Origin: Ilumatobacter coccineus YM16-304
GTDB taxonomy: Bacteria > Actinomycetota > Acidimicrobiia > Acidimicrobiales > Ilumatobacteraceae
Direction: 5' to 3'
Length of the DNA: 64,000 nucleotides
Assembly: GCF_000348785.1 (NCBI RefSeq)
Contig: NC_020520.1
Coordinates: forward strand, 1,240,001 to 1,304,000
The position numbers and the translations under genes were made by a program. Under the pieces are notes generated by a model. The model was given only the letters and a program-made list of their open reading frames with translations. It made no database searches and had not been told where the DNA came from. Within the stretch, counting starts at the first letter, position 1. Every line of letters begins with the position of its first letter. Positions 1-64,000 of this stretch are shown here, in pieces.

Positions 1-153
1 CACTCCGAGAACCAGGTCGACCCAGCGTCGACCGGTACGGCACCCGGCCACTGCGGCCGGCGACCCGAGCGGCACCGCTCGAACCCCTCCCTCCGGCGGG
101 TTCGTCGCGCCCCACCACGGTTGATCCGATCCAGGCCACACCCCGTCGCCAGA
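1..153. other. Intergenic DNA with two short perfect hairpins
   Basis: No convincing gene is seen. Two perfect inverted repeats lie close together: CCGGCC/GGCCGG (44-49 and 55-60) and CGAGCGG/CCGCTCG (66-72 and 75-81, 2-nt loop). Neither is followed by a T tract on either strand, so a classical intrinsic terminator is not shown. They could belong to the 3' region of a gene lying left of the window. Confidence 0.4.
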
Positions 154-297
154 GGGTGATTTCTGCCCAGGCCAAGTGTGGTCGCGTGGGGGTGATTTTT
201 GGCCAGGCCAAATGTGGTCGCGTGAGGGTGGTTTTTGCCCAGGCCAGATGTGGTCGCGTGGGGGTGATTTTTGCCCAGGCCAGATGTGGTCGCGTGG
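154..297. repeat. Four-copy 36-bp direct tandem repeat
   Basis: Four head-to-tail 36-bp units at 154-189, 190-225, 226-261 and 262-297, with only a few substitutions between copies and no spacer between them. Each unit carries a short T-run and the core CCAGGCCAGATGTGG. The last unit stops just before the stop codon of the minus-strand pepN gene (300-302), so the array forms the immediate 3' flank of pepN. The lack of spacers excludes CRISPR. Function is unknown; copy-number slippage is expected for such a perfect array. Confidence 0.9.
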
Positions 298-299
298 GG

Positions 300-2825
300 T
301 CAGCGGACGTGGGATGCGAGGGCGGCTGATTCGCGGGCGTGGAGCGCGGCGTTGACCCGTTGGCGTTCGAGGATCTGTTCCTGCGTCTTGAGCGCCTGTT
401 CGATGGGATGCTCGGCGAAGAACTGCTGCACCTCGTCGACCAGCTCGGGATCGGTGAGCAGCTTCACCGAATCGATCATCCGGCTGATCGTGTTGGACGG
501 GAACCGGTCGACGGCGTCGGCCCAGTGATCGCGCAGGAAGCGCCACGCCTGAGCACCGTGATGGCGGTTGGCGATGGCCATCCGCAGCACGAACGGCGCG
601 TTCTGCGTCTTGACCGCATCGCTCATCGCGTAGTCGCACGTCCGCTGCATCAAGTCGGCGTCGTCGAAACTCGTCAACGCGTAGAGGTGACGCAACTGGT
701 TCTGCGGGGTCGACGGTGTCTCGAACCCGGCGATCATGAGCTCGTAGTCGGCCACGCTGCCCGTCGCCGCCACCACCGAGGTGGCTGCCGACGTGAGCTC
801 GGGATCGACCGAGCGTGGATCGTCGGTGGCCGCAGCGAACATCTCGCGGCAACGTGCGATCGTGTCGGCGTCGTTGCCGAGCACGCCGAGCGTCGAGGTG
901 AGCAGGCCGCGCAGCGTGCTGGTGAGGTCGCTCTCGTCGTCGGTCGGATCGCCGAGCGCTGTCAACGCCGGGCCGACGAGTGAGCGCACCATCTCACGGA
1001 ACCGCTCGAGCGGCTCGTCGTCGAGCAGTCGCGACAGGCCGCGCAGCGCCACCGTGATCGCCTGCCACACCGCGAGCTCGCGTTCGTCGCCGAACCCCAT
1101 GAGCATGTCGAGCAGGTCGGCGGCCGACATCTGACCGGCGACGGTCGCCGACCAGGCGTCGTCGACGAGGCTGTAGCGCTCGAGGGTGCTCATCGACGCC
1201 AACACGTCGCCCGAGAGGCGCGAGCGCAGTTCGCTGTCGTACGCGACCCGGAAGAACCCGTGGCCGCCGGCGTTGACCACGACCGCTCCGTCGGGATCGG
1301 CGAGCGGGACCGAAACGGGTCCTGCGGCATCGAGCAGCAGGCGGGTCGTGTCGTCGCCGTTGCGGACGTGCACCGGGATCGCCCAGATCGTGTCGTCGTC
1401 GGACGTCGTGAACCCGAAGCGCTGCTGGCTGAGCTCGAGTGCGCCGTCGACCAGCGAGGCGGTGAGGATCGGGTAGCCGGGCTGCCAGATCCACGAGTCC
1501 ATGATGCGACGGACCGGCTCGCCCGAGGTCGCCTCGATCGCGTCCCAGAGGTCGTTGGTCTCGGTGTTCGCGTACGAGTGGGTGCGCAGGTAGTGGTTGA
1601 CGCCCTCGCGGAAGCTCTCGGGCGACAGGTACTGCTCGAGCATGCGCAGCAGCGCCCCACCCTTCTGATACGTGAGCACGTCGAACATGCCTTCGCAGTC
1701 GGCGGGGGAGCGGACCTCGAACTCGACCGGGCGGGTGCTCGCCAGTGAGTCGACGTCGAAGGCGGCGCTGCGTTCGAGACCGAAGCTGGTCCACCGCTGC
1801 CAATCGGGGCGGTAGGCGTCGCATGCGGCGATCTCCATGAACGTGGCGAACGCCTCGTTCAACCAGATGCCGTTCCACCAGCGCATCGTGACGAGGTCAC
1901 CGAACCACATGTGGGCGAGTTCGTGCGCCACGACGTCGGCGACCCGCTGCTGTTCGTCCTGCGTGCTCGTGGCGGGGTCGACGAGGAGCACCGATTCGCG
2001 GAAGGTGATGCAACCGAGGTTCTCCATCGCACCGGCAGCGAAGTCGGGGAGGGCGACCAGGTCGACCTTGTCGCTGGGATACGCGATGCCGTAGTACTCC
2101 TGGAACCAGCGGAGGCAGAAAGCTCCCACGTCGAGGCCGAAGTCGGTCAGTGCACTCTTGCCCGGGACGTGCACGATGCGCAGTGGGATGCCGTCGACGT
2201 CGACCGGCTCGGTCGCTTCGAGGCGTCCGACCACGAACGCGACGAGATACGAACTCATCACCATCGTGTCGGCGAAGCGGATGACGGTGCGACCGTCGCT
2301 GCTGGTGCGCTCGATCTCGCGCCCGTTGGAGATGGCGGTCAGGTCGTCGTCGACGTCGAGCGTGATGCCGAAGACCGCCTTGTACTCGGGCTCGTCCCAG
2401 CACGGGAACGCCCGCCGACAGTCGGTGGCCTGCATCTGAGTGGTGGCGATGACCTGCTCGTTGCCGTCGCCGTCGACGTAGGTGCTGCGGTAGAACCCGC
2501 GCAGCTTGTCGTTCAGGCTGCCGGTGAACTCGATGTTGAGCGTGCCGGTGGTGAGCGTCATCGCGTTGGAGGCGGTGATCGTGAGCTGTTCGTTCGCCTC
2601 GTCGAGCGTGAACGAGGCCGGAGCGCCGTCGAAGGTGCACGCGGTGATGTCGAGCTCGGCAGCGTTGAGGACGAACGTGTCGGTCGGGGCCTCCGCCTCG
2701 ACGTGGATGCGCACCGAGCCGACGAAGCTCGAGTCGTCGAGCGACGGGCGAAGGCGCACGTCGTAGCGCGTCGGACGGACGTGGGTGGGAAGTCGGTACG
2801 GGTCGGGTGACGTAGCGTCGGCCAT
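300..2825 (-). CDS. pepN: Aminopeptidase N (M1 zinc metallopeptidase)
   Basis: An M1-family aminopeptidase of 841 residues, which removes N-terminal amino acids from peptides in the cytoplasm. The exopeptidase motif GAMEN is at 265-269. The zinc site HELAH is at 301-305, with the third ligand E324 in WLNEAFA, the classic HExxH-18-E spacing. Length and the long helical C-terminal half fit the actinobacterial PepN/ERAP1-like C-terminal family. The start at 2825 is preferred to an upstream in-frame codon because a TACTCT box (2832-2837) sits 6 nt upstream, typical of leaderless starts here, and the extra residues do not resemble the family. The gene is divergent from the PfkB kinase, with 47 bp between start codons. 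Confidence 0.95.
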   Translation of the reverse strand: MADATSPDPYRLPTHVRPTRYDVRLRPSLDDSSFVGSVRIHVEAEAPTDTFVLNAAELDITACTFDGAPASFTLDEANEQLTITASNAMTLTTGTLNIEFTGSLNDKLRGFYRSTYVDGDGNEQVIATTQMQATDCRRAFPCWDEPEYKAVFGITLDVDDDLTAISNGREIERTSSDGRTVIRFADTMVMSSYLVAFVVGRLEATEPVDVDGIPLRIVHVPGKSALTDFGLDVGAFCLRWFQEYYGIAYPSDKVDLVALPDFAAGAMENLGCITFRESVLLVDPATSTQDEQQRVADVVAHELAHMWFGDLVTMRWWNGIWLNEAFATFMEIAACDAYRPDWQRWTSFGLERSAAFDVDSLASTRPVEFEVRSPADCEGMFDVLTYQKGGALLRMLEQYLSPESFREGVNHYLRTHSYANTETNDLWDAIEATSGEPVRRIMDSWIWQPGYPILTASLVDGALELSQQRFGFTTSDDDTIWAIPVHVRNGDDTTRLLLDAAGPVSVPLADPDGAVVVNAGGHGFFRVAYDSELRSRLSGDVLASMSTLERYSLVDDAWSATVAGQMSAADLLDMLMGFGDERELAVWQAITVALRGLSRLLDDEPLERFREMVRSLVGPALTALGDPTDDESDLTSTLRGLLTSTLGVLGNDADTIARCREMFAAATDDPRSVDPELTSAATSVVAATGSVADYELMIAGFETPSTPQNQLRHLYALTSFDDADLMQRTCDYAMSDAVKTQNAPFVLRMAIANRHHGAQAWRFLRDHWADAVDRFPSNTISRMIDSVKLLTDPELVDEVQQFFAEHPIEQALKTQEQILERQRVNAALHARESAALASHVR

Positions 2826-2872
2826 GGGCTGAGAGTATCGGCGCCGAGGCCGGACGGGTAGCGTGTCTGGCC

Positions 2873-3877
2873 GTGCCGGAAACGTCGTCATCAGCAACTC
2901 CTCGACCCGCGCGGTTCGACGTCGCGGGCATCGGAAACGCTCTCGTCGACGTGATCGCCCACGCCGACGACGAGTTCCTCGCAGCTCACGAACTCGTCAA
3001 GGGTTCGATGACCCTCGTCGAGACCGAGCGTGCCGTCGAGCTCTACGCGGCGCTCGACGGAGCGGTCGAGATGAGCGGCGGATCTGCGGCCAACACGATG
3101 TGTGGCGTCGCCAGCTTCGGCGGGCGAGCTGCGTACATCGGCAAGGTCAACTCCGACGACCTCGGCGACGTGTTCGGGCACGACATGCGCGCGGTCGGCG
3201 TGGCGTTTCGTGGAGGCGGCCGTGACCACGGCACGCCGACCGGTCGCTGCGTCATCGTGGTCACCCCCGATGCCGAACGGACGATGAACACCTACCTCGG
3301 TGTGTCGAGCTTCCTGCAACCCGGCGATGTCGACGACGAGACTGTCGCCGATTCGACCGTGCTGTACATGGAGGGCTACCTGTTCGACCGTGACGACGCC
3401 AAGGCGGCGTTCCGACACGCAGCCCGCATCGCGCACGACAACGGCCGCACGGTGTCGCTCACCCTGTCGGACTCGTTCTGCGTCGATCGTCACCGCGCCG
3501 ACTTCCGAGCGCTCGTCGCCGACGAGGTCGACCTGCTCTTCGGCAACGAAGACGAACTGCTCTCGCTGTACGAGGTCGAATCGTTCGACGAGGCCGTCGC
3601 AGCCCTGCGGGCCGAGTGCCGGCTCGCTGCGATCACTCGCGGCGCCGACGGCTGCGTCATCATCACGGCCGACGAAGTGATCGAGGTCGACGCGGTCCCG
3701 GTGCAACAGGTGCTCGACACGACCGGCGCAGGCGATCTGTTCGCCTCGGGGTTCCTCTACGGGTTCACGTCGGGAGCCGACCTCCGTGAGTGCGGTCGCC
3801 TCGGCTCGGTCGCCGCAGCCGAAGTGATCAGCCACGTTGGGCCGCGGCCGCTCGTCGAGTTGCATACTCTGGCCTGA
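2873..3877 (+). CDS. PfkB-family carbohydrate/nucleoside kinase (adenosine kinase-like)
   Basis: A ribokinase-fold kinase of 334 residues. The N-terminal substrate region has GIGNALVDV and the glycine-rich segment MSGGSAANT. The C-terminal anion hole and catalytic motif is DTTGAGD at 282-288, with D288 as the expected catalytic base. The family phosphorylates sugars or nucleosides with ATP. The sequence style resembles the adenosine kinase/fructokinase branch, and nearby adenosine deaminases make a purine nucleoside plausible, but the substrate cannot be fixed from sequence. The GTG start lies 8 nt downstream of TAGCGT (2859-2864), so the transcript is probably leaderless. The stop overlaps the next start by 1 nt, indicating co-transcription. 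Confidence 0.85.
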   Translation: MPETSSSATPRPARFDVAGIGNALVDVIAHADDEFLAAHELVKGSMTLVETERAVELYAALDGAVEMSGGSAANTMCGVASFGGRAAYIGKVNSDDLGDVFGHDMRAVGVAFRGGGRDHGTPTGRCVIVVTPDAERTMNTYLGVSSFLQPGDVDDETVADSTVLYMEGYLFDRDDAKAAFRHAARIAHDNGRTVSLTLSDSFCVDRHRADFRALVADEVDLLFGNEDELLSLYEVESFDEAVAALRAECRLAAITRGADGCVIITADEVIEVDAVPVQQVLDTTGAGDLFASGFLYGFTSGADLRECGRLGSVAAAEVISHVGPRPLVELHTLA

Positions 3878-5535
3878 TGGTCGAAACGCCGCAACTCACC
3901 GCCGCCCTTCGCACCGCCGGTGCGTGGCTCGACGCCGAGCCCGACGACGACATCCGTCGAGAGCTCGATGAGCTCATCAGCGCCGCTCGCGCCGGAGATG
4001 CCGCGGCCGGCGACGACCTGATCGCACGCTTCGCCGGTCGCCTCCAGTTCGGCACCGCCGGGCTCCGTGCCGCCGTCGCGGCGGGCTCGATGCGGATGAA
4101 CCGTCTGGTGGTCCGCCAGGCGGCTGCAGGACTCGGACGATGGCTGCAGGAGCAGGAGTCGGCGGGTGTGGTGGAACGCGCTGCCGAACGCGGTGTGGTG
4201 ATCGCTCACGACGCCCGCCGCAAGAGCGATCTGTTCGCACTCGACACGGCACGTGTGCTGGCGGCGATGGGCATCCGGTCGATGTTGCATCCCGGGGTGC
4301 AGCCCACCCCGGTGCTCGCCTGGTCGATCACCGGTCTCGATGCGGCAGCGGGCGTGGTGGTCACGGCGTCGCACAACCCGCCGGCCGACAACGGCTACAA
4401 GGTGTTCCTCGACACCGGTTCGCAGATCGTGAGTCCGATCGACGAAGAGATCTCGGCGTGCATCGAGACGGTCGACCCGCTGTCGATCGCACTCGCTCCC
4501 GAAGACGACCATCTGATCCAACGCCTCGACCACTCGTGGCAGGAGGCGTACGTCGCCAGCGTGCCCGACGTGCGTCTCCGCCCGGAGGTGCCCGGTGTGC
4601 CCGTGGCGTACACCGCCATGCACGGCGTGGGGGCCGAGACGATCGAGATGGCCTTCACGGCGGCGGGGTTCGACACGCCCATCCCGGTCGTCGAACAGCA
4701 CGTGCCCGACGGGACGTTCCCGACCGTGTCGTTCCCGAACCCCGAAGAGCCCGGGGCGATGGACCTGCTGCTCGCCACGGCCAGCGAATCGGGCGCCGCG
4801 ATCGCGCTCGCGAACGATCCCGATGCCGACCGCCTGGGTGTGGCGATCCCGCAGCCCGACGGTTCGTGGCGCAAGCTGAGTGGCGACGAGATCGGGTGGT
4901 TGTTCGCCGATCACATCCTCGCCAACACGTCGGGCGACGATCGCCTCGTGGTGACCACCCTCGTCTCGTCGTCACTGCTGGCACGCATGGCTGCCGCCTA
5001 CGGCGTGCACTCGGAGGAGACGTTCACCGGCTTCAAGTGGATCGGCAAGATCGCGACCGAACGGGTGAAGGTGGGCCAGCGGTTCGTCTTCGGGTACGAG
5101 CAGGCGCTCGGCTACCTCGTCGCGCCGCGACCGCTCGACAAGGACGGCATCACGGCCGCGGTGATGATGGCTGAGATCGCGGCGTGCGCCGAGGCCGATG
5201 GCACCACCGTGCAGGGGCGTCTGGATGCGATCGCCGCGCAGTACGGCCAGTACGTCACCGCCGAGTTGTCGGTTCGTCTCGACCCGAAGGTCGGAGCGCG
5301 CTGGGTCGCGTCGATCGAAGCGGCACCTCCGAGCGACGTGGGCGACCGGGCGGTCACGTCGGTGGCCACGTACCCCGAGGCGAACCTCGTTCGATTGATG
5401 CTCGACGGCGGTGTTCGCCTGCAGATCCGCCCGAGCGGCACCGAGCCGAAGGTGAAGTTGTACGGCGAGGCCGTCGATGTCGACGCCGACGTGCTCCACG
5501 ATCTCCTCGCAGCACTCGCTTCGTCCGCTCCCTGA
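3877..5535 (+). CDS. Phosphoglucomutase/phosphomannomutase (alpha-D-phosphohexomutase)
   Basis: A four-domain alpha-D-phosphohexomutase of 552 residues that interconverts hexose 1- and 6-phosphates through a phosphoserine. The active-site serine is S165 in TASHNP. The metal loop DPDADR is at 314-319, and the phosphate-binding RPSGTEPK motif is near the C-terminus. Length fits the PgcA/PMM-PGM2-like class rather than the ~450-residue GlmM class. The ATG overlaps the stop of the PfkB gene (TGATG), so the two are translationally coupled. An upstream in-frame start would run deep into the kinase gene and is rejected. True substrate (glucose, mannose or ribose phosphate) is undetermined. Confidence 0.93.
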   Translation: MVETPQLTAALRTAGAWLDAEPDDDIRRELDELISAARAGDAAAGDDLIARFAGRLQFGTAGLRAAVAAGSMRMNRLVVRQAAAGLGRWLQEQESAGVVERAAERGVVIAHDARRKSDLFALDTARVLAAMGIRSMLHPGVQPTPVLAWSITGLDAAAGVVVTASHNPPADNGYKVFLDTGSQIVSPIDEEISACIETVDPLSIALAPEDDHLIQRLDHSWQEAYVASVPDVRLRPEVPGVPVAYTAMHGVGAETIEMAFTAAGFDTPIPVVEQHVPDGTFPTVSFPNPEEPGAMDLLLATASESGAAIALANDPDADRLGVAIPQPDGSWRKLSGDEIGWLFADHILANTSGDDRLVVTTLVSSSLLARMAAAYGVHSEETFTGFKWIGKIATERVKVGQRFVFGYEQALGYLVAPRPLDKDGITAAVMMAEIAACAEADGTTVQGRLDAIAAQYGQYVTAELSVRLDPKVGARWVASIEAAPPSDVGDRAVTSVATYPEANLVRLMLDGGVRLQIRPSGTEPKVKLYGEAVDVDADVLHDLLAALASSAP

Positions 5536-5561
5536 CCGCCGATGGCGGTACGGTCGCGTGG

Positions 5562-6452
5562 GTGCTGACGACCGAGCAGGTGGCGAGTTTCGAGCGGGAC
5601 GGATTCCTCGTGGTACCCGACTTCGTGTCGGGCGACGCCTGCGCCCGTCTGCGTGAGCGGGCGCTCGAGATCGTCGACGACTGGGAGCCGACCGAGCACC
5701 GCTCGGTCTTCACCACCAACGAGCAGGAGCGGGAGTCGAACGACGAGTTCTTGAACTCCGGAGCGACGACCTGGTGCTTCTTCGAAGAAGGCGCCTTCGA
5801 CGCCGACGGCGCGCTCGCCCAACCCAAAGAACTCAGCATCAACAAGATCGGTCACGCGCAACACGACCTCGACGACGTGTTCGAGCAGTTCGCCTACGAC
5901 CCCGATCTCGCCGAGGTCGCCGCCGATCTCGGGCTGGCCGACGCCATGGCGCTCCAGTCGATGTACATCTTCAAGCAGCCGCGCATCGGCGGTGAGGTCA
6001 CCTGCCACCAGGACGCCACCTTCCTGTACACCGATCCGATCACCGTGACCGGATTCTGGTTCGCGATCGAAGACGCCACGATCGACAACGGCTGTCTGTG
6101 GGCCGCGCCCGGCGAGCATCGATCGCCGCTGCGGCAGCTCTTCAAGCGCAACGATCTCGACGATCCGGCCGCTGCCGACGGCACGGTCTTCGACGTGCTC
6201 GACCCGTCGCCGCTCCCGAGTCCACCGACCGACGTCGGCGACCCCTCGTCGGGTCGACTCGTCCCGCTCGAAGTGCCGGCGGGAACACTCGTCGCCCTCC
6301 ACGGGCTGCTCCCGCACTGGAGCGGACCGAACCGCTCGGCGACGAGCCGCCACGCCTACAGCCTCCACTGCATCTCCGATGCAGCCGACTACCCCGACTG
6401 GAACTGGTTGCAACGACCCGACGACATGCCGTTGCGACCACTCGCCCGCTGA
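5562..6452 (+). CDS. Phytanoyl-CoA dioxygenase (PhyH) family Fe(II)/2-oxoglutarate oxygenase
   Basis: A 296-residue PhyH-family protein expected to be a non-haem iron, 2-oxoglutarate-dependent oxygenase. The iron ligands are visible as H149xD151 (CHQDATF) and distal H252 (LLPHWSGPN). A following arginine in the RSATSRHAYS segment is suited to bind 2-oxoglutarate. The family includes fatty acyl-CoA, ectoine and natural-product hydroxylases; the substrate is not evident here. The GTG start is chosen because TACGGT (5549-5554) lies 7 nt upstream. The gene sits 26 bp after the phosphohexomutase but appears to have its own leaderless promoter. Confidence 0.87.
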   Translation: MLTTEQVASFERDGFLVVPDFVSGDACARLRERALEIVDDWEPTEHRSVFTTNEQERESNDEFLNSGATTWCFFEEGAFDADGALAQPKELSINKIGHAQHDLDDVFEQFAYDPDLAEVAADLGLADAMALQSMYIFKQPRIGGEVTCHQDATFLYTDPITVTGFWFAIEDATIDNGCLWAAPGEHRSPLRQLFKRNDLDDPAAADGTVFDVLDPSPLPSPPTDVGDPSSGRLVPLEVPAGTLVALHGLLPHWSGPNRSATSRHAYSLHCISDAADYPDWNWLQRPDDMPLRPLAR

Positions 6453-6492
6453 TCGGGGAATCGCACCGAGCTGGCATCGGTAGCCTGAGAGG

Positions 6493-7575
6493 ATGACGTC
6501 GGCTGAACTGATCAAACGAGCTCCCAAGGCGCTCCTCCACGACCACCTCGACGGTGGGCTCCGCCCCGAGACGGTCGTCGAGCTGGCCGCCGAATACGGC
6601 TACGACGGTCTGCCGACCACCGATGTGACCGAGCTCGGGCAGTGGTTCAACAAGGGCGCGAAGCGCAACGATCTCGTGCTCTACCTCGAGACGTTCGCCC
6701 ACACCGGGGCCGTCATGCAGCACCGCGACGCGATCGAGCGGGTCGCCTACGAGTGTGCGCAAGACCTCGCGGCCGATGGTGTGGTCTACGCCGAGATCCG
6801 GTTCGCTCCTGAACTGCATCTCGAAGCGGGGCTCACGCTCGACGAGGTCGTCGAAACGGTCACGGCAGGATTTCGCCGCGGTTCGGAGGGCACCGACCTC
6901 ACGATCTACGGCATCCTGAGCGCGATGCGTCAGGCGGCGCGCAGCTTCGAGATCGCCGAGCTGGCGATCCGCCATCGTGACAAGGGCGTCGTCGGGTTCG
7001 ACATCGCCGGTCCCGAGGCCGGTTTCCCGCCCACCCGCCACCTCGACGCGTTCCAGTTGGTCAACCGGGAGAACTTCCATGCCACGATCCACGCCGGGGA
7101 AGCCTTCGGGCTGCCGTCGATCTGGGAAGCGGTGCAGTTCTGTGGCGCCGAGCGGCTCGGGCACGGCGTCCGCCTGATCGACGACATCACGGTCGACGAC
7201 GACGGTGAAGCCACGCTCGGCCAGCTCGCCACCTACATCCGTGACCGCCGCATCCCGCTCGAGGTGTGCCCGACCTCCAACGTCAACACCGGGGTCGCGC
7301 CCACCATCGCCGAGCACCCGATCGGGCTGCTGCGCCGGCTCCGATTCCGCGTCACGCTCAACACCGACAACCGCCTCATGAGCGACACGTCGATGACCAA
7401 TGAGATGGTCGAGTGCTGCGAGGCGTTCGGCTGGGGACTCGACGACCTCCAGTGGCTCACCGTCAACGCCGTCAAGTCGGCGTTCGCCCCGTTCCCCGAA
7501 CGCATCAAGATCATCGACGGCATCGTCAAGCCGCGTTACGCGATGCTCAAGGCCGAGCAGCAACTCGGCGTCTGA
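6493..7575 (+). CDS. add: Adenosine deaminase (copy 1)
   Basis: A 360-residue metal-dependent adenosine deaminase converting adenosine or deoxyadenosine to inosine. Zinc ligands H16 and H18 are in HDHLDGG. The substrate and catalytic motifs follow in order: HAGE near residue 200, GHGVRL near 225, and NTDNRLMS near 295. The start is 6 nt after TAGCCT (6481-6486), a leaderless arrangement. upp follows after 12 bp, forming a nucleoside/base salvage pair. A second, distinct copy lies at the end of the nucleoside transporter operon at 10120-11175. Confidence 0.94.
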
Positions 7576-7587
7576 GAGACTGCTGCC

Positions 7588-8211
7588 ATGACCGTTCACA
7601 CCGTTGTCGTCGACCATCCGCTGGTGCTCGACGCGCTGGCGACCATTCGCAACGTCGACACCCCGAACGCGCTGTTCCGCCAGAACCTCGAGCGCATCGG
7701 CATGCTGCTCATCGCCGAGGCGACGCAGTCGCTGCCCACCGTCGTCGGTGTGGTCACCACGCCGCTCACCGAGACCTCGGCGACGCGCCTCGCCGTGCAA
7801 CCGATCATCGTGCCGATCCTGCGCGCCGGGCTCGGATTCCTCGCTCCGGCACAGCAGTTGCTGCCGAACGCCGACGTCGGCTTCATCGGCATCGCTCGCA
7901 ACGAGGAGACGCATCAGCCCGAGCCGTACGTCAACAAGCTGCCCGACACCATGGCCGGCCGCCCCGTCATCGTGGTCGATCCGATGCTCGCCACCGGTGG
8001 GTCGTTGATCCACACGCTCGAGTTGCTCATCGAGAGCGGCGCCGAGCAGCCGTTGACCGTCGTGTGTGCGTTGTGTGCGCCCGAGGGCATCGAGGCCGTC
8101 GAGCAGTCGGGTATCGACGTGGTGCTCTACACGGCGTCGATCGACGATCACCTCAACGAGAACGCGTACATCGTCCCCGGCCTCGGCGACGCAGGCGACC
8201 GCCAGTTCTGA
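7588..8211 (+). CDS. upp: Uracil phosphoribosyltransferase
   Basis: A 207-residue enzyme converting uracil plus PRPP to UMP in pyrimidine salvage. The PRPP-binding loop is visible as DPMLATGGS at about 131-139. The uracil-binding C-terminal region ends with the family pattern of Y-x-V-PGLGDAGDRQF. The length is the family norm. It sits 12 bp behind add on the same strand without its own clear promoter, so the two are likely one transcript linking purine and pyrimidine salvage. Confidence 0.97.
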   Translation: MTVHTVVVDHPLVLDALATIRNVDTPNALFRQNLERIGMLLIAEATQSLPTVVGVVTTPLTETSATRLAVQPIIVPILRAGLGFLAPAQQLLPNADVGFIGIARNEETHQPEPYVNKLPDTMAGRPVIVVDPMLATGGSLIHTLELLIESGAEQPLTVVCALCAPEGIEAVEQSGIDVVLYTASIDDHLNENAYIVPGLGDAGDRQF

Positions 8212-8223
8212 TCCGGAGCCCGC

Positions 8224-9606
8224 TCAGCCGTCGACGCTGACCGTGGCGACCATGTCGGGGTGCAGCGTGCAGAACAGGCTGTAGACGCCGGGTTCGTCGA
8301 AGGTGAGCTCGAAGTTCGTGCCCGGTGACAGCAGCCCCGAGTCGAACGAGTCGAGCTGAGGATCTTCGAACGTGCCGGCGCTCACGGTGTGTGGCACCGC
8401 ATCGACGTTGTTGAAGAACAGCGACTGTCCGACCGTGAGTTCGAGTTCGCCCGAGTAGGCGAAGTCGCTGATGAGCGACTGCTCCGCGCCGTCGGGGAAG
8501 TCGGAACCTCGCACCTGGCGGGTTTCGCGGATCGCGGTCGGGTCGCTGATCGGGGCCACCGTGGAGTTCCACATCGAGAACACACCGAGATCGTTGTCGT
8601 GCGCCGGGTCGACCCAGGCGTGGATCATCCAGCCGAGCGAGGCGCTGAAGTTGCCGCCCGCCGCGTCGCATTCCGACTTGGGCAGGAACGAGTCGCGCCC
8701 CTCGGCGGCGCCGCGGCAGAGGTTGTAGTGGATGTGCCAGTTGTCGAGCGGACCCGCGAAGGTCTCGGGGTGCTCGTTGCCGATGACCTGGGGCGGGATG
8801 ATGAACGACGTGCCGATGAGCTGCATCGGTTCGCCGTCCCACACGCCGTCGCGGCACTGTCCGACCGGTCCGTCGGGCACCGTGTCGTCGGCGAGGGCGT
8901 AGAGCAGGATCTCGGGCTTCGACGGATCGAAACCGTCGACGATCCAGTCGACCTTGTAGAGGTGGGTGCCCATGTTGGCGGTCTGGATGCGGTCGGAGAC
9001 GAACCCCTCGGCGCAGGCGGTGTCGATGTCGGCGTGGGCGACGGCGAACGCACTCAACTCGTCGAGTTGGCTCACCAGTTCGGCGAGCTCGGCGGCGTCC
9101 ATCTGGAGTTCGTCGGGGATGTCGGCACCGGACTCGTGCAGTTCCTTGAGTTCGAGGTACGAGCACGGCAGCTCCACGTCTTGGCAGCGCACGGTGTCGT
9201 CGAGCGGACCCTCGACGAGCGTGGGGACGACGCCGAACGAGTTCTCGCGGAACACGTAGCGGGAGTAGCCGGGCGCACCGCCGGCGGCGAACGTCAGCCC
9301 CTCGGGGAACTGCGCGTCGGCTCCCGCCTGGTCGAAGGCGGCGGCCTGCTCGATGTAGGCGTTGATCTGCTCGAGCGTCTTCGCCTCCGACGGGTCGATC
9401 GTCGTCGTGGTCTCGACGATGGTCGTGTCGGGCGCATCGGTGACCGGCGGCGGGGCGTCGGTGGTGGGCGAAGCGGGCGCACTCGTCGGCACGGCGGTGG
9501 CCGGAGCGGTCTCGGCCGTGGTCTCGGTGGTGGCGTCGTCGGAGCCTGCGCAGGCTGCTGCGACGAGCGCGCCCACGACCAGAACGGCCGCTGTTCGTTT
9601 GCCCAT
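8224..9606 (-). CDS. Secreted lipoprotein with C-terminal cupredoxin-like domain
   Basis: A 460-residue predicted lipoprotein. The signal peptide of MGKRTAAVLV type ends in a lipobox with lipidated C19 (VAAAC). An acidic/Thr-Pro-rich linker follows to about residue 80. A large middle region of unrecognised fold contains several Cys. The C-terminal ~110 residues look like a plastocyanin-type cupredoxin: an upstream His in VPHTVSAG and a C-x-x-x-H-x-x-M cluster in FCTLHPDMVA would supply type-1 copper ligands. It is likely an extracytoplasmic copper or electron-transfer protein. The start at 9606 is chosen because it gives the signal peptide directly. It converges with upp. Confidence 0.75.
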   Translation of the reverse strand: MGKRTAAVLVVGALVAAACAGSDDATTETTAETAPATAVPTSAPASPTTDAPPPVTDAPDTTIVETTTTIDPSEAKTLEQINAYIEQAAAFDQAGADAQFPEGLTFAAGGAPGYSRYVFRENSFGVVPTLVEGPLDDTVRCQDVELPCSYLELKELHESGADIPDELQMDAAELAELVSQLDELSAFAVAHADIDTACAEGFVSDRIQTANMGTHLYKVDWIVDGFDPSKPEILLYALADDTVPDGPVGQCRDGVWDGEPMQLIGTSFIIPPQVIGNEHPETFAGPLDNWHIHYNLCRGAAEGRDSFLPKSECDAAGGNFSASLGWMIHAWVDPAHDNDLGVFSMWNSTVAPISDPTAIRETRQVRGSDFPDGAEQSLISDFAYSGELELTVGQSLFFNNVDAVPHTVSAGTFEDPQLDSFDSGLLSPGTNFELTFDEPGVYSLFCTLHPDMVATVSVDG

Positions 9607-9707
9607 GGTGTGGATCCCCCAGATCAGCACGTGTCGTGCGTCTCCGACGATAGCCGCGATCGTCGATCTGAGGTTCCGGCAGGCAGGGCGTCGATAGCCT
9701 CCACCGC

Positions 9708-10079
9708 ATGGAGTTGACCGTTCTCGGAGCCACCGTTCGTCACGCGATCGATCACGTCGAGGTGTTCCCCGCGCCCGACGGGATCTCGACGGTGACGTTC
9801 ACCAACGACGAGCTCAACTCGATGTGCCCCGTCACCGAGCAACCCGACCTGTCGACGGTCGTCATCGAATACACACCCGACGAGTGGTGCATCGAGTCGA
9901 AGAGCCTCAAGCTCTACCTGTGGGGGTTCCGTGACCGCGCCGTGTTCGCCGAAGCGCTGGCGGCCGAGATCGCCGGCGAAGTCATGAACACGGCGAAGCC
10001 GACCGAGGTCACCGTCACGCTCACGCAGCGCCCACGCGGCGGCATCGAAGTGCGCGCCGTCAGCCACCTCACCCGCTGA
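9708..10079 (+). CDS. queF: NADPH-dependent 7-cyano-7-deazaguanine reductase (QueF)
   Basis: A 123-residue unimodular QueF, reducing preQ0 to preQ1 in queuosine biosynthesis. The thioimide-forming cysteine is C40 in MCPVTEQPD, with D47 downstream. The NADPH-binding signature ESKSLK is at 63-68. The length fits the B. subtilis-type short enzyme, not the long E. coli type. No queC, queD, queE or tgt is visible in the window, so it stands alone. The start is 7 nt from TAGCCT (9695-9700), again a leaderless arrangement. Confidence 0.95.
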   Translation: MELTVLGATVRHAIDHVEVFPAPDGISTVTFTNDELNSMCPVTEQPDLSTVVIEYTPDEWCIESKSLKLYLWGFRDRAVFAEALAAEIAGEVMNTAKPTEVTVTLTQRPRGGIEVRAVSHLTR

Positions 10080-10119
10080 GCCCACACGCCGAGAGCGCAC
10101 TCCCGGCGGCCTCGCCGCC

Positions 10120-11175
10120 TCAGGCGTAGGCCGGGCGGATGACGTCGGCGACGAGGGCCCGTCGCTGCTCGATCGGAGCAAACGACGCCATCGCCGCGTT
10201 CTCGGCGATCTGGCACATCTCGGCTCGCGTGAGATCGTGCGCAGTCGCGACCACGGCGAGTTCGCTCGACGGCATCACACCGCTCATCAAGCGGTTGTCG
10301 GTGTTGATCCCGACGTTGAACCCGGCTCGCAGCATCGGCACCAGCGGGTGCGCGTCGATCGACTCGACCGCGCCCACGTGCACGTGGCAGGTCGGCGCCA
10401 TCTCGAGGTGGATCTGCCGGTCGAGCACATGGCGAGCGAGATGGCCCATCGTGCCCGCCGAGAAGTCGATGTCGGCCTGCAGGCGGACTCCGTGGCCGAT
10501 GCGGTGAGCGCCGTGTTCGAGCGCGTTGGCGATCAGCTCGAGATCGGGCGGCTCGCTGGCATGGATCGTGATGTTCTGCTGCGTGCGCCGGGCGAACGCC
10601 AGTGCTTCAGCGTGCAGCGACGGTGGGAACCCGGTTTCGGCACCGGCGAGATCGAAGGCGACGACCTTGTCGTCCCAGTCGCGCATCCGGTCGACGAGCT
10701 GAGCGATCTCGAGCGACCGGTGTTCGGTCCGCATGGCGCACAGGATCGCGTTGACCGTGATCGTGTTGCCGGCGTCGGCCGCGGCGAGTTCGCCGCGTCG
10801 GAATCCGGCGGTGACCGCCGAGACCACATCGGTCAGGTCGAGTCCCAGCTGCTGGTGGAGTTCGGGAGCGAACCGCACCTCGGCGTACACGACCCCGTCG
10901 GCGGCGAGGTCGACGGCAGCCTCGGCGGCCACCCGTTCGATTGCATCGACCTGTTGCATCACTGCGAGCGTGTGCTCGAACGTGGCCAGGTACTGCATGA
11001 GGTCGTTGGAGTCGACCGCGTCGGTGATGATCTGTTGCAACTCGTCGACGTCGGTCGACGGCAGCATCCACCCGATCTCACCCGCGAGCTCGACGAGCGT
11101 GGACGGCCGCAGACCTCCGTCGAGGTGGTCGTGCAGCAGCACCTTCGGGAGGGCGATGGCCACAGCTGGGGTCAC
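10120..11175 (-). CDS. add: Adenosine deaminase (copy 2)
   Basis: A 351-residue adenosine deaminase-family enzyme. Zinc ligands H15 and H17 are in HDHLDGG. HASE replaces the usual HAGE motif, followed by GHGVRL and NTDNRLMS. The GTG start overlaps the stop of the upstream permease gene by 4 nt, placing it as the last cistron of the nucleoside ABC operon. The natural reading is that imported adenosine is deaminated on entry. The copy is clearly diverged from the one at 6493-7575, and the HASE change could mark altered preference (for example other 6-substituted purines), but this is conjecture. A small GGCGGC/GCCGCC hairpin (10105-10119) abuts the stop. Confidence 0.92.
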   Translation of the reverse strand: MTPAVAIALPKVLLHDHLDGGLRPSTLVELAGEIGWMLPSTDVDELQQIITDAVDSNDLMQYLATFEHTLAVMQQVDAIERVAAEAAVDLAADGVVYAEVRFAPELHQQLGLDLTDVVSAVTAGFRRGELAAADAGNTITVNAILCAMRTEHRSLEIAQLVDRMRDWDDKVVAFDLAGAETGFPPSLHAEALAFARRTQQNITIHASEPPDLELIANALEHGAHRIGHGVRLQADIDFSAGTMGHLARHVLDRQIHLEMAPTCHVHVGAVESIDAHPLVPMLRAGFNVGINTDNRLMSGVMPSSELAVVATAHDLTRAEMCQIAENAAMASFAPIEQRRALVADVIRPAYA

Positions 11176-12476
11176 GCGCCGCCCTTGCGGTAGATCTGGC
11201 CGTCGGCGGCGGGCATCCGCAGGTTCTGGCTCATGAACAACAGCACGAGGAGCACCGTGGCGTACGGCATCGTGTTGGGCAACCAGTTGGGTGCCCGATC
11301 GGTCATGAGCCACCAGATCAACGTGCCGCTCGCCAGCACACCGGCGATGATCGCGTCGGTCCGCTTCTGCTGCTTGATCGACCAGGCCAGCATGCCGAAC
11401 AGCGCGATGGCGATGACGAGCAGCAGCGAGTGCGTGCCGAGGCCTTCGGAGTCGCGCAACGCGAGCACGAACGGATAGCCGAACAGGAGCGAGCCGACCG
11501 CGAGGCCGGCCGGACGCCAGTTGCCGAAGATCAGGGCAGCGAGGCCGATGAAGCCGCGCCCCTGTGTCTGTCCTTCGCGGAACACGTTGGAGAGCTCCAT
11601 GGCGATGAAGCCGCCGGCGAGGCCGGCCATGGCGCCGCTGATGATGACACCGATGTACTTGTGCTTGTAGATGTCGACGCCGAGGCTCTCACCGGCTTCG
11701 GGACGCTCACCGCAGATGCGGATACGCAGACCGATGCGTGTGCGCCACAGCATCCAACCGCTCAGCGGGACGAGTGCGAACGCGATCACCGTGTACAGCG
11801 ACAGTTGGGTGACGAAGCCTTCGAGCACTCCGGCGAGGTCGGAGATGAAGAAGATGTCGGCGTCGTCGATGTTGGCGAGCAGTCCGTCGTTTCCCGACAG
11901 CACCGGGACGTTGATCTTCGGCAGACCGCCGGCGCGAGGCGACTGGGTGATCGAGCCACCCTGCCAGTCGCTGAACACCTGGTCGGACATGAACCGGGCC
12001 ATACCGGGCGCCAGGATGTTGATCGCCACACCGGAGATGATGTGATCGACGCCGAAGCTCACGGTGGCGACCGCATGGAGGAGTCCACCGAGGGCGCCAC
12101 CGGCGGCGGCGCACAGAATGCCGGCCCACGGCGACCCGAAGTTGACCGTGCCCCACGCACCGAACCAGGTGCCGAGGACCATCATTCCTTCGAGGCCGAT
12201 GTTGACGATGCCGGCACGCTCGGAGAACAGGCCGCCGAGGCCGGCGAGCAGGATCGGCACCGCGAAGCGGAGCATGGCGCCCGAGGTGCCCGGGTCGGTC
12301 AGGACGGTCGTGTCGTCGCCGCCGAAGGTCTGGACGGTGGAGAGCAGCAGCACACCGAAGGCCGCCAAAATCATCCAGCGGAACGCAGCGGGGAGGGCGA
12401 CGTACTTGGCGAGCAGCGTCGACTTCGTCGGCTCGGGCGTGTCGCTCGCCGACGGAGTGGTGAGCACGTCGGTCAT
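11172..12476 (-). CDS. Nucleoside ABC transporter permease (second permease)
   Basis: A 434-residue integral membrane permease of the BPD_transp_2/branched-chain type, as in NupQ/BmpC-like nucleoside importers. About ten hydrophobic segments are visible. The conserved ...RAGIVNIGLEGMM... stretch near residue 110 and the EAA-like GERPEAGESLGVD loop near residue 260 mark it as the RbsC/NupQ class. Its stop overlaps the add start, and its start overlaps the stop of the other permease gene by 4 nt, so translation of the operon is tightly coupled. The N-terminal ~25 residues are a hydrophilic extension. Confidence 0.9.
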   Translation of the reverse strand: MTDVLTTPSASDTPEPTKSTLLAKYVALPAAFRWMILAAFGVLLLSTVQTFGGDDTTVLTDPGTSGAMLRFAVPILLAGLGGLFSERAGIVNIGLEGMMVLGTWFGAWGTVNFGSPWAGILCAAAGGALGGLLHAVATVSFGVDHIISGVAINILAPGMARFMSDQVFSDWQGGSITQSPRAGGLPKINVPVLSGNDGLLANIDDADIFFISDLAGVLEGFVTQLSLYTVIAFALVPLSGWMLWRTRIGLRIRICGERPEAGESLGVDIYKHKYIGVIISGAMAGLAGGFIAMELSNVFREGQTQGRGFIGLAALIFGNWRPAGLAVGSLLFGYPFVLALRDSEGLGTHSLLLVIAIALFGMLAWSIKQQKRTDAIIAGVLASGTLIWWLMTDRAPNWLPNTMPYATVLLVLLFMSQNLRMPAADGQIYRKGGA

Positions 12477-13615
12477 GATTCGCCTCCTGCCATCGCCGCG
12501 ACGGTGGGCATTCGTTCGGTCGCCTCGGCGGCCGACTGCGCTTCGTCACGTTCCTTGATCCGGCGGACGACCTCGTAGGCGACCACGGCGCTGAGCACGA
12601 TGATGCCCTTCATGATCTCGACGATCTCGGGTGTGGCGTTGCCGGTGATCTGCAAGATGCCCGACGACGAGTTGAGGAAGCCGAACAGCAGCGCTCCGAC
12701 GGCGATCCCGGCAGGGTTGTTGCGTCCGAGCAGGGCGACCGCGATGCCGTTGAAGCCCAGCCCCTGGATGAAGCTCTGGTCGTACTTGAAGCGTTCGCTG
12801 AGGACCTCGACCATGCCGACGAGTCCGGCGATCGCACCCGACAGCAGCATGGCGTACATGACCATGCGCTTGGGCGGCACACCACCGGCGCGAGCCGCGA
12901 GCGGGTTGAATCCGCTGGCACGGAAGTCGTAGCCCACGCGCGTGCGGTTGATGAACAGGTGATAGCCGACGCCGACGATGGCGGCGATGAGCAACACGCC
13001 GGTCAGTTCGCGGCCCTTGCTCACGTCACGGGTGAAGATCTCAAGGATGCCGTTGAGGTTCGGGAGGTGGCCCGACTCGTCGATCGGGGTCGTGCCCGAG
13101 TTGGTGGCTCCGGTGTCGTCGGCCCATTCGCGGATCAGCCAGGCGATGATGCCACCGACCGCGATGAAGTTGAGCATGATCGTCGAGATGACCTCGTTGA
13201 TCCCGCGGCTGACCTTGAGCGCACCGGCCAGCCCGGCCCAGGCCGATCCGACGAACATGCCGACGAACAAGATGAGTGCGACGTGGAGCGGTGCCGGAAG
13301 CCCGGCGAAGTAGCCGCCCGCTGCCGCAGCGAAGAACGAAGCCAGCAGGTACTGACCCTCGACGCCGATGTTGAACAGGTTCATCCGGAAGCCGATCGCC
13401 GCGGCGATACCGGAGATGTAGAGCGGGGTCGCCGAGTTGAGGATGTCGACGAAGGTCTCGAGACGGCTCGCGTTCTCGAGCATGTCGAAGTACGCGGCGA
13501 ACGGGTTGTTTCCGGAGACGACCAGGACGATCGACGACAGCAACACGGCGAAGAACACCGCCGCCACCGGCGCTCCGATCGACAGCAGAATTCGGCGAAG
13601 TCGTGGATTGTTCAT
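12473..13615 (-). CDS. Nucleoside ABC transporter permease (first permease)
   Basis: A 380-residue permease paralogous to the following one. It has a hydrophobic N-terminal helix, a long extracytoplasmic loop around residues 170-210, and an FRASGFNPLAARAGGV cytoplasmic EAA-like loop near residue 240 that should contact the ATPase. It shares the LFNIGVEGQYLL motif with NupP/RbsC-type permeases. With its neighbour it would form the heteromeric channel. It ends in a hydrophilic tail. It lies about 40 bp downstream of the ATPase gene. Confidence 0.9.
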   Translation of the reverse strand: MNNPRLRRILLSIGAPVAAVFFAVLLSSIVLVVSGNNPFAAYFDMLENASRLETFVDILNSATPLYISGIAAAIGFRMNLFNIGVEGQYLLASFFAAAAGGYFAGLPAPLHVALILFVGMFVGSAWAGLAGALKVSRGINEVISTIMLNFIAVGGIIAWLIREWADDTGATNSGTTPIDESGHLPNLNGILEIFTRDVSKGRELTGVLLIAAIVGVGYHLFINRTRVGYDFRASGFNPLAARAGGVPPKRMVMYAMLLSGAIAGLVGMVEVLSERFKYDQSFIQGLGFNGIAVALLGRNNPAGIAVGALLFGFLNSSSGILQITGNATPEIVEIMKGIIVLSAVVAYEVVRRIKERDEAQSAAEATERMPTVAAMAGGES

Positions 13616-13655
13616 GATGTGGCTCTTCTGGTCGTCGTCGGCAGGGACAGGGTGT

Positions 13656-15182
13656 TCATGCGTCGGCTCCTTCGCTGTGCGAGCCGGTCATGTGGGCGCC
13701 GAGGTCACGGGGCGTGACGTCGTTGGGGTCGAGGGTGGCGACGAGGCGACCGCGGAACATCACCACGATCGTGTCGGACAGGCCGATCAACTCGTCGAGG
13801 TCGGCGGAGATGAGCAGCGTGGCGAGGCCGGCGGCTCGGGCGTTGCGGAGGTGTTCCCACACCGCCGCTTGTGCGCCGACGTCGATACCTCGGGTCGGAT
13901 GCGAGGCGATGAGCAACCTCGGATCGGACATGATCTCGCGTCCGAGGATCAGCTTCTGCTGGTTGCCGCCCGACAGCGCATGGGCCGACACGTCGACGTT
14001 TGGCGTGCGCACGTCGTAGATCTCGCGGATGCGTTCGGTGTTCGATCGTGAACCCTCCCGGTCGATCCAGATCCCCTTCGCGTACGGCGGCTGCGTCTGG
14101 TGGCCGAGCGCGGCGTTCTCCCACAGCGGGGCGTTGAGGAGGAGTCCCTCGGAGTGTCGGTCTTGCGGCACGTACGCCACCCCGGCTTCGCGGCGCTCGC
14201 GGACCGACCAGTCGTCGATGCGCTCGCCACCGAGCGACACCGTTCCACGGGCCGGTTCGAGCATGCCCATGATCGCCGACACGAGTTCGTGTTGGCCGTT
14301 GCCTTCGACACCGGCGATGCCGACGATCTCGCCGCGGCGGATGTCGAGCGACACGTTGTCGACGACCGGGCGTTCGTCGGCATCGAGCACCGTGACGTCG
14401 CTGACCGACAGCATGACCTCGTCGGTGACGGTCGAGTCGGTGGTGTCGGGGGTGGGGAGTTCGGAGCCGACCATCAGTTCGGCGAGATCGCCGGCGGTGA
14501 CGTCGTTCGGGTCGACCGTGGCGATGGTGCGACCCTGGCGCAGCACGGTGATCGAGTCGGCGATCTCGAGGACTTCGTCGAGCTTGTGGTCGATGAAGAG
14601 GATCGTGGCGCCGTTGGCCTTGAGCTCGCGCATGTTGCGGAACAGTTCTTCGACCTCCTGTGGCACGAGCACGGCGGTCGGTTCGTCGAGGATCAGGATC
14701 TCGGCACCGCGGAACAGCACCTTGATGATCTCGACGCGCTGGCGCTCGCCGACCTCGAGGGTCTCGACCAGGTCGTCGGGGTCGATGGTGAGGCCGTACG
14801 CCTCGCCGACCTCGTCGAAGTGCGAGCGGGCTTCCTTGAAGTCGATGACGCCGCCCGACTTGACCGGCTCGGAGCCGAGGATGACGTTCTCGAGCACCGT
14901 GAGCTGTTCGGCGAGCATGAAGTGCTGGTGCACCATGCCGATGCCCAGTTCGATCGCCTCGCTCGGCGAATCGAGGTGGACTTCCTTGCCGTCGACGAGC
15001 ATGCGGCCCTCGTCGGGCGCCTGCATGCCGTACAGCATCTTCATCAACGTCGACTTGCCGGCGCCGTTCTCGCCGCAGATGGCGTGGATCTCTCCACGCT
15101 CGACGGTGAGGTTGACGTTGTCGTTGGCGATGACGCCGGGAAAGCGCTTGGTGATTCCGATCAGCTCGATGGCTGCACTCAC
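13656..15182 (-). CDS. Nucleoside ABC transporter ATP-binding protein (two ABC domains)
   Basis: A 508-residue fused ABC ATPase energising nucleoside uptake. The first half has a normal Walker A (GENGAGKST, 37-45). Both halves carry signature regions: an LEVGERQRVEI variant in the first, LSGGNQQKLI in the second. The second Walker A is degenerate (GVEGNGQHEL), as is usual for the NupO/RbsA/MglA class in which one site is catalytically weak. A strong hairpin between this gene and the upstream BMP gene should lower its expression relative to the binding protein. Confidence 0.94.
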   Translation of the reverse strand: MSAAIELIGITKRFPGVIANDNVNLTVERGEIHAICGENGAGKSTLMKMLYGMQAPDEGRMLVDGKEVHLDSPSEAIELGIGMVHQHFMLAEQLTVLENVILGSEPVKSGGVIDFKEARSHFDEVGEAYGLTIDPDDLVETLEVGERQRVEIIKVLFRGAEILILDEPTAVLVPQEVEELFRNMRELKANGATILFIDHKLDEVLEIADSITVLRQGRTIATVDPNDVTAGDLAELMVGSELPTPDTTDSTVTDEVMLSVSDVTVLDADERPVVDNVSLDIRRGEIVGIAGVEGNGQHELVSAIMGMLEPARGTVSLGGERIDDWSVRERREAGVAYVPQDRHSEGLLLNAPLWENAALGHQTQPPYAKGIWIDREGSRSNTERIREIYDVRTPNVDVSAHALSGGNQQKLILGREIMSDPRLLIASHPTRGIDVGAQAAVWEHLRNARAAGLATLLISADLDELIGLSDTIVVMFRGRLVATLDPNDVTPRDLGAHMTGSHSEGADA

Positions 15183-15194
15183 GTGGTGGGCTCC

Positions 15195-15301
15195 GTTACT
15201 CGATGAGAACTCGACAGAAAACGACGAGAGCGGGACCGGAGGACCGGCCCCGCTCTCAACGGACAGTAGTGAATCTTCGGACCTTGGTGTTACTCGATGA
15301 G
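15195..15301. repeat. 13-bp direct repeat flanking the bmp terminator
   Basis: GTTACTCGATGAG occurs at 15195-15207 and again at 15289-15301, 94 bp apart. The copies bracket the hairpin at 15226-15257. This could be a remnant of local duplication, a recombination scar or a paired binding site; nothing else identifies it. Confidence 0.5.
15226..15257 (-). terminator. Intergenic intrinsic terminator/attenuating hairpin after the BMP gene
   Basis: A 14-bp stem (15226-15239 with 15244-15257, one mismatch, loop AGGA) lies downstream of the BMP lipoprotein stop. On the minus strand it is followed by a short T-rich stretch (CGTTTTC). It is placed between the binding-protein gene and the ATPase gene. 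This is the common arrangement that allows excess periplasmic or lipoprotein binding protein over membrane components through partial termination. Confidence 0.7.
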
Positions 15302-15326
15302 GCCCGGACTCACCGTGTGCGGGTGA

Positions 15327-16478
15327 TCAGGCTTCGGGCGTCGTCGGGACGACGATGTCGCCGGCGACGATCTGTGCCTTGAAGTCTTCGAGCTGATCGA
15401 CGATGTCGTCGATGAAGCCACCCGTGGTCGAGTAGCCGACGCCGTCGAGCGAGAGGTCGTACACCACGTTGCCAGCGGCGAACTCGCCCTTGGCCTGGGT
15501 GTTGACGATCTCGAACACTGCGGTGTCGACACGCTTGATCATGGACGTGAGGACGTATTCCTGCACGGCCGCGTCAACGGTGTTGTACTGATCGGAGTCG
15601 ACGCCGATGCCCCAGACCTTCGAGCCACTGGCTTCGGAGGCTTCCTTGGCGGCTTCGAACAGACCGGCACCCGAACCACCAGCTGCGTGGTAGATGATGT
15701 CGGCGCCACCGTCGTAGAACGACAGGGCGATCTCCTTGGCACGGTCAGGTGCGAAGAAGCCGTCGAAGTCAGGAGCTTCGGTGATGTACTGGCTCTGGAT
15801 GACGATGTCGGGGTTGACGGCCTTGGCGCCAGCCTCGAAACCTGCTTCGAACTTCTCGATGAGACCGAAGCCAGCAACGCCACCGATGAAGCCGATGTTG
15901 CCGCTCTCGCTCTTGAGTGCCGCAGCGGCACCCACGAGGAACGAACCCTGCTCTTCAGCGAAGGTCAGGCCTGCGCAGTTGTCACAGCGGGGAACGCCAC
16001 CGTTGTCGAAGTCGAGCATCGCATCGTCGATGACGGCGAAGTTGACGTCGGGGTTGTCGGCAGCAGCGGCGACGGTGTCGTCCGCGAACAGGAAGCCGAC
16101 GCCGATGACGAGGTCGTTCGAGTCGGCCTGGAGCTGCAGGAGCTCCGGACGGTCGGAGCCGTCGGCGTTCGGGACGAGCTCGGAAGCGGTGATGCCGATC
16201 TCGGCGGCCGCACGCTCGATGCCTTCGGCAGCCGAGTCGTTGAACGACTGGTCGCCGCGGCCACCGATGTCGTAGGTGAGGCCGACGCCGAAGTCGCCCG
16301 AGGCGACTTCTTCGCTCGGCTCTTCTTCCATCGCTTCTTCTTCGGCGGGTGCTTCTTCAGCAGGCGCTTCGTCTTCGGTTTCGGCGGGCTCGTCTGCCGG
16401 CTCGTCGTCGCTGCCACAGGCTGCGAATCCGAGAGCGGCGACAACACCGAATGCAAGCAGGTTCTTGCTCTTGTTCAT
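15327..16478 (-). CDS. BMP-family nucleoside-binding lipoprotein
   Basis: A 383-residue substrate-binding lipoprotein of the Bmp/Med/PnrA family, first gene of the nucleoside ABC operon. The signal peptide ends in a lipobox with C21 (GFAAC). A very acidic Glu/Ala/Pro linker to about residue 60 precedes the periplasmic-binding fold. The fold opens with FGVGLTYDIGGRGDQSFNDSA, a hallmark of purine nucleoside-binding proteins, and later has GGVAGFGLIEKFEAGF. The start at 16478 is favoured over an upstream ATG-less extension by GAAGGGG a few bases upstream, a real Shine-Dalgarno sequence unlike most genes here. It is divergent from the DUF459 gene. Confidence 0.93.
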   Translation of the reverse strand: MNKSKNLLAFGVVAALGFAACGSDDEPADEPAETEDEAPAEEAPAEEEAMEEEPSEEVASGDFGVGLTYDIGGRGDQSFNDSAAEGIERAAAEIGITASELVPNADGSDRPELLQLQADSNDLVIGVGFLFADDTVAAAADNPDVNFAVIDDAMLDFDNGGVPRCDNCAGLTFAEEQGSFLVGAAAALKSESGNIGFIGGVAGFGLIEKFEAGFEAGAKAVNPDIVIQSQYITEAPDFDGFFAPDRAKEIALSFYDGGADIIYHAAGGSGAGLFEAAKEASEASGSKVWGIGVDSDQYNTVDAAVQEYVLTSMIKRVDTAVFEIVNTQAKGEFAAGNVVYDLSLDGVGYSTTGGFIDDIVDQLEDFKAQIVAGDIVVPTTPEA

Positions 16479-16500
16479 GTTCTCCCCTTCAGAGTTGTGC

Positions 16501-16540
16501 TCCGGTTTGCACCGGATGTTCACGTGAACCCACAAAGCTA
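16501..16540 (-). promoter_or_regulatory. Promoter/operator region of the nucleoside ABC operon
   Basis: On the minus strand a TAGCTT box (16535-16540) is followed by a perfect 12-bp palindrome GTTCACGTGAAC (16518-16529). A perfect TCCGGT/ACCGGA inverted repeat (16501-16516) sits in the 5' leader. The palindrome would cover the transcription start, so a repressor site is plausible. No good -35 element is seen. The regulator is not identified. Confidence 0.45.
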
Positions 16541-16698
16541 CCCGCTGGTAAGTGAGCTGTGGGGCGCGATGTGACCATCGTCGACCGGCGGAGAGCGTGG
16601 GCGAGGTACGAAAATGGTGCCGGTTTCGCTGACACGAGATGCCCCGCCGAGCGACGATGCCGTCGCTCGGCGCTCACCGACTCCTATCGTGGTCCCGG

Positions 16699-17724
16699 AT
16701 GGCTTCGTCGTCACGCCCCCCAACGCGCCGCAAACCCGTGAGCCAGCAACGGTTCTGGGTGCGCCGACTCGGCGCGCTCGGCGTGGTCGGGATCGTCTGC
16801 TACGCGCTCGTCCAGGCGATCGCATCGTCGTTCGGCGGCGACGACGAGCGTCTGGTCGTCGGAGCTCCCGAGCCCGCTGGCGTGGTCACCTGCACCGACG
16901 GTGACGCCGACTGTTCACCGATCGGTGACGAGGCCGAAACGTTGGCGGCGGGTTCGACCGTCGTCGACCCCTTCGACGACGCGGTCGATCCGGTCGCGAC
17001 CTCGACGACCACGACCACCGAGCCGCAACCGGAGAACACCGGCCCGCCCGCCCCCGACAACAAGGCGAAGGTCTACATCGTCGGCGACTCCGACGCCGGC
17101 ACGTTCGGCCCGTATCTCGAGAAGTTGCTCGACGGCACGCTCATCGTCGACACCGAACTCAACTACGTCGTGTCGTCGGGCCTCGCTCGCCCCGACTTCT
17201 TCAACTGGCCGAACGAACTCACCGCCAAGGTGCCCGAGGTCGATCCCGACATCATCGTCGTCACGTTCGGCGGCAACGATTCGCAGGGGCTCTCGCTGCC
17301 GCAGGACGAGTTGGAGTTCATCATCGGTGACCCGGTGACGAACGAGGCCGAGTGGTCGGAGGAGTACCAGCGCCGTGCCGGCGAGGTGATGGACATCCTG
17401 CTCGAGCAGACCGAGCACGTGATCTGGGTGGGTATCCCGAACGACGACAGCCCGGAGGTGACCGAACGCCTGGCGATCCAGGACCGCGCAGCCAAGGCGG
17501 CTGCCGCGGATCGCCCCGACGTCGTGTTCGTCGACACGTGGAAGCGGTTCTCGGGTCGGGATGGCGGCTGGGCCGAGTTCGTCGTCGACCCGCGGGACAA
17601 CGTCGGCAAAGACGTGCGGGCCGACGACGGCTTCCATCTCAACACCAACGGCGCCGAGATCCTCGCCATCGACATCGCCGTCGAGGTGCAGGAAGCACTG
17701 CGCGAGCTCGGCGCCAACATCTGA
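16699..17724 (+). CDS. Membrane-anchored SGNH hydrolase-like protein (DUF459 type)
   Basis: A 341-residue protein with a basic N-terminus, one transmembrane segment at about residues 22-40 and a Thr/Pro-rich linker. An extracytoplasmic SGNH-fold domain follows. Block I reads GDSD at 129-132 with S131 as presumed nucleophile. GGND is at 191-194, and the Asp-His pair is D310/H313 in DGFHLN. This matches the DUF459 group, often linked to cell-envelope polysaccharide modification. The start at 16699 is chosen because TATCGT (16685-16690) lies 8 nt upstream; an in-frame start 60 bp further up has no such support. Substrate unknown. Confidence 0.78.
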   Translation: MASSSRPPTRRKPVSQQRFWVRRLGALGVVGIVCYALVQAIASSFGGDDERLVVGAPEPAGVVTCTDGDADCSPIGDEAETLAAGSTVVDPFDDAVDPVATSTTTTTEPQPENTGPPAPDNKAKVYIVGDSDAGTFGPYLEKLLDGTLIVDTELNYVVSSGLARPDFFNWPNELTAKVPEVDPDIIVVTFGGNDSQGLSLPQDELEFIIGDPVTNEAEWSEEYQRRAGEVMDILLEQTEHVIWVGIPNDDSPEVTERLAIQDRAAKAAAADRPDVVFVDTWKRFSGRDGGWAEFVVDPRDNVGKDVRADDGFHLNTNGAEILAIDIAVEVQEALRELGANI

Positions 17725-17773
17725 CGCGCCGTTCTTCTCTGCGCTGAACTTCGACGCGTTCGCGCTCAGCTGG

Positions 17774-18544
17774 TCACTGTGACTTGCCGCGTGCTCTGAT
17801 CGCTTCGCGTCGGGCGGCGACCTTCGCCGGGTCGAACTGTGCTCGGCTCCAGGCGCGGCCGTCACGAGCCTCGGTTTCCCAACCGTCGTCGTTCTTGGCG
17901 ATCGAGGCGTAGGTCTCGCGGATCTGGCGCACGCCATCTTGCTCGTTGCCGATGATGTCGGCGGCGATCTGGCGGGTGAACGGGATCAGGTCGTCGTGGG
18001 CCACGACGTGGTTGACGAGGCCGAATCGCAGGGCTTCGTCGGCGTCCATGAAGTTGCCGGTGAAGCTCATCTCTCGGGCGCGACGGATGCCGATCGCCTC
18101 GGGCAGCAGCACGGTGAGCCCCCAACCGGGCATGACCCCCACACGCGAGTGGGTGTCGCCGAACTTAGCGCGTTCGCTGGCGATCAGGAAGTCACAGTTG
18201 AGTGCGAGTTCGAACCCACCGGTGATGGCGACACCGTTGATCGCACCGATCAGCGGCTTGGTGAGTTTCGGGAACGGGCCGCGCGAGCCGTCGCCCCCGT
18301 CGTTGCCGGCGCCGAGGTTGCCGCCGGTCGAGCCCAGTTCTTTCAGATCGAGGCCCGCGGTGAACGCCGGATCGGCGCCGGTGAGGATGATGACGTCGAC
18401 GTCGTCGTTTCGCTCGGCGGCGTTCATGTGCTCGGGGATCAGTCGGAGCACCTCGCTCGACAGGGCGTTGCGCGCCTCGGGTCGATTGATCGTGATGGTC
18501 GCGATTCGGTCGGACACGTCGAGCAGGACCACGTCTTCAGCCAT
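17774..18544 (-). CDS. Enoyl-CoA hydratase/isomerase family protein
   Basis: A 256-residue crotonase-fold protein. The CoA-binding and oxyanion-hole motifs are present: AFTAGLDLKEL near residue 65, and AINGVAITGGFELALNCDF near 105, which retains the first glutamate (in FELA). The second catalytic glutamate found in true hydratases (GQPE...IPG) is replaced: the aligned stretch reads GDTHSRVGVMPGWG. The activity may therefore be isomerase, hydrolase or decarboxylase rather than plain hydration. It converges on the DUF459 gene and is not accompanied by other beta-oxidation genes here. Confidence 0.88.
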   Translation of the reverse strand: MAEDVVLLDVSDRIATITINRPEARNALSSEVLRLIPEHMNAAERNDDVDVIILTGADPAFTAGLDLKELGSTGGNLGAGNDGGDGSRGPFPKLTKPLIGAINGVAITGGFELALNCDFLIASERAKFGDTHSRVGVMPGWGLTVLLPEAIGIRRAREMSFTGNFMDADEALRFGLVNHVVAHDDLIPFTRQIAADIIGNEQDGVRQIRETYASIAKNDDGWETEARDGRAWSRAQFDPAKVAARREAIRARGKSQ

Positions 18545-18622
18545 CGGCCCAGTCTGGCCGAGTCGGTCGGGCGCGCTCGCACTGCGCCTCGACCGCGAGC
18601 CGGATGAAGCCAAACGTCGGAG

Positions 18623-20563
18623 GTGACCGACCATGCTGGAGCGGTGATCGATGACGTCGCCGTGACCACGGGCCCCGCCGCTCGGTCGGTCGACGTTGCC
18701 GGCGGATCGTGGTTGCCGATGGTTGCCGGTGGCGCGATCGCTGGGGCGTCGATCGTCGGGCTCGATCCGGATGGTTGGTACCCGTTCTCGGTCGCGAAGT
18801 GGTGGCTCGTCGTGGTCGCCGTGCTCGGCGTCGCCAGCGCAGTCGCCTGGTCGGGGGGAGCGCGTGCGTCGTGTGCTGGGTTCGGTCGGATGCACGGTGC
18901 GCTGCTGGTGCTCGTGAGCGTGACGACGGTGTCGGGGTTCGCTGCGCTCGACGGTCGAACCGCGTGGATCGGCACGCCGATTCGGCACCTCGGCGTCGCC
19001 GCATGGTGGCTGTTCGCCGTCGCATTGTGCGTCGGGTCGGCGGTCGCTCGACACCGAGGCGACGCTCGACAGGTCCAGTGGGGTGTGGTGCTCGCCGGGG
19101 CGGTGCTCGCCGCGTACGCGATGTGGGAGTTGGTGTTCGGGCGGCCCATCGACATCGACGTCTCGTCCGACCGTCTCGGCGGCACGTACGGCTCACCCGC
19201 GTATCTCGGCGCGGCGTGCTGCGTGCTCGTCCCGGTGGCGATCGGTCTGGCGGCCGATCGCGAGCTGTCGCCGACACGACGGGGAGTCGCCTCCGCCGTC
19301 GGTGTCGGTCTGGTGTTCGCCACCGTCGGTTCGGGGAGCCGAGCCGCGTTCGTCGGGTTGCTCGCGACCGCCGTCGTGGTGGCGGTGGTCCGGCGCGGCA
19401 CGATCGCTGCCGGTGTTCGGCGCTTCGCCGGTTGGCGGGTGGTCGGCATCGTCGCCGCGGTGGTCGGTGTCGCCGGGGGAGTCGCTGTGGCGGTCGGGCG
19501 GGGCGTGTTCGAACGGTCGGCCGGGTTCGGCACACGCTTCGACGAGTGGGGTTTGGCGCTGCGTGCGATCGCCGAGCGACCGCTGCTCGGCGCGGGACCC
19601 GAGGGCTACCGGATCGCCGCGTTCGAATTGGTCGACGACGACTACGTCCGCCGGTTCGGTGAACGGGTGATGGTCGACCGTGCGCACAGCGGCGTGCTCG
19701 ACGTGGCGGTGGCATCGGGGCTCGTCGCAGCGCTGCTCTACGCCGCGCTGATGCTCGCCGTCGGGGTCACGGCCGTGCGGTTGATCGGTCGTGGGGGAGC
19801 GAGCGACGTCGGTCTCGGCGCGGGCCTGCTCGCGTTCGCCATCGGTCAGCAGTTCGTGTTCCCCATCGCCGAGATCGACCCCGTGTTCTGGCTGCTGGTC
19901 GGTGTCGGCGCGGTGCGGGCCCGTGCGGTGCGGGCCGAGACCGCGGAGGTGGAAGTGGAGGTGACGGTCGTGGTGGATGACGGATCGCCGCTCGTTCCCG
20001 AGCCGATGCCCCGTCGCCAGCGCGTGCCGAGCATCGTGATCGCCGTCGTGTTCGGGCTGGGTGCGCTCGCCGCTGCCGTCGTCGGCGTTCGGGAGGTGGC
20101 GGCCGATCGACTCGCCCAGCAGGCGGTGACGGCGACAGACCCCGAGGCTGCCCACGATCTCGCCGCTCGGGCCGCCGACCTGGCACCCGTCGACGTTCGG
20201 CATCGCCTGCTCGCCGCCCAGGTCTCGGCAGCGCGCGGTTCGCTCGCCGGGGTCGACGACGCACTCGCGGCGATCGAGCGGGCGGTCGAGATCTCGCCAC
20301 GCGATCCGGCGGTGCGCATCGAGCAGGCGCGAGTGCTCGCCCTGCGTGCCGCGGTGACCGGCACCGACTCCGACCGGTCGGCGGCCCGACGGGCGTGGGC
20401 CGACCTCGTCGCCGACGCGCCGTCGTGCGCCCGTTGCCATCGAGGCGCCGGACTCGCGGCGGCAGAACGCGGCGACGTCGACGCCGCCGAAGACTCACTC
20501 GTTCGGGCCCGCGAACTCGGCGACCCCGAGGCGACCCGCCTGCTGCCCCAGTTCGAATCGTGA
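18623..20563 (+). CDS. Wzy/O-antigen ligase-like membrane protein with C-terminal TPR domain
   Basis: A 646-residue polytopic membrane protein with ten or more hydrophobic segments over residues 27-455. A Wzy_C/O-antigen ligase-like extracytoplasmic region around 315-370 contains the GAGPEGYR and RAHSGVLDVAVASGL motifs, typical of ligases and polymerases acting on lipid-linked glycans. After residue 470 comes another membrane helix and then about 140 residues of alpha-helical TPR-like repeats. No glycosyltransferases are adjacent, so the acceptor is unknown. The start is uncertain: GTG at 18623 overlaps the purine-rich GGAGG, and an in-frame GTG at 18644 is possible. Confidence 0.8.
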   Translation: MTDHAGAVIDDVAVTTGPAARSVDVAGGSWLPMVAGGAIAGASIVGLDPDGWYPFSVAKWWLVVVAVLGVASAVAWSGGARASCAGFGRMHGALLVLVSVTTVSGFAALDGRTAWIGTPIRHLGVAAWWLFAVALCVGSAVARHRGDARQVQWGVVLAGAVLAAYAMWELVFGRPIDIDVSSDRLGGTYGSPAYLGAACCVLVPVAIGLAADRELSPTRRGVASAVGVGLVFATVGSGSRAAFVGLLATAVVVAVVRRGTIAAGVRRFAGWRVVGIVAAVVGVAGGVAVAVGRGVFERSAGFGTRFDEWGLALRAIAERPLLGAGPEGYRIAAFELVDDDYVRRFGERVMVDRAHSGVLDVAVASGLVAALLYAALMLAVGVTAVRLIGRGGASDVGLGAGLLAFAIGQQFVFPIAEIDPVFWLLVGVGAVRARAVRAETAEVEVEVTVVVDDGSPLVPEPMPRRQRVPSIVIAVVFGLGALAAAVVGVREVAADRLAQQAVTATDPEAAHDLAARAADLAPVDVRHRLLAAQVSAARGSLAGVDDALAAIERAVEISPRDPAVRIEQARVLALRAAVTGTDSDRSAARRAWADLVADAPSCARCHRGAGLAAAERGDVDAAEDSLVRARELGDPEATRLLPQFES

Positions 20564-20618
20564 TGAGCGGACCGCGAAAAAGTCGGAACGGAACGGGCGT
20601 GCTGGGTGTGTACGTGGT

Positions 20619-21155
20619 GTGTCTGTCACCGAAACGCCGATCAGCGGCGAACTCCCGATCGTGACCGTCGCTGTGGTGCTCGACTTCGACCGGTTCTACG
20701 CCGAGGCTCGGCCAGGTCTCGTTCGAGCACTCAGCGCCACGCTCGGGTCTGCCGAAGCGGCCGCCGACGCCACCGACGAAGCGCTCGCACGGGCCTATCA
20801 ACGGTGGAATCACGTCGGCCGACTCGACAACCCGGCCGGCTGGGTCTATCGAGTCGGGCTCAACCACGCCCGCAACGGCGTTCGCTCGATGTTGCGTCGA
20901 CGGCAACAGCCACCACACCAGACGACGGCTCCGGCCGCCGACGCGTCGGTCGCCGATCCGGCGATCGCCGCTGCCCTCTCCACCCTCTCGCACGATCACC
21001 GAGCGGTGGTCGTGTGCCGATTCCTGCTCGGTTGGTCGGAGCAACAGACCGCCGACGCACTGTCCATTCGGCCCGGCACGGTCAAGAGCCGTCTGAGCCG
21101 CGCACTGTCGAAACTCGAGCGTCGCCTCGACCATCTCCGTCCGGAGGACTCATGA
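20619..21155 (+). CDS. ECF sigma factor (SigE-family-like)
   Basis: A 178-residue ECF sigma factor. Region 2 runs about 25-90 (DATDEALARAYQRW...NPAGWVYRVGLNHARN), directing -10 recognition and core binding. Region 4 runs about 115-168 (LSHDHRAVVVCRFLLGWSEQQTADALSIRPGTVKSRLSRA), directing -35 recognition. No C-terminal extension is seen. The stop overlaps the start of the following one-pass membrane protein by 4 nt (ATGA), so the pair is translationally coupled; the neighbour is the obvious candidate controller. The GTG start is uncertain; a GTG at about 20661 is an alternative. Confidence 0.87.
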   Translation: MSVTETPISGELPIVTVAVVLDFDRFYAEARPGLVRALSATLGSAEAAADATDEALARAYQRWNHVGRLDNPAGWVYRVGLNHARNGVRSMLRRRQQPPHQTTAPAADASVADPAIAAALSTLSHDHRAVVVCRFLLGWSEQQTADALSIRPGTVKSRLSRALSKLERRLDHLRPEDS

Positions 21156-23242
21156 ACGATCGAACCAACCCCACCGAACGCCGTCTCGAACGGCACCTGC
21201 GCCGTGTGGCCGAGACCACGACGGTGCCCGCCTCGTCGGTCGTCGCTGCCAAGCGGCGAGCCCACGAGCGCACCGTCCGTCGTCGTCGCGCCGTTGCCGG
21301 CGGTCTCGCCGCTGCCTCGGTGGTCGGCGTCGTCGCCGGTGTCCGCGTGCTCTCCGAGCCGGAGCCGTCGACCATCCAGACCTTCGACACGCCGACGGTC
21401 GACACCGACGACTCGACGGCGGCAGCGTCGACGTCGACACCCTCCGCCGCTCCGCTCGCGCCGACGACCACGGTCGTGCCACCCGACGGTCTCGCCTACG
21501 TCGACGCGCAACTCGGCGATCCGGCATTCGTCTGGAAGGTCGTCGAGCCCGACAAGGACCGGGCGATCAGCGGGACGTTCGCCGACGGGACGGGCGGCAC
21601 GTTCCCGGCGCTCGCGCTCTCGACGGCTCCCGGCCGTTCGAACGACTACGACAACATCGAACTCGTCGTGTGGGAGTCCGACGACGGCATCGAGTGGGAC
21701 CAGACCGATCTGACGTCCCCGTTCCAACAGAACTTCTGGCAACCTCAGTTCGTCGACGGGACGGTCTTCGCCGTGGGCACTGCGCCGGGCGTCGCCGAGA
21801 ACACCGAGAACCCACTCCTCGTCGGCGTCAGTTCGAGCGACGCGCCGGCTGATGACGCCTGGACGATGGCCGAGCTGCCGATCGACACGAACGAGTACGA
21901 CTCGTTGCCGATGGCGTGGACCGGCCTCGACATCGGGCGCGTTGCGCTCGGTGACCGGCTGATGGTGTCGGTGACACCCCGGGTCGATGTCGACGTCGAC
22001 GCGGCGATGCGTGCCAACGGCATGGACACCGAAGCGTCTCGTTTCTGGACGTTGATCGACGGCGGCATCAGCGTGCACGACGCCGCGTGCGTCGATCCGC
22101 AGTTCACGCAGACCACGATCCCCGGCGCGGTGCCGACCTCGACGATCGTCGACGCTCCGCCGGTGACCGTCGACGCCGTCCCGGTGACCGTCGACGCCGT
22201 CCCGGTGACGACGGTCGTCGACGGGGCGGTGAGCCCAGGCGCCGGCACGGCGGTTCCGTCGGGTGACCCGAGCGAGTGTCCGTCGACGGAGTACACGTAC
22301 GAGGAGCTCGGAGTGCCGACGGAGACGCTCGACGCGATCGACACACGAGTGACACGGATCTTCACGATCGACGCCGATCTGAACGTCGTCGAGAACGAAC
22401 TGCCGGCGCCCGGTGTCAGGCTGCAACCCTTCGACCATCAGTCGGCCCGGTTCGTCGACGTGGGTGCCTTCGACCGATACGTCGGCGAGGAGATGCCGGC
22501 GTCACTCGAGGTGTACGAGTACGACGGCACGACGTGGAGCACGGTGGCGATCCCCAACGCCAACTGGGCCGGCCCGACCGTCACCCTCGGCGACGTGACG
22601 GCCGGGTTCCGGTACGACTGGAACGACGCCACGTTCGCCACGGTCGACGCAGCTGGGGTCACGACCCTGGTCGATGTGCGGCCGCTGCTGCCGAACGACG
22701 AGGTGATCGTCAACCCGTTGCAGCCGCTCGTCGACGCCGGCGGACGGCTGGTGACGGCGGTGCAGCAGTACCCGGACGTCATCGCCGAACTCGGTGGCGT
22801 CGAGTTCACCGTCGACGGGGTGACCGCTCGCAAGGAACGGGCGACGTCTCGCATCCAGTACTTCGACGAGGCGACGGGCGACCAGATCGGCCTGCCACGG
22901 CTGATCACCAATGACTACGACGGCTCGGTGACCGTGCTCGACGAGAACGGTGACGAGATGGCGACCTTCTCCGGTGAGGAGCTGTACCAGCGACTCGACG
23001 GGGTCGTGGAGTTCCCCGACTCGCGGGTCAGCTCGGCGTATCAGCTGCTCACGACCGCCGATGGCCGTACGTTCAGCTCCGAGCCGATCGCCGAACTCCT
23101 CGGTCTGGCCGACGCCGACATCAGCGGCGTGTCGCGCATCTCCACCGACGGCACGACGGTGGTGGTGGCGGTGACGTTGAACGAGCGGCACCCCGACGAC
23201 ACCCGCAAACAACTCGTCCTCGTCGGTACGCCGCTGACCTGA
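21152..23242 (+). CDS. Large single-pass membrane protein, presumed ECF sigma-factor partner
   Basis: A 696-residue protein I do not recognise by family. Its N-terminal ~45 residues are cytoplasmic and strongly basic (many Arg before the membrane). One transmembrane helix lies at about 47-67. A Ser/Thr/Pro linker leads to a ~600-residue extracytoplasmic region containing a VTVDAVP 7-residue tandem repeat (22160-22201 in DNA). It has no Zn-binding HxxxCxxC anti-sigma motif. The 4-nt overlap with the ECF gene and the topology suggest a membrane sensor or anti-sigma role with a very large external domain. Sigma binding through a short basic tail is inference only. Confidence 0.7.
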   Translation: MNDRTNPTERRLERHLRRVAETTTVPASSVVAAKRRAHERTVRRRRAVAGGLAAASVVGVVAGVRVLSEPEPSTIQTFDTPTVDTDDSTAAASTSTPSAAPLAPTTTVVPPDGLAYVDAQLGDPAFVWKVVEPDKDRAISGTFADGTGGTFPALALSTAPGRSNDYDNIELVVWESDDGIEWDQTDLTSPFQQNFWQPQFVDGTVFAVGTAPGVAENTENPLLVGVSSSDAPADDAWTMAELPIDTNEYDSLPMAWTGLDIGRVALGDRLMVSVTPRVDVDVDAAMRANGMDTEASRFWTLIDGGISVHDAACVDPQFTQTTIPGAVPTSTIVDAPPVTVDAVPVTVDAVPVTTVVDGAVSPGAGTAVPSGDPSECPSTEYTYEELGVPTETLDAIDTRVTRIFTIDADLNVVENELPAPGVRLQPFDHQSARFVDVGAFDRYVGEEMPASLEVYEYDGTTWSTVAIPNANWAGPTVTLGDVTAGFRYDWNDATFATVDAAGVTTLVDVRPLLPNDEVIVNPLQPLVDAGGRLVTAVQQYPDVIAELGGVEFTVDGVTARKERATSRIQYFDEATGDQIGLPRLITNDYDGSVTVLDENGDEMATFSGEELYQRLDGVVEFPDSRVSSAYQLLTTADGRTFSSEPIAELLGLADADISGVSRISTDGTTVVVAVTLNERHPDDTRKQLVLVGTPLT
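22160..22209 (+). repeat. 21-bp in-frame tandem repeat (2.4 copies)
   Basis: The unit at 22160-22180 is repeated exactly at 22181-22201, with a third truncated copy at 22202-22209. It encodes Val-Thr-Val-Asp-Ala-Val-Pro repeats in the external domain linker of the sigma-partner membrane protein. This is probably a slippage-generated flexible spacer. Confidence 0.8.
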
Positions 23243-23263
23243 CGACCTCCCCGGTCGTCACAG

Positions 23264-23875
23264 CTAGTCGGCGGGGAGATACGTGAGGTTGAGGTCGCCG
23301 AGCTTGACGAGCGTGGCGGCGATCCAGCCGCCGAGGGCGCCGAAGTGTTCGTCGAGCAGCGTGCTGCGTCCGTCGGCGACGGTCTCCTCGGCGAGTTCGT
23401 AGAGCCCTTCGTAGGTGATCTCGGCGGCGTACTCGGTCTGGAGATCGAGCGGGTCGACGTCGGTGTCGGGATGAGAGACCTCGGTGGTCAACCCGGCTCG
23501 GTCGAGACGGTCGTCGCCGATGTCGGGGCTGTACTCGGGCATCGCTGCGAACACCCGAGCCGGGTCGACCGGCTCGGCGAGCTGCTGCACCCGCAGCACG
23601 ATCTCCATCTCGATGGCCGGGCGCACGTCGAGTTCGTCTTCGACGTACCACTTTCGATACTCGGCCTGGCTCCAGGCCGGCCAGTCGAACGTGATGTGCG
23701 CCACGACGCGGGGCGGCTCGCCTTCGCCGGGCAGGCCATAGCTGGTCTCCCAGGTGAGGTCGCCGAGCAACACGTCGGATTGGAAGTGCTCTTCGAAGGG
23801 CTGCCGTTCGAGGAAGGCGGCTTCGAACGCATCCCGCAATGCGCTGATGGCATCGGTGAACACATGGTCCAGCAT
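23264..23875 (-). CDS. Hypothetical protein, acidic, 203 aa
   Basis: I do not recognise a family. The protein is soluble and acidic with no signal peptide or membrane segment. The centre contains an aromatic-rich PRVVAHITFDWPAWSQAEYRKWY stretch (shown here only as a landmark, around residues 60-82), and the rest is mixed alpha/beta. TACATT (23884-23889) lies 8 nt upstream of the ATG, which supports both expression and the start. It is convergent with the sigma-partner gene and followed on the same strand side by the DUF222-HNH gene, with no evident link. Confidence 0.7.
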   Translation of the reverse strand: MLDHVFTDAISALRDAFEAAFLERQPFEEHFQSDVLLGDLTWETSYGLPGEGEPPRVVAHITFDWPAWSQAEYRKWYVEDELDVRPAIEMEIVLRVQQLAEPVDPARVFAAMPEYSPDIGDDRLDRAGLTTEVSHPDTDVDPLDLQTEYAAEITYEGLYELAEETVADGRSTLLDEHFGALGGWIAATLVKLGDLNLTYLPAD

Positions 23876-23947
23876 CGACGGCCAATGTAACGCCGCTGTC
23901 GGGACGGAGGTTCACGAGTTGCGGCCGCTGCCCGACGGATCGCTCCG

Positions 23948-25177
23948 TCAGGCGGCGGCTCGTCGGCGAGGTGGCCCGGTGGTCTGCACGGATCCGTCGG
24001 GAAAGCGAACCGTCAGTTCACGGCTCGGCCCCAGCGTGATCTGCCAATCGTCGTGGTGCACCTTGCCGTGGTGATGCGAACAGAGCGGGAGAAGATTGCT
24101 GAGGTCGGTTCGGCCGCCGTGGCGCCACCACACGATGTGGTGCAACTTGGTGGTCGCGTAGCGAGTGGAGCAGCCAGGGATGGCGCAGGAGTCGTAGAGC
24201 GCGTTGAGCGCCCGTCGCTGTGCTCGGTTCGCCAGTCGGGACTGTCGACCGAGGTCGAGCACGCCGGGGGCGTGGAGCACGACGCCGTTGCGCACGACGA
24301 TGCCGATCGGTTCGACGCCGTCGTCGAGCAGTTCGGTCAGTACCGACGGTGGGATCTCGACCGGGATCGACCAATCGACGGTGGGCTCGCCCTCGACATC
24401 AGCGTCGGCATCGATGACCACCACGAACTCCGGACGGCCAGAACGGCGACGGCCTGCGGTGCCCTCGACGAGGCGAGCGAACGCATGAGCGCGTAGGAAG
24501 CTCTGCTTGAGCATCGGGTCGGTGGGGCAGTGCTCGGGAGTGGTCTCGGCGAAGAGTGTCTCGATCGCCTGGTCGAGGGCAGCGGCGAGCTCGACGCCGG
24601 TGACCGGGTCGTAGCGGCCGCGCACGTTCCACATCCCGTCGTCGTCGACCCATGTGCGCATCGACGTGTTGCGCCGTTGCTGTTCGAGCCGGGCGACACC
24701 CTCGGCAGCGAGGAGCCGTCGGCGTTCGTTGCGAAGTCGTCGGTTGAACTGCTCGACCGTGGCATGACTGGCGACATCGGTGAGGGCATCGGCGATGTCG
24801 ATCAACTCGACTCGCTGCTGTTCGTCGAGACCTTTGGTCGCTCGGGTGAGCGCGTCGATGTGCTCGGCGGTGATGGCCGCGTTGTCGAGCGCGTCGGCGA
24901 GCGCCGGAGCGTCGGCCAGCGTGCCGGCACGGTCGATGGTCTTCGTGGCGTCACCGAGCGAACCCCGGCTGGTGTCGGCGATCGTCGACTCGGGAAACGA
25001 CACCGCCGGCGCGAGTGCGGTGACGAACTCCGCTTCGACTCGAGCGAGGTGCGACCGGATCATGCGGATGTCGTGCAGCCCGCCTTCGACATCGACGACC
25101 GCCGCCGTTCCGGCGCTGACCGCAGCCCGAGTCGCACCGATGCGCCCGACTCGATCACACACAGCTGCGGTGTCCAT
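23948..25177 (-). CDS. DUF222 and HNH nuclease domain protein (13E12-like)
   Basis: A 409-residue protein with the actinobacterial architecture of an N-terminal DUF222 helical domain (about 30-280) and a C-terminal HNH endonuclease domain (about 335-395). The HNH core is readable as CAIPGCSTR, then HHIVWWRHGGRTDLSNLLPLC, then HHHGKVHHDDW, giving two Cys pairs and the catalytic His. Such genes are abundant, mobile-looking multi-copy families in Actinobacteria and are often near 13E12-type elements. No flanking repeat or recombinase is seen here. Biological role is unknown. GGAGG lies immediately upstream of the ATG. Confidence 0.9.
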   Translation of the reverse strand: MDTAAVCDRVGRIGATRAAVSAGTAAVVDVEGGLHDIRMIRSHLARVEAEFVTALAPAVSFPESTIADTSRGSLGDATKTIDRAGTLADAPALADALDNAAITAEHIDALTRATKGLDEQQRVELIDIADALTDVASHATVEQFNRRLRNERRRLLAAEGVARLEQQRRNTSMRTWVDDDGMWNVRGRYDPVTGVELAAALDQAIETLFAETTPEHCPTDPMLKQSFLRAHAFARLVEGTAGRRRSGRPEFVVVIDADADVEGEPTVDWSIPVEIPPSVLTELLDDGVEPIGIVVRNGVVLHAPGVLDLGRQSRLANRAQRRALNALYDSCAIPGCSTRYATTKLHHIVWWRHGGRTDLSNLLPLCSHHHGKVHHDDWQITLGPSRELTVRFPDGSVQTTGPPRRRAAA

Positions 25178-25220
25178 GCCTCCATCATGCGCACAGGGGT
25201 GTCACAGAGTTGGGGGCTCG

Positions 25221-25259
25221 AAGTTGGTTACATCGCTCCCGGAGCGATGTCATCAACTT
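25221..25259. repeat. Long palindromic hairpin, copy A, 3' of vanZ-like gene
   Basis: A 19-bp arm (25221-25239) and its near-perfect inverse (25241-25259) surround a single C; only three mismatches are present, and the inner ACATCGCTCC/GGAGCGATGT is perfect. It lies just downstream of the minus-strand vanZ-like gene and upstream of the DUF222-HNH gene, so it may terminate transcription. The same palindrome recurs at 26187-26221 on the other side of the vanZ gene. Confidence 0.8.
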
Positions 25260-25261
25260 CG

Positions 25262-26161
25262 TCAGCCGAGGAGGCGAGTGCACTCGTTGCCGGATGCGTT
25301 TCTGACGTCCATCGACCCGGCGGTCCAGGTGGCGTAGACGCAGCGGTGCAGGCCGAAGAATGTCGCCGGGAAGCGCAGCTCGACTCGATTCTCGCTGCTG
25401 AAGCCGTCGGCGCGTGCACCGTCGACGGCGCTGAACACCGACTCGAAGTCGGCCTCGATCATCGTCTGGATCGTGACGAGGTCGGTGCCGGCGAACCGTT
25501 CTTCGACGACGGAACGTACATGAGCCTGACGGCGAGATGCGCCGCCGAACCAGAGCAATCCGATCACGACGACGGCGACGGAGAGGCCACCGAGCAGCCG
25601 GAGTCGATCGCGGGTCGAGAGTTCCCTCCGCTCACCGCTGACCAGGCTGGAGATCGCGAACGCTGCGCCGGTTCCGATGAGCGCGCCGAGAATGTTGCTG
25701 ACCAGGTCGACCGCGTCGTTCGCGCCGATCCCGGTGACCGCCTGGACGCACTCGATGAGGAACGACGTCGCGACGAGCGCTGCCACGGTGCGACCAGGTC
25801 GTCGAGTGATCCAGGTCCACGCTGCGCCGGCGGGTACGAACAGTGCGACGTTCAACACGAACTGACTGCTGCTCAGCGGATCGCGGCTGATGCTCGCCAC
25901 ACCTCCGCTCGACCAGTCGGCCAGTCGACCGACATCGAACCTCGGGCTCACCTCGCCGCGCAACAGGGTGACCGCCACGATCAGTGCACCGGTCGAAAAA
26001 GCGACGAACCACTCGAACGCAGATCGGCCAGGCCAGCGGCGGGTGGCGAAGAAGGCCACCAGACCCGACACGGCGACGAGCGCGAGCAACGCTGGCCAGG
26101 CTTCGGTCGCAGCGATGGAACTGACGTCCCGATTCACCCCGGCCGCGCCGACGATGTGCAT
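25262..26161 (-). CDS. VanZ-like family membrane protein
   Basis: A 299-residue membrane protein with about six hydrophobic segments. The VanZ-type core is present: a LNVALFVPAGAAW helix, a conserved Glu in FLIECVQ, and NDAVDLVSNILGALIG. The extra C-terminal ~90 residues form a hydrophilic, presumably extracytoplasmic domain after one more membrane segment. VanZ proteins are associated with low-level teicoplanin resistance or envelope functions; the role here is unproven. The start at 26161 is supported by TACGAT (26168-26173) 6 nt upstream; an in-frame TTG eight codons earlier is less likely. The gene is bracketed by two copies of one long palindrome. Confidence 0.82.
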   Translation of the reverse strand: MHIVGAAGVNRDVSSIAATEAWPALLALVAVSGLVAFFATRRWPGRSAFEWFVAFSTGALIVAVTLLRGEVSPRFDVGRLADWSSGGVASISRDPLSSSQFVLNVALFVPAGAAWTWITRRPGRTVAALVATSFLIECVQAVTGIGANDAVDLVSNILGALIGTGAAFAISSLVSGERRELSTRDRLRLLGGLSVAVVVIGLLWFGGASRRQAHVRSVVEERFAGTDLVTIQTMIEADFESVFSAVDGARADGFSSENRVELRFPATFFGLHRCVYATWTAGSMDVRNASGNECTRLLG

Positions 26162-26186
26162 CGGCGGATCGTACTGATCGGACAAC

Positions 26187-26221
26187 GTTGATGACGTCGC
26201 TCCCGGAGCGATGTCATCGAC
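26187..26221. repeat. Long palindromic hairpin, copy B, 5' of vanZ-like gene
   Basis: Arms 26187-26203 and 26205-26221 (17 bp, two G:T-compatible mismatches) around a single C. The core TCGCTCC/GGAGCGA is identical to copy A at 25221-25259. It lies directly downstream of the CPBP gene stop and just behind the vanZ promoter, so it could end the TetR-CPBP transcript. Confidence 0.8.
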
Positions 26222-26228
26222 TTGCGCG

Positions 26229-26981
26229 TCAGGCGGGGGCGGTGGCGCCGAGTGCGAGCCATGTGGTCGCCGCGACAGCGATGGCTCCGTGGAGGGGGAG
26301 GCCGCGTCGGTAGGCGGTTGGAGCGTCGGTGCGTTCGCTCACCTCGAGCCAGCCGACGCCGACGTTGGCGCACAGGTGGAACACCACGATCGGCCCCAAC
26401 GCACCGTCGCCGGCAGCCCACAGCGCCGTCATCGTCATCGAGAAGCACACGACCGTCACGAAGAACAGGGGGTACGGGATCTCGCGGTGCGGTGAGGGAA
26501 GCCACCAGAGCGGAAGATGCCACAGCGCCCAGACGACGCCGACCGCCGCCGCGGCCACGACCAAGCCGGCGTCGGCGACGCGCGGCAGCATGAACCCGCG
26601 CCATCCGATCTCCTCGCCGAGCGGGCCCATCATCAGGTTCATCCCCACGAGCGTCACGGCGAGCGTCGGCGAGAGTGAGGGCAGCCCCATGCCGCGTCGC
26701 CAGCCGACGACGGCAGCCACCACGAGAGGAGACAGCGCCGCCACCCACACGGCGAGCGGAGCGTTGCGTGCGAGCGGGTCGAGCAGCGCGCTGACGGACT
26801 CGCCGGCGCCGAGCGTGACGATCACGGCCGCGATGTTCGGCGACCAGATGGTCACGAGGAGCAGGGGAAGCGCGCGAGGCGTCTCGAACGTGTCGGCACC
26901 CCCGATGGCGAACGCGGCGAGCCCCGCCACGACCGACATGGCGACCGTGAGGATCAGGAAGACGAGGATCGGCGTCGTCAT
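26229..26981 (-). CDS. CPBP family intramembrane glutamic endopeptidase-like protein
   Basis: A 250-residue, seven- or eight-helix membrane protein with the Rce1/CPBP signature: EEIGWRG at 123-129 (motif 1), WHLPLWW near residue 157 (motif 2), and VFHLCAN near residue 206 (motif 3). These supply the catalytic Glu and the His residues expected of prenyl-endopeptidase-like proteases, which process membrane or leader peptides. The start overlaps the stop of the upstream TetR gene by 1 nt (TGATG), so it is the direct co-transcribed companion and likely the regulated target of that repressor. Confidence 0.9.
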   Translation of the reverse strand: MTTPILVFLILTVAMSVVAGLAAFAIGGADTFETPRALPLLLVTIWSPNIAAVIVTLGAGESVSALLDPLARNAPLAVWVAALSPLVVAAVVGWRRGMGLPSLSPTLAVTLVGMNLMMGPLGEEIGWRGFMLPRVADAGLVVAAAAVGVVWALWHLPLWWLPSPHREIPYPLFFVTVVCFSMTMTALWAAGDGALGPIVVFHLCANVGVGWLEVSERTDAPTAYRRGLPLHGAIAVAATTWLALGATAPA

Positions 26982-27520
26982 CACGGAGTCGGAGTCGTGT
27001 CGTCGGGAGCGGTCAACCGTTCGATCGCCGAGGCCATCGCCGTCGGATCCATCGCTCGGCCCAGGGCTCGCTGCACTTCGGCGCCGAGGACGAGCGCTTC
27101 GATCACGCCGGCCGTGCCATCGTCGGCCGCAGTGCCGGCGTGGTTGTCGAGCACTGCGCTGCGGAAGCGGTCCATGGCCTCCGACACCATCGCGTGGAGC
27201 ACCGGATCGTGCAGCGACTCCGCCCAGAGTTGCAGGTCGAGTCGGGCGTCTTCCTCGCCGTCGGCATGCCACAACCGTCGTCCCATCGCCGCCAGGTCGA
27301 GCGGTTCGTCGGGCGCATCGGTGGCGTCGTTGCCGATGGCCGCGGCGATGGCGTGTTTGTTCTCGAAGTGGGTGTAGATGCCGCCGGCACTGATGCCCGA
27401 CTCCTCGCAGAGGTCGGCGATGGTCGTGGCGGAGAACCCCTTGCGCGCGAAGCACCGGTGAGCGGCATCGAGGATCTCGTGTCGTCGAGCGGCACGGGAT
27501 TCGGGTGTCATGCGAGGCAT
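26981..27520 (-). CDS. TetR/AcrR-family transcriptional regulator
   Basis: A 179-residue TetR-family regulator. The N-terminal HTH is typical: RRHEILDAAHRCFARKGF, then TIADLCEESGISAGGIYTHFENKH. The C-terminal ligand domain is unassigned. An in-frame ATG three codons later is an alternative start, but the first ATG fits the leaderless promoter (TATTCT 7 nt upstream). It forms a tight bicistron with the CPBP gene, suggesting autoregulated control of that membrane protease. Confidence 0.92.
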   Translation of the reverse strand: MPRMTPESRAARRHEILDAAHRCFARKGFSATTIADLCEESGISAGGIYTHFENKHAIAAAIGNDATDAPDEPLDLAAMGRRLWHADGEEDARLDLQLWAESLHDPVLHAMVSEAMDRFRSAVLDNHAGTAADDGTAGVIEALVLGAEVQRALGRAMDPTAMASAIERLTAPDDTTPTP

Positions 27521-27527
27521 ACCAAAA

Positions 27528-27555
27528 AGAATACTCGTTTTCTATAGAGGGTCAA
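27528..27555 (-). promoter_or_regulatory. Promoter of the tetR-CPBP operon
   Basis: On the minus strand, TTGACC (27550-27555) and TATTCT (27528-27533) are separated by 16 bp in a locally AT-rich island. Transcription should begin at or next to the ATG at 27520, giving a leaderless mRNA. This is one of the few promoters here with a clear -35 element. Confidence 0.65.
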
Positions 27556-27599
27556 CCTCGGGCGAATCGAGTGGTGAACCGCCGGGATGAGCTGGTCGC

Positions 27600-28112
27600 T
27601 CAGTCGGTGGTGAGGGCGGTACGCATCGTCGCCGACATGTGCGGCAGGTACTGGACCTGCAAATTGGCGAGGATCTGCTGGAGGTGCTCCTGGTCGTGGA
27701 ACGGCCATTCGAGCACGAAGTCGCCCGCGGTGAAGACGCGGTCGCCCGAGTGTGTGGCGGTCGACGACAGCGCGTCGGGATCGAGCGCACGCAGGAACGC
27801 GACGCAACCGGCACGTCCGGCGGCCAGCTCGGTGAGCAGTGTGTCGAGCGACTCGTCGGCGAACGTTCGGGCATCGATCGCCGCCCACGGGTCGAACCCG
27901 GCGATCTCGGGTTCGCCGGCGATGATGGAGTCGATGCGGCCCTGAAACGCGTCGGCGTCGGTGGCGATCAGGTGGCCGATGATCTCGTGGACCGACCACT
28001 CGCCCGGCTCGGGCCGCGAACGCAACACGTCGGGGTCGATCGGGGCCAGCAGCGTGCGCAGCACGTCGGGCAGCGATTCCAGAGTCGTGGCGATTCGCGA
28101 GAGGTCGATCAC
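27600..28112 (-). CDS. DinB-family metal-binding protein
   Basis: A 170-residue four-helix-bundle DinB/YfiT-like protein. The metal-binding histidine triad is visible as H47 (EIIGHLIATD), H139 and H143 (PFHDQEHLQQI). Relatives include mycothiol- or bacillithiol-dependent transferases and damage-inducible proteins of unknown activity; in an actinobacterium a mycothiol link is plausible but not demonstrated. It is divergent from the ECF sigma gene at 28193 and converges on nothing obvious. Confidence 0.83.
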   Translation of the reverse strand: MIDLSRIATTLESLPDVLRTLLAPIDPDVLRSRPEPGEWSVHEIIGHLIATDADAFQGRIDSIIAGEPEIAGFDPWAAIDARTFADESLDTLLTELAAGRAGCVAFLRALDPDALSSTATHSGDRVFTAGDFVLEWPFHDQEHLQQILANLQVQYLPHMSATMRTALTTD

Positions 28113-28192
28113 GTCGCCTTTCTACCCGCCGCCGCGTTTCTTCGACCCGATGCAACGTTTGGCGGGCCGGCGGCATCTTGAATGGTGTGACG

Positions 28193-28672
28193 ATGCAGAA
28201 CGCAACCCAGGCCGACGCGCCGGCCACGTTCGAAGCGTTCTACGAACAGCACAAGACGTGGGCCATCCGGTTCGCGTGGCTGATGGTCCGCGAGGCGGCC
28301 GCAGCCGAAGACATCTCGCACGATGCCTTCACGCGAGTGTTCGAGCGCTTCGACACGTTGACGAACCCGTCGGCCTATCTCCGATCGACGCTCACCAATG
28401 CGGTCTACGAACGGTCGCGTCGAACGGGCCGGGAGGAGCGACGCCTGCGACTGGTGTCGGCGGGGGAGTCGACGCAGGTCGAGCACGCGTCGGGCGGGAT
28501 GATGGACGCCATCTCCCGACTGCCGATCCGTCAGCGAACCGCAGTCGTTCTCCGGTACTGGGTCGACCTCCCCGTCGACGACATCGCGGAAGCGATGAGC
28601 GCTCGCCCCGGCACGGTCAAGTCCTGGCTCTCGCGAGCCAACGCACAGCTCCGAAAGGAAATCGAACCATGA
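28193..28672 (+). CDS. ECF sigma factor
   Basis: A 159-residue ECF sigma factor with region 2 (AAAEDISHDAFTRVFERFDTL, then NPSAYLRSTLTNAVYERSRR) and region 4 (LPIRQRTAVVLRYWVDLPVDDIAEAMSARPGTVKSWLSRA). An in-frame GTG at 28187 is 7 nt after CATCTT and could be the leaderless start instead. The stop overlaps the next gene start by 4 nt, repeating the sigma/one-pass-membrane-partner arrangement seen at 20619-23242. Confidence 0.9.
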   Translation: MQNATQADAPATFEAFYEQHKTWAIRFAWLMVREAAAAEDISHDAFTRVFERFDTLTNPSAYLRSTLTNAVYERSRRTGREERRLRLVSAGESTQVEHASGGMMDAISRLPIRQRTAVVLRYWVDLPVDDIAEAMSARPGTVKSWLSRANAQLRKEIEP

Positions 28673-29760
28673 GCGACCTCGCACAATTGGTCAAGTCCAC
28701 CCTCGATGCCGAAGCCGAGCGCGCGCCCGATGCGCCGCCCTGGTCACCGTCGTACTCGCTGGCGCGATCGGTTGGCTCCGCGGGCAACGGCGGTCACCGT
28801 TCGCGATCGATCTGGCTCTACGCGACGGGTATCGCCGCCGTTGCCGCGTCGGTGATCGGCGTGCTGGTGGTCGCCGGCCGTGATCCGGCGCCGGTCGATG
28901 CTCCGGCGACCGCAGACGATCCGAATCCTCCTGTCGACGAACCGGCACCGGTCGTCGAGTCGCTTCCCGCGGTGTGGGCGCCACCCGGCGAGGAGTTTCC
29001 GCTCGAAGATCTCGGGCCGGTAGAGAGCGTCGGTGGTGATGCCGTCGCTCTGGCCGAGCTCACGCGTCAGATCGGTGTCGTCGATCACCCCCCGCTCACC
29101 GTGTACAGCAGCATCGGGTACGTCGGAGAACAATCGCTCGTCGAGTGGCGGTGCCTGTCGTCGGGTGGTGGCGCAGGGTGCTCGCCGGTCGGATTCGCTG
29201 GCCCCGACCTCAGCGTGACGTCGTCGATCGACAACCGAGCGGCCGAGTTCGATCTCTGGACGTGGAGCAACGTGCCCACCGACGCGGACTACGTCGTCTA
29301 CGGCGACGGACCGGATGCTCGATGGCAGGCACCGATCTCCGGTGTGGCCGCGTTCCCGAACGTCGACTGGTTCGACTCGGTGGCAGTGGCCTACGACAGT
29401 GCCGGTGTCGAAGTGGGGAGAGTCGATCCGAGCATCGTCGCTGCGTCGCAGGACCAGTACATCGAGTCGCAGCCGCTCGCTGCCGACCTCGAACGGGAGC
29501 AGGCAACCGAAGTCGTCGAGGTGATGAACGCCGCCGCCATGTCGTGTCTCACCGACGCCGGTGCCACGTTCGGCTCGGGGACGGTCGGGCGACTCGGCGA
29601 TGGTGACGCAGGCCTCGACCCGGACTCGGTCTGGGCGGCGTGCGTGGCAGCCGCGTCCTCGGCCGTCGACGAGTGGATGCAGGCGAACGAGATCAGGTTC
29701 TTCGATCCGACGAGCGAATCTCCCGAAGCGGACGAGCCCTTCATCGACTACGGCAGCTGA
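28669..29760 (+). CDS. Single-pass membrane protein, presumed partner of the ECF sigma factor
   Basis: A 363-residue protein with a short cytoplasmic tail (1-47), a transmembrane helix at about 48-69, a Pro/Asp-rich linker, and an extracytoplasmic domain of about 270 residues holding several Cys. No named family is recognised. The arrangement parallels the 696-residue protein at 21152-23242, but the external domain differs. The 4-nt overlap with the sigma gene suggests an anti-sigma or sensor role. There is no zinc-type anti-sigma motif. Confidence 0.68.
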   Translation: MSDLAQLVKSTLDAEAERAPDAPPWSPSYSLARSVGSAGNGGHRSRSIWLYATGIAAVAASVIGVLVVAGRDPAPVDAPATADDPNPPVDEPAPVVESLPAVWAPPGEEFPLEDLGPVESVGGDAVALAELTRQIGVVDHPPLTVYSSIGYVGEQSLVEWRCLSSGGGAGCSPVGFAGPDLSVTSSIDNRAAEFDLWTWSNVPTDADYVVYGDGPDARWQAPISGVAAFPNVDWFDSVAVAYDSAGVEVGRVDPSIVAASQDQYIESQPLAADLEREQATEVVEVMNAAAMSCLTDAGATFGSGTVGRLGDGDAGLDPDSVWAACVAAASSAVDEWMQANEIRFFDPTSESPEADEPFIDYGS

Positions 29761-29818
29761 ACGTGGCGCTACGACGGCTCGCCGTGACTCGGCCGATTCG
29801 TCCCTACAGTGATCGCGC

Positions 29819-31033
29819 ATGTTGGTCGACCTCGTCGTCATCGGCGGCGGGGCCGCCGGATTCTTCTCGGCGATCACGTGTGCCGAGCACTCGACGAAGT
29901 CGGTGCTGATCCTCGAGAAGAGCTCGCAGGTGCTGCAGAAGGTGAAGATCTCCGGCGGCGGGCGCTGCAACGTCACGCATGCCTGCTTCGAACCTCGCGA
30001 ACTGAGCCGGAGCTATCCCCGCGGTGAGAAGTCACTGATCGGTCCGTTCCATCGATTCGGCCCGACCGACACGGTCGAGTGGTTCGCCGGCCGGGGTGTG
30101 ACGTTGAAGACGGAGTCCGACGGGCGGATGTTCCCGGTCACCGACGATTCGCAGACCGTCATCGATGCGCTGCTCGACGCGGCACACGATGCGGGCGTCG
30201 CCGTCCACACGTCGGAAGGCGTGACGTGCATCGACAAGCGCGATGACCACTTCGAACTGACCACCGACGCGGGCAACTCGTACAGGGCTGTCAACGTGCT
30301 CATCGCGACGGGCGGTACCCGAATGGCGGCCGGAGCGAAACTCGCCGCGAGCCTCGGCCACGAGCTGCAGCCGGCGACACCGTCGCTGTTCACCTTCCGG
30401 ATCAAGGATCCGCGTCTCGACGGATTGCTCGGACTCTCGGTGAACCCGGCAGAGGTCAAGATCCAGCAGAGCAAGCTTCGCAGCAGCGGTCCGGTTCTGA
30501 TCACGCACTGGGGTCTGAGCGGGCCGGGCATCCTCAAGATCTCCGCGTGGGGAGCCCGCGAGCTCGCGGAGCGCGGCTACCGGTTCGACATCACGGTGAA
30601 CTGGCTGCCGGGCATCGACCCGGCCACCGTCATTGCCGAGAAGCGGGCGACGGAGGGCAAGCGTCAACTCGCGAGCCGGAGCCCGTTCGCCTCGATCCCG
30701 AAACGGTTCTGGCTGCGCCTGCTCGAGACCGCCGGTGTGCCCGAGGCCACGACGTGGTCGAACCTGTCGAAGGCGCACGCGAAGCAGCTGATCGGGCAGC
30801 TCTCGGCGGCCACGTTCGAGGTCACCGGCAAGGCGACCAACAAGGACGAGTTCGTCACGTGTGGCGGCGTCGCTCGCGACGAGATCGACTTCAAGACCAT
30901 GGAGAGCAAGCTCGTCGACGGCCTCTACTTCGCGGGCGAGGTGATCGACGTCGACGGGATCACCGGTGGCTACAACTTCCAGAACGCGTGGACCAACGGG
31001 TTCCACGCGGGGTCGGCCATCGCGGCTCGCTGA
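29819..31033 (+). CDS. NAD(P)/FAD-dependent oxidoreductase, HI0933/YhiN (BaiN-like) family
   Basis: A 404-residue flavoprotein of the HI0933-like family. The N-terminal FAD dinucleotide-binding loop GGGAAG is at 9-14, followed by the family signature KVKISGGGRCNVTH near residue 42. The C-terminal FAD motif is in YFAGEVIDVDGITGGYNFQNAW near the end. Characterised relatives include the bile-acid flavoenzyme BaiN, but most members have no assigned substrate. The start is 8 nt after TACAGT (29805-29810), again leaderless. It stands alone, followed by a palindrome-rich gap. Confidence 0.9.
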   Translation: MLVDLVVIGGGAAGFFSAITCAEHSTKSVLILEKSSQVLQKVKISGGGRCNVTHACFEPRELSRSYPRGEKSLIGPFHRFGPTDTVEWFAGRGVTLKTESDGRMFPVTDDSQTVIDALLDAAHDAGVAVHTSEGVTCIDKRDDHFELTTDAGNSYRAVNVLIATGGTRMAAGAKLAASLGHELQPATPSLFTFRIKDPRLDGLLGLSVNPAEVKIQQSKLRSSGPVLITHWGLSGPGILKISAWGARELAERGYRFDITVNWLPGIDPATVIAEKRATEGKRQLASRSPFASIPKRFWLRLLETAGVPEATTWSNLSKAHAKQLIGQLSAATFEVTGKATNKDEFVTCGGVARDEIDFKTMESKLVDGLYFAGEVIDVDGITGGYNFQNAWTNGFHAGSAIAAR

Positions 31034-31063
31034 GACACGGTCACGAGATCGCAATGAGTATTG

Positions 31064-31099
31064 CCGCAATAGCTATTGCGGATGGATCGAGCGCTCGAT
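31064..31099. promoter_or_regulatory. Two adjacent perfect palindromes upstream of the LysM lipoprotein gene
   Basis: CCGCAATAGCTATTGCGG (31064-31081, 18 bp, perfect) and ATCGAGCGCTCGAT (31086-31099, 14 bp, perfect) lie four bases apart. A further GCAAT/ATTGC pair sits just upstream (31051-31064). All are between the flavoprotein stop and the LysM gene start. The AT-containing centre of the first looks more like an operator than a terminator, and no T tract follows. Confidence 0.6.
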
Positions 31100-31174
31100 A
31101 GCTTCGTGCCGTGCGGTCACGATGCCGCACCATCCGAGCGGGCAGATCGCCTGGCCGGGACGCTTGGAGCAACG

Positions 31175-32041
31175 ATGAACACCACCCGCCTGCACGCTGG
31201 TCAGGTCGCGGCATTCGCCGTCGGACTGGCCCTGCTCGCCTCGTGCGGCAGCGACGGGTCGACCAGCCTCGACACCGTCGCAGTGGTCGGCGACGCGGCG
31301 GACGATCTCGCTGCGGCTGGCGATGACGCCACCGAGAGCGCCGAGGTGGTCGAGGCTGTCGTCGTCGATCTGCCGACCTACACGATCGTCGCGGGCGACA
31401 CCCTGAGCGGTATCGCCGAACGCGCCGGCATCACGCTCGGCGACCTCGTCGCAGCCAACGATTGGGCCGACGGTATCGATCACCTGCTCCAGCCGGGTGA
31501 CGTGATCCTGCTCCCGCAGGGGGCTGCGGTTGCTCCGGCAGGCTCGACCGTCGAGGCTGGCGTCGACTCGACGTCGGCATCCGCGGGCGACGCTGCCGCG
31601 GACACCACGTACCTCGACCTCTTCCTCGATCAGGGGATTCTCTACAACCCGTTCTCGGGCGACGCCGTGGGCGGCGACATCTTCTACGTCGAACCGGAGT
31701 GCAACGCGGCGGTGACGAATCTGTCGTCGTTCACCGCCGCTCGCGACGGGGTCGATGCCGCCTCGATGCTCGCGAGCCTCGAAGCGGCGGCCGGCGACGT
31801 GCCGGCGAACTTCGCCGGTGCGCTCGCTGAATGGCAAGGCTTCATCGCCGATCACTCCGCCACGTACGCCGGGCCCTTCCTTCCGGTGAGTCGCGGACAG
31901 CTCGACGAGGCCACGTTGCGGACGGTGCTGGTCGATCCGGCGGTCGTCGACATGCTCGACGCCTTCACGTCGCTCGAACTCCGCATGCCGGACGACTACA
32001 TCACGTTCCTCGGCGCGACCTGCACTCACACCGGGGCCTGA
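31175..32041 (+). CDS. LysM-domain lipoprotein
   Basis: A 288-residue predicted lipoprotein. The signal peptide ends in LASC24 and is followed by an Asp/Ala-rich linker. One LysM peptidoglycan-binding domain runs about 68-114 (YTIVAGDTLSGIAERAGITLGDLVAAN...LQPGDVILLP). The C-terminal ~160-residue domain carries a few Cys and has no recognised family. It is probably anchored in the envelope with the LysM gripping the cell wall. The start at 31175 has GGAG at 31166-31169; earlier in-frame codons precede the signal peptide without support. Confidence 0.82.
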   Translation: MNTTRLHAGQVAAFAVGLALLASCGSDGSTSLDTVAVVGDAADDLAAAGDDATESAEVVEAVVVDLPTYTIVAGDTLSGIAERAGITLGDLVAANDWADGIDHLLQPGDVILLPQGAAVAPAGSTVEAGVDSTSASAGDAAADTTYLDLFLDQGILYNPFSGDAVGGDIFYVEPECNAAVTNLSSFTAARDGVDAASMLASLEAAAGDVPANFAGALAEWQGFIADHSATYAGPFLPVSRGQLDEATLRTVLVDPAVVDMLDAFTSLELRMPDDYITFLGATCTHTGA

Positions 32042-32059
32042 CCCGACACCGAGCGATGC

Positions 32060-32590
32060 TCAGGCGCGGTCGTCGGGCATGACGATCGTGCTGAGGAGCC
32101 GCCGCCTGCGTCCGGGCGCGGGCTCGTTGTCGAGATGCTCCTGGGCGACGGCGGCCATCTTCGCCACGACCTCGTCGAGCTCGTCGTCGGTGAGCCAGAG
32201 CGGCACCTGCCGGTAGCCGACGCGGTCGGTGCCGAGGTCCGGCCGACCGTGGTCGAGGTAGGCGGCGAAGTCGGTGAGCAGCGTGCCGACGAACGTGGCG
32301 AAGTAGCGGAAGTGCTCGTCTGCGGTCGCCGTGTCGAGATCGACACCGCTCAGCGACACCGCGTCGGCCACCACCCCGTAGGTGCGTTCGACGCCGCCGC
32401 GACTGGGGCGCTCGCTGACCACGTCGAGCAGTCCGCCGTCGGCGAGCTGATTGATGTGTCGGTAGAGCGTGGCCTGCGGAACGTCGCCGAGTCGGTCCTT
32501 GAGCTGTAGGGGAGTCATCGGCGAACCGACCAGCGCCTGCACGATGCGCAGCCTGATCGGGTGGAGGAGGAGGTCGCGGGTCTCGGTCAT
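32060..32590 (-). CDS. Winged-helix (ArsR-like) transcriptional regulator
   Basis: A 176-residue regulator with an N-terminal winged-helix domain: HPIRLRIVQALVGSPMTPLQLKDRLGDVPQATLYRHINQLADGGLL, followed by a wing. The C-terminal half is a helical domain of the YdfL/PadR- or ArsR-like effector type. It is divergent from the alpha/beta hydrolase gene, and the shared 107-bp gap holds a strong inverted repeat, so it likely controls both. The start at 32590 places the HTH at the usual distance from the N-terminus; a longer reading would cross the operator. Confidence 0.85.
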   Translation of the reverse strand: MTETRDLLLHPIRLRIVQALVGSPMTPLQLKDRLGDVPQATLYRHINQLADGGLLDVVSERPSRGGVERTYGVVADAVSLSGVDLDTATADEHFRYFATFVGTLLTDFAAYLDHGRPDLGTDRVGYRQVPLWLTDDELDEVVAKMAAVAQEHLDNEPAPGRRRRLLSTIVMPDDRA

Positions 32591-32633
32591 CGTGTCGTGG
32601 TGCCAGCACCGGAACGGAACTCGGCGCCAATTG

Positions 32634-32692
32634 TTCTCAGAAGTGATATCATTCTCACTGTTGAGAATAGTCTCCCCCGTCGCAGAGGACAA
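32634..32692. promoter_or_regulatory. Divergent promoter/operator between the HTH regulator and the hydrolase
   Basis: A perfect inverted repeat ATTCTCA-4-TGAGAAT (32651-32668) and a third half-site TTCTCA (32634-32639) lie in AT-rich DNA. On the minus strand, TTGTCC (32687-32692) and TATTCT (32664-32669) are spaced by 17 bp. On the plus strand an extended -10 TGATATCAT (32644-32652) points to the hydrolase. The repeat overlaps both -10 boxes, the classic layout for joint repression. Confidence 0.7.
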
Positions 32693-32697
32693 CGACC

Positions 32698-33612
32698 GTG
32701 ACCGAAACAACCATCTCCATTCCATCGGGCGGCTTCACGCTGCAGGGGACGCTGACAACGAGCGGCGCCACGCCGGCGCCGGCCGCGCTGCTCGTCAGCG
32801 GATCCGGCCCCATCGACCGCGACTCCAACGCCAAGCGCATGTCGATCGACGTCATGCGCCAGATCGCAGAGCATCTCGGCCAGAACGGCATCGCCTCACT
32901 CCGCTACGACAAGCGCGGCGTCGGCGAGAGTGACGGCGAGTACCTGTCGACCGGGTTTCACGACAACGTCGACGACGCTCGCGCCGCGCTCGCCTCGCTC
33001 CGATCGCGCCCCGAGGTCGATGGTGACCGTGTCGTGGTGATCGGCCACAGTGAAGGAGCGCTCATCGCCGGTGTGCTCGCATCCGACCCACGACTCGCCG
33101 GTGCCGTGTTGCTGGCGGGTTCGGCGGTCAACGGCAAACGAGTGCTGCGCTGGCAAGCCGAGCAGATCGCGCCGACCCTGCCGACGCCGGTGAAATGGCT
33201 GATGAAGCTCCTGCGGCAAGACGTCGTGGCGACGCAGGCCAAGCGCCTCGAGCGACTCGAATCGTCGACCGACGACGTCGTCCGGATCCAGCTGGTGAAG
33301 ATGAACGCCAAGTGGTTCCGCGAGTTCATGGCGTTCGAACCGACCGATGCCCTCCGCCAGGCCGTCGTGCCGATCCTCGCGATCACCGGCTCGAAAGACA
33401 TCCAGGTCGACCCCGACGACGTCGACCGGATGCGTCAGGTCGTGAGCTCGCCGTTCGACGGTCATGTCGTCGACGACGTGACCCACCTGCTGCGCTCCGA
33501 GACGGGTGACGCCACGGTTCGCACCTACAAGCGGCAAGCACGCCGGCCCATCGACCAGCGCGTCACCCGACTCCTGACCGACTGGGTGGCGTTGCTCGGT
33601 CGCATCGACTGA
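32698..33612 (+). CDS. Alpha/beta hydrolase (YqkD/dienelactone hydrolase-like)
   Basis: A 304-residue serine hydrolase with the alpha/beta fold. The nucleophile elbow is GHSEG at 116-120 with S118. The acid lies in the ITGSKDIQVDPDD region, and the histidine in DDVTHLLR. YDKRGVGES near residue 70 supplies the oxyanion loop typical of this subgroup, which lacks a secretion signal and acts in the cytoplasm on an unknown ester or acyl substrate. The GTG start follows AGAGGA by 8 nt. It is divergent from the winged-helix regulator, its probable controller. Confidence 0.88.
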   Translation: MTETTISIPSGGFTLQGTLTTSGATPAPAALLVSGSGPIDRDSNAKRMSIDVMRQIAEHLGQNGIASLRYDKRGVGESDGEYLSTGFHDNVDDARAALASLRSRPEVDGDRVVVIGHSEGALIAGVLASDPRLAGAVLLAGSAVNGKRVLRWQAEQIAPTLPTPVKWLMKLLRQDVVATQAKRLERLESSTDDVVRIQLVKMNAKWFREFMAFEPTDALRQAVVPILAITGSKDIQVDPDDVDRMRQVVSSPFDGHVVDDVTHLLRSETGDATVRTYKRQARRPIDQRVTRLLTDWVALLGRID

Positions 33613-33635
33613 GCAACGCCAGGCCAGTCGTCAGG

Positions 33636-35216
33636 TCAGCCGAATGCGCCTTCGAGGGAGGCGTCGGCCTCGGCCGGTTCGGCGGCCTCGGTGGTACCGG
33701 GTCCGCGGACCACGAGGATGGCCAGGGCGACGGCGGCCATCACGACGCCGACCCACATCGACGACACCCAACCGTCGACGAACGCGTGCTGCGCAGCGTC
33801 GATGATGCGTGGCCCGTCGGCGCCGGCTTCGGCGGCGACCGCGTAGGCGCTGCCGATGCCCTCGCTGGCCAACTCCGACAGTTCAGGCGACAGGCCGTCG
33901 AGGGAGGGTTCGATCGCCGAGCGGTAGCCCGAGCTGAGGATCGAGCCGAGCAGGGCCACGCCGAGGGCGCCGCCGACTTCACGTGACGTGTCGTTGAGCG
34001 CCGAGGCGACGCCCTGCTTCTCGGCTGGGAGGGTGGCGGTGATCGCTTCGGTCGCCGGCGTCATCGTCAAGCCCATGCCGAGTCCGATGAGGATGAGGCC
34101 GGGAAGGATCGAGAAGTAGCCGCCCTCGACCGAGGCTCGCAGGGCGAGCGTGACGAGGCCGGCACCGAAGATCGACACACCGGCGATCATCGTCGTGCGC
34201 GAGCCGACTCTGGCCGCGATGCGCGGTGCGAGGGTCGACATCGGCATCATCATCCCGGCCATCGGCAGGAGCCCGGCAGCCGACTGGAGCGCCGTCCAGC
34301 CGACGACGGCCTGGAGGTACGGGAACAACACGAGGAAGATGCCGAACATCACGGCGAAGACGATGAGCAGTGTGCTCGACCCGGACGAGAGGCCGCGGTC
34401 GCGGAAGGCCGCCATGTCGAGCAGTGGGTCGGCCTGACGCTGTTCCCAGAGGACGAAGGCGACGAGTGCCGCCACGCCGACGACGATGCCGGCGAGGGTG
34501 ATCGAGTCGGCCCAACCGCGCTCGGGGCCCTCGTGGATACCGAGGACGATGCCGCCGATCGCGATCGCCGAGAGCAGCGACCCGCCGATGTCGAAGCGGT
34601 GTTCGCTGCGCTCGCGGGAGTTGGGGACGAACGCCACCGTCGCTGCAGCCGACACGGCGACCAGCACGATCGGCAGGACGAACGACCAGCGCCACGTGAC
34701 CACGTCGACCATGAACGCCGAGACGAACAGGCCGAGGATGCCGCCACTGCCGGCGAATCCGGCCCAGATGCCGATCGCTCGGGCCCGGTCTTCGGGCGGG
34801 AAGGTGGAGGTGATGACCGACAAGGTGACGGGCATGATCATCGCGGCGCCGATGCCGGCGATGATGCGAGCGACGATCATGATCGCCACCGTCGGTGCGA
34901 CGGCGGCGCCGAGGCTGGCCGCACCGAACACGGCAAGGCCGGCGAGCAGCACCGGCTTGCGCCCCCATCGGTCACCGACGGCGCCGATCGGGAGCAGCAG
35001 CGCTGCGAGCGCGACGGTGTAGGCGTTGATGATCCAGAGCACGGCGCTCTGTGAGGCTTCGAGATCGATCGCCAGGTCTTGCTGGGCGACGTTGAGGCCC
35101 GACACCGATGCGATGACCGCGATCAGCGCCGAGCACACGGCGATCAAGATGTTTCGTTGCGTCGCCGGATCGGACGCAGTCGCCGGTTCGGCGGGGGAGT
35201 GGGGGTGGGTCTGCAC
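33636..35216 (-). CDS. MFS multidrug exporter, DHA2 (EmrB/QacA) family
   Basis: A 526-residue, 14-helix major facilitator of the drug:H+ antiporter-2 type. The motif-A loop after helix 2 reads GAVGDRWGRKPVLL. Motif C (GxxxGPxxGG-like) appears in GIWAGFAGSGGILGLF. A Glu/Asp-rich tail ends the protein. The GTG at 35216 is chosen because GAGG lies about 7 nt upstream and the operator palindrome stays outside the coding region; upstream in-frame starts would place the operator inside the gene. It is divergent from a TetR gene, the typical repressor/efflux pair. Confidence 0.92.
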   Translation of the reverse strand: MQTHPHSPAEPATASDPATQRNILIAVCSALIAVIASVSGLNVAQQDLAIDLEASQSAVLWIINAYTVALAALLLPIGAVGDRWGRKPVLLAGLAVFGAASLGAAVAPTVAIMIVARIIAGIGAAMIMPVTLSVITSTFPPEDRARAIGIWAGFAGSGGILGLFVSAFMVDVVTWRWSFVLPIVLVAVSAAATVAFVPNSRERSEHRFDIGGSLLSAIAIGGIVLGIHEGPERGWADSITLAGIVVGVAALVAFVLWEQRQADPLLDMAAFRDRGLSSGSSTLLIVFAVMFGIFLVLFPYLQAVVGWTALQSAAGLLPMAGMMMPMSTLAPRIAARVGSRTTMIAGVSIFGAGLVTLALRASVEGGYFSILPGLILIGLGMGLTMTPATEAITATLPAEKQGVASALNDTSREVGGALGVALLGSILSSGYRSAIEPSLDGLSPELSELASEGIGSAYAVAAEAGADGPRIIDAAQHAFVDGWVSSMWVGVVMAAVALAILVVRGPGTTEAAEPAEADASLEGAFG

Positions 35217-35274
35217 GTGGTTCCTCGGGGAGTGTGTTGGTTCGCTGAGTGGTCGAGTCGTCACGTGGTGTAAC

Positions 35275-35301
35275 AACGCAACGAGACTGTATCGTAGCGT
35301 T
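35275..35301. promoter_or_regulatory. 27-bp imperfect palindrome between MFS exporter and TetR genes
   Basis: Outer arms AACGC/GCGTT and inner ACGA/TCGT are symmetric about the centre of 35275-35301; most positions match their inverse. Size and position, in the divergent gap and about 60 bp from the exporter start, fit a TetR-family operator. The binding protein would be the product of 35364-35933. Confidence 0.6.
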
Positions 35302-35363
35302 CGCATGAGGAACTCCACAGGGGTCAGACTGTGACCGATGGCCGATTCGCAGGATCACGTCGA

Positions 35364-35933
35364 ATGACTGCGTCGATGTCGCCGCGCGCGGCGCGCAGCC
35401 GCGACAAGATGTTGCGAGCCGCCACCGAGCTCATCGTCGAGTCGGGTCCACGCGCGGTCACGGTCGACGCGGTCGCCGAGGCCTCGGGCGTCGCCAAGTC
35501 GACGCTGTACCGGCACTGGTCGTCGCGCGACGAGATGCTCGTCGACGTCGTGCGCTGCAACGTCCCGCAACTCACCGAACCCGACCTGAGCGTCGGGTTC
35601 GTCGACGCTCTGTCGGCGTTCCTGGCGAGCGCGGCGGCCGCACTGAGCGATCCCGAGTGGTCGCGGATCATCCCCACGCTGATGTCGCTGCGGGCGACCA
35701 TGCCCGAACTGTCGGCCGTGGTCGACGCCGACCGTTCGGCCAAGACCGAGACGCTGAGCCGGATTCTCGAGGTCGGGGTCGCCGAAGGTGCGATCCCCGC
35801 CGATCTCGATCCGCTCGACGTCGAGAAGCTCCTGTTCGGCCCGATGTTCTTCGCCGCGATCCTCGGCGAGCACGACCGTGTCGAGGGCCTCGCCGCAGCG
35901 GCAGCCGAGCGCTTCGTCGCCTCGTACGCGTGA
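35364..35933 (+). CDS. TetR-family transcriptional regulator of the MFS exporter
   Basis: A 189-residue TetR-family protein. The HTH is in SRDKMLRAATELIVESGPRAVTVDAVAEASGVAKSTLYRHWSSRDEML (spread over residues 12-58). The C-terminal region resembles the TetR_C_11-like ligand domain with an LTEPDLSVGF start. It is divergent from the DHA2 exporter with a shared 27-bp palindrome, so repression of the exporter and of itself is expected. An alternative GTG start at 35331 would add 11 residues. Confidence 0.92.
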   Translation: MTASMSPRAARSRDKMLRAATELIVESGPRAVTVDAVAEASGVAKSTLYRHWSSRDEMLVDVVRCNVPQLTEPDLSVGFVDALSAFLASAAAALSDPEWSRIIPTLMSLRATMPELSAVVDADRSAKTETLSRILEVGVAEGAIPADLDPLDVEKLLFGPMFFAAILGEHDRVEGLAAAAAERFVASYA

Positions 35934-35973
35934 TGCGGCAATCCGACGCCCGATCGCGACACGGTGTGAGAAC

Positions 35974-37032
35974 ATGTCCGATGTGAGACAGGTTCGTGAC
36001 GCGACGAGCCGGATCGGACGCGTGCTGCGCCGACCGGGCTTCTGGCTGCGATTCAGCATCCTCGCCGCGGTCGGCTACTACCTCGTGATCCCGCTGCTCG
36101 CGAACGTCGAGACGGCGGCCGATCGGTTGCGCTCGCTCGACCTGCGACTCACCGTCGCCGGGTTCGCCCTGCAGGTCGTCGCGCTGCTGTGCTACTCGAT
36201 CATGACCAGGTCGGCGCTCGGCGCCGCCTCGCGCACACTGCGTCTGGAGCGCCTGTTCCGCATCCAACTCGTCACGCGGGCGCTGGCCTCGACGGTGCCC
36301 GGTGGTGCGGCGGCCGGGCCGGCGCTCGGCTACCGCCTCATGACCGCCGCGGGCGTTCGCGGCGCGCACGCGAGCGCGTCCCTCGCCTCGGGGTCGGTGG
36401 TGTCGGCGGTCGCACTCAACCTCATGCTGTGGGTCGCGCTCGTCATCTCGATCCCGCTCTACGGCTTCAACGCTCTCTACGCCATCGCCGCGGTCGTCGG
36501 CATCGTGGTGATGCTGCTGGTCGCCGCCACGCTGCTGGCGATCGTCGACCGCAGCCCGCTCATCGACCGGGCGGTGCACTTCGTCGCCGACCGGGTGCGC
36601 TTCGACGGCGACCGGGTGGTCGGCTCGCTGCGCGCGTTCGGCGAGCAGGTCGCGGCCCTCCTGGCCGACCGGCCACTCATGGCTCGGCTCTCGTTCTGGG
36701 CGGTCATGAACTGGGTGCTCGACGCGGCGTCGCTGTGGGTGTTCCTCCGGGCCTTCGGTGTCACCATGAACCCGATCGGACTGCTCGTCGCCTTCGGCGT
36801 CGCCAACGTGCTCGCCGCCGTGCCGATCAGTCCCGGGGGCATCGGCATCGTCGAGTGGGCCTACATCCCGATCCTCGTCACGTTCGGCGCCGGCTTCGAC
36901 CAGGCCACCCTGGCGGTCACCACCTACCGCATCGCTCAGCTGCTCTTCCCGATCGTCCTCGGCGCGCTGGCCTACGGCACGCTGTCGCTCGAGAGTTGGC
37001 GACGACGAACCGCCACCGACCTGGTGTCGTGA
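35974..37032 (+). CDS. Lysylphosphatidylglycerol synthase transmembrane-like protein (UPF0104/YbhN)
   Basis: A 352-residue polytopic membrane protein with about eight helices, matching the flippase-like domain of the LPG synthase TM region (MprF N-terminal half, AglD/YbhN). Diagnostic stretches are RALASTVPGGAAAGPALGYRLM near residue 108 and AVPISPGGIGIVEW near residue 285. There is no catalytic synthase domain, so it may be a lipid or glycolipid translocase-like protein. It lies 40 bp after the TetR gene and precedes the ilv leader, with no functional link apparent. Confidence 0.87.
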   Translation: MSDVRQVRDATSRIGRVLRRPGFWLRFSILAAVGYYLVIPLLANVETAADRLRSLDLRLTVAGFALQVVALLCYSIMTRSALGAASRTLRLERLFRIQLVTRALASTVPGGAAAGPALGYRLMTAAGVRGAHASASLASGSVVSAVALNLMLWVALVISIPLYGFNALYAIAAVVGIVVMLLVAATLLAIVDRSPLIDRAVHFVADRVRFDGDRVVGSLRAFGEQVAALLADRPLMARLSFWAVMNWVLDAASLWVFLRAFGVTMNPIGLLVAFGVANVLAAVPISPGGIGIVEWAYIPILVTFGAGFDQATLAVTTYRIAQLLFPIVLGALAYGTLSLESWRRRTATDLVS

Positions 37033-37073
37033 GCCCGACGAAACGGGTCGGGCTCAAGACTTGCGTTCGGCGG

Positions 37074-37079
37074 TACGAT
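37074..37079 (+). promoter_or_regulatory. -10 element of the ilv leader
   Basis: TACGAT lies 9 nt before the leader-peptide ATG at 37089, so the transcript would start within a few bases of that codon. The -35 region is weak. This is the same spacing seen for other leaderless genes in the window. Confidence 0.5.
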
Positions 37080-37088
37080 GATGGTTGT

Positions 37089-37139
37089 ATGAATCCCGTG
37101 AGCGCAGCCCCGAGCTTCCTCGTAGTACTTATCCCGTAG
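37089..37139 (+). CDS. ilvL: ilv operon leader peptide (attenuation)
   Basis: A 16-codon ORF encoding MNPVSAAPSFLVVLIP then TAG. Codons 11-15 are Leu-Val-Val-Leu-Ile, all three end products of the ilv pathway, in consecutive positions. It is followed by a GCACGC/GCGTGC hairpin and then a strong terminator, with ilvB downstream. This is the classical branched-chain amino acid attenuator layout: ribosome stalling at these codons should prevent terminator formation. No Shine-Dalgarno is present; it is probably leaderless. Too short for usual gene callers. Confidence 0.85.
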   Translation: MNPVSAAPSFLVVLIP

Positions 37140-37166
37140 CACGCACAGATCTCTCTGCGCGTGCCC

Positions 37167-37199
37167 TGGCCTCCCAAGTTGGGAGGCCATTTGCTTTTT
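37167..37199 (+). terminator. ilv attenuator terminator
   Basis: A perfect 9-bp stem TGGCCTCCC/GGGAGGCCA (37167-37175 and 37181-37189, loop AAGTT) is followed by ATTTGCTTTTT-like T-rich sequence to 37199. It lies 28 bp after the leader stop codon and 98 bp before ilvB. An alternative GCACGC/GCGTGC pause hairpin (about 37138-37164) precedes it. Confidence 0.88.
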
Positions 37200-37296
37200 C
37201 GGACTCGTTCCGGGCTGCAGCAACACGTTCCGCAATCACTTCTCGCCAACACTCTCCACACGCACAAGCACCAGAAAACCAGCAAAGGCAAGACCA

Positions 37297-39083
37297 ATGG
37301 CTGACCAAGCTGACCACGTCCAAAGCCAGACACCCGACCGGATCACCGGCGCGCAAGCACTGATCCGGGCGCTCGAGATGGAAGGGGTCGAGACGATGTT
37401 CGGCTACCCGGGCGGCTGCATCCTCCCGGCGTACGACCCGCTGCTCGACTCGTCGATTCGTCACGTCCTCGTTCGTCACGAGCAGGGCGCCGGCCACATG
37501 GCCGAGGGGTACGCGCACGTCAGTGGCAAGCCCGGCGTCGCCATGGTCACCTCCGGCCCGGCGGCGACCAACCTCGTCACCCCGCTGATGGACGCCTACA
37601 TGGACTCGGTGCCGATGGTCGCCATCACCGGCCAGGTCGCCACCAACGCCATCGGTTCCGATGCGTTCCAGGAGTGCGACACCGTGGGCATCACTCGGAG
37701 CTGCACCAAGCACAACGAACTCGTCATGACGAGCCAGGACCTGCCGATGGCCGTCCGCCAGGCGTTCCACATCGCCACGACGGGTCGCCCCGGCCCGACG
37801 CTGATCGACGTCCCGAAGGACGTGCTGGTCAACGAGATGGACTGGTACTGGCCAACCGACGAAGAAGTGCTGGCGAGCCTCCCGGGCTACCGCCCGAACG
37901 TCAAGGGCCACCCGCGCATGATCAAGGAAGCGGCGAAGCTGATCCTGTCGTCGGAGCGGCCGGTCATCTACGCCGGCGGCGGCATCCTCAAGGCGCGTGC
38001 GGCCGAAGCGCTCGCGCGACTCGTCGAGCTCACCGGGATCCACGTCGTCACGACGCTGATGGCCCGCGGTGTGTTCCCCGACGACCACGAACTCAACCTC
38101 GGCATGCCCGGCATGCACGGCAACGCGACGGCGGTCACCGCCATGCAGAAGTCCGACTTGCTCGTCGCGCTCGGCTCGCGTTTCGACGACCGCATCACCG
38201 GCAAGGTCGACGCCTTCGCCGAAGAGGCCAAGATCATCCACGTCGACATCGACCCCGCCGAGCAGGGCAAGGTGCGACGCCCCGACGTGCCGATCGTCGG
38301 CGACGCACGTCAGGTGATCGAGGAGATCATCATCGAGATCGAGAAGCTGCTCGAGACCGGCACGGTCCAGGCCGACACGAGCGCCTGGAAGTCGAAGGTG
38401 TCGGGCTGGCAAGAACAGTTCCCGATGATGTACGAGCCGTCGGAGCCGGGCCAGGCCCTCAAGCCGCAGTTCTGCATCGAGCAGCTCCGCGACCTCGCGC
38501 CCGAGCGCACCATCCTCACGTCGGGCGTCGGTCAGCACCAGATGTACGCCTCGCAGTACTGGAAGTTCAACGAGCCCTACACCTGGGTCAACTCGGGTGG
38601 CCTCGGCACGATGGGCTTCTCGATCCCCGCGGCGATCGGCGCGAAGGCCGCCTTCCCCGACGCCACCGTGTGGGCGATCGACGGCGACGGCTGCTTCCAG
38701 ATGACCGCCCAGGAGCTCGTCACCGCCACGCTCGAGAAGCTGCCGATCAAGGTGGCGCTGCTCAACAACCGGTACCTCGGCATGGTCCGTCAGTGGCAGG
38801 AGATGTTCTACGACGAGCGGTACTCGTCGGTGTTCCTCGACTCCGCCGAAGTGCCCGACTTCGTGATGATGGCCGAGTCGATGGGGTGCGTCGGCATCCG
38901 TGTCGAGTCGCCCGAAGAGGTCGGCCCGGCCATCGAGAAGGCGAACTCGATCAACGACCGACCCGTCGTCGTCGAGTTCCGCACCGAAGCCTCCGAAGGC
39001 GTGTTCCCGATGGTGCCCGCCGGCGCCAGCAACGACGACCTCATCCTCCACCCGAGCCAGCAAGACCGGAAAGACCAGCTGAA

Positions 39084-39087
<4 letters not shown>
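37297..39087 (+). CDS. ilvB: Acetolactate synthase large (catalytic) subunit
   Basis: A 596-residue ThDP-dependent acetohydroxyacid synthase, the first common step to Val, Leu and Ile: two pyruvates give acetolactate, or pyruvate plus 2-oxobutyrate gives acetohydroxybutyrate. The catalytic glutamate is E62 in RHEQGAGHMAEG. The central FAD-binding domain follows, and the ThDP/Mg motif GDGCFQMT lies near residue 466, with NNRYLGMVRQW after it. Length is normal for IlvB. The stop overlaps ilvN by 4 nt. Expression should be set by the leader attenuator at 37089-37199. Confidence 0.98.
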
Positions 39088-40693
<1,606 letters not shown>

Positions 40694-40723
40694 TCACCTG
40701 ATCGACAACTGAATTCCGTTCGG

Positions 40724-40757
40724 CGGCCGACCCTCACGGGTCGGCCGTCGTCGTTTT
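40724..40757 (+). terminator. Terminator of the ilvBNC operon
   Basis: A perfect 10-bp stem CGGCCGACCC/GGGTCGGCCG (40724-40733 and 40738-40747, loop TCAC) is followed by TCGTCGTTTTC. It lies directly after ilvC. Confidence 0.88.
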
Positions 40758-40837
40758 CTCGTGTTCTTCGCGACCTTTCGTCGTGTCAGGCGTCTCTTAC
40801 AACAGGTGCCACCCGCGGTACCGACGAAAGGGAACTC

Positions 40838-41542
40838 ATGGTTGCTATTGACTGGACACAGGGCTTCGAAGACGCCTGGAACGACGTTGCGACGTTCATT
40901 CCGAAGTTCGCGGCGGCAGTGGCCGTCTTCATCATCGGTTGGATCGTCGCGAAGATCATTCGCAAGGCGATCGTCAAGGTGTTGAACAAGGTCGATCTCG
41001 ACAAGTACGTCGACAAGGCCGGCATCGGCGCACCGCTCGAACGTGCCGGCTATCCGAACTCCGTCGACCTGATCGGCAAGATCATCTACTTCGGCTTGAT
41101 GCTCTTGGTGCTCCAGCTCGCCGTCGGCGTGTTCGGCGACTCCGACATCTCCGACGCCATCGACGACATGGTCGCCTTCATCCCGAAGCTGGTCGTTGCG
41201 ATCGTCATCGTCATCATCACCGGCGTCATCGCCAACGCCGTCCGCGAGCTCATCGCTCCGGCCGTTGCGCACCTCTCGTCGGGTGACCTGCTGAAGAAGG
41301 CCGCCGTCGTCGGCATCTGGCTCATCGGTGGCTTCGCGGCGCTCGATCAGCTCCAGGTCGCCAAGGACGTCGTCGACACGCTGTTCCAGACGATCGTCTA
41401 CAGCCTCGGCTTCATCATCGTGATCAAGTTCGGTGTCGGTGGCATCTGGGCCGCCCGTGACCGCTTCTGGCCGGCCGTGTACGACCAGGTCACCAGCGAA
41501 GCGGCGACCGCCAAGGGTGCCGCTGCCAGCACCGACAGCTGA
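40838..41542 (+). CDS. MscS-type TM-helix protein without beta domain
   Basis: A 234-residue membrane protein with two repeats of the conserved TM_helix unit seen N-terminal to small-conductance mechanosensitive channels: FIPKFAAAVAVFIIGWIVAKIIRKAIVKVL near residue 20, and again FIPKLVVAIVIVIITGVIANAVREL near residue 112. About five hydrophobic segments are present. It lacks the MscS beta-domain motif, so it may be an accessory or truncated channel-like protein. AAAGGGAA lies 7-14 nt upstream of the ATG, an ordinary ribosome-binding site. It precedes a sigma/anti-sigma/MscS-like operon. Confidence 0.85.
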   Translation: MVAIDWTQGFEDAWNDVATFIPKFAAAVAVFIIGWIVAKIIRKAIVKVLNKVDLDKYVDKAGIGAPLERAGYPNSVDLIGKIIYFGLMLLVLQLAVGVFGDSDISDAIDDMVAFIPKLVVAIVIVIITGVIANAVRELIAPAVAHLSSGDLLKKAAVVGIWLIGGFAALDQLQVAKDVVDTLFQTIVYSLGFIIVIKFGVGGIWAARDRFWPAVYDQVTSEAATAKGAAASTDS

Positions 41543-41619
41543 TCATGCTCGCATCGTTGGCCGTCGACCTCGGGACGGCGGACTGGGCTGCTGCGGCCAA
41601 CGATGCTCCTGCGGACGGA

Positions 41620-41657
41620 AACGCCGCCTCTCGACAACGTCGTCGAGAGGCGGCGTT
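41620..41657. terminator. 16-bp perfect inverted repeat downstream of the TM-helix gene
   Basis: AACGCCGCCTCTCGAC (41620-41635) and its exact inverse (41642-41657) with a 6-nt loop. It lies 78 bp after the TM-helix gene stop and 38 bp before the sigma factor start. No T tract follows, so termination would be factor-independent only if U-less termination works here. It blocks the idea of an upstream extended start for the sigma gene. Confidence 0.65.
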
Positions 41658-41694
41658 CCGCGTTCGGGGGTCGATCCCGTACGATCTGTCCCCA

Positions 41695-42246
41695 GTGACC
41701 ACCGACGCCGACATCGACGCCACCCCGGCGTCGTCCGACGAGGGAGCGTTCGCTCTCATCGTCGAGGAGCACAGCGCCGCCGTCTACCGGCTGGCGCGTT
41801 CGGTCGTTCGTGATCCGGCGCTCGCCGACGACGTCACGCAAGACACGTTCATCAAGGTGTGGAAGCACCTCGACAGCTTCCGTGGCGAGAGTTCGCTGCG
41901 CAGTTGGATCCTCCGGATCGCTCACAACACGGCGGTCTCGACGCTGCGCAAGATTCGAGACAGCGCGACCGACCCGGCAAAACTGCCGGAGGTGAGCGAC
42001 CCGATCGGCACGACACGAGTGGTCGAGGGGCGGATCGCCGCCGACGAACTCCGTGATGCGCTGGAGGAACTCGACGAGCTGACGCGGTCGATCGTCGTGC
42101 TTCGCGAGGTGGAGGGCATGTCGTACGACGACATCGCCAGCACGCTCGACGTGCCGATCCCGACGGTCAAGACCCGCTTGTTGCGCGCTCGCCGACGGCT
42201 CGCGACGATGCTCGACGAGTGGCGGCCGGACGGAGCGATGTCGTGA
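41695..42246 (+). CDS. ECF sigma factor (linked to anti-sigma and MscS-like protein)
   Basis: A 183-residue ECF sigma factor. Region 2 is in ADDVTQDTFIKVWKHLDSFRGESSLRSWILRIAHNTAVSTLRK. Region 4 is in LDELTRSIVVLREVEGMSYDDIASTLDVPIPTVKTRLLRARRRL. It resembles the SigW/SigH-like groups paired with zinc anti-sigma factors. The GTG start is chosen because TACGAT (41680-41685) sits 9 nt upstream and a longer reading would pass through the perfect inverted repeat at 41620-41657. The stop overlaps the anti-sigma start by 4 nt. Confidence 0.92.
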   Translation: MTTDADIDATPASSDEGAFALIVEEHSAAVYRLARSVVRDPALADDVTQDTFIKVWKHLDSFRGESSLRSWILRIAHNTAVSTLRKIRDSATDPAKLPEVSDPIGTTRVVEGRIAADELRDALEELDELTRSIVVLREVEGMSYDDIASTLDVPIPTVKTRLLRARRRLATMLDEWRPDGAMS

Positions 42247-42584
42247 GCCGCCTCAGTTTCAAACACCCGAGCCGCGAGCAACTCCTCGCCTGGCTGAACG
42301 GGTCCTCCGTCGACGACTCGGTGATCACGATGCACCTCGACCAGTGCGAGAAGTGCGAACGTCGACTCACCGAGCTCGCCGGTGGCGACGACGTCGTCGA
42401 CGACGATCTGGCCAACGCGATCCGCGAGGTCTACGTGCCGCCGGAGGATCTGAACACGCGTGTGCTCGAGAAGATCGACGAACGTGAACGTGCCGATCGT
42501 GAGCTGAGCCTGTTCCTCGGCCTGTTCGCCATCGGCAAGGATGCTGCAGAACTGATGATGCCCTCGGACGGAGAAGACACATGA
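42243..42584 (+). CDS. Zinc-binding anti-sigma factor (ZAS-like)
   Basis: A 113-residue cytoplasmic protein with the anti-sigma zinc motif H31-x3-C35-x2-C38 (MHLDQCEKCER). In known ZAS proteins this site, often redox sensitive, clamps the ECF factor. It has no transmembrane segment, unlike membrane RsiW types, so sensing would be cytoplasmic or via a partner. The GTG start overlaps the sigma stop by 4 nt, and its own stop overlaps the MscS-like start by 4 nt: three coupled cistrons. Confidence 0.88.
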   Translation: MSRLSFKHPSREQLLAWLNGSSVDDSVITMHLDQCEKCERRLTELAGGDDVVDDDLANAIREVYVPPEDLNTRVLEKIDERERADRELSLFLGLFAIGKDAAELMMPSDGEDT

Positions 42585-43348
42585 ACCCATGGATCGGCGC
42601 TTCGATCGCCATCGTCGCCGCACTGATCATCGGCACCATCGCGTCGCGGGTGGTGGCGAAGCTGCTCGCCAAGAGCCCGATCCAGGCGCTTCGCGATGCC
42701 GCTCCGGCGCTGGCCGGATTGGCGCTGTCGGCTGCGTTCATCGTCGGTCTGCTCGTGGCGCTCGGGTTCGTGGCGCCCGACGAGCTCGAGCAGCTCGGCA
42801 ACGACGCCATCGCCTTCTTGCCGCGCGCCATCTCGGCGTTGGTGATCGTGATCGGCGCCAACGTGGCCTCGACCTTCGCCGCGGCAGCGGTCGCCAAGTC
42901 GCTGGCGGGCACCGGAGCAGCGGCGCGGTTCGCTCCGATGATCACGAAGTTTGCGATTCTCGGTGGCGGAGCGATCGTGGCGGCCGGTCAGACGAAGGTC
43001 GACACCGCCGTGGTCAACATCGCCGTCGCGGCGCTGCTGTTCGGCGTGGCCGGCTCGCTCGCGCTGCTCACCGGCCTCGGTGGTCGCCAGGTGGCCGGGG
43101 AGCTGGCGGCTGGTCGGGCGTGGCGCAACTCGCTGCGCTCGGGCGACCGGATCCGCGCCTCGATTCGCCAGTCGACGTCCGGGCCGGAGCCGATCGTCGA
43201 AGGCGTCGTGGTCGACGTGCACCCGACGGCGGTCGAGGTCGATTCGCTCGGCACCACCGTGTTCATTCCGAACTCTCGGCTGCTCGATTCGATCGTCGAA
43301 CGCGATCGTCCGGAGCCCGCTGACGCGGCCGGCGAGATCCAGCGGTAA
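42581..43348 (+). CDS. MscS-like mechanosensitive channel family protein
   Basis: A 255-residue membrane protein with an N-terminal helix, two to three further hydrophobic segments and a helix-forming Gly/Ala-rich pore-like stretch (about 120-170). A small C-terminal beta domain is recognisable by SGDRIRASI and, near residue 235, GTTVFIPNSRLLDSIVE, close to the MscS pattern of VxIPNSxL. The cytoplasmic cage domain is missing, making it shorter than E. coli MscS. It is translationally coupled to the anti-sigma gene, so envelope or osmotic stress control is likely. Confidence 0.85.
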   Translation: MNPWIGASIAIVAALIIGTIASRVVAKLLAKSPIQALRDAAPALAGLALSAAFIVGLLVALGFVAPDELEQLGNDAIAFLPRAISALVIVIGANVASTFAAAAVAKSLAGTGAAARFAPMITKFAILGGGAIVAAGQTKVDTAVVNIAVAALLFGVAGSLALLTGLGGRQVAGELAAGRAWRNSLRSGDRIRASIRQSTSGPEPIVEGVVVDVHPTAVEVDSLGTTVFIPNSRLLDSIVERDRPEPADAAGEIQR

Positions 43349-43548
43349 AACCTGGCGCAGCGACGTCAAAATTTTCTTTGAGAAGTTTCGCGACTTTCTG
43401 GAGCCGCTATCGTCCTCTCTACAACAACATGTTGCGACAACATGACGGCGAGCTCAACAATCGCCCGAACTGTTGTAACATCACAACCGCCGTCGCCGAC
43501 TTCCCCGTCACCATCCCTCCCGTGTGATCGAAGTCGAGACGACCGGCA
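43349..43548 (+). other. Unusual intergenic leader with CAACA/TGTTG symmetry and a 32-codon ORF
   Basis: The gap holds a TATCGT box (43408-43413) and a short ORF from 43429 to 43527 (MLRQHDGELNNRPNCC...), with two adjacent Cys codons at positions 15-16. Three symmetric elements are built of CAACA/TGTTG: CAACATGTTG (43425-43434), ATGTTG-CGA-CAACAT (43429-43443) and TGTT-GT-AACA (43471-43480). It is followed by a strong terminator and then metY. It could be a regulatory leader, a small protein gene or a short RNA; see Part 2. Confidence 0.5.
43429..43527 (+). CDS. Candidate 32-aa small ORF/leader peptide upstream of metY
   Basis: ATG at 43429, stop TGA at 43525-43527. The peptide has adjacent Cys at 15-16 and is otherwise polar, ending in a Pro/Val/Thr-rich tail. 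There is no Shine-Dalgarno; TATCGT lies 15 nt upstream, so a very short leader is possible. Cys-codon leader peptides with downstream terminators are known to control sulfur-assimilation genes in other actinobacteria, and the next gene is metY. Two Cys codons 32 nt or more from the terminator is weaker than a typical poly-Cys attenuator, and metY seems to have its own promoter. Confidence 0.4.
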   Translation: MLRQHDGELNNRPNCCNITTAVADFPVTIPPV

Positions 43549-43583
43549 CTGAGGGACGCCTTCGGGCGTCCCTCAGCTGTTTT
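43549..43583 (+). terminator. Strong intrinsic terminator ahead of metY
   Basis: A perfect 12-bp stem CTGAGGGACGCC/GGCGTCCCTCAG (43549-43560 and 43565-43576) with a stable TTCG tetraloop, followed by CTGTTTTCC. It terminates whatever is transcribed across 43349-43548 before the metY promoter. Confidence 0.9.
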
Positions 43584-43610
43584 CCGGACCGTGTCGAACG
43601 GCCGACTGAT

Positions 43611-43647
43611 TCCCGACTTGGAAGGTCGGGATTCGTGCGGCTACATT
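43611..43647 (+). promoter_or_regulatory. metY promoter with overlapping inverted repeat
   Basis: TTGGAA (43618-43623) and TACATT (43642-43647) are 18 bp apart and 9 nt from the ATG at 43657, giving a leaderless mRNA. A perfect TCCCGAC/GTCGGGA repeat (43611-43617 and 43625-43631) straddles the -35 box, so a repressor site there is plausible. Confidence 0.65.
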
Positions 43648-43656
43648 GACTCGCCT

Positions 43657-44967
<1,311 letters not shown>

Positions 44968-44976
44968 ATCGATCTG

Positions 44977-45011
44977 CGAGCGGGGCCGGCGCGATGCGAC
45001 GGCCCCGCTCG
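44977..45011. terminator. Hairpin between metY and the small lipoprotein gene
   Basis: A perfect 11-bp stem CGAGCGGGGCC/GGCCCCGCTCG (44977-44987 and 45001-45011) with a 13-nt loop, between two convergent genes. There is no strong T tract, so it is probably a shared terminator of moderate strength. Confidence 0.6.
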
Positions 45012-45023
45012 ATCAGTTCGTGA

Positions 45024-45299
45024 CTATTCGCCCAGGACGCAGGCGGTGATCGCGTCGGTCGCCGTGGCTTCGAGCGCCGGATCGAGATCGGCGAGGTCCT
45101 GCGCGAGCGCGACCTTCGAGAACTCGTCCTCGGTCAGCTGTTCGGCGAGGCTGTCGGTGACGCACTTCGACGTGGCTTCGTCGAGCCCCTGAGCGATCAG
45201 CGCCTCCTCGAAGAGTTCGGGCGACACGTCGGTCTCGCCGTCGCCGCAGGCGGCGAGCGTGATCGAGAATGCGGCGAGCAGGGCAGCGGTGCGTTTCAC
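45024..45299 (-). CDS. Small secreted lipoprotein, 91 aa
   Basis: A 91-residue protein with a signal peptide ending in a lipobox (LAAC18) and an acidic mature part of about 70 residues with two Cys, one near the C-terminus. No family is recognised beyond a generic actinobacterial small lipoprotein with a helical DUF-like body. The GTG start is supported by TAGCCT (45308-45313) 8 nt upstream. It is convergent with metY and follows the PAC2 gene. Confidence 0.78.
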   Translation of the reverse strand: MKRTAALLAAFSITLAACGDGETDVSPELFEEALIAQGLDEATSKCVTDSLAEQLTEDEFSKVALAQDLADLDPALEATATDAITACVLGE

Positions 45300-45338
45300 G
45301 ACGTCGCAGGCTATGACCGAATGTGGCAGTTCTGTCGA

Positions 45339-46214
45339 CTAATCGTCGCGCTGGTCGCGGAGGAACTGTTCGAAGTCGCTGGCGAGGTCGTCGGCCGACG
45401 GGATCGCCGCCTCGGCGCGGCGGTCGAACTCGGCCTCGAGCATGCGCACGTACATCTTGAGTTGTTCGTCGCTGGCGATGACCTCGTCGTGCACCTCGCG
45501 CCACGAGGCGATCTGCTCGGCCATCTGATCGCTGATGTCGCCGTCGACGGGGACACCGAGCACGTGGCTCAGGTGGCGTGCGAGCGCCGCCGTCGCCTGC
45601 GGGTGCTCGGCGTTCATCAGATAGTGCGGAATGCCCACTCGTAGCGACACCGCCGGCACGCCGATCGACTCGAGGGTCGCCTGGAGCACTCCGGCGACGC
45701 CGGTGATGCCCTGGTACGACGGGGCGACCAACCCGAGTGCGCGAGCCAGCTCGGGGTTCGCCGTGCTGCCGGTGACGGGAGGCGTGCGCGTGTGAGGAAT
45801 CGCCTCGGCGGCCGAGCCGACCGTGACGACCGCTTCGCAGCGCAGTGCTCTCGCCACCGTCGTGATCGTGTCGACGTAGGTGGTCCAGTGGAAGTGCGGC
45901 TCGACACCCACGAGCGCCACGACGTCGCGATGGTCGGCGTTGCGTTGGACGATGAACTCGTTGGCGGGCCACGTGATCTCACGGATCCCGTCGTCGATGG
46001 TCACCTGGGGGCGCTGCTGTGTGAAGTCGTAGAACGGGTCGGCGTCGACCATGCCGACGACGATCGCCTGGTCGCTGCTCGTGAACGCTTCGACGGCCTG
46101 TGTGGCCGCCGTGCCGACGTCGAACCAGCCTTCGAGCCCGACGAGCATCACCGGTCGATCGAGCGGGCCGACCTCGTCGGCCGAGAAGTCGAGGACGTCG
46201 TCGACGCTGGTCAT
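45339..46214 (-). CDS. PAC2 family protein (proteasome assembly chaperone-like)
   Basis: A 291-residue PAC2-family protein. The core (VMLVGLEGWFDVGTAATQAVEAF near residue 24, later GSAAEAIPHTRTPPVTGSTANPEL, and SYQGITGVAGVL) matches actinobacterial PAC2 members such as those studied near proteasome genes. A C-terminal helical tail carries acidic and basic clusters. The function in bacteria is unsettled; a role in proteasome handling is inference from the family name. It lies 24 bp downstream of serC and is probably co-transcribed. Confidence 0.9.
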   Translation of the reverse strand: MTSVDDVLDFSADEVGPLDRPVMLVGLEGWFDVGTAATQAVEAFTSSDQAIVVGMVDADPFYDFTQQRPQVTIDDGIREITWPANEFIVQRNADHRDVVALVGVEPHFHWTTYVDTITTVARALRCEAVVTVGSAAEAIPHTRTPPVTGSTANPELARALGLVAPSYQGITGVAGVLQATLESIGVPAVSLRVGIPHYLMNAEHPQATAALARHLSHVLGVPVDGDISDQMAEQIASWREVHDEVIASDEQLKMYVRMLEAEFDRRAEAAIPSADDLASDFEQFLRDQRDD

Positions 46215-46238
46215 CGTGCAGCCCCGGTCATCGTGACA

Positions 46239-47375
46239 TCAGCTCATCTGGGCGACGACGTGATCGACCGTCGCCGTGAGCGCCTCGATGTCGGACGGCT
46301 CGATGGCCGGGAACATGCCGACGCGCAACTGGTTGCGGCCGAGCTTGCGGTACGCATCGGTGTCGAGCACGCCGTGCTGGCGGAGCACGGCACAGACGTC
46401 GTTGGCGTCGATCGAGTCGTCGAGGTCGATGGTGCCGACGACGTTGGAGCGCTCGTCCGGGTTCGCCACGAACGGGCTCGCCCAGTCGCGTGCTTCAGCC
46501 CAGCCGTAGAGCGTCGCGGCTGATGTGGCGCTGCGGCCGGCCGCCCAGTCGAGCCCGCCGTTGCCGAGCATCCAGTCGAGTTGTGCGTCGAGCATCACCA
46601 GGGTCGCCACCGCCGGCGTGTTGTAGGTCTGGTTCTTGGTGGAGTTGTCGAGCGCAATCGCCAGGTCGAGCGACGCGGGCCGCCAGCGCTCGGACCCGCC
46701 GATCTCGTTGATGCGTTCGATCGCCGCAGGCGAGCACGCGGCGAGCCAGAGACCGCCGTCGGCGGCGAAGCACTTCTGCGGGGCGAAGTAGTAGACATCG
46801 ACCTCGCTCGGTGACCACGTGAGGCCGCCGGCGGCAGACGTGGCATCGACCAGGACGAGCGACGAGTCGGCCGACGTGCCGGCGGGTCGCGTGAGCTGCA
46901 TCGCCACGCCGGTCGAGGTCTCGTTGTGCGTGAGCGCGTAGGCGTCGATGCCGTCTTCCGCGTGCAGGGAGGGGTGCGTGCCGACGTCGCTCTTGACGAC
47001 CGACGGCGTACCGAGGTGCGGCGCCGAGGCGCAGGCTTCGGCGAACTTCGACGAGAACTCGCCGAACACCGCGTGCTGGCTGCGCTCGCGAACGAGGCCG
47101 AACGTGGCGACGTCCCAGAACACCGTGGAGCCGCCGTTGCCGAGGACGATCTCCCAGCCGTCGGGCAGCGCGAACAGGTCGCTCAGCTTGCTTCGCACAG
47201 CGCCGACCAGGTTCTTCACCGGCGGCTTGCGGTGCGAGGTGCCGAGCAGGGTGTCGCGGGCGGCGACGATGGCGTCGACCTGCTCGTGGCGGACCTTCGA
47301 CGGCCCGCAGCAGAACCTCCCGTCGGCAGGAAGGAGGTCGGACGGGACACTGATCGAGGAGGGATCGAAGCTCAC
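46239..47375 (-). CDS. serC: Phosphoserine aminotransferase
   Basis: A 378-residue class V aminotransferase converting 3-phosphohydroxypyruvate and glutamate to phosphoserine; it may also serve pyridoxine synthesis. It is the divergent actinobacterial/archaeal-like SerC type: the N-terminus [12 protein letters not shown] is diagnostic. The PLP lysine is K201 in [14 protein letters not shown]. The GTG start at 47375 is chosen for similarity to the family and a CATGCT box 6 nt upstream; longer readings add non-homologous residues. It is divergent from the aminotransferase at 47481 and followed by PAC2. Confidence 0.95.
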
Positions 47376-47480
47376 GACACCAGCATGGCGTCCGTCGCCT
47401 CGAAATCCCAGCCCGTTTGCGTTCAATCCGTCGAGAAACCTCGCTCACCGCACGCCACCGGCACAGATAGCCTCGCTGCC

Positions 47481-48671
47481 GTGAAGCGCACCTCGAAACG
47501 ACTGTCTGCCATCGCCCCCTCGGCCACCCTGGCCGTCGACAGCAAGGCGAAGGCCATGAAGGCCGCCGGCGAAAACGTCATCGGATTCGGAGCAGGCGAG
47601 CCTGACTTCGCCACCCCGCAGCACATCGTCGACGCTGCGATCGCGGCGTGCTCCGACCCGAAGAACCACAAGTACAGCCCGGCTGGCGGTCTTCCGGAGC
47701 TGAAACAGGCGATCGCCGACAAGACGCAGCGCGATTCCGGATTCGTCTGCGAGCCCTCGCAGGTGCTCGTCACGTGCGGTGGCAAGCACGCCGTCTACAC
47801 CGCCTTCGCCGCGCTGTGCGATCCCGGCGACGAGGTCATCTGCCCGGCGCCGTACTGGACCACCTACCCGGAGGCGATCACGCTGGCCGGTGGCGTTCCG
47901 GTGGTCATCGACACCGACGCCGAGTCCGGTTTCCAGGTCACCGTCGAGCAACTCGAAGCGGCCAAGACCGACAAGACCAAGGTGCTGCTGTTCGTCAGCC
48001 CCGACAACCCGTCGGGTGCCGTGTACCCGCCCGCCGCCGTGAAGGCGATCGGCGAGTGGGCCGTGGCCAACGGCATCTGGGTCATCACCGACGAGATCTA
48101 CGAGCACCTCACCTACGGCAACCACGAGTTCTCGTCGATGCCGGTGTTGGTGCCCGACCTCGCCGACCAGTGCCTCATCGTCAACGGCGTCGCCAAGACC
48201 TACGCCATGACCGGTTGGCGTGTGGGCTGGATGATCGGCCCGGCCGACGTCATCAAGGCGGCGTCCAACTTCCAGAGTCACGCCACGTCCAACGTCTCGA
48301 ACGTCGCGCAGCGCGCGGCGATCGCCGCCGTGTCGGGTCCGCTCGATGCGGTCGTCGAGATGCGCGAGGCGTTCGCCCGTCGTGCGTCGATCATGCACGA
48401 GATGCTCAACGCCATCGACGGTGTGTCGTGCCCCGAACCGCAGGGTGCGTTCTACGCGTACCCCGACCTGACCGGTCTGCTCGGCCGTGACATCAACGGC
48501 AAGGTGGCCAACAGCACCATCGAACTCGCCGACATCGTGCTCGAAGAGGCCAAGGTGGCGTTCGTGCCGGGCGAGGCGTTCGGACTGCCGGGCTACGGCC
48601 GGTTCAGCTTCGCCCTCGGCGACGACGACCTGGTCGAAGGCATCACCCGCTTCGCCGCCCTCGTCTCCTGA
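47481..48671 (+). CDS. aspC: Class I aminotransferase, probable aspartate aminotransferase
   Basis: A 396-residue PLP-dependent class I aminotransferase of subgroup Ib (aspartate/prephenate type). GAGEPDF is near the N-terminus, PYWTTYPE is in the middle, and NPSGAVYP occurs as a variant of NPTG. The PLP lysine is K239 in [14 protein letters not shown], and R in FSFAL binds the alpha-carboxylate. It likely interconverts aspartate and oxaloacetate, but aromatic or prephenate specificity cannot be excluded. The GTG start is 7 nt after TAGCCT (47468-47473). Confidence 0.92.
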
Positions 48672-48686
48672 CGCGAGCCGGCGCGG

Positions 48687-49646
48687 TCAGCTGAGCGAGT
48701 CGGGCATCTCGCCGACGTTCGAGCTGAGGCGCTCGACCGCGATCACGACGATCGCCCCGACGAAGAACAGCGCGATCGGCAACACGACGTCATCGGCGGG
48801 TGCCGAGAGCGTCGTCGTGTGCGTGCCGTTCGGCCACGGCCACAACACACGCGTGGAGCCGACCATGAGGCCGATCATCGCGGCGATCACGTGGTTGCGG
48901 TAGTGCTCGAGCAGCCAGTTGAGCAGCGTCGAGAAGATCGCCAGTCCGACGATGCAGCCGAGCGCAGTCGCGCCGAGCGCGGGGATGTCTCGGTCGTTGA
49001 CCGCGCCGAGGACCTCGGTGTACATCCCGATCATCACCAGGATGAACGACCCGGAGATGCCGGGAAGGATCATGGCGCAGATCGCCAGCGCCCCCGACAG
49101 GAAGAAGATCCAGATCGGCTGCGTCACCACCTCGGCGGTTCCTTCCGCCACCTCGGTGTCGGAGCGCAGGCCGAGCAGTGCGAACAGTGCGACGCCGACC
49201 CCGACGATGATCGCGACCGTGACGGCGTCGACACGTTCGAGCAGGTTCCAGGCGATCCAGATCGTGCCCACGACCAGGCCCAGGAACAGGCCGGCCATGA
49301 CGATCGGTTGCTCGTCGAGCAGCTTCTCCAGTACCGACGACAGCGCGGCGACGGCGATCAGGATGCCGGCGAGGAGCGTGAGCAGCCACACCCATTCGAT
49401 CTCGCCGATCGTCTGCTTGGCCCCGTCGAAGTCGCCGGTGAGCAGTCGCTTCAGCGCCCGGGCGCCGAGGCGGATGTTGCCGATCAGTCGGTCGTAGATG
49501 CCGAGCACCAGGGCGACGGTGCCGCCCGACACCCCGGGCACGATGTCGGCGGTACCCATGGCGAAGCCTCGGGCGAGTTGAGCCACGTGGGCGAGCGGCC
49601 CGGTGGCCGAACCGGGAGTCGAGGGGGTCTTGTCGCTGTCGGGCAC
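48687..49646 (-). CDS. DUF368 family membrane protein
   Basis: A 319-residue polytopic membrane protein with about nine hydrophobic segments. The family-defining motif FAMGTADIVPGVSGGTVALVLGIY lies near residue 28, and a related VILPGISGSFILVMIGMY repeats near residue 195. DUF368 proteins have been connected to polyprenyl-phosphate recycling in other bacteria (PopT/UptA-type genes), so a role in undecaprenyl-phosphate translocation is possible here. The GTG start has TAGCCT (49655-49660) 8 nt upstream. Confidence 0.92.
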   Translation of the reverse strand: MPDSDKTPSTPGSATGPLAHVAQLARGFAMGTADIVPGVSGGTVALVLGIYDRLIGNIRLGARALKRLLTGDFDGAKQTIGEIEWVWLLTLLAGILIAVAALSSVLEKLLDEQPIVMAGLFLGLVVGTIWIAWNLLERVDAVTVAIIVGVGVALFALLGLRSDTEVAEGTAEVVTQPIWIFFLSGALAICAMILPGISGSFILVMIGMYTEVLGAVNDRDIPALGATALGCIVGLAIFSTLLNWLLEHYRNHVIAAMIGLMVGSTRVLWPWPNGTHTTTLSAPADDVVLPIALFFVGAIVVIAVERLSSNVGEMPDSLS

Positions 49647-49670
49647 GAGTGACGAGGCTAGCGACGTGGT

Positions 49671-50417
49671 TCAGGTCCACCAGAGCGCGTGATGCATGGC
49701 CAGGCCCGACACGATCACCAGGACGAGGCACTCGCCGACCTGCTCGACGGCGCCGAGGATGTCGCCACTGACCCCGCCGAACGCCCGGACCGCGATGACC
49801 GACACGAGCAGCGCTCCCACGGCCACCGCACCGGCGAGCGGTGCGACCCACCAACCGACGGCGACGGCGCCGATCGTCAACGCAGCCAGCACACCGGCAG
49901 CGGCGCGCCCGGGTGACAGCGAGCGCGAGTAGTCGGCGCCGAGCCCCTCGGTCGGTACGGGAGGCGCGAGGGCCATGGTGGCGACCGCGGCACCGCGGCC
50001 CAGACAGTGCGCGCCGACGAGCCCGCCGAATGCAGCAGCGGGAGCGAGCGACGCGACGCACACGATCCGCAGCACGATCGTGCCGCACATCGCGGCGACG
50101 CCATAGCTGCCGTGCCGCGAGTCCTTCAGAATCTCGCGGCGGCGTTCAGGCGTCCACCCGCCCATGGCGTCGGCGGTGTCGGCCAGGCCGTCTTCGTGGA
50201 ACGCTCCGGTGATCGCGACGCCGAGCAGCACCACCACCGCAGCGGCGACCGAGCCCGGCACGAGTTCGAACAGGCCGGCTGCCACGCCGCCGAGCAGCGC
50301 GCCGAGCAGGGCGCCGACCACCGGGAACCACGACACCGACGCGGTCAGGTCGGGTGCCGCCTTCAGACGGATCGGGATGCGGGTCAGGAACTGAGCGGCG
50401 CCGAGGAGTCCGCGCAT
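49671..50417 (-). CDS. cobS: Adenosylcobinamide-GDP ribazoletransferase (cobalamin synthase)
   Basis: A 248-residue membrane enzyme joining adenosylcobinamide-GDP with alpha-ribazole (phosphate) to form (adenosyl)cobalamin. It has the CobS hallmarks: an N-terminal GAAQFLTRIP segment, the metal-binding HEDGLADTADAMGGW near residue 75, and DSRHGSYG near residue 100. About six membrane helices are present. It lies 5 bp after cobT in the cobOUTS arm of the cobalamin locus. Confidence 0.96.
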   Translation of the reverse strand: MRGLLGAAQFLTRIPIRLKAAPDLTASVSWFPVVGALLGALLGGVAAGLFELVPGSVAAAVVVLLGVAITGAFHEDGLADTADAMGGWTPERRREILKDSRHGSYGVAAMCGTIVLRIVCVASLAPAAAFGGLVGAHCLGRGAAVATMALAPPVPTEGLGADYSRSLSPGRAAAGVLAALTIGAVAVGWWVAPLAGAVAVGALLVSVIAVRAFGGVSGDILGAVEQVGECLVLVIVSGLAMHHALWWT

Positions 50418-50421
50418 GCGA

Positions 50422-51414
50422 CTACTCCGAACCGAACCACTCGTCGAACGTGGCGACCTCGACCACGCCGGCGCACGCCATCTTCACGATCGGCACGGCC
50501 GCCATCGCCCCGGTGCCCTCGCCGAGTCGCATGTCGAGGTCGAGCAGCGGCTTCTTGCCCATCGCGTCGAGCAACTTGCGGTGACCCGGCTCTGCCGAGC
50601 AGTGTCCGACGATGCAGTGATCGAGCGCCGCCGGGTCGGCGCGGTGGAGGGGCAGCACCGACGACGTGCAGATGTAGCCGTCGAGGACGATCGGGATCGA
50701 GCGGTGGCGAGCGGCGACCGTGGCGGCGGCCATGGCGACCAGTTCGGAACCGCCGACTTCGCGGAGGATCTCGAGCGGGTCGACCACACCGGCGATGCGG
50801 CGCACCGACTCCTGCACGGCGGTCTTCTTGCGTTCGAGGCCGGCGTCGTCGATGCCGGTGCCACGTCCGACCCACACCGCGGCTTCTCCACCGGCGAAGG
50901 CCGCGGCGATGGCGGCCGCGGCGGTGGTGTTGCCGATGCCGAGTTCGCCCAACACGAGGAGGTCGGTGTCGAGTGCATCGACGGCGTCGAAGGCGACCTG
51001 GGTGATCTCGTCGAATCGCTCGGGAGACAGCGCCGCTTCGTGGCGCATGTCGTTGGTCGGCTCGCCGACCCCGACGTCGACCGCGGTGACGGTCGCACCG
51101 ATCGTGTGGGCGAACGCGTTGATCGTGGCCTTCGACTGCTGGGTCGCCGCGAGCATCGACGCGGTGATCTCGGCGGGATAGTTGCTCACCCCGGCGGCGG
51201 CGACGCCGTGGTCGGCGGCGAACACGAGTGCCGCTGGTCGTTCGACCGTGGGGCGATGGGAACGTTGCCACCCCGCTTTCCAGGCGGCGACGTCGTCGAG
51301 CCACTGCAACGCTCCACTGGGCCGGAGGACCTGTGCGGTCCGCTCCTCGACGGCGGCGCTGGCGGCGAGATCGGGCCCGGGCAGATCGGCGAGACGTTGG
51401 GCGAGCAGGCTCAT
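50422..51414 (-). CDS. cobT: Nicotinate-nucleotide:dimethylbenzimidazole phosphoribosyltransferase
   Basis: A 330-residue enzyme activating the lower ligand base: it transfers the phosphoribosyl of nicotinate mononucleotide to dimethylbenzimidazole. Visible motifs include FAADHGVAAAGVSNYP (around 70), GELGIGNTTAAAAIAAA (around 160), and the catalytic-base region LGEGTGAM with E299. The length is standard. Its start overlaps the cobU stop by 4 nt. Confidence 0.96.
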   Translation of the reverse strand: MSLLAQRLADLPGPDLAASAAVEERTAQVLRPSGALQWLDDVAAWKAGWQRSHRPTVERPAALVFAADHGVAAAGVSNYPAEITASMLAATQQSKATINAFAHTIGATVTAVDVGVGEPTNDMRHEAALSPERFDEITQVAFDAVDALDTDLLVLGELGIGNTTAAAAIAAAFAGGEAAVWVGRGTGIDDAGLERKKTAVQESVRRIAGVVDPLEILREVGGSELVAMAAATVAARHRSIPIVLDGYICTSSVLPLHRADPAALDHCIVGHCSAEPGHRKLLDAMGKKPLLDLDMRLGEGTGAMAAVPIVKMACAGVVEVATFDEWFGSE

Positions 51415-51944
51415 GGGTCGAGAGTCTGCCAGGGGTCGCTCAGCACCACCGCTTTCCCGGCGACGAGGAGCAGCGCCGGGTCGGCCACGGCAGCGAACGA
51501 CTGGTTGACCCACCCGAGCAGGTCTCGGTAGCGGCGTCCGAGTTCGGCTTCGGGGTGGACGCCGAGGCCGACTTCGTTCGAGATGACCACCACACGCTCG
51601 GAGCGCGCGGCGCACGTGGCGGCCGCATCCACGGCTCTCCGACGGATCTCGTCGTCGTCGATCTCGCGCCACATCAGGTTCGAGGTCCACAGCGTCACGC
51701 AGTCGACGATCACGAGGCCTTCGTCGACCGATCGGACCGCGCCGTCGAGGTCGACCTCCTCTTCGATGGTGCGCCACGACGCCGGACGTTCGTCGCGGTG
51801 GCGCTCGATGCGGTCGGCCATGTCGTCGTCGACGACCGGCGCGGTGGCGACGTAGGTGACCGGGCCGTCGAAGCGCCGGCCGATCTCGACGGCGAGCGAA
51901 CTCTTGCCGCTGCGAGCTCCTCCGAGGAGCAGCGTGAGGCTCAT
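51411..51944 (-). CDS. cobU: Bifunctional adenosylcobinamide kinase / guanylyltransferase
   Basis: A 177-residue cobinamide kinase and GMP transferase. The P-loop GGARSGKS is at 8-15. The typical ATAPVVDDDMADRIERHRDERP segment near residue 33 contains the guanylylation histidine (H in RIERHR). The Walker B-like VDCVTLW lies near residue 80. It produces adenosylcobinamide-GDP for CobS. It overlaps cobT by 4 nt and follows cobO by 16 bp. Confidence 0.97.
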   Translation of the reverse strand: MSLTLLLGGARSGKSSLAVEIGRRFDGPVTYVATAPVVDDDMADRIERHRDERPASWRTIEEEVDLDGAVRSVDEGLVIVDCVTLWTSNLMWREIDDDEIRRRAVDAAATCAARSERVVVISNEVGLGVHPEAELGRRYRDLLGWVNQSFAAVADPALLLVAGKAVVLSDPWQTLDP

Positions 51945-51960
51945 GTTCGGCCGGCCCGCG

Positions 51961-52563
51961 TCAGTAGTCGAGGCCGCGCATGGCGCGGATGCCCTGCGAG
52001 TACGCGTGCTTGATCTCGGTCATCTCGGTGACGGTGTCGGCCACCTCGATCAGCTCCGGGGCGGCGTCGCGGCCGGTGATGATGACGTTGACGTGACGGG
52101 GCCGATCGCGGATCGGCCCGGCGATGTCGGCGGCCGGGAGCCAGCCGAACGACGACAGGTAGGTCAGCTCGTCGAAGATCACGAGTTGGTGCTCGCCGGC
52201 GTTCATGATCTCGACGGCCTTCGCCCACCCTTCGGCAGCGTGCGCCTTGTCGTTCGAGAGGTCGTCGGAGTCCCAGGTGAACCCGTCGCCGAAGGCGTGC
52301 CACTCGACGCCGAGCTGGCGGCCGATCTTCTCCTCGCCGACCTTCCAGTTGCCCGACTTGATGAACTGCACGACGGCGACGTTCCAGCCGCGTGCGACAC
52401 CGCGGACCATCATCCCGAACGCCGACGACGACTTGCCCTTGCCGTTGCCGGTGTTGATCACCACCAGCGAGTCGGCGCGACGGAGCCCGTCGGGACGGGG
52501 GTCGTCGGTGGGAGCGGCGTCGTCGGAAGCAGCGTCGTGGTCGGCCGTGGTGTCGTCAGTCAT
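51961..52563 (-). CDS. cobO: Cob(I)yrinic acid a,c-diamide adenosyltransferase
   Basis: A 200-residue CobA/CobO-type ATP:corrinoid adenosyltransferase, adding the 5'-deoxyadenosyl group to the corrin cobalt. The P-loop GNGKGKSS is at 39-46. The FIKSGNWKVGEEK segment and the DELTYL Walker-B-like motif follow. The first ~28 residues are an Asp-rich disordered extension. It is the first gene of the minus-strand arm, with TAGCCT (52574-52579) 10 nt upstream, and its gap with the riboswitch arm is only about 40 bp. Confidence 0.96.
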   Translation of the reverse strand: MTDDTTADHDAASDDAAPTDDPRPDGLRRADSLVVINTGNGKGKSSSAFGMMVRGVARGWNVAVVQFIKSGNWKVGEEKIGRQLGVEWHAFGDGFTWDSDDLSNDKAHAAEGWAKAVEIMNAGEHQLVIFDELTYLSSFGWLPAADIAGPIRDRPRHVNVIITGRDAAPELIEVADTVTEMTEIKHAYSQGIRAMRGLDY

Positions 52564-52592
52564 GCGATGAGGGAGGCTAGGCGGGCGACGGC

Positions 52593-52598
52593 TACGAT
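52593..52598 (+). promoter_or_regulatory. -10 element of the cobalamin-controlled btu/cob arm
   Basis: TACGAT is placed immediately upstream of the riboswitch aptamer; transcription should start near 52605. It is arranged back to back with the cobO promoter (TAGCCT at 52574-52579 on the minus strand). Confidence 0.5.
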
Positions 52599-52602
52599 GC
52601 CG

Positions 52603-52712
52603 AACTGTCATTGGAAGCAGCGAAGTTCGGTGAGATTCCGACGCTGTCCCGCAACGGTGATGTCGCGAGGTTGGTGTAGCCAGCGTCGCGGTCAGCCCGG
52701 TCGCCTGCTCCG
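52603..52712 (+). ncRNA. Cobalamin (AdoCbl) riboswitch
   Basis: The leader contains the conserved core of the B12 element: GGTGAGATTCC and CTGTCCCGCAACGGTGA (about 52635-52670), and a B12-box-like GTCAGCCCGGTCGCCTGC at 52691-52708. It sits between the promoter and btuF. The expression platform (52713-52802) has a GGGCG/CGCCC hairpin and a CTCC/GGAG pairing that could hide the btuF Shine-Dalgarno (GGAGG, 52789-52793), so translational repression by cobalamin is likely. Confidence 0.92.
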
Positions 52713-52802
52713 ATGTCGCGACAACCATCCCTCGAGGCAAGGGGCGGTTCGCCCTCGGGTGGACGGTGCCCGGTCTCCAACTCCACTCGGAGGAACCCCC
52801 AC

Positions 52803-53843
52803 ATGTCCAAACGCCACCAACTCCTCGGTGTGATCGCGAGCCTCGCGCTCGTGACCGCCGCCTGCGGAAGCGACAGCAACGAAGCCGGTGAGCCCGCCGT
52901 CGCCGACGACACGACCGAAGTGACGACCGACGAAGCCCCGGTCGACGCCACGGACGACGAGGCGATGGAGGAAGCACCCGCCGAGGAGGCGATGGAGGAA
53001 GCACCCGCCGAGGAGGCGATGGAGGAAGCTCCCGCCGAGGAGCCGGCCGACGCCGACGCCGTGCCCGAGCGGGTCGTGTCGCTCAGCCCGACGCACACCG
53101 AGATCATGTTCGCGATCGGCGCAGGCGACCTGCTCGTCGCCGTCGACTCGTTCTCGAACCACCCCGAAGCAGCGCTCGAGCTGCCGAACGAGCTGTCGGG
53201 CTTCGAGCCCAACGTCGAGGCGATCGCTTCGTACGAACCCGACCTCGTGCTGATCGGTGGCGACTTCACCGGCCTCGGTGACCAGCTCGCCGAACTCGAC
53301 ATCGCCTCGTGGGACGGCCCCGCCGCCACCTCCTTCGACGACACGTACGCGCAGATCGAACAGCTCGGCGCAGCGACCGGACACATCGCCGAAGCCGCCG
53401 AACTGGTCTCGTCGATGCAGACCGACATCGCCGCAGCCGTCGAGGCCGCGCCGCAGCCCGACACGCCGCTGAGCTTCTACCACGAGCTCGATCCCGGGTT
53501 CTACAGCGCCGACACGTCGACGTTCATCGGCCAGATCTACGCGCTGTTCGGCTTGGAGAACATCGCGGACGCCGACGAGTCGGAGAGCTTCGGGTACCCG
53601 CAGCTCAACGCCGAGGTGATCATCGAGTCGAACCCCGACCTGATCTTCCTCGCCGACACGAAGTGCTGTGGCGAGAACGCCGAGACGGTGTCGGCCCGCC
53701 CCGGTTGGGACGCCATCGCTGCCGTGCAGAACGGCAACGTCGTCGAGATGGACGACGACATCGCCTCCCGCTGGGGACCGCGCATCGTCGACTACATCCA
53801 GGCGGTCGCCACCGCCATCGAATCGGCTGCCGTCGCCGCCTGA
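52803..53843 (+). CDS. btuF: Cobalamin-type ABC transporter substrate-binding lipoprotein
   Basis: A 346-residue lipoprotein. The signal peptide ends in C21 (VTAAC). An acidic linker contains three copies of a nine-residue E/A/P repeat. A class III periplasmic-binding (BtuF/FhuD) fold follows: RVVSLSPTHTEIMFAIGAGDLLVAVD near residue 92, then YEPDLVLIGG and NPDLIFLAD. It delivers vitamin B12 or cobinamide to BtuCD. Assignment as B12 rather than haem/siderophore rests on the cobalamin riboswitch and flanking cob genes. The start is 9 nt after GGAGG, one of the few clear SD sites. Confidence 0.93.
   Translation: MSKRHQLLGVIASLALVTAACGSDSNEAGEPAVADDTTEVTTDEAPVDATDDEAMEEAPAEEAMEEAPAEEAMEEAPAEEPADADAVPERVVSLSPTHTEIMFAIGAGDLLVAVDSFSNHPEAALELPNELSGFEPNVEAIASYEPDLVLIGGDFTGLGDQLAELDIASWDGPAATSFDDTYAQIEQLGAATGHIAEAAELVSSMQTDIAAAVEAAPQPDTPLSFYHELDPGFYSADTSTFIGQIYALFGLENIADADESESFGYPQLNAEVIIESNPDLIFLADTKCCGENAETVSARPGWDAIAAVQNGNVVEMDDDIASRWGPRIVDYIQAVATAIESAAVAA
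52959..53039 (+). repeat. Three 27-bp in-frame repeats in btuF
   Basis: Units 52959-52985, 52986-53012 and 53013-53039 are identical except for one synonymous change in the third. Each encodes nine residues (EAMEEAPAE in register) of the acidic linker between the lipid anchor and the binding domain. Confidence 0.9.
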
Positions 53844-53857
53844 TCGGCACCTGAACG

Positions 53858-54892
53858 ATGACCGACCGACGCGATGCCACCTGGTTCCTGGGTGGCATCG
53901 CGTTCGTCGTCGTCGCCGTCGTCGTCGGGGTCTCGATCGGCCCCGCCGGACCCGACTGGTGGCGCGTCGGGCCCGAGTTGGTCAACCGCCTGCCGTTGAT
54001 CTCGTTCGACACCGGTGTCAGCGACGCCGAATGGGCGATCATCTGGAAGATCCGCATGCCCCGCGTGGTGCTCGGTGGACTGGTCGGCGGCATGTTGTCG
54101 ATCGCCGGAGCGAGCTATCAGGGCGTGTTTCGCAATCCGCTCGTCGACCCGTACCTGCTCGGCGCGGCCGCAGGCGCCGGCCTCGGGGCGACGCTCGCGC
54201 TCACGATCGGCCGTGGCGTCACCTCGACGTGGCCGATCGACCCGGTGCCGACGGCCGCCTTCCTCTTCGCCGTCGGTTCGGTGCTCGTGACCTACACCGT
54301 CGGCGCCGCGTTCGGTGGTGATCGAAGCGGCGTCACGCTGGTCCTCGCCGGCGTGGCGGTCGTGTCGTTCACGTCCGCGGTGCAGACCTTCATCCTGCAG
54401 CGCAACCTCGACGTCTTCCGCGAGGTGTTCCGCTGGATCACCGGCAGCCTCGCCAGCGCGAGTTGGGCCGACGTGCGACTCGTGCTCCCGTACGCCGTCG
54501 TGAGCGCTGTGGTGCTGCTCGTCCACCGACGCCATCTCGACGTGTTCCGGGTGGGTGGCGACGAGGCGGCAACGCTCGGCATCGACGTCGCCCGCACCCG
54601 GCTGATCATCGTGGTGGCGGCCACACTCGGGACCGCTGCGGTCGTGTCGGTCAGCGGCCTGATCGGCTTCGTCGGGCTCATCGTCCCGCACATCGTCCGC
54701 ATCGTGGCCGGTGCCGGTCACCGACGTCTGCTCCCGCTGTCGCTCATGGCTGGAGCCGGATTCCTGATCCTCGCCGACGTTCCCGGCCGCATGCTCAGCA
54801 ACCCGGCCGAGACGCCGATCGGCGTGGTCACCGCGTTCCTCGGTGCGCCGTTCTTCATCTTCCTGCTCCGCTCGCGGCGGTTCGGTGCATGA
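53858..54892 (+). CDS. btuC: Cobalamin ABC transporter permease (FecCD family)
   Basis: A 344-residue FecCD/BtuC permease with ten predicted helices. GASYQGVFRNPLVDPYLLGAAAGAGLGA (about 84-111) is the signature of vitamin B12 and iron-chelate permeases, and GFVGLIVPHIVRIVAG near residue 268 is the coupling-helix region. It is 14 bp behind btuF and overlaps btuD by 4 nt. Confidence 0.95.
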   Translation: MTDRRDATWFLGGIAFVVVAVVVGVSIGPAGPDWWRVGPELVNRLPLISFDTGVSDAEWAIIWKIRMPRVVLGGLVGGMLSIAGASYQGVFRNPLVDPYLLGAAAGAGLGATLALTIGRGVTSTWPIDPVPTAAFLFAVGSVLVTYTVGAAFGGDRSGVTLVLAGVAVVSFTSAVQTFILQRNLDVFREVFRWITGSLASASWADVRLVLPYAVVSAVVLLVHRRHLDVFRVGGDEAATLGIDVARTRLIIVVAATLGTAAVVSVSGLIGFVGLIVPHIVRIVAGAGHRRLLPLSLMAGAGFLILADVPGRMLSNPAETPIGVVTAFLGAPFFIFLLRSRRFGA

Positions 54893-55695
54893 GCTCGCTC
54901 GGGCTGACCGACGTCGCCGTGTCGTACCCGGCCGGACGCGAGACCCGCTGCGCGCTGGCACCGTTCTCCGACCACGTCGAGGCCGGTGAATGGGTCGGCC
55001 TCATCGGCCCGAACGGCGCCGGGAAGTCGTCGCTGCTGCGGGCGATCGCGAACCTCACGGCGTACACCGGCACGGTGCAGGTCGACGGCGTGTCGCTCGC
55101 CGACATGGGCGACCGGGAGCGAGCGCGACAGGTCGCCTACGTTCCGCAGGATCCGCTGATCCCGCGCGACATGTCGGCACTCGACTACGTGCTCCTCGGA
55201 CGGACGCCGCACATCGGGTATTTCGGTGCGCCGAGTCGACGCGATCATCAGGTCGCCGCCGACGTGCTCGAACGGTTGCGACTGGCCGAGTTCGCCGACC
55301 GACTGCTCGGTGAGCTCAGCGGGGGAGAGCGGCAGCGGGTGGTGCTCGCCAGGGCGCTGGCCCAGGAAGCTCCGATCCTCCTGCTCGACGAGCCGACGTC
55401 GGCACTCGACATCGGGCACCAGCAGCAGGCGCTCGAGTTGGTCACCGAACTGCGCACGACCGAACAGCTCACCGTCATCTCGGCACTGCACGATCTGACG
55501 CTCGCCGGCACCTACACCGACCGACTCGTGATGCTCCACGAGGGCCGGGTCGTCGCCAGCGGCCAGGCGGGTGAGGTCCTCACCGCCGAGCGCCTCGGCG
55601 AGGTGTACCACGTGTGCGTCACCGTCGACATCGATGACGACGACGGCACGGTGATCGTCGTCCCGCGCCGCGGCTTCCCGGTGGCCGAGTCGTGA
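54889..55695 (+). CDS. btuD: Cobalamin ABC transporter ATP-binding protein
   Basis: A 268-residue ABC ATPase with Walker A GPNGAGKSS (40-48), Q-loop YVPQDP, signature LSGGERQRVVLARAL and Walker B ILLLDEPTSALD. The length and C-terminal tail match the FepC/BtuD class. ATG overlaps the btuC stop and its own stop overlaps the cobC start, so uptake and assembly genes are one transcript under the riboswitch. Confidence 0.96.
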   Translation: MSSLGLTDVAVSYPAGRETRCALAPFSDHVEAGEWVGLIGPNGAGKSSLLRAIANLTAYTGTVQVDGVSLADMGDRERARQVAYVPQDPLIPRDMSALDYVLLGRTPHIGYFGAPSRRDHQVAADVLERLRLAEFADRLLGELSGGERQRVVLARALAQEAPILLLDEPTSALDIGHQQQALELVTELRTTEQLTVISALHDLTLAGTYTDRLVMLHEGRVVASGQAGEVLTAERLGEVYHVCVTVDIDDDDGTVIVVPRRGFPVAES

Positions 55696-56585
55696 GCGCA
55701 CACGGCGGCGACGTGGCGGCGGTCGCACGGGCGGCCGGACTCGATCGACGTCGCTTGATCGACCTGTCGGCGAGCATGAATCCGTTCGCTCCCGACATAC
55801 GACCCCTGCTCGCCGATGCACTCGATGTCGTGGTGGACTATCCCGATGCCACTCGAGCACATGCGGCTCTCGCTGAGGTGCTCGACGTCGACCGGGACCG
55901 TCTCGTGCTGACCAACGGCGGGGCCGAAGCGATCGCGCTGGTCGCCGCCGAGCTGGGTGCGGGCAGCGTGGTCGAGCCGGAATTCTCGCTGTACCGACGG
56001 CACCTCGCCCGGGTCGACTCCGACGCACCGCGGTGGCGGTCGAACCCGTCGAATCCGCTCGGGGTGCTGGCCGACGACACCGACGAGGCGCACGTGTGGG
56101 ACGAAGCGTTCCTGCCCCTCGCGACGGGTCGCTGGACCAACGGTCGAGGCGCGTGGCGACTGGGTTCGCTCACGAAGGTGTGGGCGTGCCCGGGGCTCCG
56201 GCTCGGCTACGCCATCGCTCCCGATGCCGATGCTGCGGCACGCATCGCACGTCGACAGCCGCGGTGGTCGGTGAACGGGCTGGCGCTGAGCATCGTCGAA
56301 CCGATGCTGGCCGTGACCGATCTGCCCGGCTGGGCATCGCAGATCGAGGCGCTGCGAGCAGAGTTCTGTGGGCGCCTGCACGACGTTGGTGTGGCGGCAC
56401 GTCCCACCGCTGCGAACTGGGTGCTCGTCGAGGGGGTCGATGCGGCCGACCTGCGCCGGCGTCTCATCGAACAGCGCGTCCTCGTCCGCGACTGCACCAG
56501 CTTCGGGATGGCCGACACCTGTCGTGTAGCGGTGCCGAACCCGCACGATCTCGACGTCGTCGTCGACGCGTTCGCTCGGTCATGA
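55692..56585 (+). CDS. cobC: Cobalamin biosynthesis class I aminotransferase-like protein (CobC/CobD decarboxylase family)
   Basis: A 297-residue PLP protein of the CobC/CobD (threonine-phosphate decarboxylase) type, which supplies (R)-1-amino-2-propanol phosphate for the nucleotide loop. The PLP lysine is K162 in GSLTKVWACPGLRLGY. The N-terminal LIDLSASMNPFAPD resembles the LSSNENP-like region. It is shorter than typical (~350 aa), with a compressed middle, so activity should be confirmed. It overlaps btuD and cbiB. Confidence 0.87.
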   Translation: MSAHGGDVAAVARAAGLDRRRLIDLSASMNPFAPDIRPLLADALDVVVDYPDATRAHAALAEVLDVDRDRLVLTNGGAEAIALVAAELGAGSVVEPEFSLYRRHLARVDSDAPRWRSNPSNPLGVLADDTDEAHVWDEAFLPLATGRWTNGRGAWRLGSLTKVWACPGLRLGYAIAPDADAAARIARRQPRWSVNGLALSIVEPMLAVTDLPGWASQIEALRAEFCGRLHDVGVAARPTAANWVLVEGVDAADLRRRLIEQRVLVRDCTSFGMADTCRVAVPNPHDLDVVVDAFARS

Positions 56586-57508
56586 GCGTCGCGCTCGCGT
56601 CGGTCGGAGCGGTCGTGGCAGACCGACTCCTCGGCGAGCCGCCGGTGCCGTTGCATCCGGTGGTGTGGTTCGGGTCGGCGATGCAACGGGTCGAGGCGAC
56701 GGTCTACGCCGACACGCGCCGAGCGGGCGTGCTCCACGCCGGCGTCGGCGTGCTGCTCGGCGCGGGTACCGGCCTGCTCCTTCGCCGAGCGGCGGGAACG
56801 GGGGTGTCGACGCTGGTCGCCGGCACCGTCTGCGTCGCCGGTCGGATGCTCGAACGCGAGGCGCTCGGCGTGGGTGAACCGCTCGCTGCGGGCGACCTCG
56901 ACACCGCCAGGGCTGCACTGTCGCGTCTGGTCGGTCGCGAGACCGGCGACCTCGACGAGACGGCGGTCGCCAGGGCGACGATCGAAACGGTGGCCGAGAA
57001 CACCGTCGACGCCGTGCTCGGTTCGGTGTGGTGGGCCGCGGCGGCCGGGGCTCCCGGTGTGCTCGCACACCGCGCGGCCAACACGATGGATGCGATGGTC
57101 GGGCATCGGAGTGCCCGGTATCGGCGATACGGCTGGGCGTCGGCACGGCTCGACGACGCGATGAATCTCGTGCCCGCACGGCTGGGCGTGGCCGCGGTCG
57201 TACTCGCTCGGCCTCGCGCCGCGAGCCACATCATCAGCACGGTTCGTCGCGACGCCGAGCAGCACCCGTCGCCGAACGGTGGGGTCATCGAAGCCGCGTT
57301 CGCTGCGGCGCTCGACGTGCGACTCGGCGGCGTGAACCGCTACGGCGACGTGGTGGAGGATCGCGGTCGTCTCGGAACCGGGCGAGACCCGGTCGGTTCC
57401 GACATCGAGCGGGCCACGCGGCTCGCTCGCGACGTGGCGGTGACGAGCGCCGCCATGGTGTTGGCAGGCTCGGTTGCGGTGAAGGCGGTGTGGCGATGCG
57501 TTCGTTGA
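56582..57508 (+). CDS. cbiB: Adenosylcobinamide-phosphate synthase
   Basis: A 308-residue membrane protein of the CbiB/CobD family that attaches aminopropanol (phosphate) to adenosylcobyric acid. The N-terminal VVADRLLGEPPVPLHPVVWFG and the middle RATIETVAENTVDAVLGSVWWAAAAGAPGVLAHRAANTMDAMVGHR stretches (about residues 10-30 and 132-176) are family signatures. About four to five hydrophobic segments are seen. It overlaps cobC by 4 nt and cobQ by 13 nt. Confidence 0.95.
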   Translation: MSVALASVGAVVADRLLGEPPVPLHPVVWFGSAMQRVEATVYADTRRAGVLHAGVGVLLGAGTGLLLRRAAGTGVSTLVAGTVCVAGRMLEREALGVGEPLAAGDLDTARAALSRLVGRETGDLDETAVARATIETVAENTVDAVLGSVWWAAAAGAPGVLAHRAANTMDAMVGHRSARYRRYGWASARLDDAMNLVPARLGVAAVVLARPRAASHIISTVRRDAEQHPSPNGGVIEAAFAAALDVRLGGVNRYGDVVEDRGRLGTGRDPVGSDIERATRLARDVAVTSAAMVLAGSVAVKAVWRCVR

Positions 57509-58863
57509 TGGTGCTGGGATGCACCTCCGATGCCGGCAAGTCGCTGCTCGTCACGGCGCTGTGCCGATGGTTCTCCCGCAACGGGGTACGGGTTGCGCCG
57601 TTCAAGGCGCAGAACATGTCGAACAACGCTCGGGTGGTCGCCGGCGGCGAGATCGGTGTGGCCCAGTGGTTGCAGGCCGGAGCGGCCGGCGTGGAACCGG
57701 ACGTTCGCATGAACCCCGTGCTGCTCAAACCGGAAGCCGACACGCAGAGCCAGGTCGTGGTGCGCGGCGTCGTCGACCGCGCATTGAGCGCCATGCCGTG
57801 GAACGATCGCCACGACGCGCTCTGGACGCCCATGGCGGAGTCGTACGACGAACTCGCCGCGCAGTACGACCTCGTCGTGATCGAAGGCGCAGGAAGCCCG
57901 GCCGAGATCAACCTGCGCGATCAGGTCAACAATCGGATGATCGAGTACGCCGACGCGAGCGGGCTGCTGGCCTCCGACATCGACCGCGGTGGTTCGTTCG
58001 CGCATCTGTACGGCACCTGGGCGCTCGTCCCCGAGGCCACTCGCGCTCGGCTCGATGCGTTCGTGCTCAACCGCTTCCGCGGCGACGCGACGCTGCTCGA
58101 ACCGGGGCCGTCGATGTTGACCGAGCGGACGTCGATGGCGTGCGCCGGCGTGATGCCGATGCTCGACCACGACCTGCCGCGCGAGGAAGGTGCCACCGAA
58201 CGCCCACGCGCACCGATCGGTGCACCCAGGGTCGTGATCCCGCGATTTCCGTTCGGGTCGAACCTCGACGAGTTCGACCTGCTGGGCCACGCCGCCCGCG
58301 TGCGCTGGATCACCGACCCCGGCGCGTTCGACGGGCTCGACCCCGACCGCGACCTGGTCATCCTGCCGGGGTCGAAACACGTCGGTGCCGACCTCGACTG
58401 GATGCGCGAACGCAAGCTCGACGTCGCGGTCCGGTCGGCGGCGCGCCACGGCGTTCGCGTCCTCGGAGTCTGTGGCGGCGCGATGATGCTCGGCCACGAG
58501 ATCATCGACCCGGTCGGTGTCGAAGGTGGCACGCCGCGACGCATCGACGGGCTCGGTCTCCTCGACACGACCACGACGATGCAACCGACGAAGCGAACCG
58601 AACTGGTCGATCTCGAGGTGTTCGGGCAGACGTTCCGCGGCTACGAGATCCGGTACGGCGAACTCGACGGCGGTGTGCGCCACCTCGTCGACGGCAACGT
58701 CTCGGCCACGACGGTCCACGGGTTGTTCGAGCACCCGGCGTTCATCGAAGCGATGCTCGGCGTGGTGGTCACCCCGGTGCTGGAGGCGACGTACGAGCGC
58801 CTGGCCGACGCCGTCGACGCACACCTCGACACCGATCTGCTGCAGGCGCTCGTCGCTCGCTGA
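57496..58863 (+). CDS. cobQ: Cobyric acid synthase
   Basis: A 455-residue glutamine-dependent amidase making adenosylcobyric acid by four amidations. The N-terminal ATP-binding domain has GCTSDAGKS (8-16) and PFKAQNMSNNA. The C-terminal class I glutaminase domain carries C326 in GVCGGAMMLG and the His in TVHGLFEHP. The start lies 13 nt inside cbiB; an in-frame ATG four codons on is possible. It is the last gene of the riboswitch arm. Confidence 0.96.
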   Translation: MRSLMVLGCTSDAGKSLLVTALCRWFSRNGVRVAPFKAQNMSNNARVVAGGEIGVAQWLQAGAAGVEPDVRMNPVLLKPEADTQSQVVVRGVVDRALSAMPWNDRHDALWTPMAESYDELAAQYDLVVIEGAGSPAEINLRDQVNNRMIEYADASGLLASDIDRGGSFAHLYGTWALVPEATRARLDAFVLNRFRGDATLLEPGPSMLTERTSMACAGVMPMLDHDLPREEGATERPRAPIGAPRVVIPRFPFGSNLDEFDLLGHAARVRWITDPGAFDGLDPDRDLVILPGSKHVGADLDWMRERKLDVAVRSAARHGVRVLGVCGGAMMLGHEIIDPVGVEGGTPRRIDGLGLLDTTTTMQPTKRTELVDLEVFGQTFRGYEIRYGELDGGVRHLVDGNVSATTVHGLFEHPAFIEAMLGVVVTPVLEATYERLADAVDAHLDTDLLQALVAR

Positions 58864-58878
58864 GCGAGCGACGTCCCG

Positions 58879-59427
58879 TCAGATCTTCTCCATCGCGATC
58901 GGATCGCCCGGCGGAAACGACACGTCGATCGCGTCGCCCGGCCGGATCGTGCCGCCGTGGACGACCACCGACATCACCCCGGTCTTGCGCACGAGTCGAC
59001 CGTCGTCGTCACGACCGAGCATGGCGCCCTGCAGACCTTCCTGGAACGCGTCGATCTGCACACACGGGTTGCGCAGGCCGGTGAGCGAGAGCAGGCAGTC
59101 GCCGATGCGCAGCGTGGTGCCGACCGGCAGGGTGATGAGGTCGAGTCCGGAGGTGGTGATGTTCTCGCCGAGATCGCCGGGAGCGACGCTGAAGTCGGCG
59201 GCGTTCACCTCGTCGAGCAGTTCGGACGCGACCAGGTGCACTTGGCGCAGGTTGGGTTGGTTCGGATCGCGGGCGACGCGAGAGCGGTGTTTCACTTGCG
59301 CGCCCATGTGGGCGTCGCCGTCGACGCCGAGGCCGGGGAGCAACGCGATCTCGTCGACCGTCTGCTTCGAGAAGCCGTGCTCGTGGCTTCGATGGACGGC
59401 GATGACGGAACCTCGAGGAGTCGACAC
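58879..59427 (-). CDS. MOSC domain-containing protein
   Basis: A 182-residue single-domain MOSC protein. MOSC domains bind molybdenum-cofactor ligands and take part in sulfur transfer. The expected central region GDLGENITTSGLDL and the conserved Cys in LRNPCVQID are present. The N-terminal beta-barrel start fits YiiM-like proteins that act on N-hydroxylated bases. The GTG start is 7 nt from TACCGT (59435-59440). It converges with cobQ; no Moco genes are nearby. Confidence 0.9.
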   Translation of the reverse strand: MSTPRGSVIAVHRSHEHGFSKQTVDEIALLPGLGVDGDAHMGAQVKHRSRVARDPNQPNLRQVHLVASELLDEVNAADFSVAPGDLGENITTSGLDLITLPVGTTLRIGDCLLSLTGLRNPCVQIDAFQEGLQGAMLGRDDDGRLVRKTGVMSVVVHGGTIRPGDAIDVSFPPGDPIAMEKI

Positions 59428-59487
59428 GTCGGCAACGGTAGTGATCGCAACTGAACGCAGCGTGAACGGTTCCGTAACCTGGACACC

Positions 59488-60243
59488 ATGAGCGAGAGCG
59501 ACTATCCCGGGTTCGACGGCGTGGAGCCGTACGGCACCGCACGCGATGTCGACGCGGAGCGGGCCCATCGCAAACGCATGTGTGCGCTCGGCTACCGCAT
59601 CTTCGGCGCGATGCGATGGGGACAGCTCGGTGACGGGCACGTGTCGGCGCGAGATCCGGAGCAGACCGACCACTTCTGGTTGCTCGACTGGGGCGTGCCG
59701 TTCAGCGAGGCGACCGTCGACCGTCTGGTGCTCGTCGGGCCGGGCGACGGCGTCGAGTCGGTGAACACCGCCGGCTACAACATCCACGCACCGATCCTCG
59801 ACGCGCGTTCCGACGCGGTGTCGGCGGCTCACACTCACACCCAGTTCGGCACACCGTGGTCGGCCAACGTCGAACCGTTCCGGGCGCTCAGCCAGGAGTC
59901 GTGTGCGTTCGTGTTCGATCAGGCGATGTTCGACGACGAGGAAGTCGAGGTGCTGTCGTTCGACGGCGGCAAGCGGATCGCTGCCGCGCTCGGCGACAAC
60001 AAGCTGTGCATCCTGCGCAATCACGGGCTCCTCACCGTCGGGCAGACGGTCGAGGCGGCGGTCGGGTGGTTCGTCATGGCCGAACGGGTCGCCGAAGTGC
60101 ACGTCAAGGCGCCCGACGGCAAGGCGATCAGCGACGCCGCGGCGCGCATCGCCGCCACGACCCTGAGTCCCGAGCACGCCGGCTGGCGGATCTTCCAGTG
60201 GCTGCAGCGGTCGTTGGTTCCCGACCCGACCGTCGTCGACTGA
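59488..60243 (+). CDS. Class II aldolase/adducin family protein
   Basis: A 251-residue class II aldolase-like protein. The metal-binding histidine cluster is AAHTHTQFG near residue 115, with a third His in ILRNHGLLTVG near residue 176. A Glu/Asp at the QLGDGHVSARDPE turn occupies the usual N-terminal binding position. Relatives act on fuculose, ribulose or methylthioribulose phosphate, or are not aldolases at all; the substrate is unknown here. TAACCT (59475-59480) lies 7 nt upstream of the ATG. Confidence 0.9.
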   Translation: MSESDYPGFDGVEPYGTARDVDAERAHRKRMCALGYRIFGAMRWGQLGDGHVSARDPEQTDHFWLLDWGVPFSEATVDRLVLVGPGDGVESVNTAGYNIHAPILDARSDAVSAAHTHTQFGTPWSANVEPFRALSQESCAFVFDQAMFDDEEVEVLSFDGGKRIAAALGDNKLCILRNHGLLTVGQTVEAAVGWFVMAERVAEVHVKAPDGKAISDAAARIAATTLSPEHAGWRIFQWLQRSLVPDPTVVD

Positions 60244-60244
60244 C

Positions 60245-61135
60245 TCAGCCGAACGCCACCACGCCGAGCACACCGGCCAGTACCAGCGCACTCGCCGCGT
60301 ACTCGGCTCGGGTGTGCTGCTCGCGCAGCCACACCGCGGAGATCACGAACGCCAGCAGCAGCTCCACCTGCCCGAGGGTGCGCACCTTCGCCGCGGAGGT
60401 GAGGGTGACGGCGATGGCCCAGCACGCCGAACCCGAGAGGCTGAGGATGCCGACGGGCATGGCGGCACGCCAGTTGGTCGCCACCGAACGGAGGCCCGGC
60501 CGGTCGGTCACGGCGAGCTGTGTGCCGTTGACGAGGGTCTGGATCGCGAGCATCGCGGTCAGGGTGAGCAGCGCACGGTTCCAGGTGGGCGCGTCGCCCA
60601 ACGAGTTCGACGCGCCGCGGATGCCGGCGGCGGCGAGCGCGAAACCGAGCGCGGCGAGGATGCCCATGAGCGCCGCCCGGTCGCCGGCCAGGCGCAGCGC
60701 ATCGGTGATCTTGCCCGGCGCTGCGAGCCAGGCGACGCCGAGCATGCACACCACGGCACCGATCCAGCCGAGCGGGGCGAGTGGTTCACCCAGGGCGACG
60801 GCGGAGATGACGGCGACGAGGATGATCTCGGTCTTGACGTACACCGTGCCGATCGCGAAGTCGCGGAGCCGGAACGATTCGAGCAGCGCCACGGTGCCGA
60901 GGATCTGGGCGACGCCCGCACCGGCGATGATCGGCCAGAAGCGGGCTGGAGGTGTCGGCAGTTCGGCGCCGACGATGCCGAACGTGATGATCGACGCGAT
61001 CGCCGCGAGCGGGAACCCGTAGGCGTAGCGGACGAAGCCCGCTGGATTGACCGCGAGCACGCGACGGAGTTCGTGCTGTCGAGCCGTCCGCAGGATCTGG
61101 AACGTGGCGGCGAGGAGCGTGACCGGAATCCACAT
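60245..61135 (-). CDS. EamA-type DMT superfamily transporter
   Basis: A 296-residue membrane protein with about ten short helices, in the EamA/drug-metabolite transporter superfamily. Two internal repeats of about 140 residues are visible, each ending with a tight GAVVCMLGVAWLA- or SALVLAGVLGVVA-like hydrophobic helix. Substrate and direction cannot be told from sequence. It converges with the class II aldolase gene (1 bp gap). The upstream region has a TGTCTCAAC/GTTGAGACA inverted repeat. Confidence 0.87.
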   Translation of the reverse strand: MWIPVTLLAATFQILRTARQHELRRVLAVNPAGFVRYAYGFPLAAIASIITFGIVGAELPTPPARFWPIIAGAGVAQILGTVALLESFRLRDFAIGTVYVKTEIILVAVISAVALGEPLAPLGWIGAVVCMLGVAWLAAPGKITDALRLAGDRAALMGILAALGFALAAAGIRGASNSLGDAPTWNRALLTLTAMLAIQTLVNGTQLAVTDRPGLRSVATNWRAAMPVGILSLSGSACWAIAVTLTSAAKVRTLGQVELLLAFVISAVWLREQHTRAEYAASALVLAGVLGVVAFG

Positions 61136-61137
61136 GG

Positions 61138-61177
61138 TGTCTCAACCTGTGGGATGTGGGTCCCGCAAGTTGAGACA
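61138..61177 (-). promoter_or_regulatory. Inverted repeat upstream of the DMT transporter gene
   Basis: TGTCTCAAC (61138-61146) and its exact inverse GTTGAGACA (61169-61177) are separated by 22 bp, directly upstream of the start at 61135, with a further GGGA/TCCC symmetry in the spacer. The half-sites are three turns apart centre to centre, consistent with a dimeric regulator at the promoter. Confidence 0.55.
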
Positions 61178-61188
61178 ACCCTATCGGG

Positions 61189-62646
61189 TCAGCGTGCGGG
61201 GGAGGGCGGGTACCAGTGGTCGCCGGGCTCGAGGATGTTGTCGGCCTCCGAGGGGCCCCACGAATCGCGGAAGTACGGGAAGATCTCGCCGGGCTCGTCG
61301 AGCGCCGGCTGCACGATCGCCCACGTGCCTTCGACGACGTCTTGGCGGGCGAATCGACGCAGCGAGCCGACGAGCGCGTCACCGAGCAGGCGCTCGTACG
61401 CGTCCTGCCGTTCGCCGAGCGCCGCGGCGAAGTCGACGTCGACGTCGACCTCCTGGCTGTCGAGGCTGGGACCGGGCGTCTTGGCCTGGAGCGCGAAGGT
61501 GACCCCGTCGTTCTTGCCGAGCCGCAGCCGGATCAGGTTGCGTTCGGGCGGCGGGCTGCCGGCCTCGTCGAACAGCATGCGCGGCGGCTCGCGCAGTTCG
61601 ATCACCGCTTCGGTCGCGTTCTCGGCGAGCCCCTTGCCGACGCGGACGTACCAGGGCACACCGGCCCAGCGCCACGAGTCGATCTCGAGGCGCACGGCGG
61701 CGAAGGTCTCGACCGACGAGTCGTCGGCCACGCCGTCTTCGTCTCGATACCCGACGTACTGACCGCGCACCATCTGCGAGCACTCGATCGGGCGCATGGC
61801 GCTGATGACCTTGGCCTTCTCGTCTTGGAGGAAGCGGGCATCAGGGCCCGCCGGGGGCTCCATCGCGAGGAGCGCGATCACCTGGAGCAGGTGGTTCTGC
61901 AACACGTCGCGGATGGCGCCGACGCCTTCGTAGAAGCTGCCGCGACCCTCGACGCCGATCGTCTCCGACATGGTGACCTGCACGCTGCGGACGTAGTTGC
62001 GGTTCCAGACGGGTTCGAGCAACGTGTTCGCGAAGCGGAACACGAGGAGGTCTTCGACGGCTTCCTTGCCGAGGTAGTGGTCGATGCGGAAGATGTGGTC
62101 TTCGGGAAACACCGAGTGCAGCGTCTGGTTGAGTTCGACGGCCGAATCGAGATCGCGTCCGAACGGCTTCTCGACCACGATGCGGCCGCGTTCGTTGAGG
62201 CCGACCGACGCCAGCTTCTCGGCCACCATCGGGAAGATCGACGGCGGTATCGCCATGTAGAACACCGCGGTCTCCGAGCCATGGCGGTCGAGCGTGTCGC
62301 GCAGTTCTTCCCAGGTGGCTTCGTCGGCGTAGTCGCCCTGGATGAGGTCGAGCCGGTCCGACAGCGAGCTGATGATCTCGTCGTCGGCGTCGTCGACGTG
62401 GGCCTCGATCGATTCGCGTGCGTGCGTGCGGAAGTCGTCGTCGGTCCAGTCGCTGCGGGCGACGCCGATGACGGGGACGTCGAGTGTGTTGGAGCGTTCG
62501 AGTTTGTAGAGCGACGGGAACAGCTTGCGCTTGGCGAGGTCGCCGGTTGCGCCGAACAGCACGAGCGCGTCGGCTTCGGGCTGGTTCGGGTCGATCTGCG
62601 CGGTGTCGACGTACGGAACGTCGGTCGTGATGGGCTGCTCGCTCAT
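61189..62646 (-). CDS. zwf: Glucose-6-phosphate 1-dehydrogenase
   Basis: A 485-residue NADP-dependent oxidase of glucose 6-phosphate, the entry step of the oxidative pentose phosphate pathway. The nucleotide-binding loop GATGDLAKRK is near residue 36 and the substrate motif RIDHYLGKE near residue 190. The start at 62646 overlaps the gnd stop by 4 nt; the same frame stays open far upstream through gnd, but this is an out-of-frame shadow. An N-terminal extension of about 25 polar residues precedes the fold. Confidence 0.97.
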   Translation of the reverse strand: MSEQPITTDVPYVDTAQIDPNQPEADALVLFGATGDLAKRKLFPSLYKLERSNTLDVPVIGVARSDWTDDDFRTHARESIEAHVDDADDEIISSLSDRLDLIQGDYADEATWEELRDTLDRHGSETAVFYMAIPPSIFPMVAEKLASVGLNERGRIVVEKPFGRDLDSAVELNQTLHSVFPEDHIFRIDHYLGKEAVEDLLVFRFANTLLEPVWNRNYVRSVQVTMSETIGVEGRGSFYEGVGAIRDVLQNHLLQVIALLAMEPPAGPDARFLQDEKAKVISAMRPIECSQMVRGQYVGYRDEDGVADDSSVETFAAVRLEIDSWRWAGVPWYVRVGKGLAENATEAVIELREPPRMLFDEAGSPPPERNLIRLRLGKNDGVTFALQAKTPGPSLDSQEVDVDVDFAAALGERQDAYERLLGDALVGSLRRFARQDVVEGTWAIVQPALDEPGEIFPYFRDSWGPSEADNILEPGDHWYPPSPAR

Positions 62647-63665
62647 CGGCTGGACTCCTTCTTCTCCTTGTGGCCGCCGAACCCGGCGCGCATCGCCGAC
62701 AGCGCCTTGTCGGCCACGTCGGATCGACCGCGCGAGCTGAACCGTTGGAACAGTGCCGCCGACAGCACGGGCACCGGCACGCCTTCGTCGATGGCGGCGT
62801 CGATGGTCCAGCGGCCTTCGCCCGAGTCGCTGACGTGGCCGGAGTAGGCGTCGAGGTTCGGGTCGTCGAGGTAGGCCTCGGCGGTGAGGTCGAGCAGCCA
62901 CGACGTGATCACCGACCCGCGTCGCCACACTTCGGTGACCTTCGCCAGGTCGATGTCGTACTGGTAGTACTCGGCAGCGTCGAGCGGCGCGGTCTCGGCG
63001 TCGATCTCGTGGTCCTCCTTGCCGATGTTGGCCTTGGCGAGCACGTTGAGGCCTTCGCCCAGGGCGGCCATGAGGCCGTACTCGATGCCGTTGTGCACCA
63101 TCTTCACGAAGTGGCCCGAGCCACTCGGGCCGCAATGGAGCCAACCCTGCTCCTCGGGGGCGATGTCGCCGGTGCGGCCGGGGGTGCGCTCGGCTGCCTC
63201 GACGCCGGGTGCGAGGGTGTCGAAGACCGGTTCCAGGCGCTCGACCGCAGTGTCGTCGCCGCCGATCATCAGGCAGTAGCCGCGCTCGAGTCCGGCGACA
63301 CCACCACTGGTGCCGACGTCGACGTAGTGGATGCCGTCGCCGGCGTACTTCTTCGACCGGTCGACGTCGAGGTGGTACCACGAGTTGCCGCCGTCGATGA
63401 CGGTGTCGTCGGGGTCGAGCAGCGGAATCAGCTGCTCGAGGGTGCCCTCGACGTAGGCCGCGGGGATCATCACCCAGATCGAGCGCGGCGCGTCGAGCGA
63501 GGCGACGAGTTCTTCGAGTGAGTGTGCGCCGGTGAATCCCTCGGCTTCGAGTGCCGTGACGGCGTCGTGGTTCACGTCGAACACGACGCAGTCGTGGCCT
63601 CCTCCCGCGAGTCGTCGCACCATGTTGGCGCCCATCCGGCCGAGTCCGATCATGCCCAGTTGCAT
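62643..63665 (-). CDS. gnd: 6-phosphogluconate dehydrogenase, decarboxylating (short class)
   Basis: A 340-residue GndA/YqeC-type enzyme, shorter than the 470-residue E. coli class. It converts 6-phosphogluconate to ribulose 5-phosphate. The N-terminal Rossmann loop GLGRMG is at 7-12, the substrate motif is DVGTSGGVAGLERG near residue 118, and the catalytic Lys/Asn region is HFVKMVHNGIEYG near residue 180. The start at 63665 begins the Rossmann fold directly. It forms a two-gene operon with zwf; 6-phosphogluconolactonase is not visible here. Confidence 0.96.
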   Translation of the reverse strand: MQLGMIGLGRMGANMVRRLAGGGHDCVVFDVNHDAVTALEAEGFTGAHSLEELVASLDAPRSIWVMIPAAYVEGTLEQLIPLLDPDDTVIDGGNSWYHLDVDRSKKYAGDGIHYVDVGTSGGVAGLERGYCLMIGGDDTAVERLEPVFDTLAPGVEAAERTPGRTGDIAPEEQGWLHCGPSGSGHFVKMVHNGIEYGLMAALGEGLNVLAKANIGKEDHEIDAETAPLDAAEYYQYDIDLAKVTEVWRRGSVITSWLLDLTAEAYLDDPNLDAYSGHVSDSGEGRWTIDAAIDEGVPVPVLSAALFQRFSSRGRSDVADKALSAMRAGFGGHKEKKESSR

Positions 63666-63751
63666 GGGCACAGCCTGCCACGAACGGAGGCGTGTCGGCT
63701 CTCGGTGCTCGTCGGTTTCCCGCGGCGCCACCGGCGTGCTCTGGACGCCGA

Positions 63752-64000
63752 TCAGGTGTCGGGTTCGGACTCTCGACGGTCGAGTTCGCGAATCGATCCG
63801 GTGTCGAGGGCTTCGAGGTGGTCGGCGCCGCCCATCGACTTGACGAGGCGCTGGAGTTCACGCAACCGATCGTCGACGAGGGCTGGTGGAGCGCCGGCGG
63901 CGACGAGGTCGGCGATCTCGGTCGCGGCAGCCCGCGCCTCGCTCAACACGGCGTGGTCGAGCGGGACGGTCGGGTCTCGATGGAGGTCGGGGTCGGCGAG
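63752..64000 (-). CDS. Hypothetical protein, C-terminal part (cut by window edge)
   Basis: The reading frame is open to the right edge of the window and ends at 63752. The visible 82 residues are charged and helix-prone (LSEARAAATEIADLVAAGAPP, then RLRELQRLVKSM), suggesting a small cytosolic helical protein or domain. No family is assigned. It lies upstream of gnd on the same strand with an 86-bp gap. A GTG inside the visible part could be a start, but the frame continues beyond it. Confidence 0.55.
   Translation of the reverse strand, partial: LADPDLHRDPTVPLDHAVLSEARAAATEIADLVAAGAPPALVDDRLRELQRLVKSMGGADHLEALDTGSIRELDRRESEPDT

Follow-up and report, generated by a model that had tools for sequence, protein, structure and literature searches.

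In Corynebacterium glutamicum, the transcript of the ilvBNC operon starts one nucleotide from the start codon of a leader peptide, and the antiterminator overlaps the terminator (PMC11857589). Leaderless ilv leaders have also been reported in C. diphtheriae and Streptomyces lividans (PMC5784534, PMC8079986), and cysteine-rich small open reading frames (ORFs) have been described on leaderless mRNAs (PMC4633059). Attenuator components were noted in 2005 to be missing in many actinobacterial ilvB cases, and changes to the candidate regulatory codons of S. coelicolor ilvB had no effect (PMC1262725), an observation that counts against the explanation favoured below. Our statements on these papers, here and in the final section, refer to the parts of their text that were accessible. 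Given the reports from C. glutamicum, C. diphtheriae and S. lividans, the coupling of leaderless initiation with ilv attenuation is not new, and the novelty that a first-pass annotation of the present locus had attached to it does not hold. Among the matches listed for the open-access literature (subscription papers lie outside it), none concerns leaders of Acidimicrobiia or attenuators of cimA or leuB; neither among these nor in Rfam did we find a leader set that spans an order, carries codons matched to the downstream gene and has no visible antiterminator.

The ilvBNC leader region

The window, by which we mean the whole stretch of 64,000 nucleotides of Ilumatobacter coccineus YM16-304 that was analysed, comes from a genome of 4.83 Mb in a single contig. 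Upstream of its ilvBNC operon a leader ORF, a hairpin (A) and a terminator hairpin (B) follow one another in this order (Table 1). By IlvB comparison the nearest named relative is Ilumatobacter nonamiensis (90%), and the IlvB proteins of two close relatives, G007 and G008, are 90 and 89% identical to that of the window. Between the stop of the upstream gene and the ilv promoter we also observed a perfect 9-bp inverted repeat (GAGCCCGAC/GTCGGGCTC, 37031-37055) without a T-run, which overlaps the -35 position of the promoter assigned in the first-pass annotation.

Table 1. Features of the ilvBNC leader region and operon (window coordinates)
Feature	Position	Strand	Basis or remark
-35 element TTGCGT (inferred)	37061..37066	+	Part of the top-scoring joint promoter within the 120 nt upstream of the leader stop
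First-pass -10, TACGAT (rival)	37074..37079	+	5.0 bits alone, joint score 0.7 bits
-10 element TTGTAT (inferred), preceded by TGG	37085..37090	+	Homologous to the TGGCANACT motif from unsupervised EM
First-pass 16-codon reading from ATG (alternative start)	37089..37139	+	Frame open; ATG overlaps the preferred -10
Leader ORF, GTG start, 13 codons MSAAPSFLVVLIP, stop TAG; predicted leaderless	37098..37139	+	GTG 7 nt after the -10
Hairpin A (GCACGC/GCGTGC plus CAGA/TCTG)	37139..37164	+	Pairing begins with the stop codon's G; fold and covariation
Intrinsic terminator B (TGGCCTCCC/GGGAGGCCA) with interrupted U-tract TTTGCTTTTT	37167..37199	+	Fold, terminator scan and covariation
ilvB, acetolactate synthase large subunit	37297..39087	+	NCBIfam NF005860 and TIGR00118 above cut-off
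ilvN, acetolactate synthase small subunit	39078..39653	+	NCBIfam NF008864 and TIGR00119 above cut-off; start codon approximate
ilvC, ketol-acid reductoisomerase	39656..40693	+	NCBIfam TIGR00465 above cut-off

The 16-residue frame with a Leu-Val-Val-Leu-Ile run that had been annotated here is present: the ORF at 37089-37139 translates to MNPVSAAPSFLVVLIP*, and the peptide ends in Leu-Val-Val-Leu-Ile-Pro-stop, encoded by CTC GTA GTA CTT ATC CCG TAG (37119-37139; the five control codons occupy 37119-37133 and the TAG 37137-37139). The locus thus has a short leader ORF with a run of codons for the products of the operon, and in further leaders, described below, the codons match the gene that follows.

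For comparison, we searched 99 genomes, the window's own included, and found IlvB in 87; from these, 85 ilvB loci were fetched, G002 and G054 being left out since their matches had no N-terminus. Our script chose a leader with a terminator in 75 loci, its rule placing the first control codon five to nine codons upstream of the stop. Its codon filter yielded no leader at seven loci that nonetheless match the covariance model R1 introduced below (G013, G065, G066, G067, G069, G078, G098). The folding set comprises 74 leaders, the window's included, after G080 was dropped from the 75 for a wrong choice of ORF, and the promoter counts refer to 73, the window's again included and G021 left out at a contig end.

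The valine codon GTA is strongly over-represented in the leaders. In the 28 genomes with full loci it makes up 46 of the 68 Val codons among the last nine leader codons, against 11 of 1367 in the ilvB genes of the same genomes, a baseline that supersedes an earlier one drawn from the window only (29/1780); across the 74 leaders the share is 121/205, and 69 of them have at least one GTA. A slow codon for the amino acid that is sensed would be expected under selection for sensitivity, while selection on the RNA itself may be another cause of the excess.

Conservation and covariation of the two hairpins

The RNA of 37089-37199 folds with z = -4.3, and none of 200 shuffles folds equally well. Hairpin B (37167-37189) follows A after two unpaired bases and is itself followed by TTTGCTTTTT, so that the hairpin and the terminator with T-run annotated ahead of ilvBNC are both borne out, and by sequence and structure an intrinsic terminator lies between the leader and the first gene. 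The terminator scan of 36900-37400, with one match, is by itself weak, because shuffles already give a mean of 0.5. The interrupted U-tract occupies 37190-37199, and its pattern recurs in 46 of the 74 leaders; termination at such a tract may need NusG or NusA. A known Rfam element was rejected, since Rfam 15 gives no match at gathering score in the whole window and only two chance-level matches (E 8.7 and 9.8) in 36900-37400.

A covariance model, R1, built from a seed of 18 leaders that includes the window's own, finds full-length copies at 82 of the 85 ilvB loci and at 64 of the 67 outside the training set; the three loci with no full-length match are G044, where the contig is cut, G093 and G084. 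In the resulting 82-row alignment, both hairpins covary: 96.3% of cells pair, 17 of the 19 pairs are somewhere changed on both sides, and 190 cells are so changed, against 43.9 in shuffles (none of 500 as high) and 14 to 36 in slid controls. The covariation score of 0.366 is reached by none of 500 shuffles (slid controls, 0.013 to 0.060). As this alignment was fitted to the structure, it favours that structure. In a MAFFT alignment of the 18 seed sequences, which was not fitted to any model, 99.4% of cells pair and nine pairs differ on both sides, though shuffles match it in further pair types (154 of 500 reach its number). Two other alignments were abandoned. With MAFFT on 75 leaders hairpin A was misaligned and RNAalifold returned only B, and the 18-sequence seed superseded it; one that admitted matches up to E 0.1 took in 18 partial matches on B, antisense to the leader, and was discarded.

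The placement of the hairpins is conserved as well. In 70 of the 74 leaders, pairing in A begins with the stop codon's G, and 0-6 unpaired bases separate A from B. Within B, the upper stem CCTCCC/GGGAGG (37170-37187 in the window, and in relatives) is nearly invariant while the lower stem covaries freely, so that the upper stem could serve some additional function.

Ribosome position and the search for an antiterminator

We folded the 74 leaders with a ribosome footprint of 26 nt held unpaired, the footprint size being that of PMC13236596. The median number of A pairs is about ten with no ribosome or with an early stall on the control codons, and about none with the ribosome at the stop. Between these states the median is 9.8 while the ribosome is four codons short of the stop, 6.0 and 2.2 at the last control codons, 0.2 one codon before the stop and 0.1 at the stop itself. 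Fewer than five A pairs remain in 2/74 leaders with no ribosome and in 5/74 with a stalled one, and at the stop none of the 74 keeps five or more. The five stalled exceptions, among them the close relative G007 (0.6 A pairs), count against our preferred explanation. In these computations, then, hairpin A is a structure opened or closed by ribosome position, and its response is shown within the limits of the folding model. Hairpin B, for its part, folds in every modelled ribosome state in all 74 ilvB leaders, with a lowest probability of 0.80. The textbook switch is therefore absent from the modelled states, and the direction of control is an assumption on our part.

It could be argued that a textbook attenuator is present and that its exclusive antiterminator was overlooked, for instance one in which the A loop and the GGGAGG arm of B form a pseudoknot. 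For the Corynebacterium ilvB-II motif, part of the P1 loop is proposed to pair with the terminator's right shoulder (PMC10272879), and the A loops of our leaders are C-rich and G-poor (26/470 bases). Weak cross pairing between A and B (more than one expected pair) occurs in 4, 4 and 0 of 74 leaders with no ribosome, a stalled ribosome and a ribosome at the stop, reaching at most 3.2 pairs, in G024. Scored as duplexes, however, such pairings show no meaningful excess. With the 3' arm of B the A loop pairs no better than shuffled loops do (z = 0.6), nor better than when partners are drawn from other genomes (z = -0.7), and its pairing with the 5' arm, at z = -2.0 against shuffles, is energetically nil; complementarity of the A 3' arm to the B 5' arm lies below that of shuffles by 11.9 sd (z = +11.9) and below that of arms from other genomes (z = +3.1); and neither the control codons nor the 5' part of the leader has excess pairing with B. 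Moreover, the 5' arm of B is paired above 0.5 before its 3' arm has been made in 10, 8 and 21 of 74 leaders (none, stall, stop), and the rise from 8 under stall to 21 at the stop is the reverse of what an antiterminator needs. We therefore consider an overlooked antiterminator unlikely. Pairing of the A arms with the 5' part of the leader was also tried (z = -3.2 and -3.8 against shuffles) and rejected as not specific, because z is only -0.5 and 0.2 against partners from other genomes.

Covariation of alternative stems had been suggested as a check on the locus: the two stems that do covary can coexist, and a conserved alternative stem was not found. Thus in the ilvB leaders, with pseudoknots scored as duplexes, a mutually exclusive antiterminator was not seen in the modelled folds. 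The first-pass identification of a branched-chain amino acid attenuator is supported by the comparison, in which the leader and both hairpins are conserved and the hairpins covary.

Promoter and start codon of the leader

When the regions preceding the leaders were searched for motifs without supervision, with the 67 from outside the genus as training set, nTGGCAnACT was returned. In 68 of 73 ilvB leaders this -10 is followed 6-10 nt later by the next in-frame start codon, whereas the other two frames give 2 and 0 of 73; 65 of the 73 have a TTG 17 or 18 nt ahead of the -10 hexamer, and 2 have one at spacings of 12 or 13. In this count the window was entered as TACGAT-9-ATG, the geometry of the first-pass annotation, in which a -10 TACGAT would serve a leaderless 16-codon peptide from ATG 37089. 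TACGAT does lie 9 nt before that ATG and, scored alone, exceeds TTGTAT (5.0 against 2.7 bits). Under the full promoter model, trained on relatives outside the genus, TTGCGT-18-TTGTAT-7-GTG nevertheless scores 14.4 bits jointly and TACGAT-9-ATG 0.7 bits, because the latter has no -35 (GGGCTC stands at the matching position). The evidence from the genus is divided. G004 and G006 have TTGC-18-TACGNT-9-ATG at the homologous place (TACGCT/TACGAT), in favour of the ATG reading; G007 and G008, against it, have the GTG geometry, with a -10 of the TGGTTGNNT form that also occurs in G027. In G008 the layout TGGTTGAAT-7-GTG is that of the window, and the GTG start is forced by an in-frame TGA upstream of it. 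Since some members have TACGNT with ATG and others GTG, a promoter shift within the genus is suggested. For the window we regard the start at ATG 37089 as quite unlikely and assign the leader start, with moderate confidence, to GTG 37098; the promoter and start codon pair of the first-pass annotation is probably wrong.

With either start codon the leader is predicted to be leaderless, and this part of the earlier proposal is backed by the comparative promoter spacing. A longer 5' UTR from another promoter would be the alternative: a generic sigma-70 consensus scan of 36900-37400 finds no promoter, neither TTGTAT nor TACGAT, and other promoters further upstream are possible. The fixed distance of 6-10 nt between -10 and start codon, which recurs in 39 of 47 further leaders, speaks against it, as does the lack, by eye, of a Shine-Dalgarno sequence in the bases before the start in the window, and we judge this alternative improbable.

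Leaders of the same design at other genes

R1 also matches leaders at genes other than ilvB. Across 296 genomes of the phylum it matched 45, of which 20 belong to the same class or closer; at ten more distant loci that were checked, the downstream gene is ilvB in seven and cimA in three, some several hundred bases away. A second model, R2, finds 81 places in 37 of 40 genomes of the order, nearly each from a different family, some of these places being in its training set. Both models include control-codon columns and so favour leaders rich in branched-chain codons, a bias that cannot create the split between Leu and Ile among genes reported below.

The window's own genome has such a leader ahead of leuA, outside the window (G000:C1:1408810-1408909, minus strand; L167, L232). 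By eye it has TACCCT, 7 nt and GTG, and its peptide, MIDLAPTLLLLM, has four Leu codons. Its E-value is 0.5 with R1 and 1.5e-5 with R2, the latter inflated because the leader is in the training set.

We fetched the 47 R2 places beyond the leaders already read and named their genes from protein sequence alone: 21 precede leuB, 17 leuA (two divergent LeuA types, 10 and 7), five ilvB, two cimA and one ilvE, and one lies at a contig end. Among the last seven codons, leuA leaders have a mean of 4.0 and 3.3 Leu for the two types and at most 0.1 Ile; the two cimA leaders have 3.5 Ile and 0 Leu; and leuB leaders have 1.9 Ile, 1.5 Val and 0.1 Leu. Four more cimA leaders with Ile runs (L180, L198, L199, L200) had their genes assigned by tblastn. 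Matching codons were thus found in 17 leuA (Leu), 21 leuB (Ile/Val) and six cimA (Ile) leaders. The Ile and Val codons of the leuB leaders (e.g. L235, L243, L246, L265), with hardly any Leu, suggest that the dehydrogenase also serves the citramalate route to isoleucine.

Two-hairpin leaders of mostly leaderless geometry were seen in other genomes of the order (L180, L198-L204, L206, L233-L279), with cimA, leuA of both types, leuB and one ilvE behind them. For the further leaders a free motif search gave a -35 of TTGACG, and the -10 was scored by the ilvB matrix with its first position relaxed; the frame controls for the start-codon spacing given above are 0 and 1. The script delimited a terminator in 52 of 55 and none in three. 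B folds in 50, 51 and 50 of the 52 (no ribosome, stall, stop), falling below 0.5 in 2, 1 and 2 (L274, L277, L258).

That B is simply a constitutive terminator or small-RNA source, with a leader peptide of little regulatory role, would agree with its stability in all computed states, but the leader codons track the amino acid of the downstream gene (leuA, cimA, leuB, ilvB) and the rare GUA is retained, which makes this reading improbable. Such an order-wide set of attenuators with two compatible hairpins and no antiterminator visible in the models seems unexpected.

A model for the ilvBNC leader

We propose, with a probability of roughly 0.7, that the leader controls ilvBNC through ribosome-mediated attenuation of transcription in response to charged branched-chain tRNAs, as sequence comparison and folding together suggest. 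RNA polymerase would start at or beside GTG 37098, so that the ribosome would load on a bare 5' end and read the 13-codon leader. A shortage of Leu or Val tRNA, most of all of that for the rare GUA codons, would make the ribosome stall at least four codons before the stop and leave A folded; a ribosome held at CTT or ATC, the last control codons, would disrupt part of A. With an ample supply the ribosome would reach the stop codon and its leading edge would open A, a response that is computed, and with A open terminator B would end transcription. By analogy, polymerase would read through when the ribosome is stalled. Competition for bases would not link A to B, as the two share none; candidate ways for folded A to weaken B are a pause or a steric effect at the exit channel, and the withdrawal of single-stranded RNA on which NusA or another termination factor depends.

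More tentatively, at somewhat below even odds, the leaders at ilvB, leuA, leuB, cimA and ilvE may make up an actinobacterial attenuator class of their own, with a terminator gated by leaderless ribosomes and no mutually exclusive antiterminator: the ribosome would open, or leave closed, a hairpin that abuts the stop codon and lies 0-6 nt upstream of an orthogonal terminator hairpin. Having no antiterminator, such a class would have to exert control via the polymerase, a termination factor or kinetics, not base-pair competition. If A does control B with no shared bases, attenuation would be possible without the textbook switch between alternative folds. The more than 100 leaders collected supply natural variation, with codons that give a clue to what the gene behind them makes (e.g. 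Ile and Val at leuB), and offer a setting for the kinetics of leaderless initiation.

Comparison with known systems

The actinobacterial ilvB leaders predicted in 2005 likewise place a branched-chain leader ORF and a terminator ahead of ilvB; in the accessible text, however, their leader codons overlap the terminator, and Acidimicrobiia, cimA and leuB are absent (PMC1262725). S. lividans ilvL, leuL and trpL and C. diphtheriae ilvB share with our set leaderless leaders at branched-chain amino acid genes, identified by RNA-seq, and S. lividans ilvL has hairpins and a U-rich stretch. Unlike the present leaders, they come from another class, the available parts of the two papers give no shared two-hairpin model, and S. 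lividans leuL1 is without a typical terminator (PMC8079986, PMC5784534). The M. tuberculosis ilvB1 attenuator resembles ours in its LVVI control codons, GUA included, its terminator and its ilvB1NC operon, and differs in the mutually exclusive terminator and anti-terminator that the accessible text proposes (PMC13236596). Closest are C. glutamicum ilvBNC and the Corynebacterium ilvB-II motif, with a 15-codon branched-chain leader, a near-leaderless start, a terminator with a U-tract and an ilvBNC operon (PMC11857589, PMC10272879). There, as far as the accessible text goes, the proposed antiterminator shares bases with the terminator and is backed by mutations, whereas no exclusive alternative was seen here; and the uORF there covers most of P1, whereas in the Ilumatobacter leader hairpin A begins at the stop codon.
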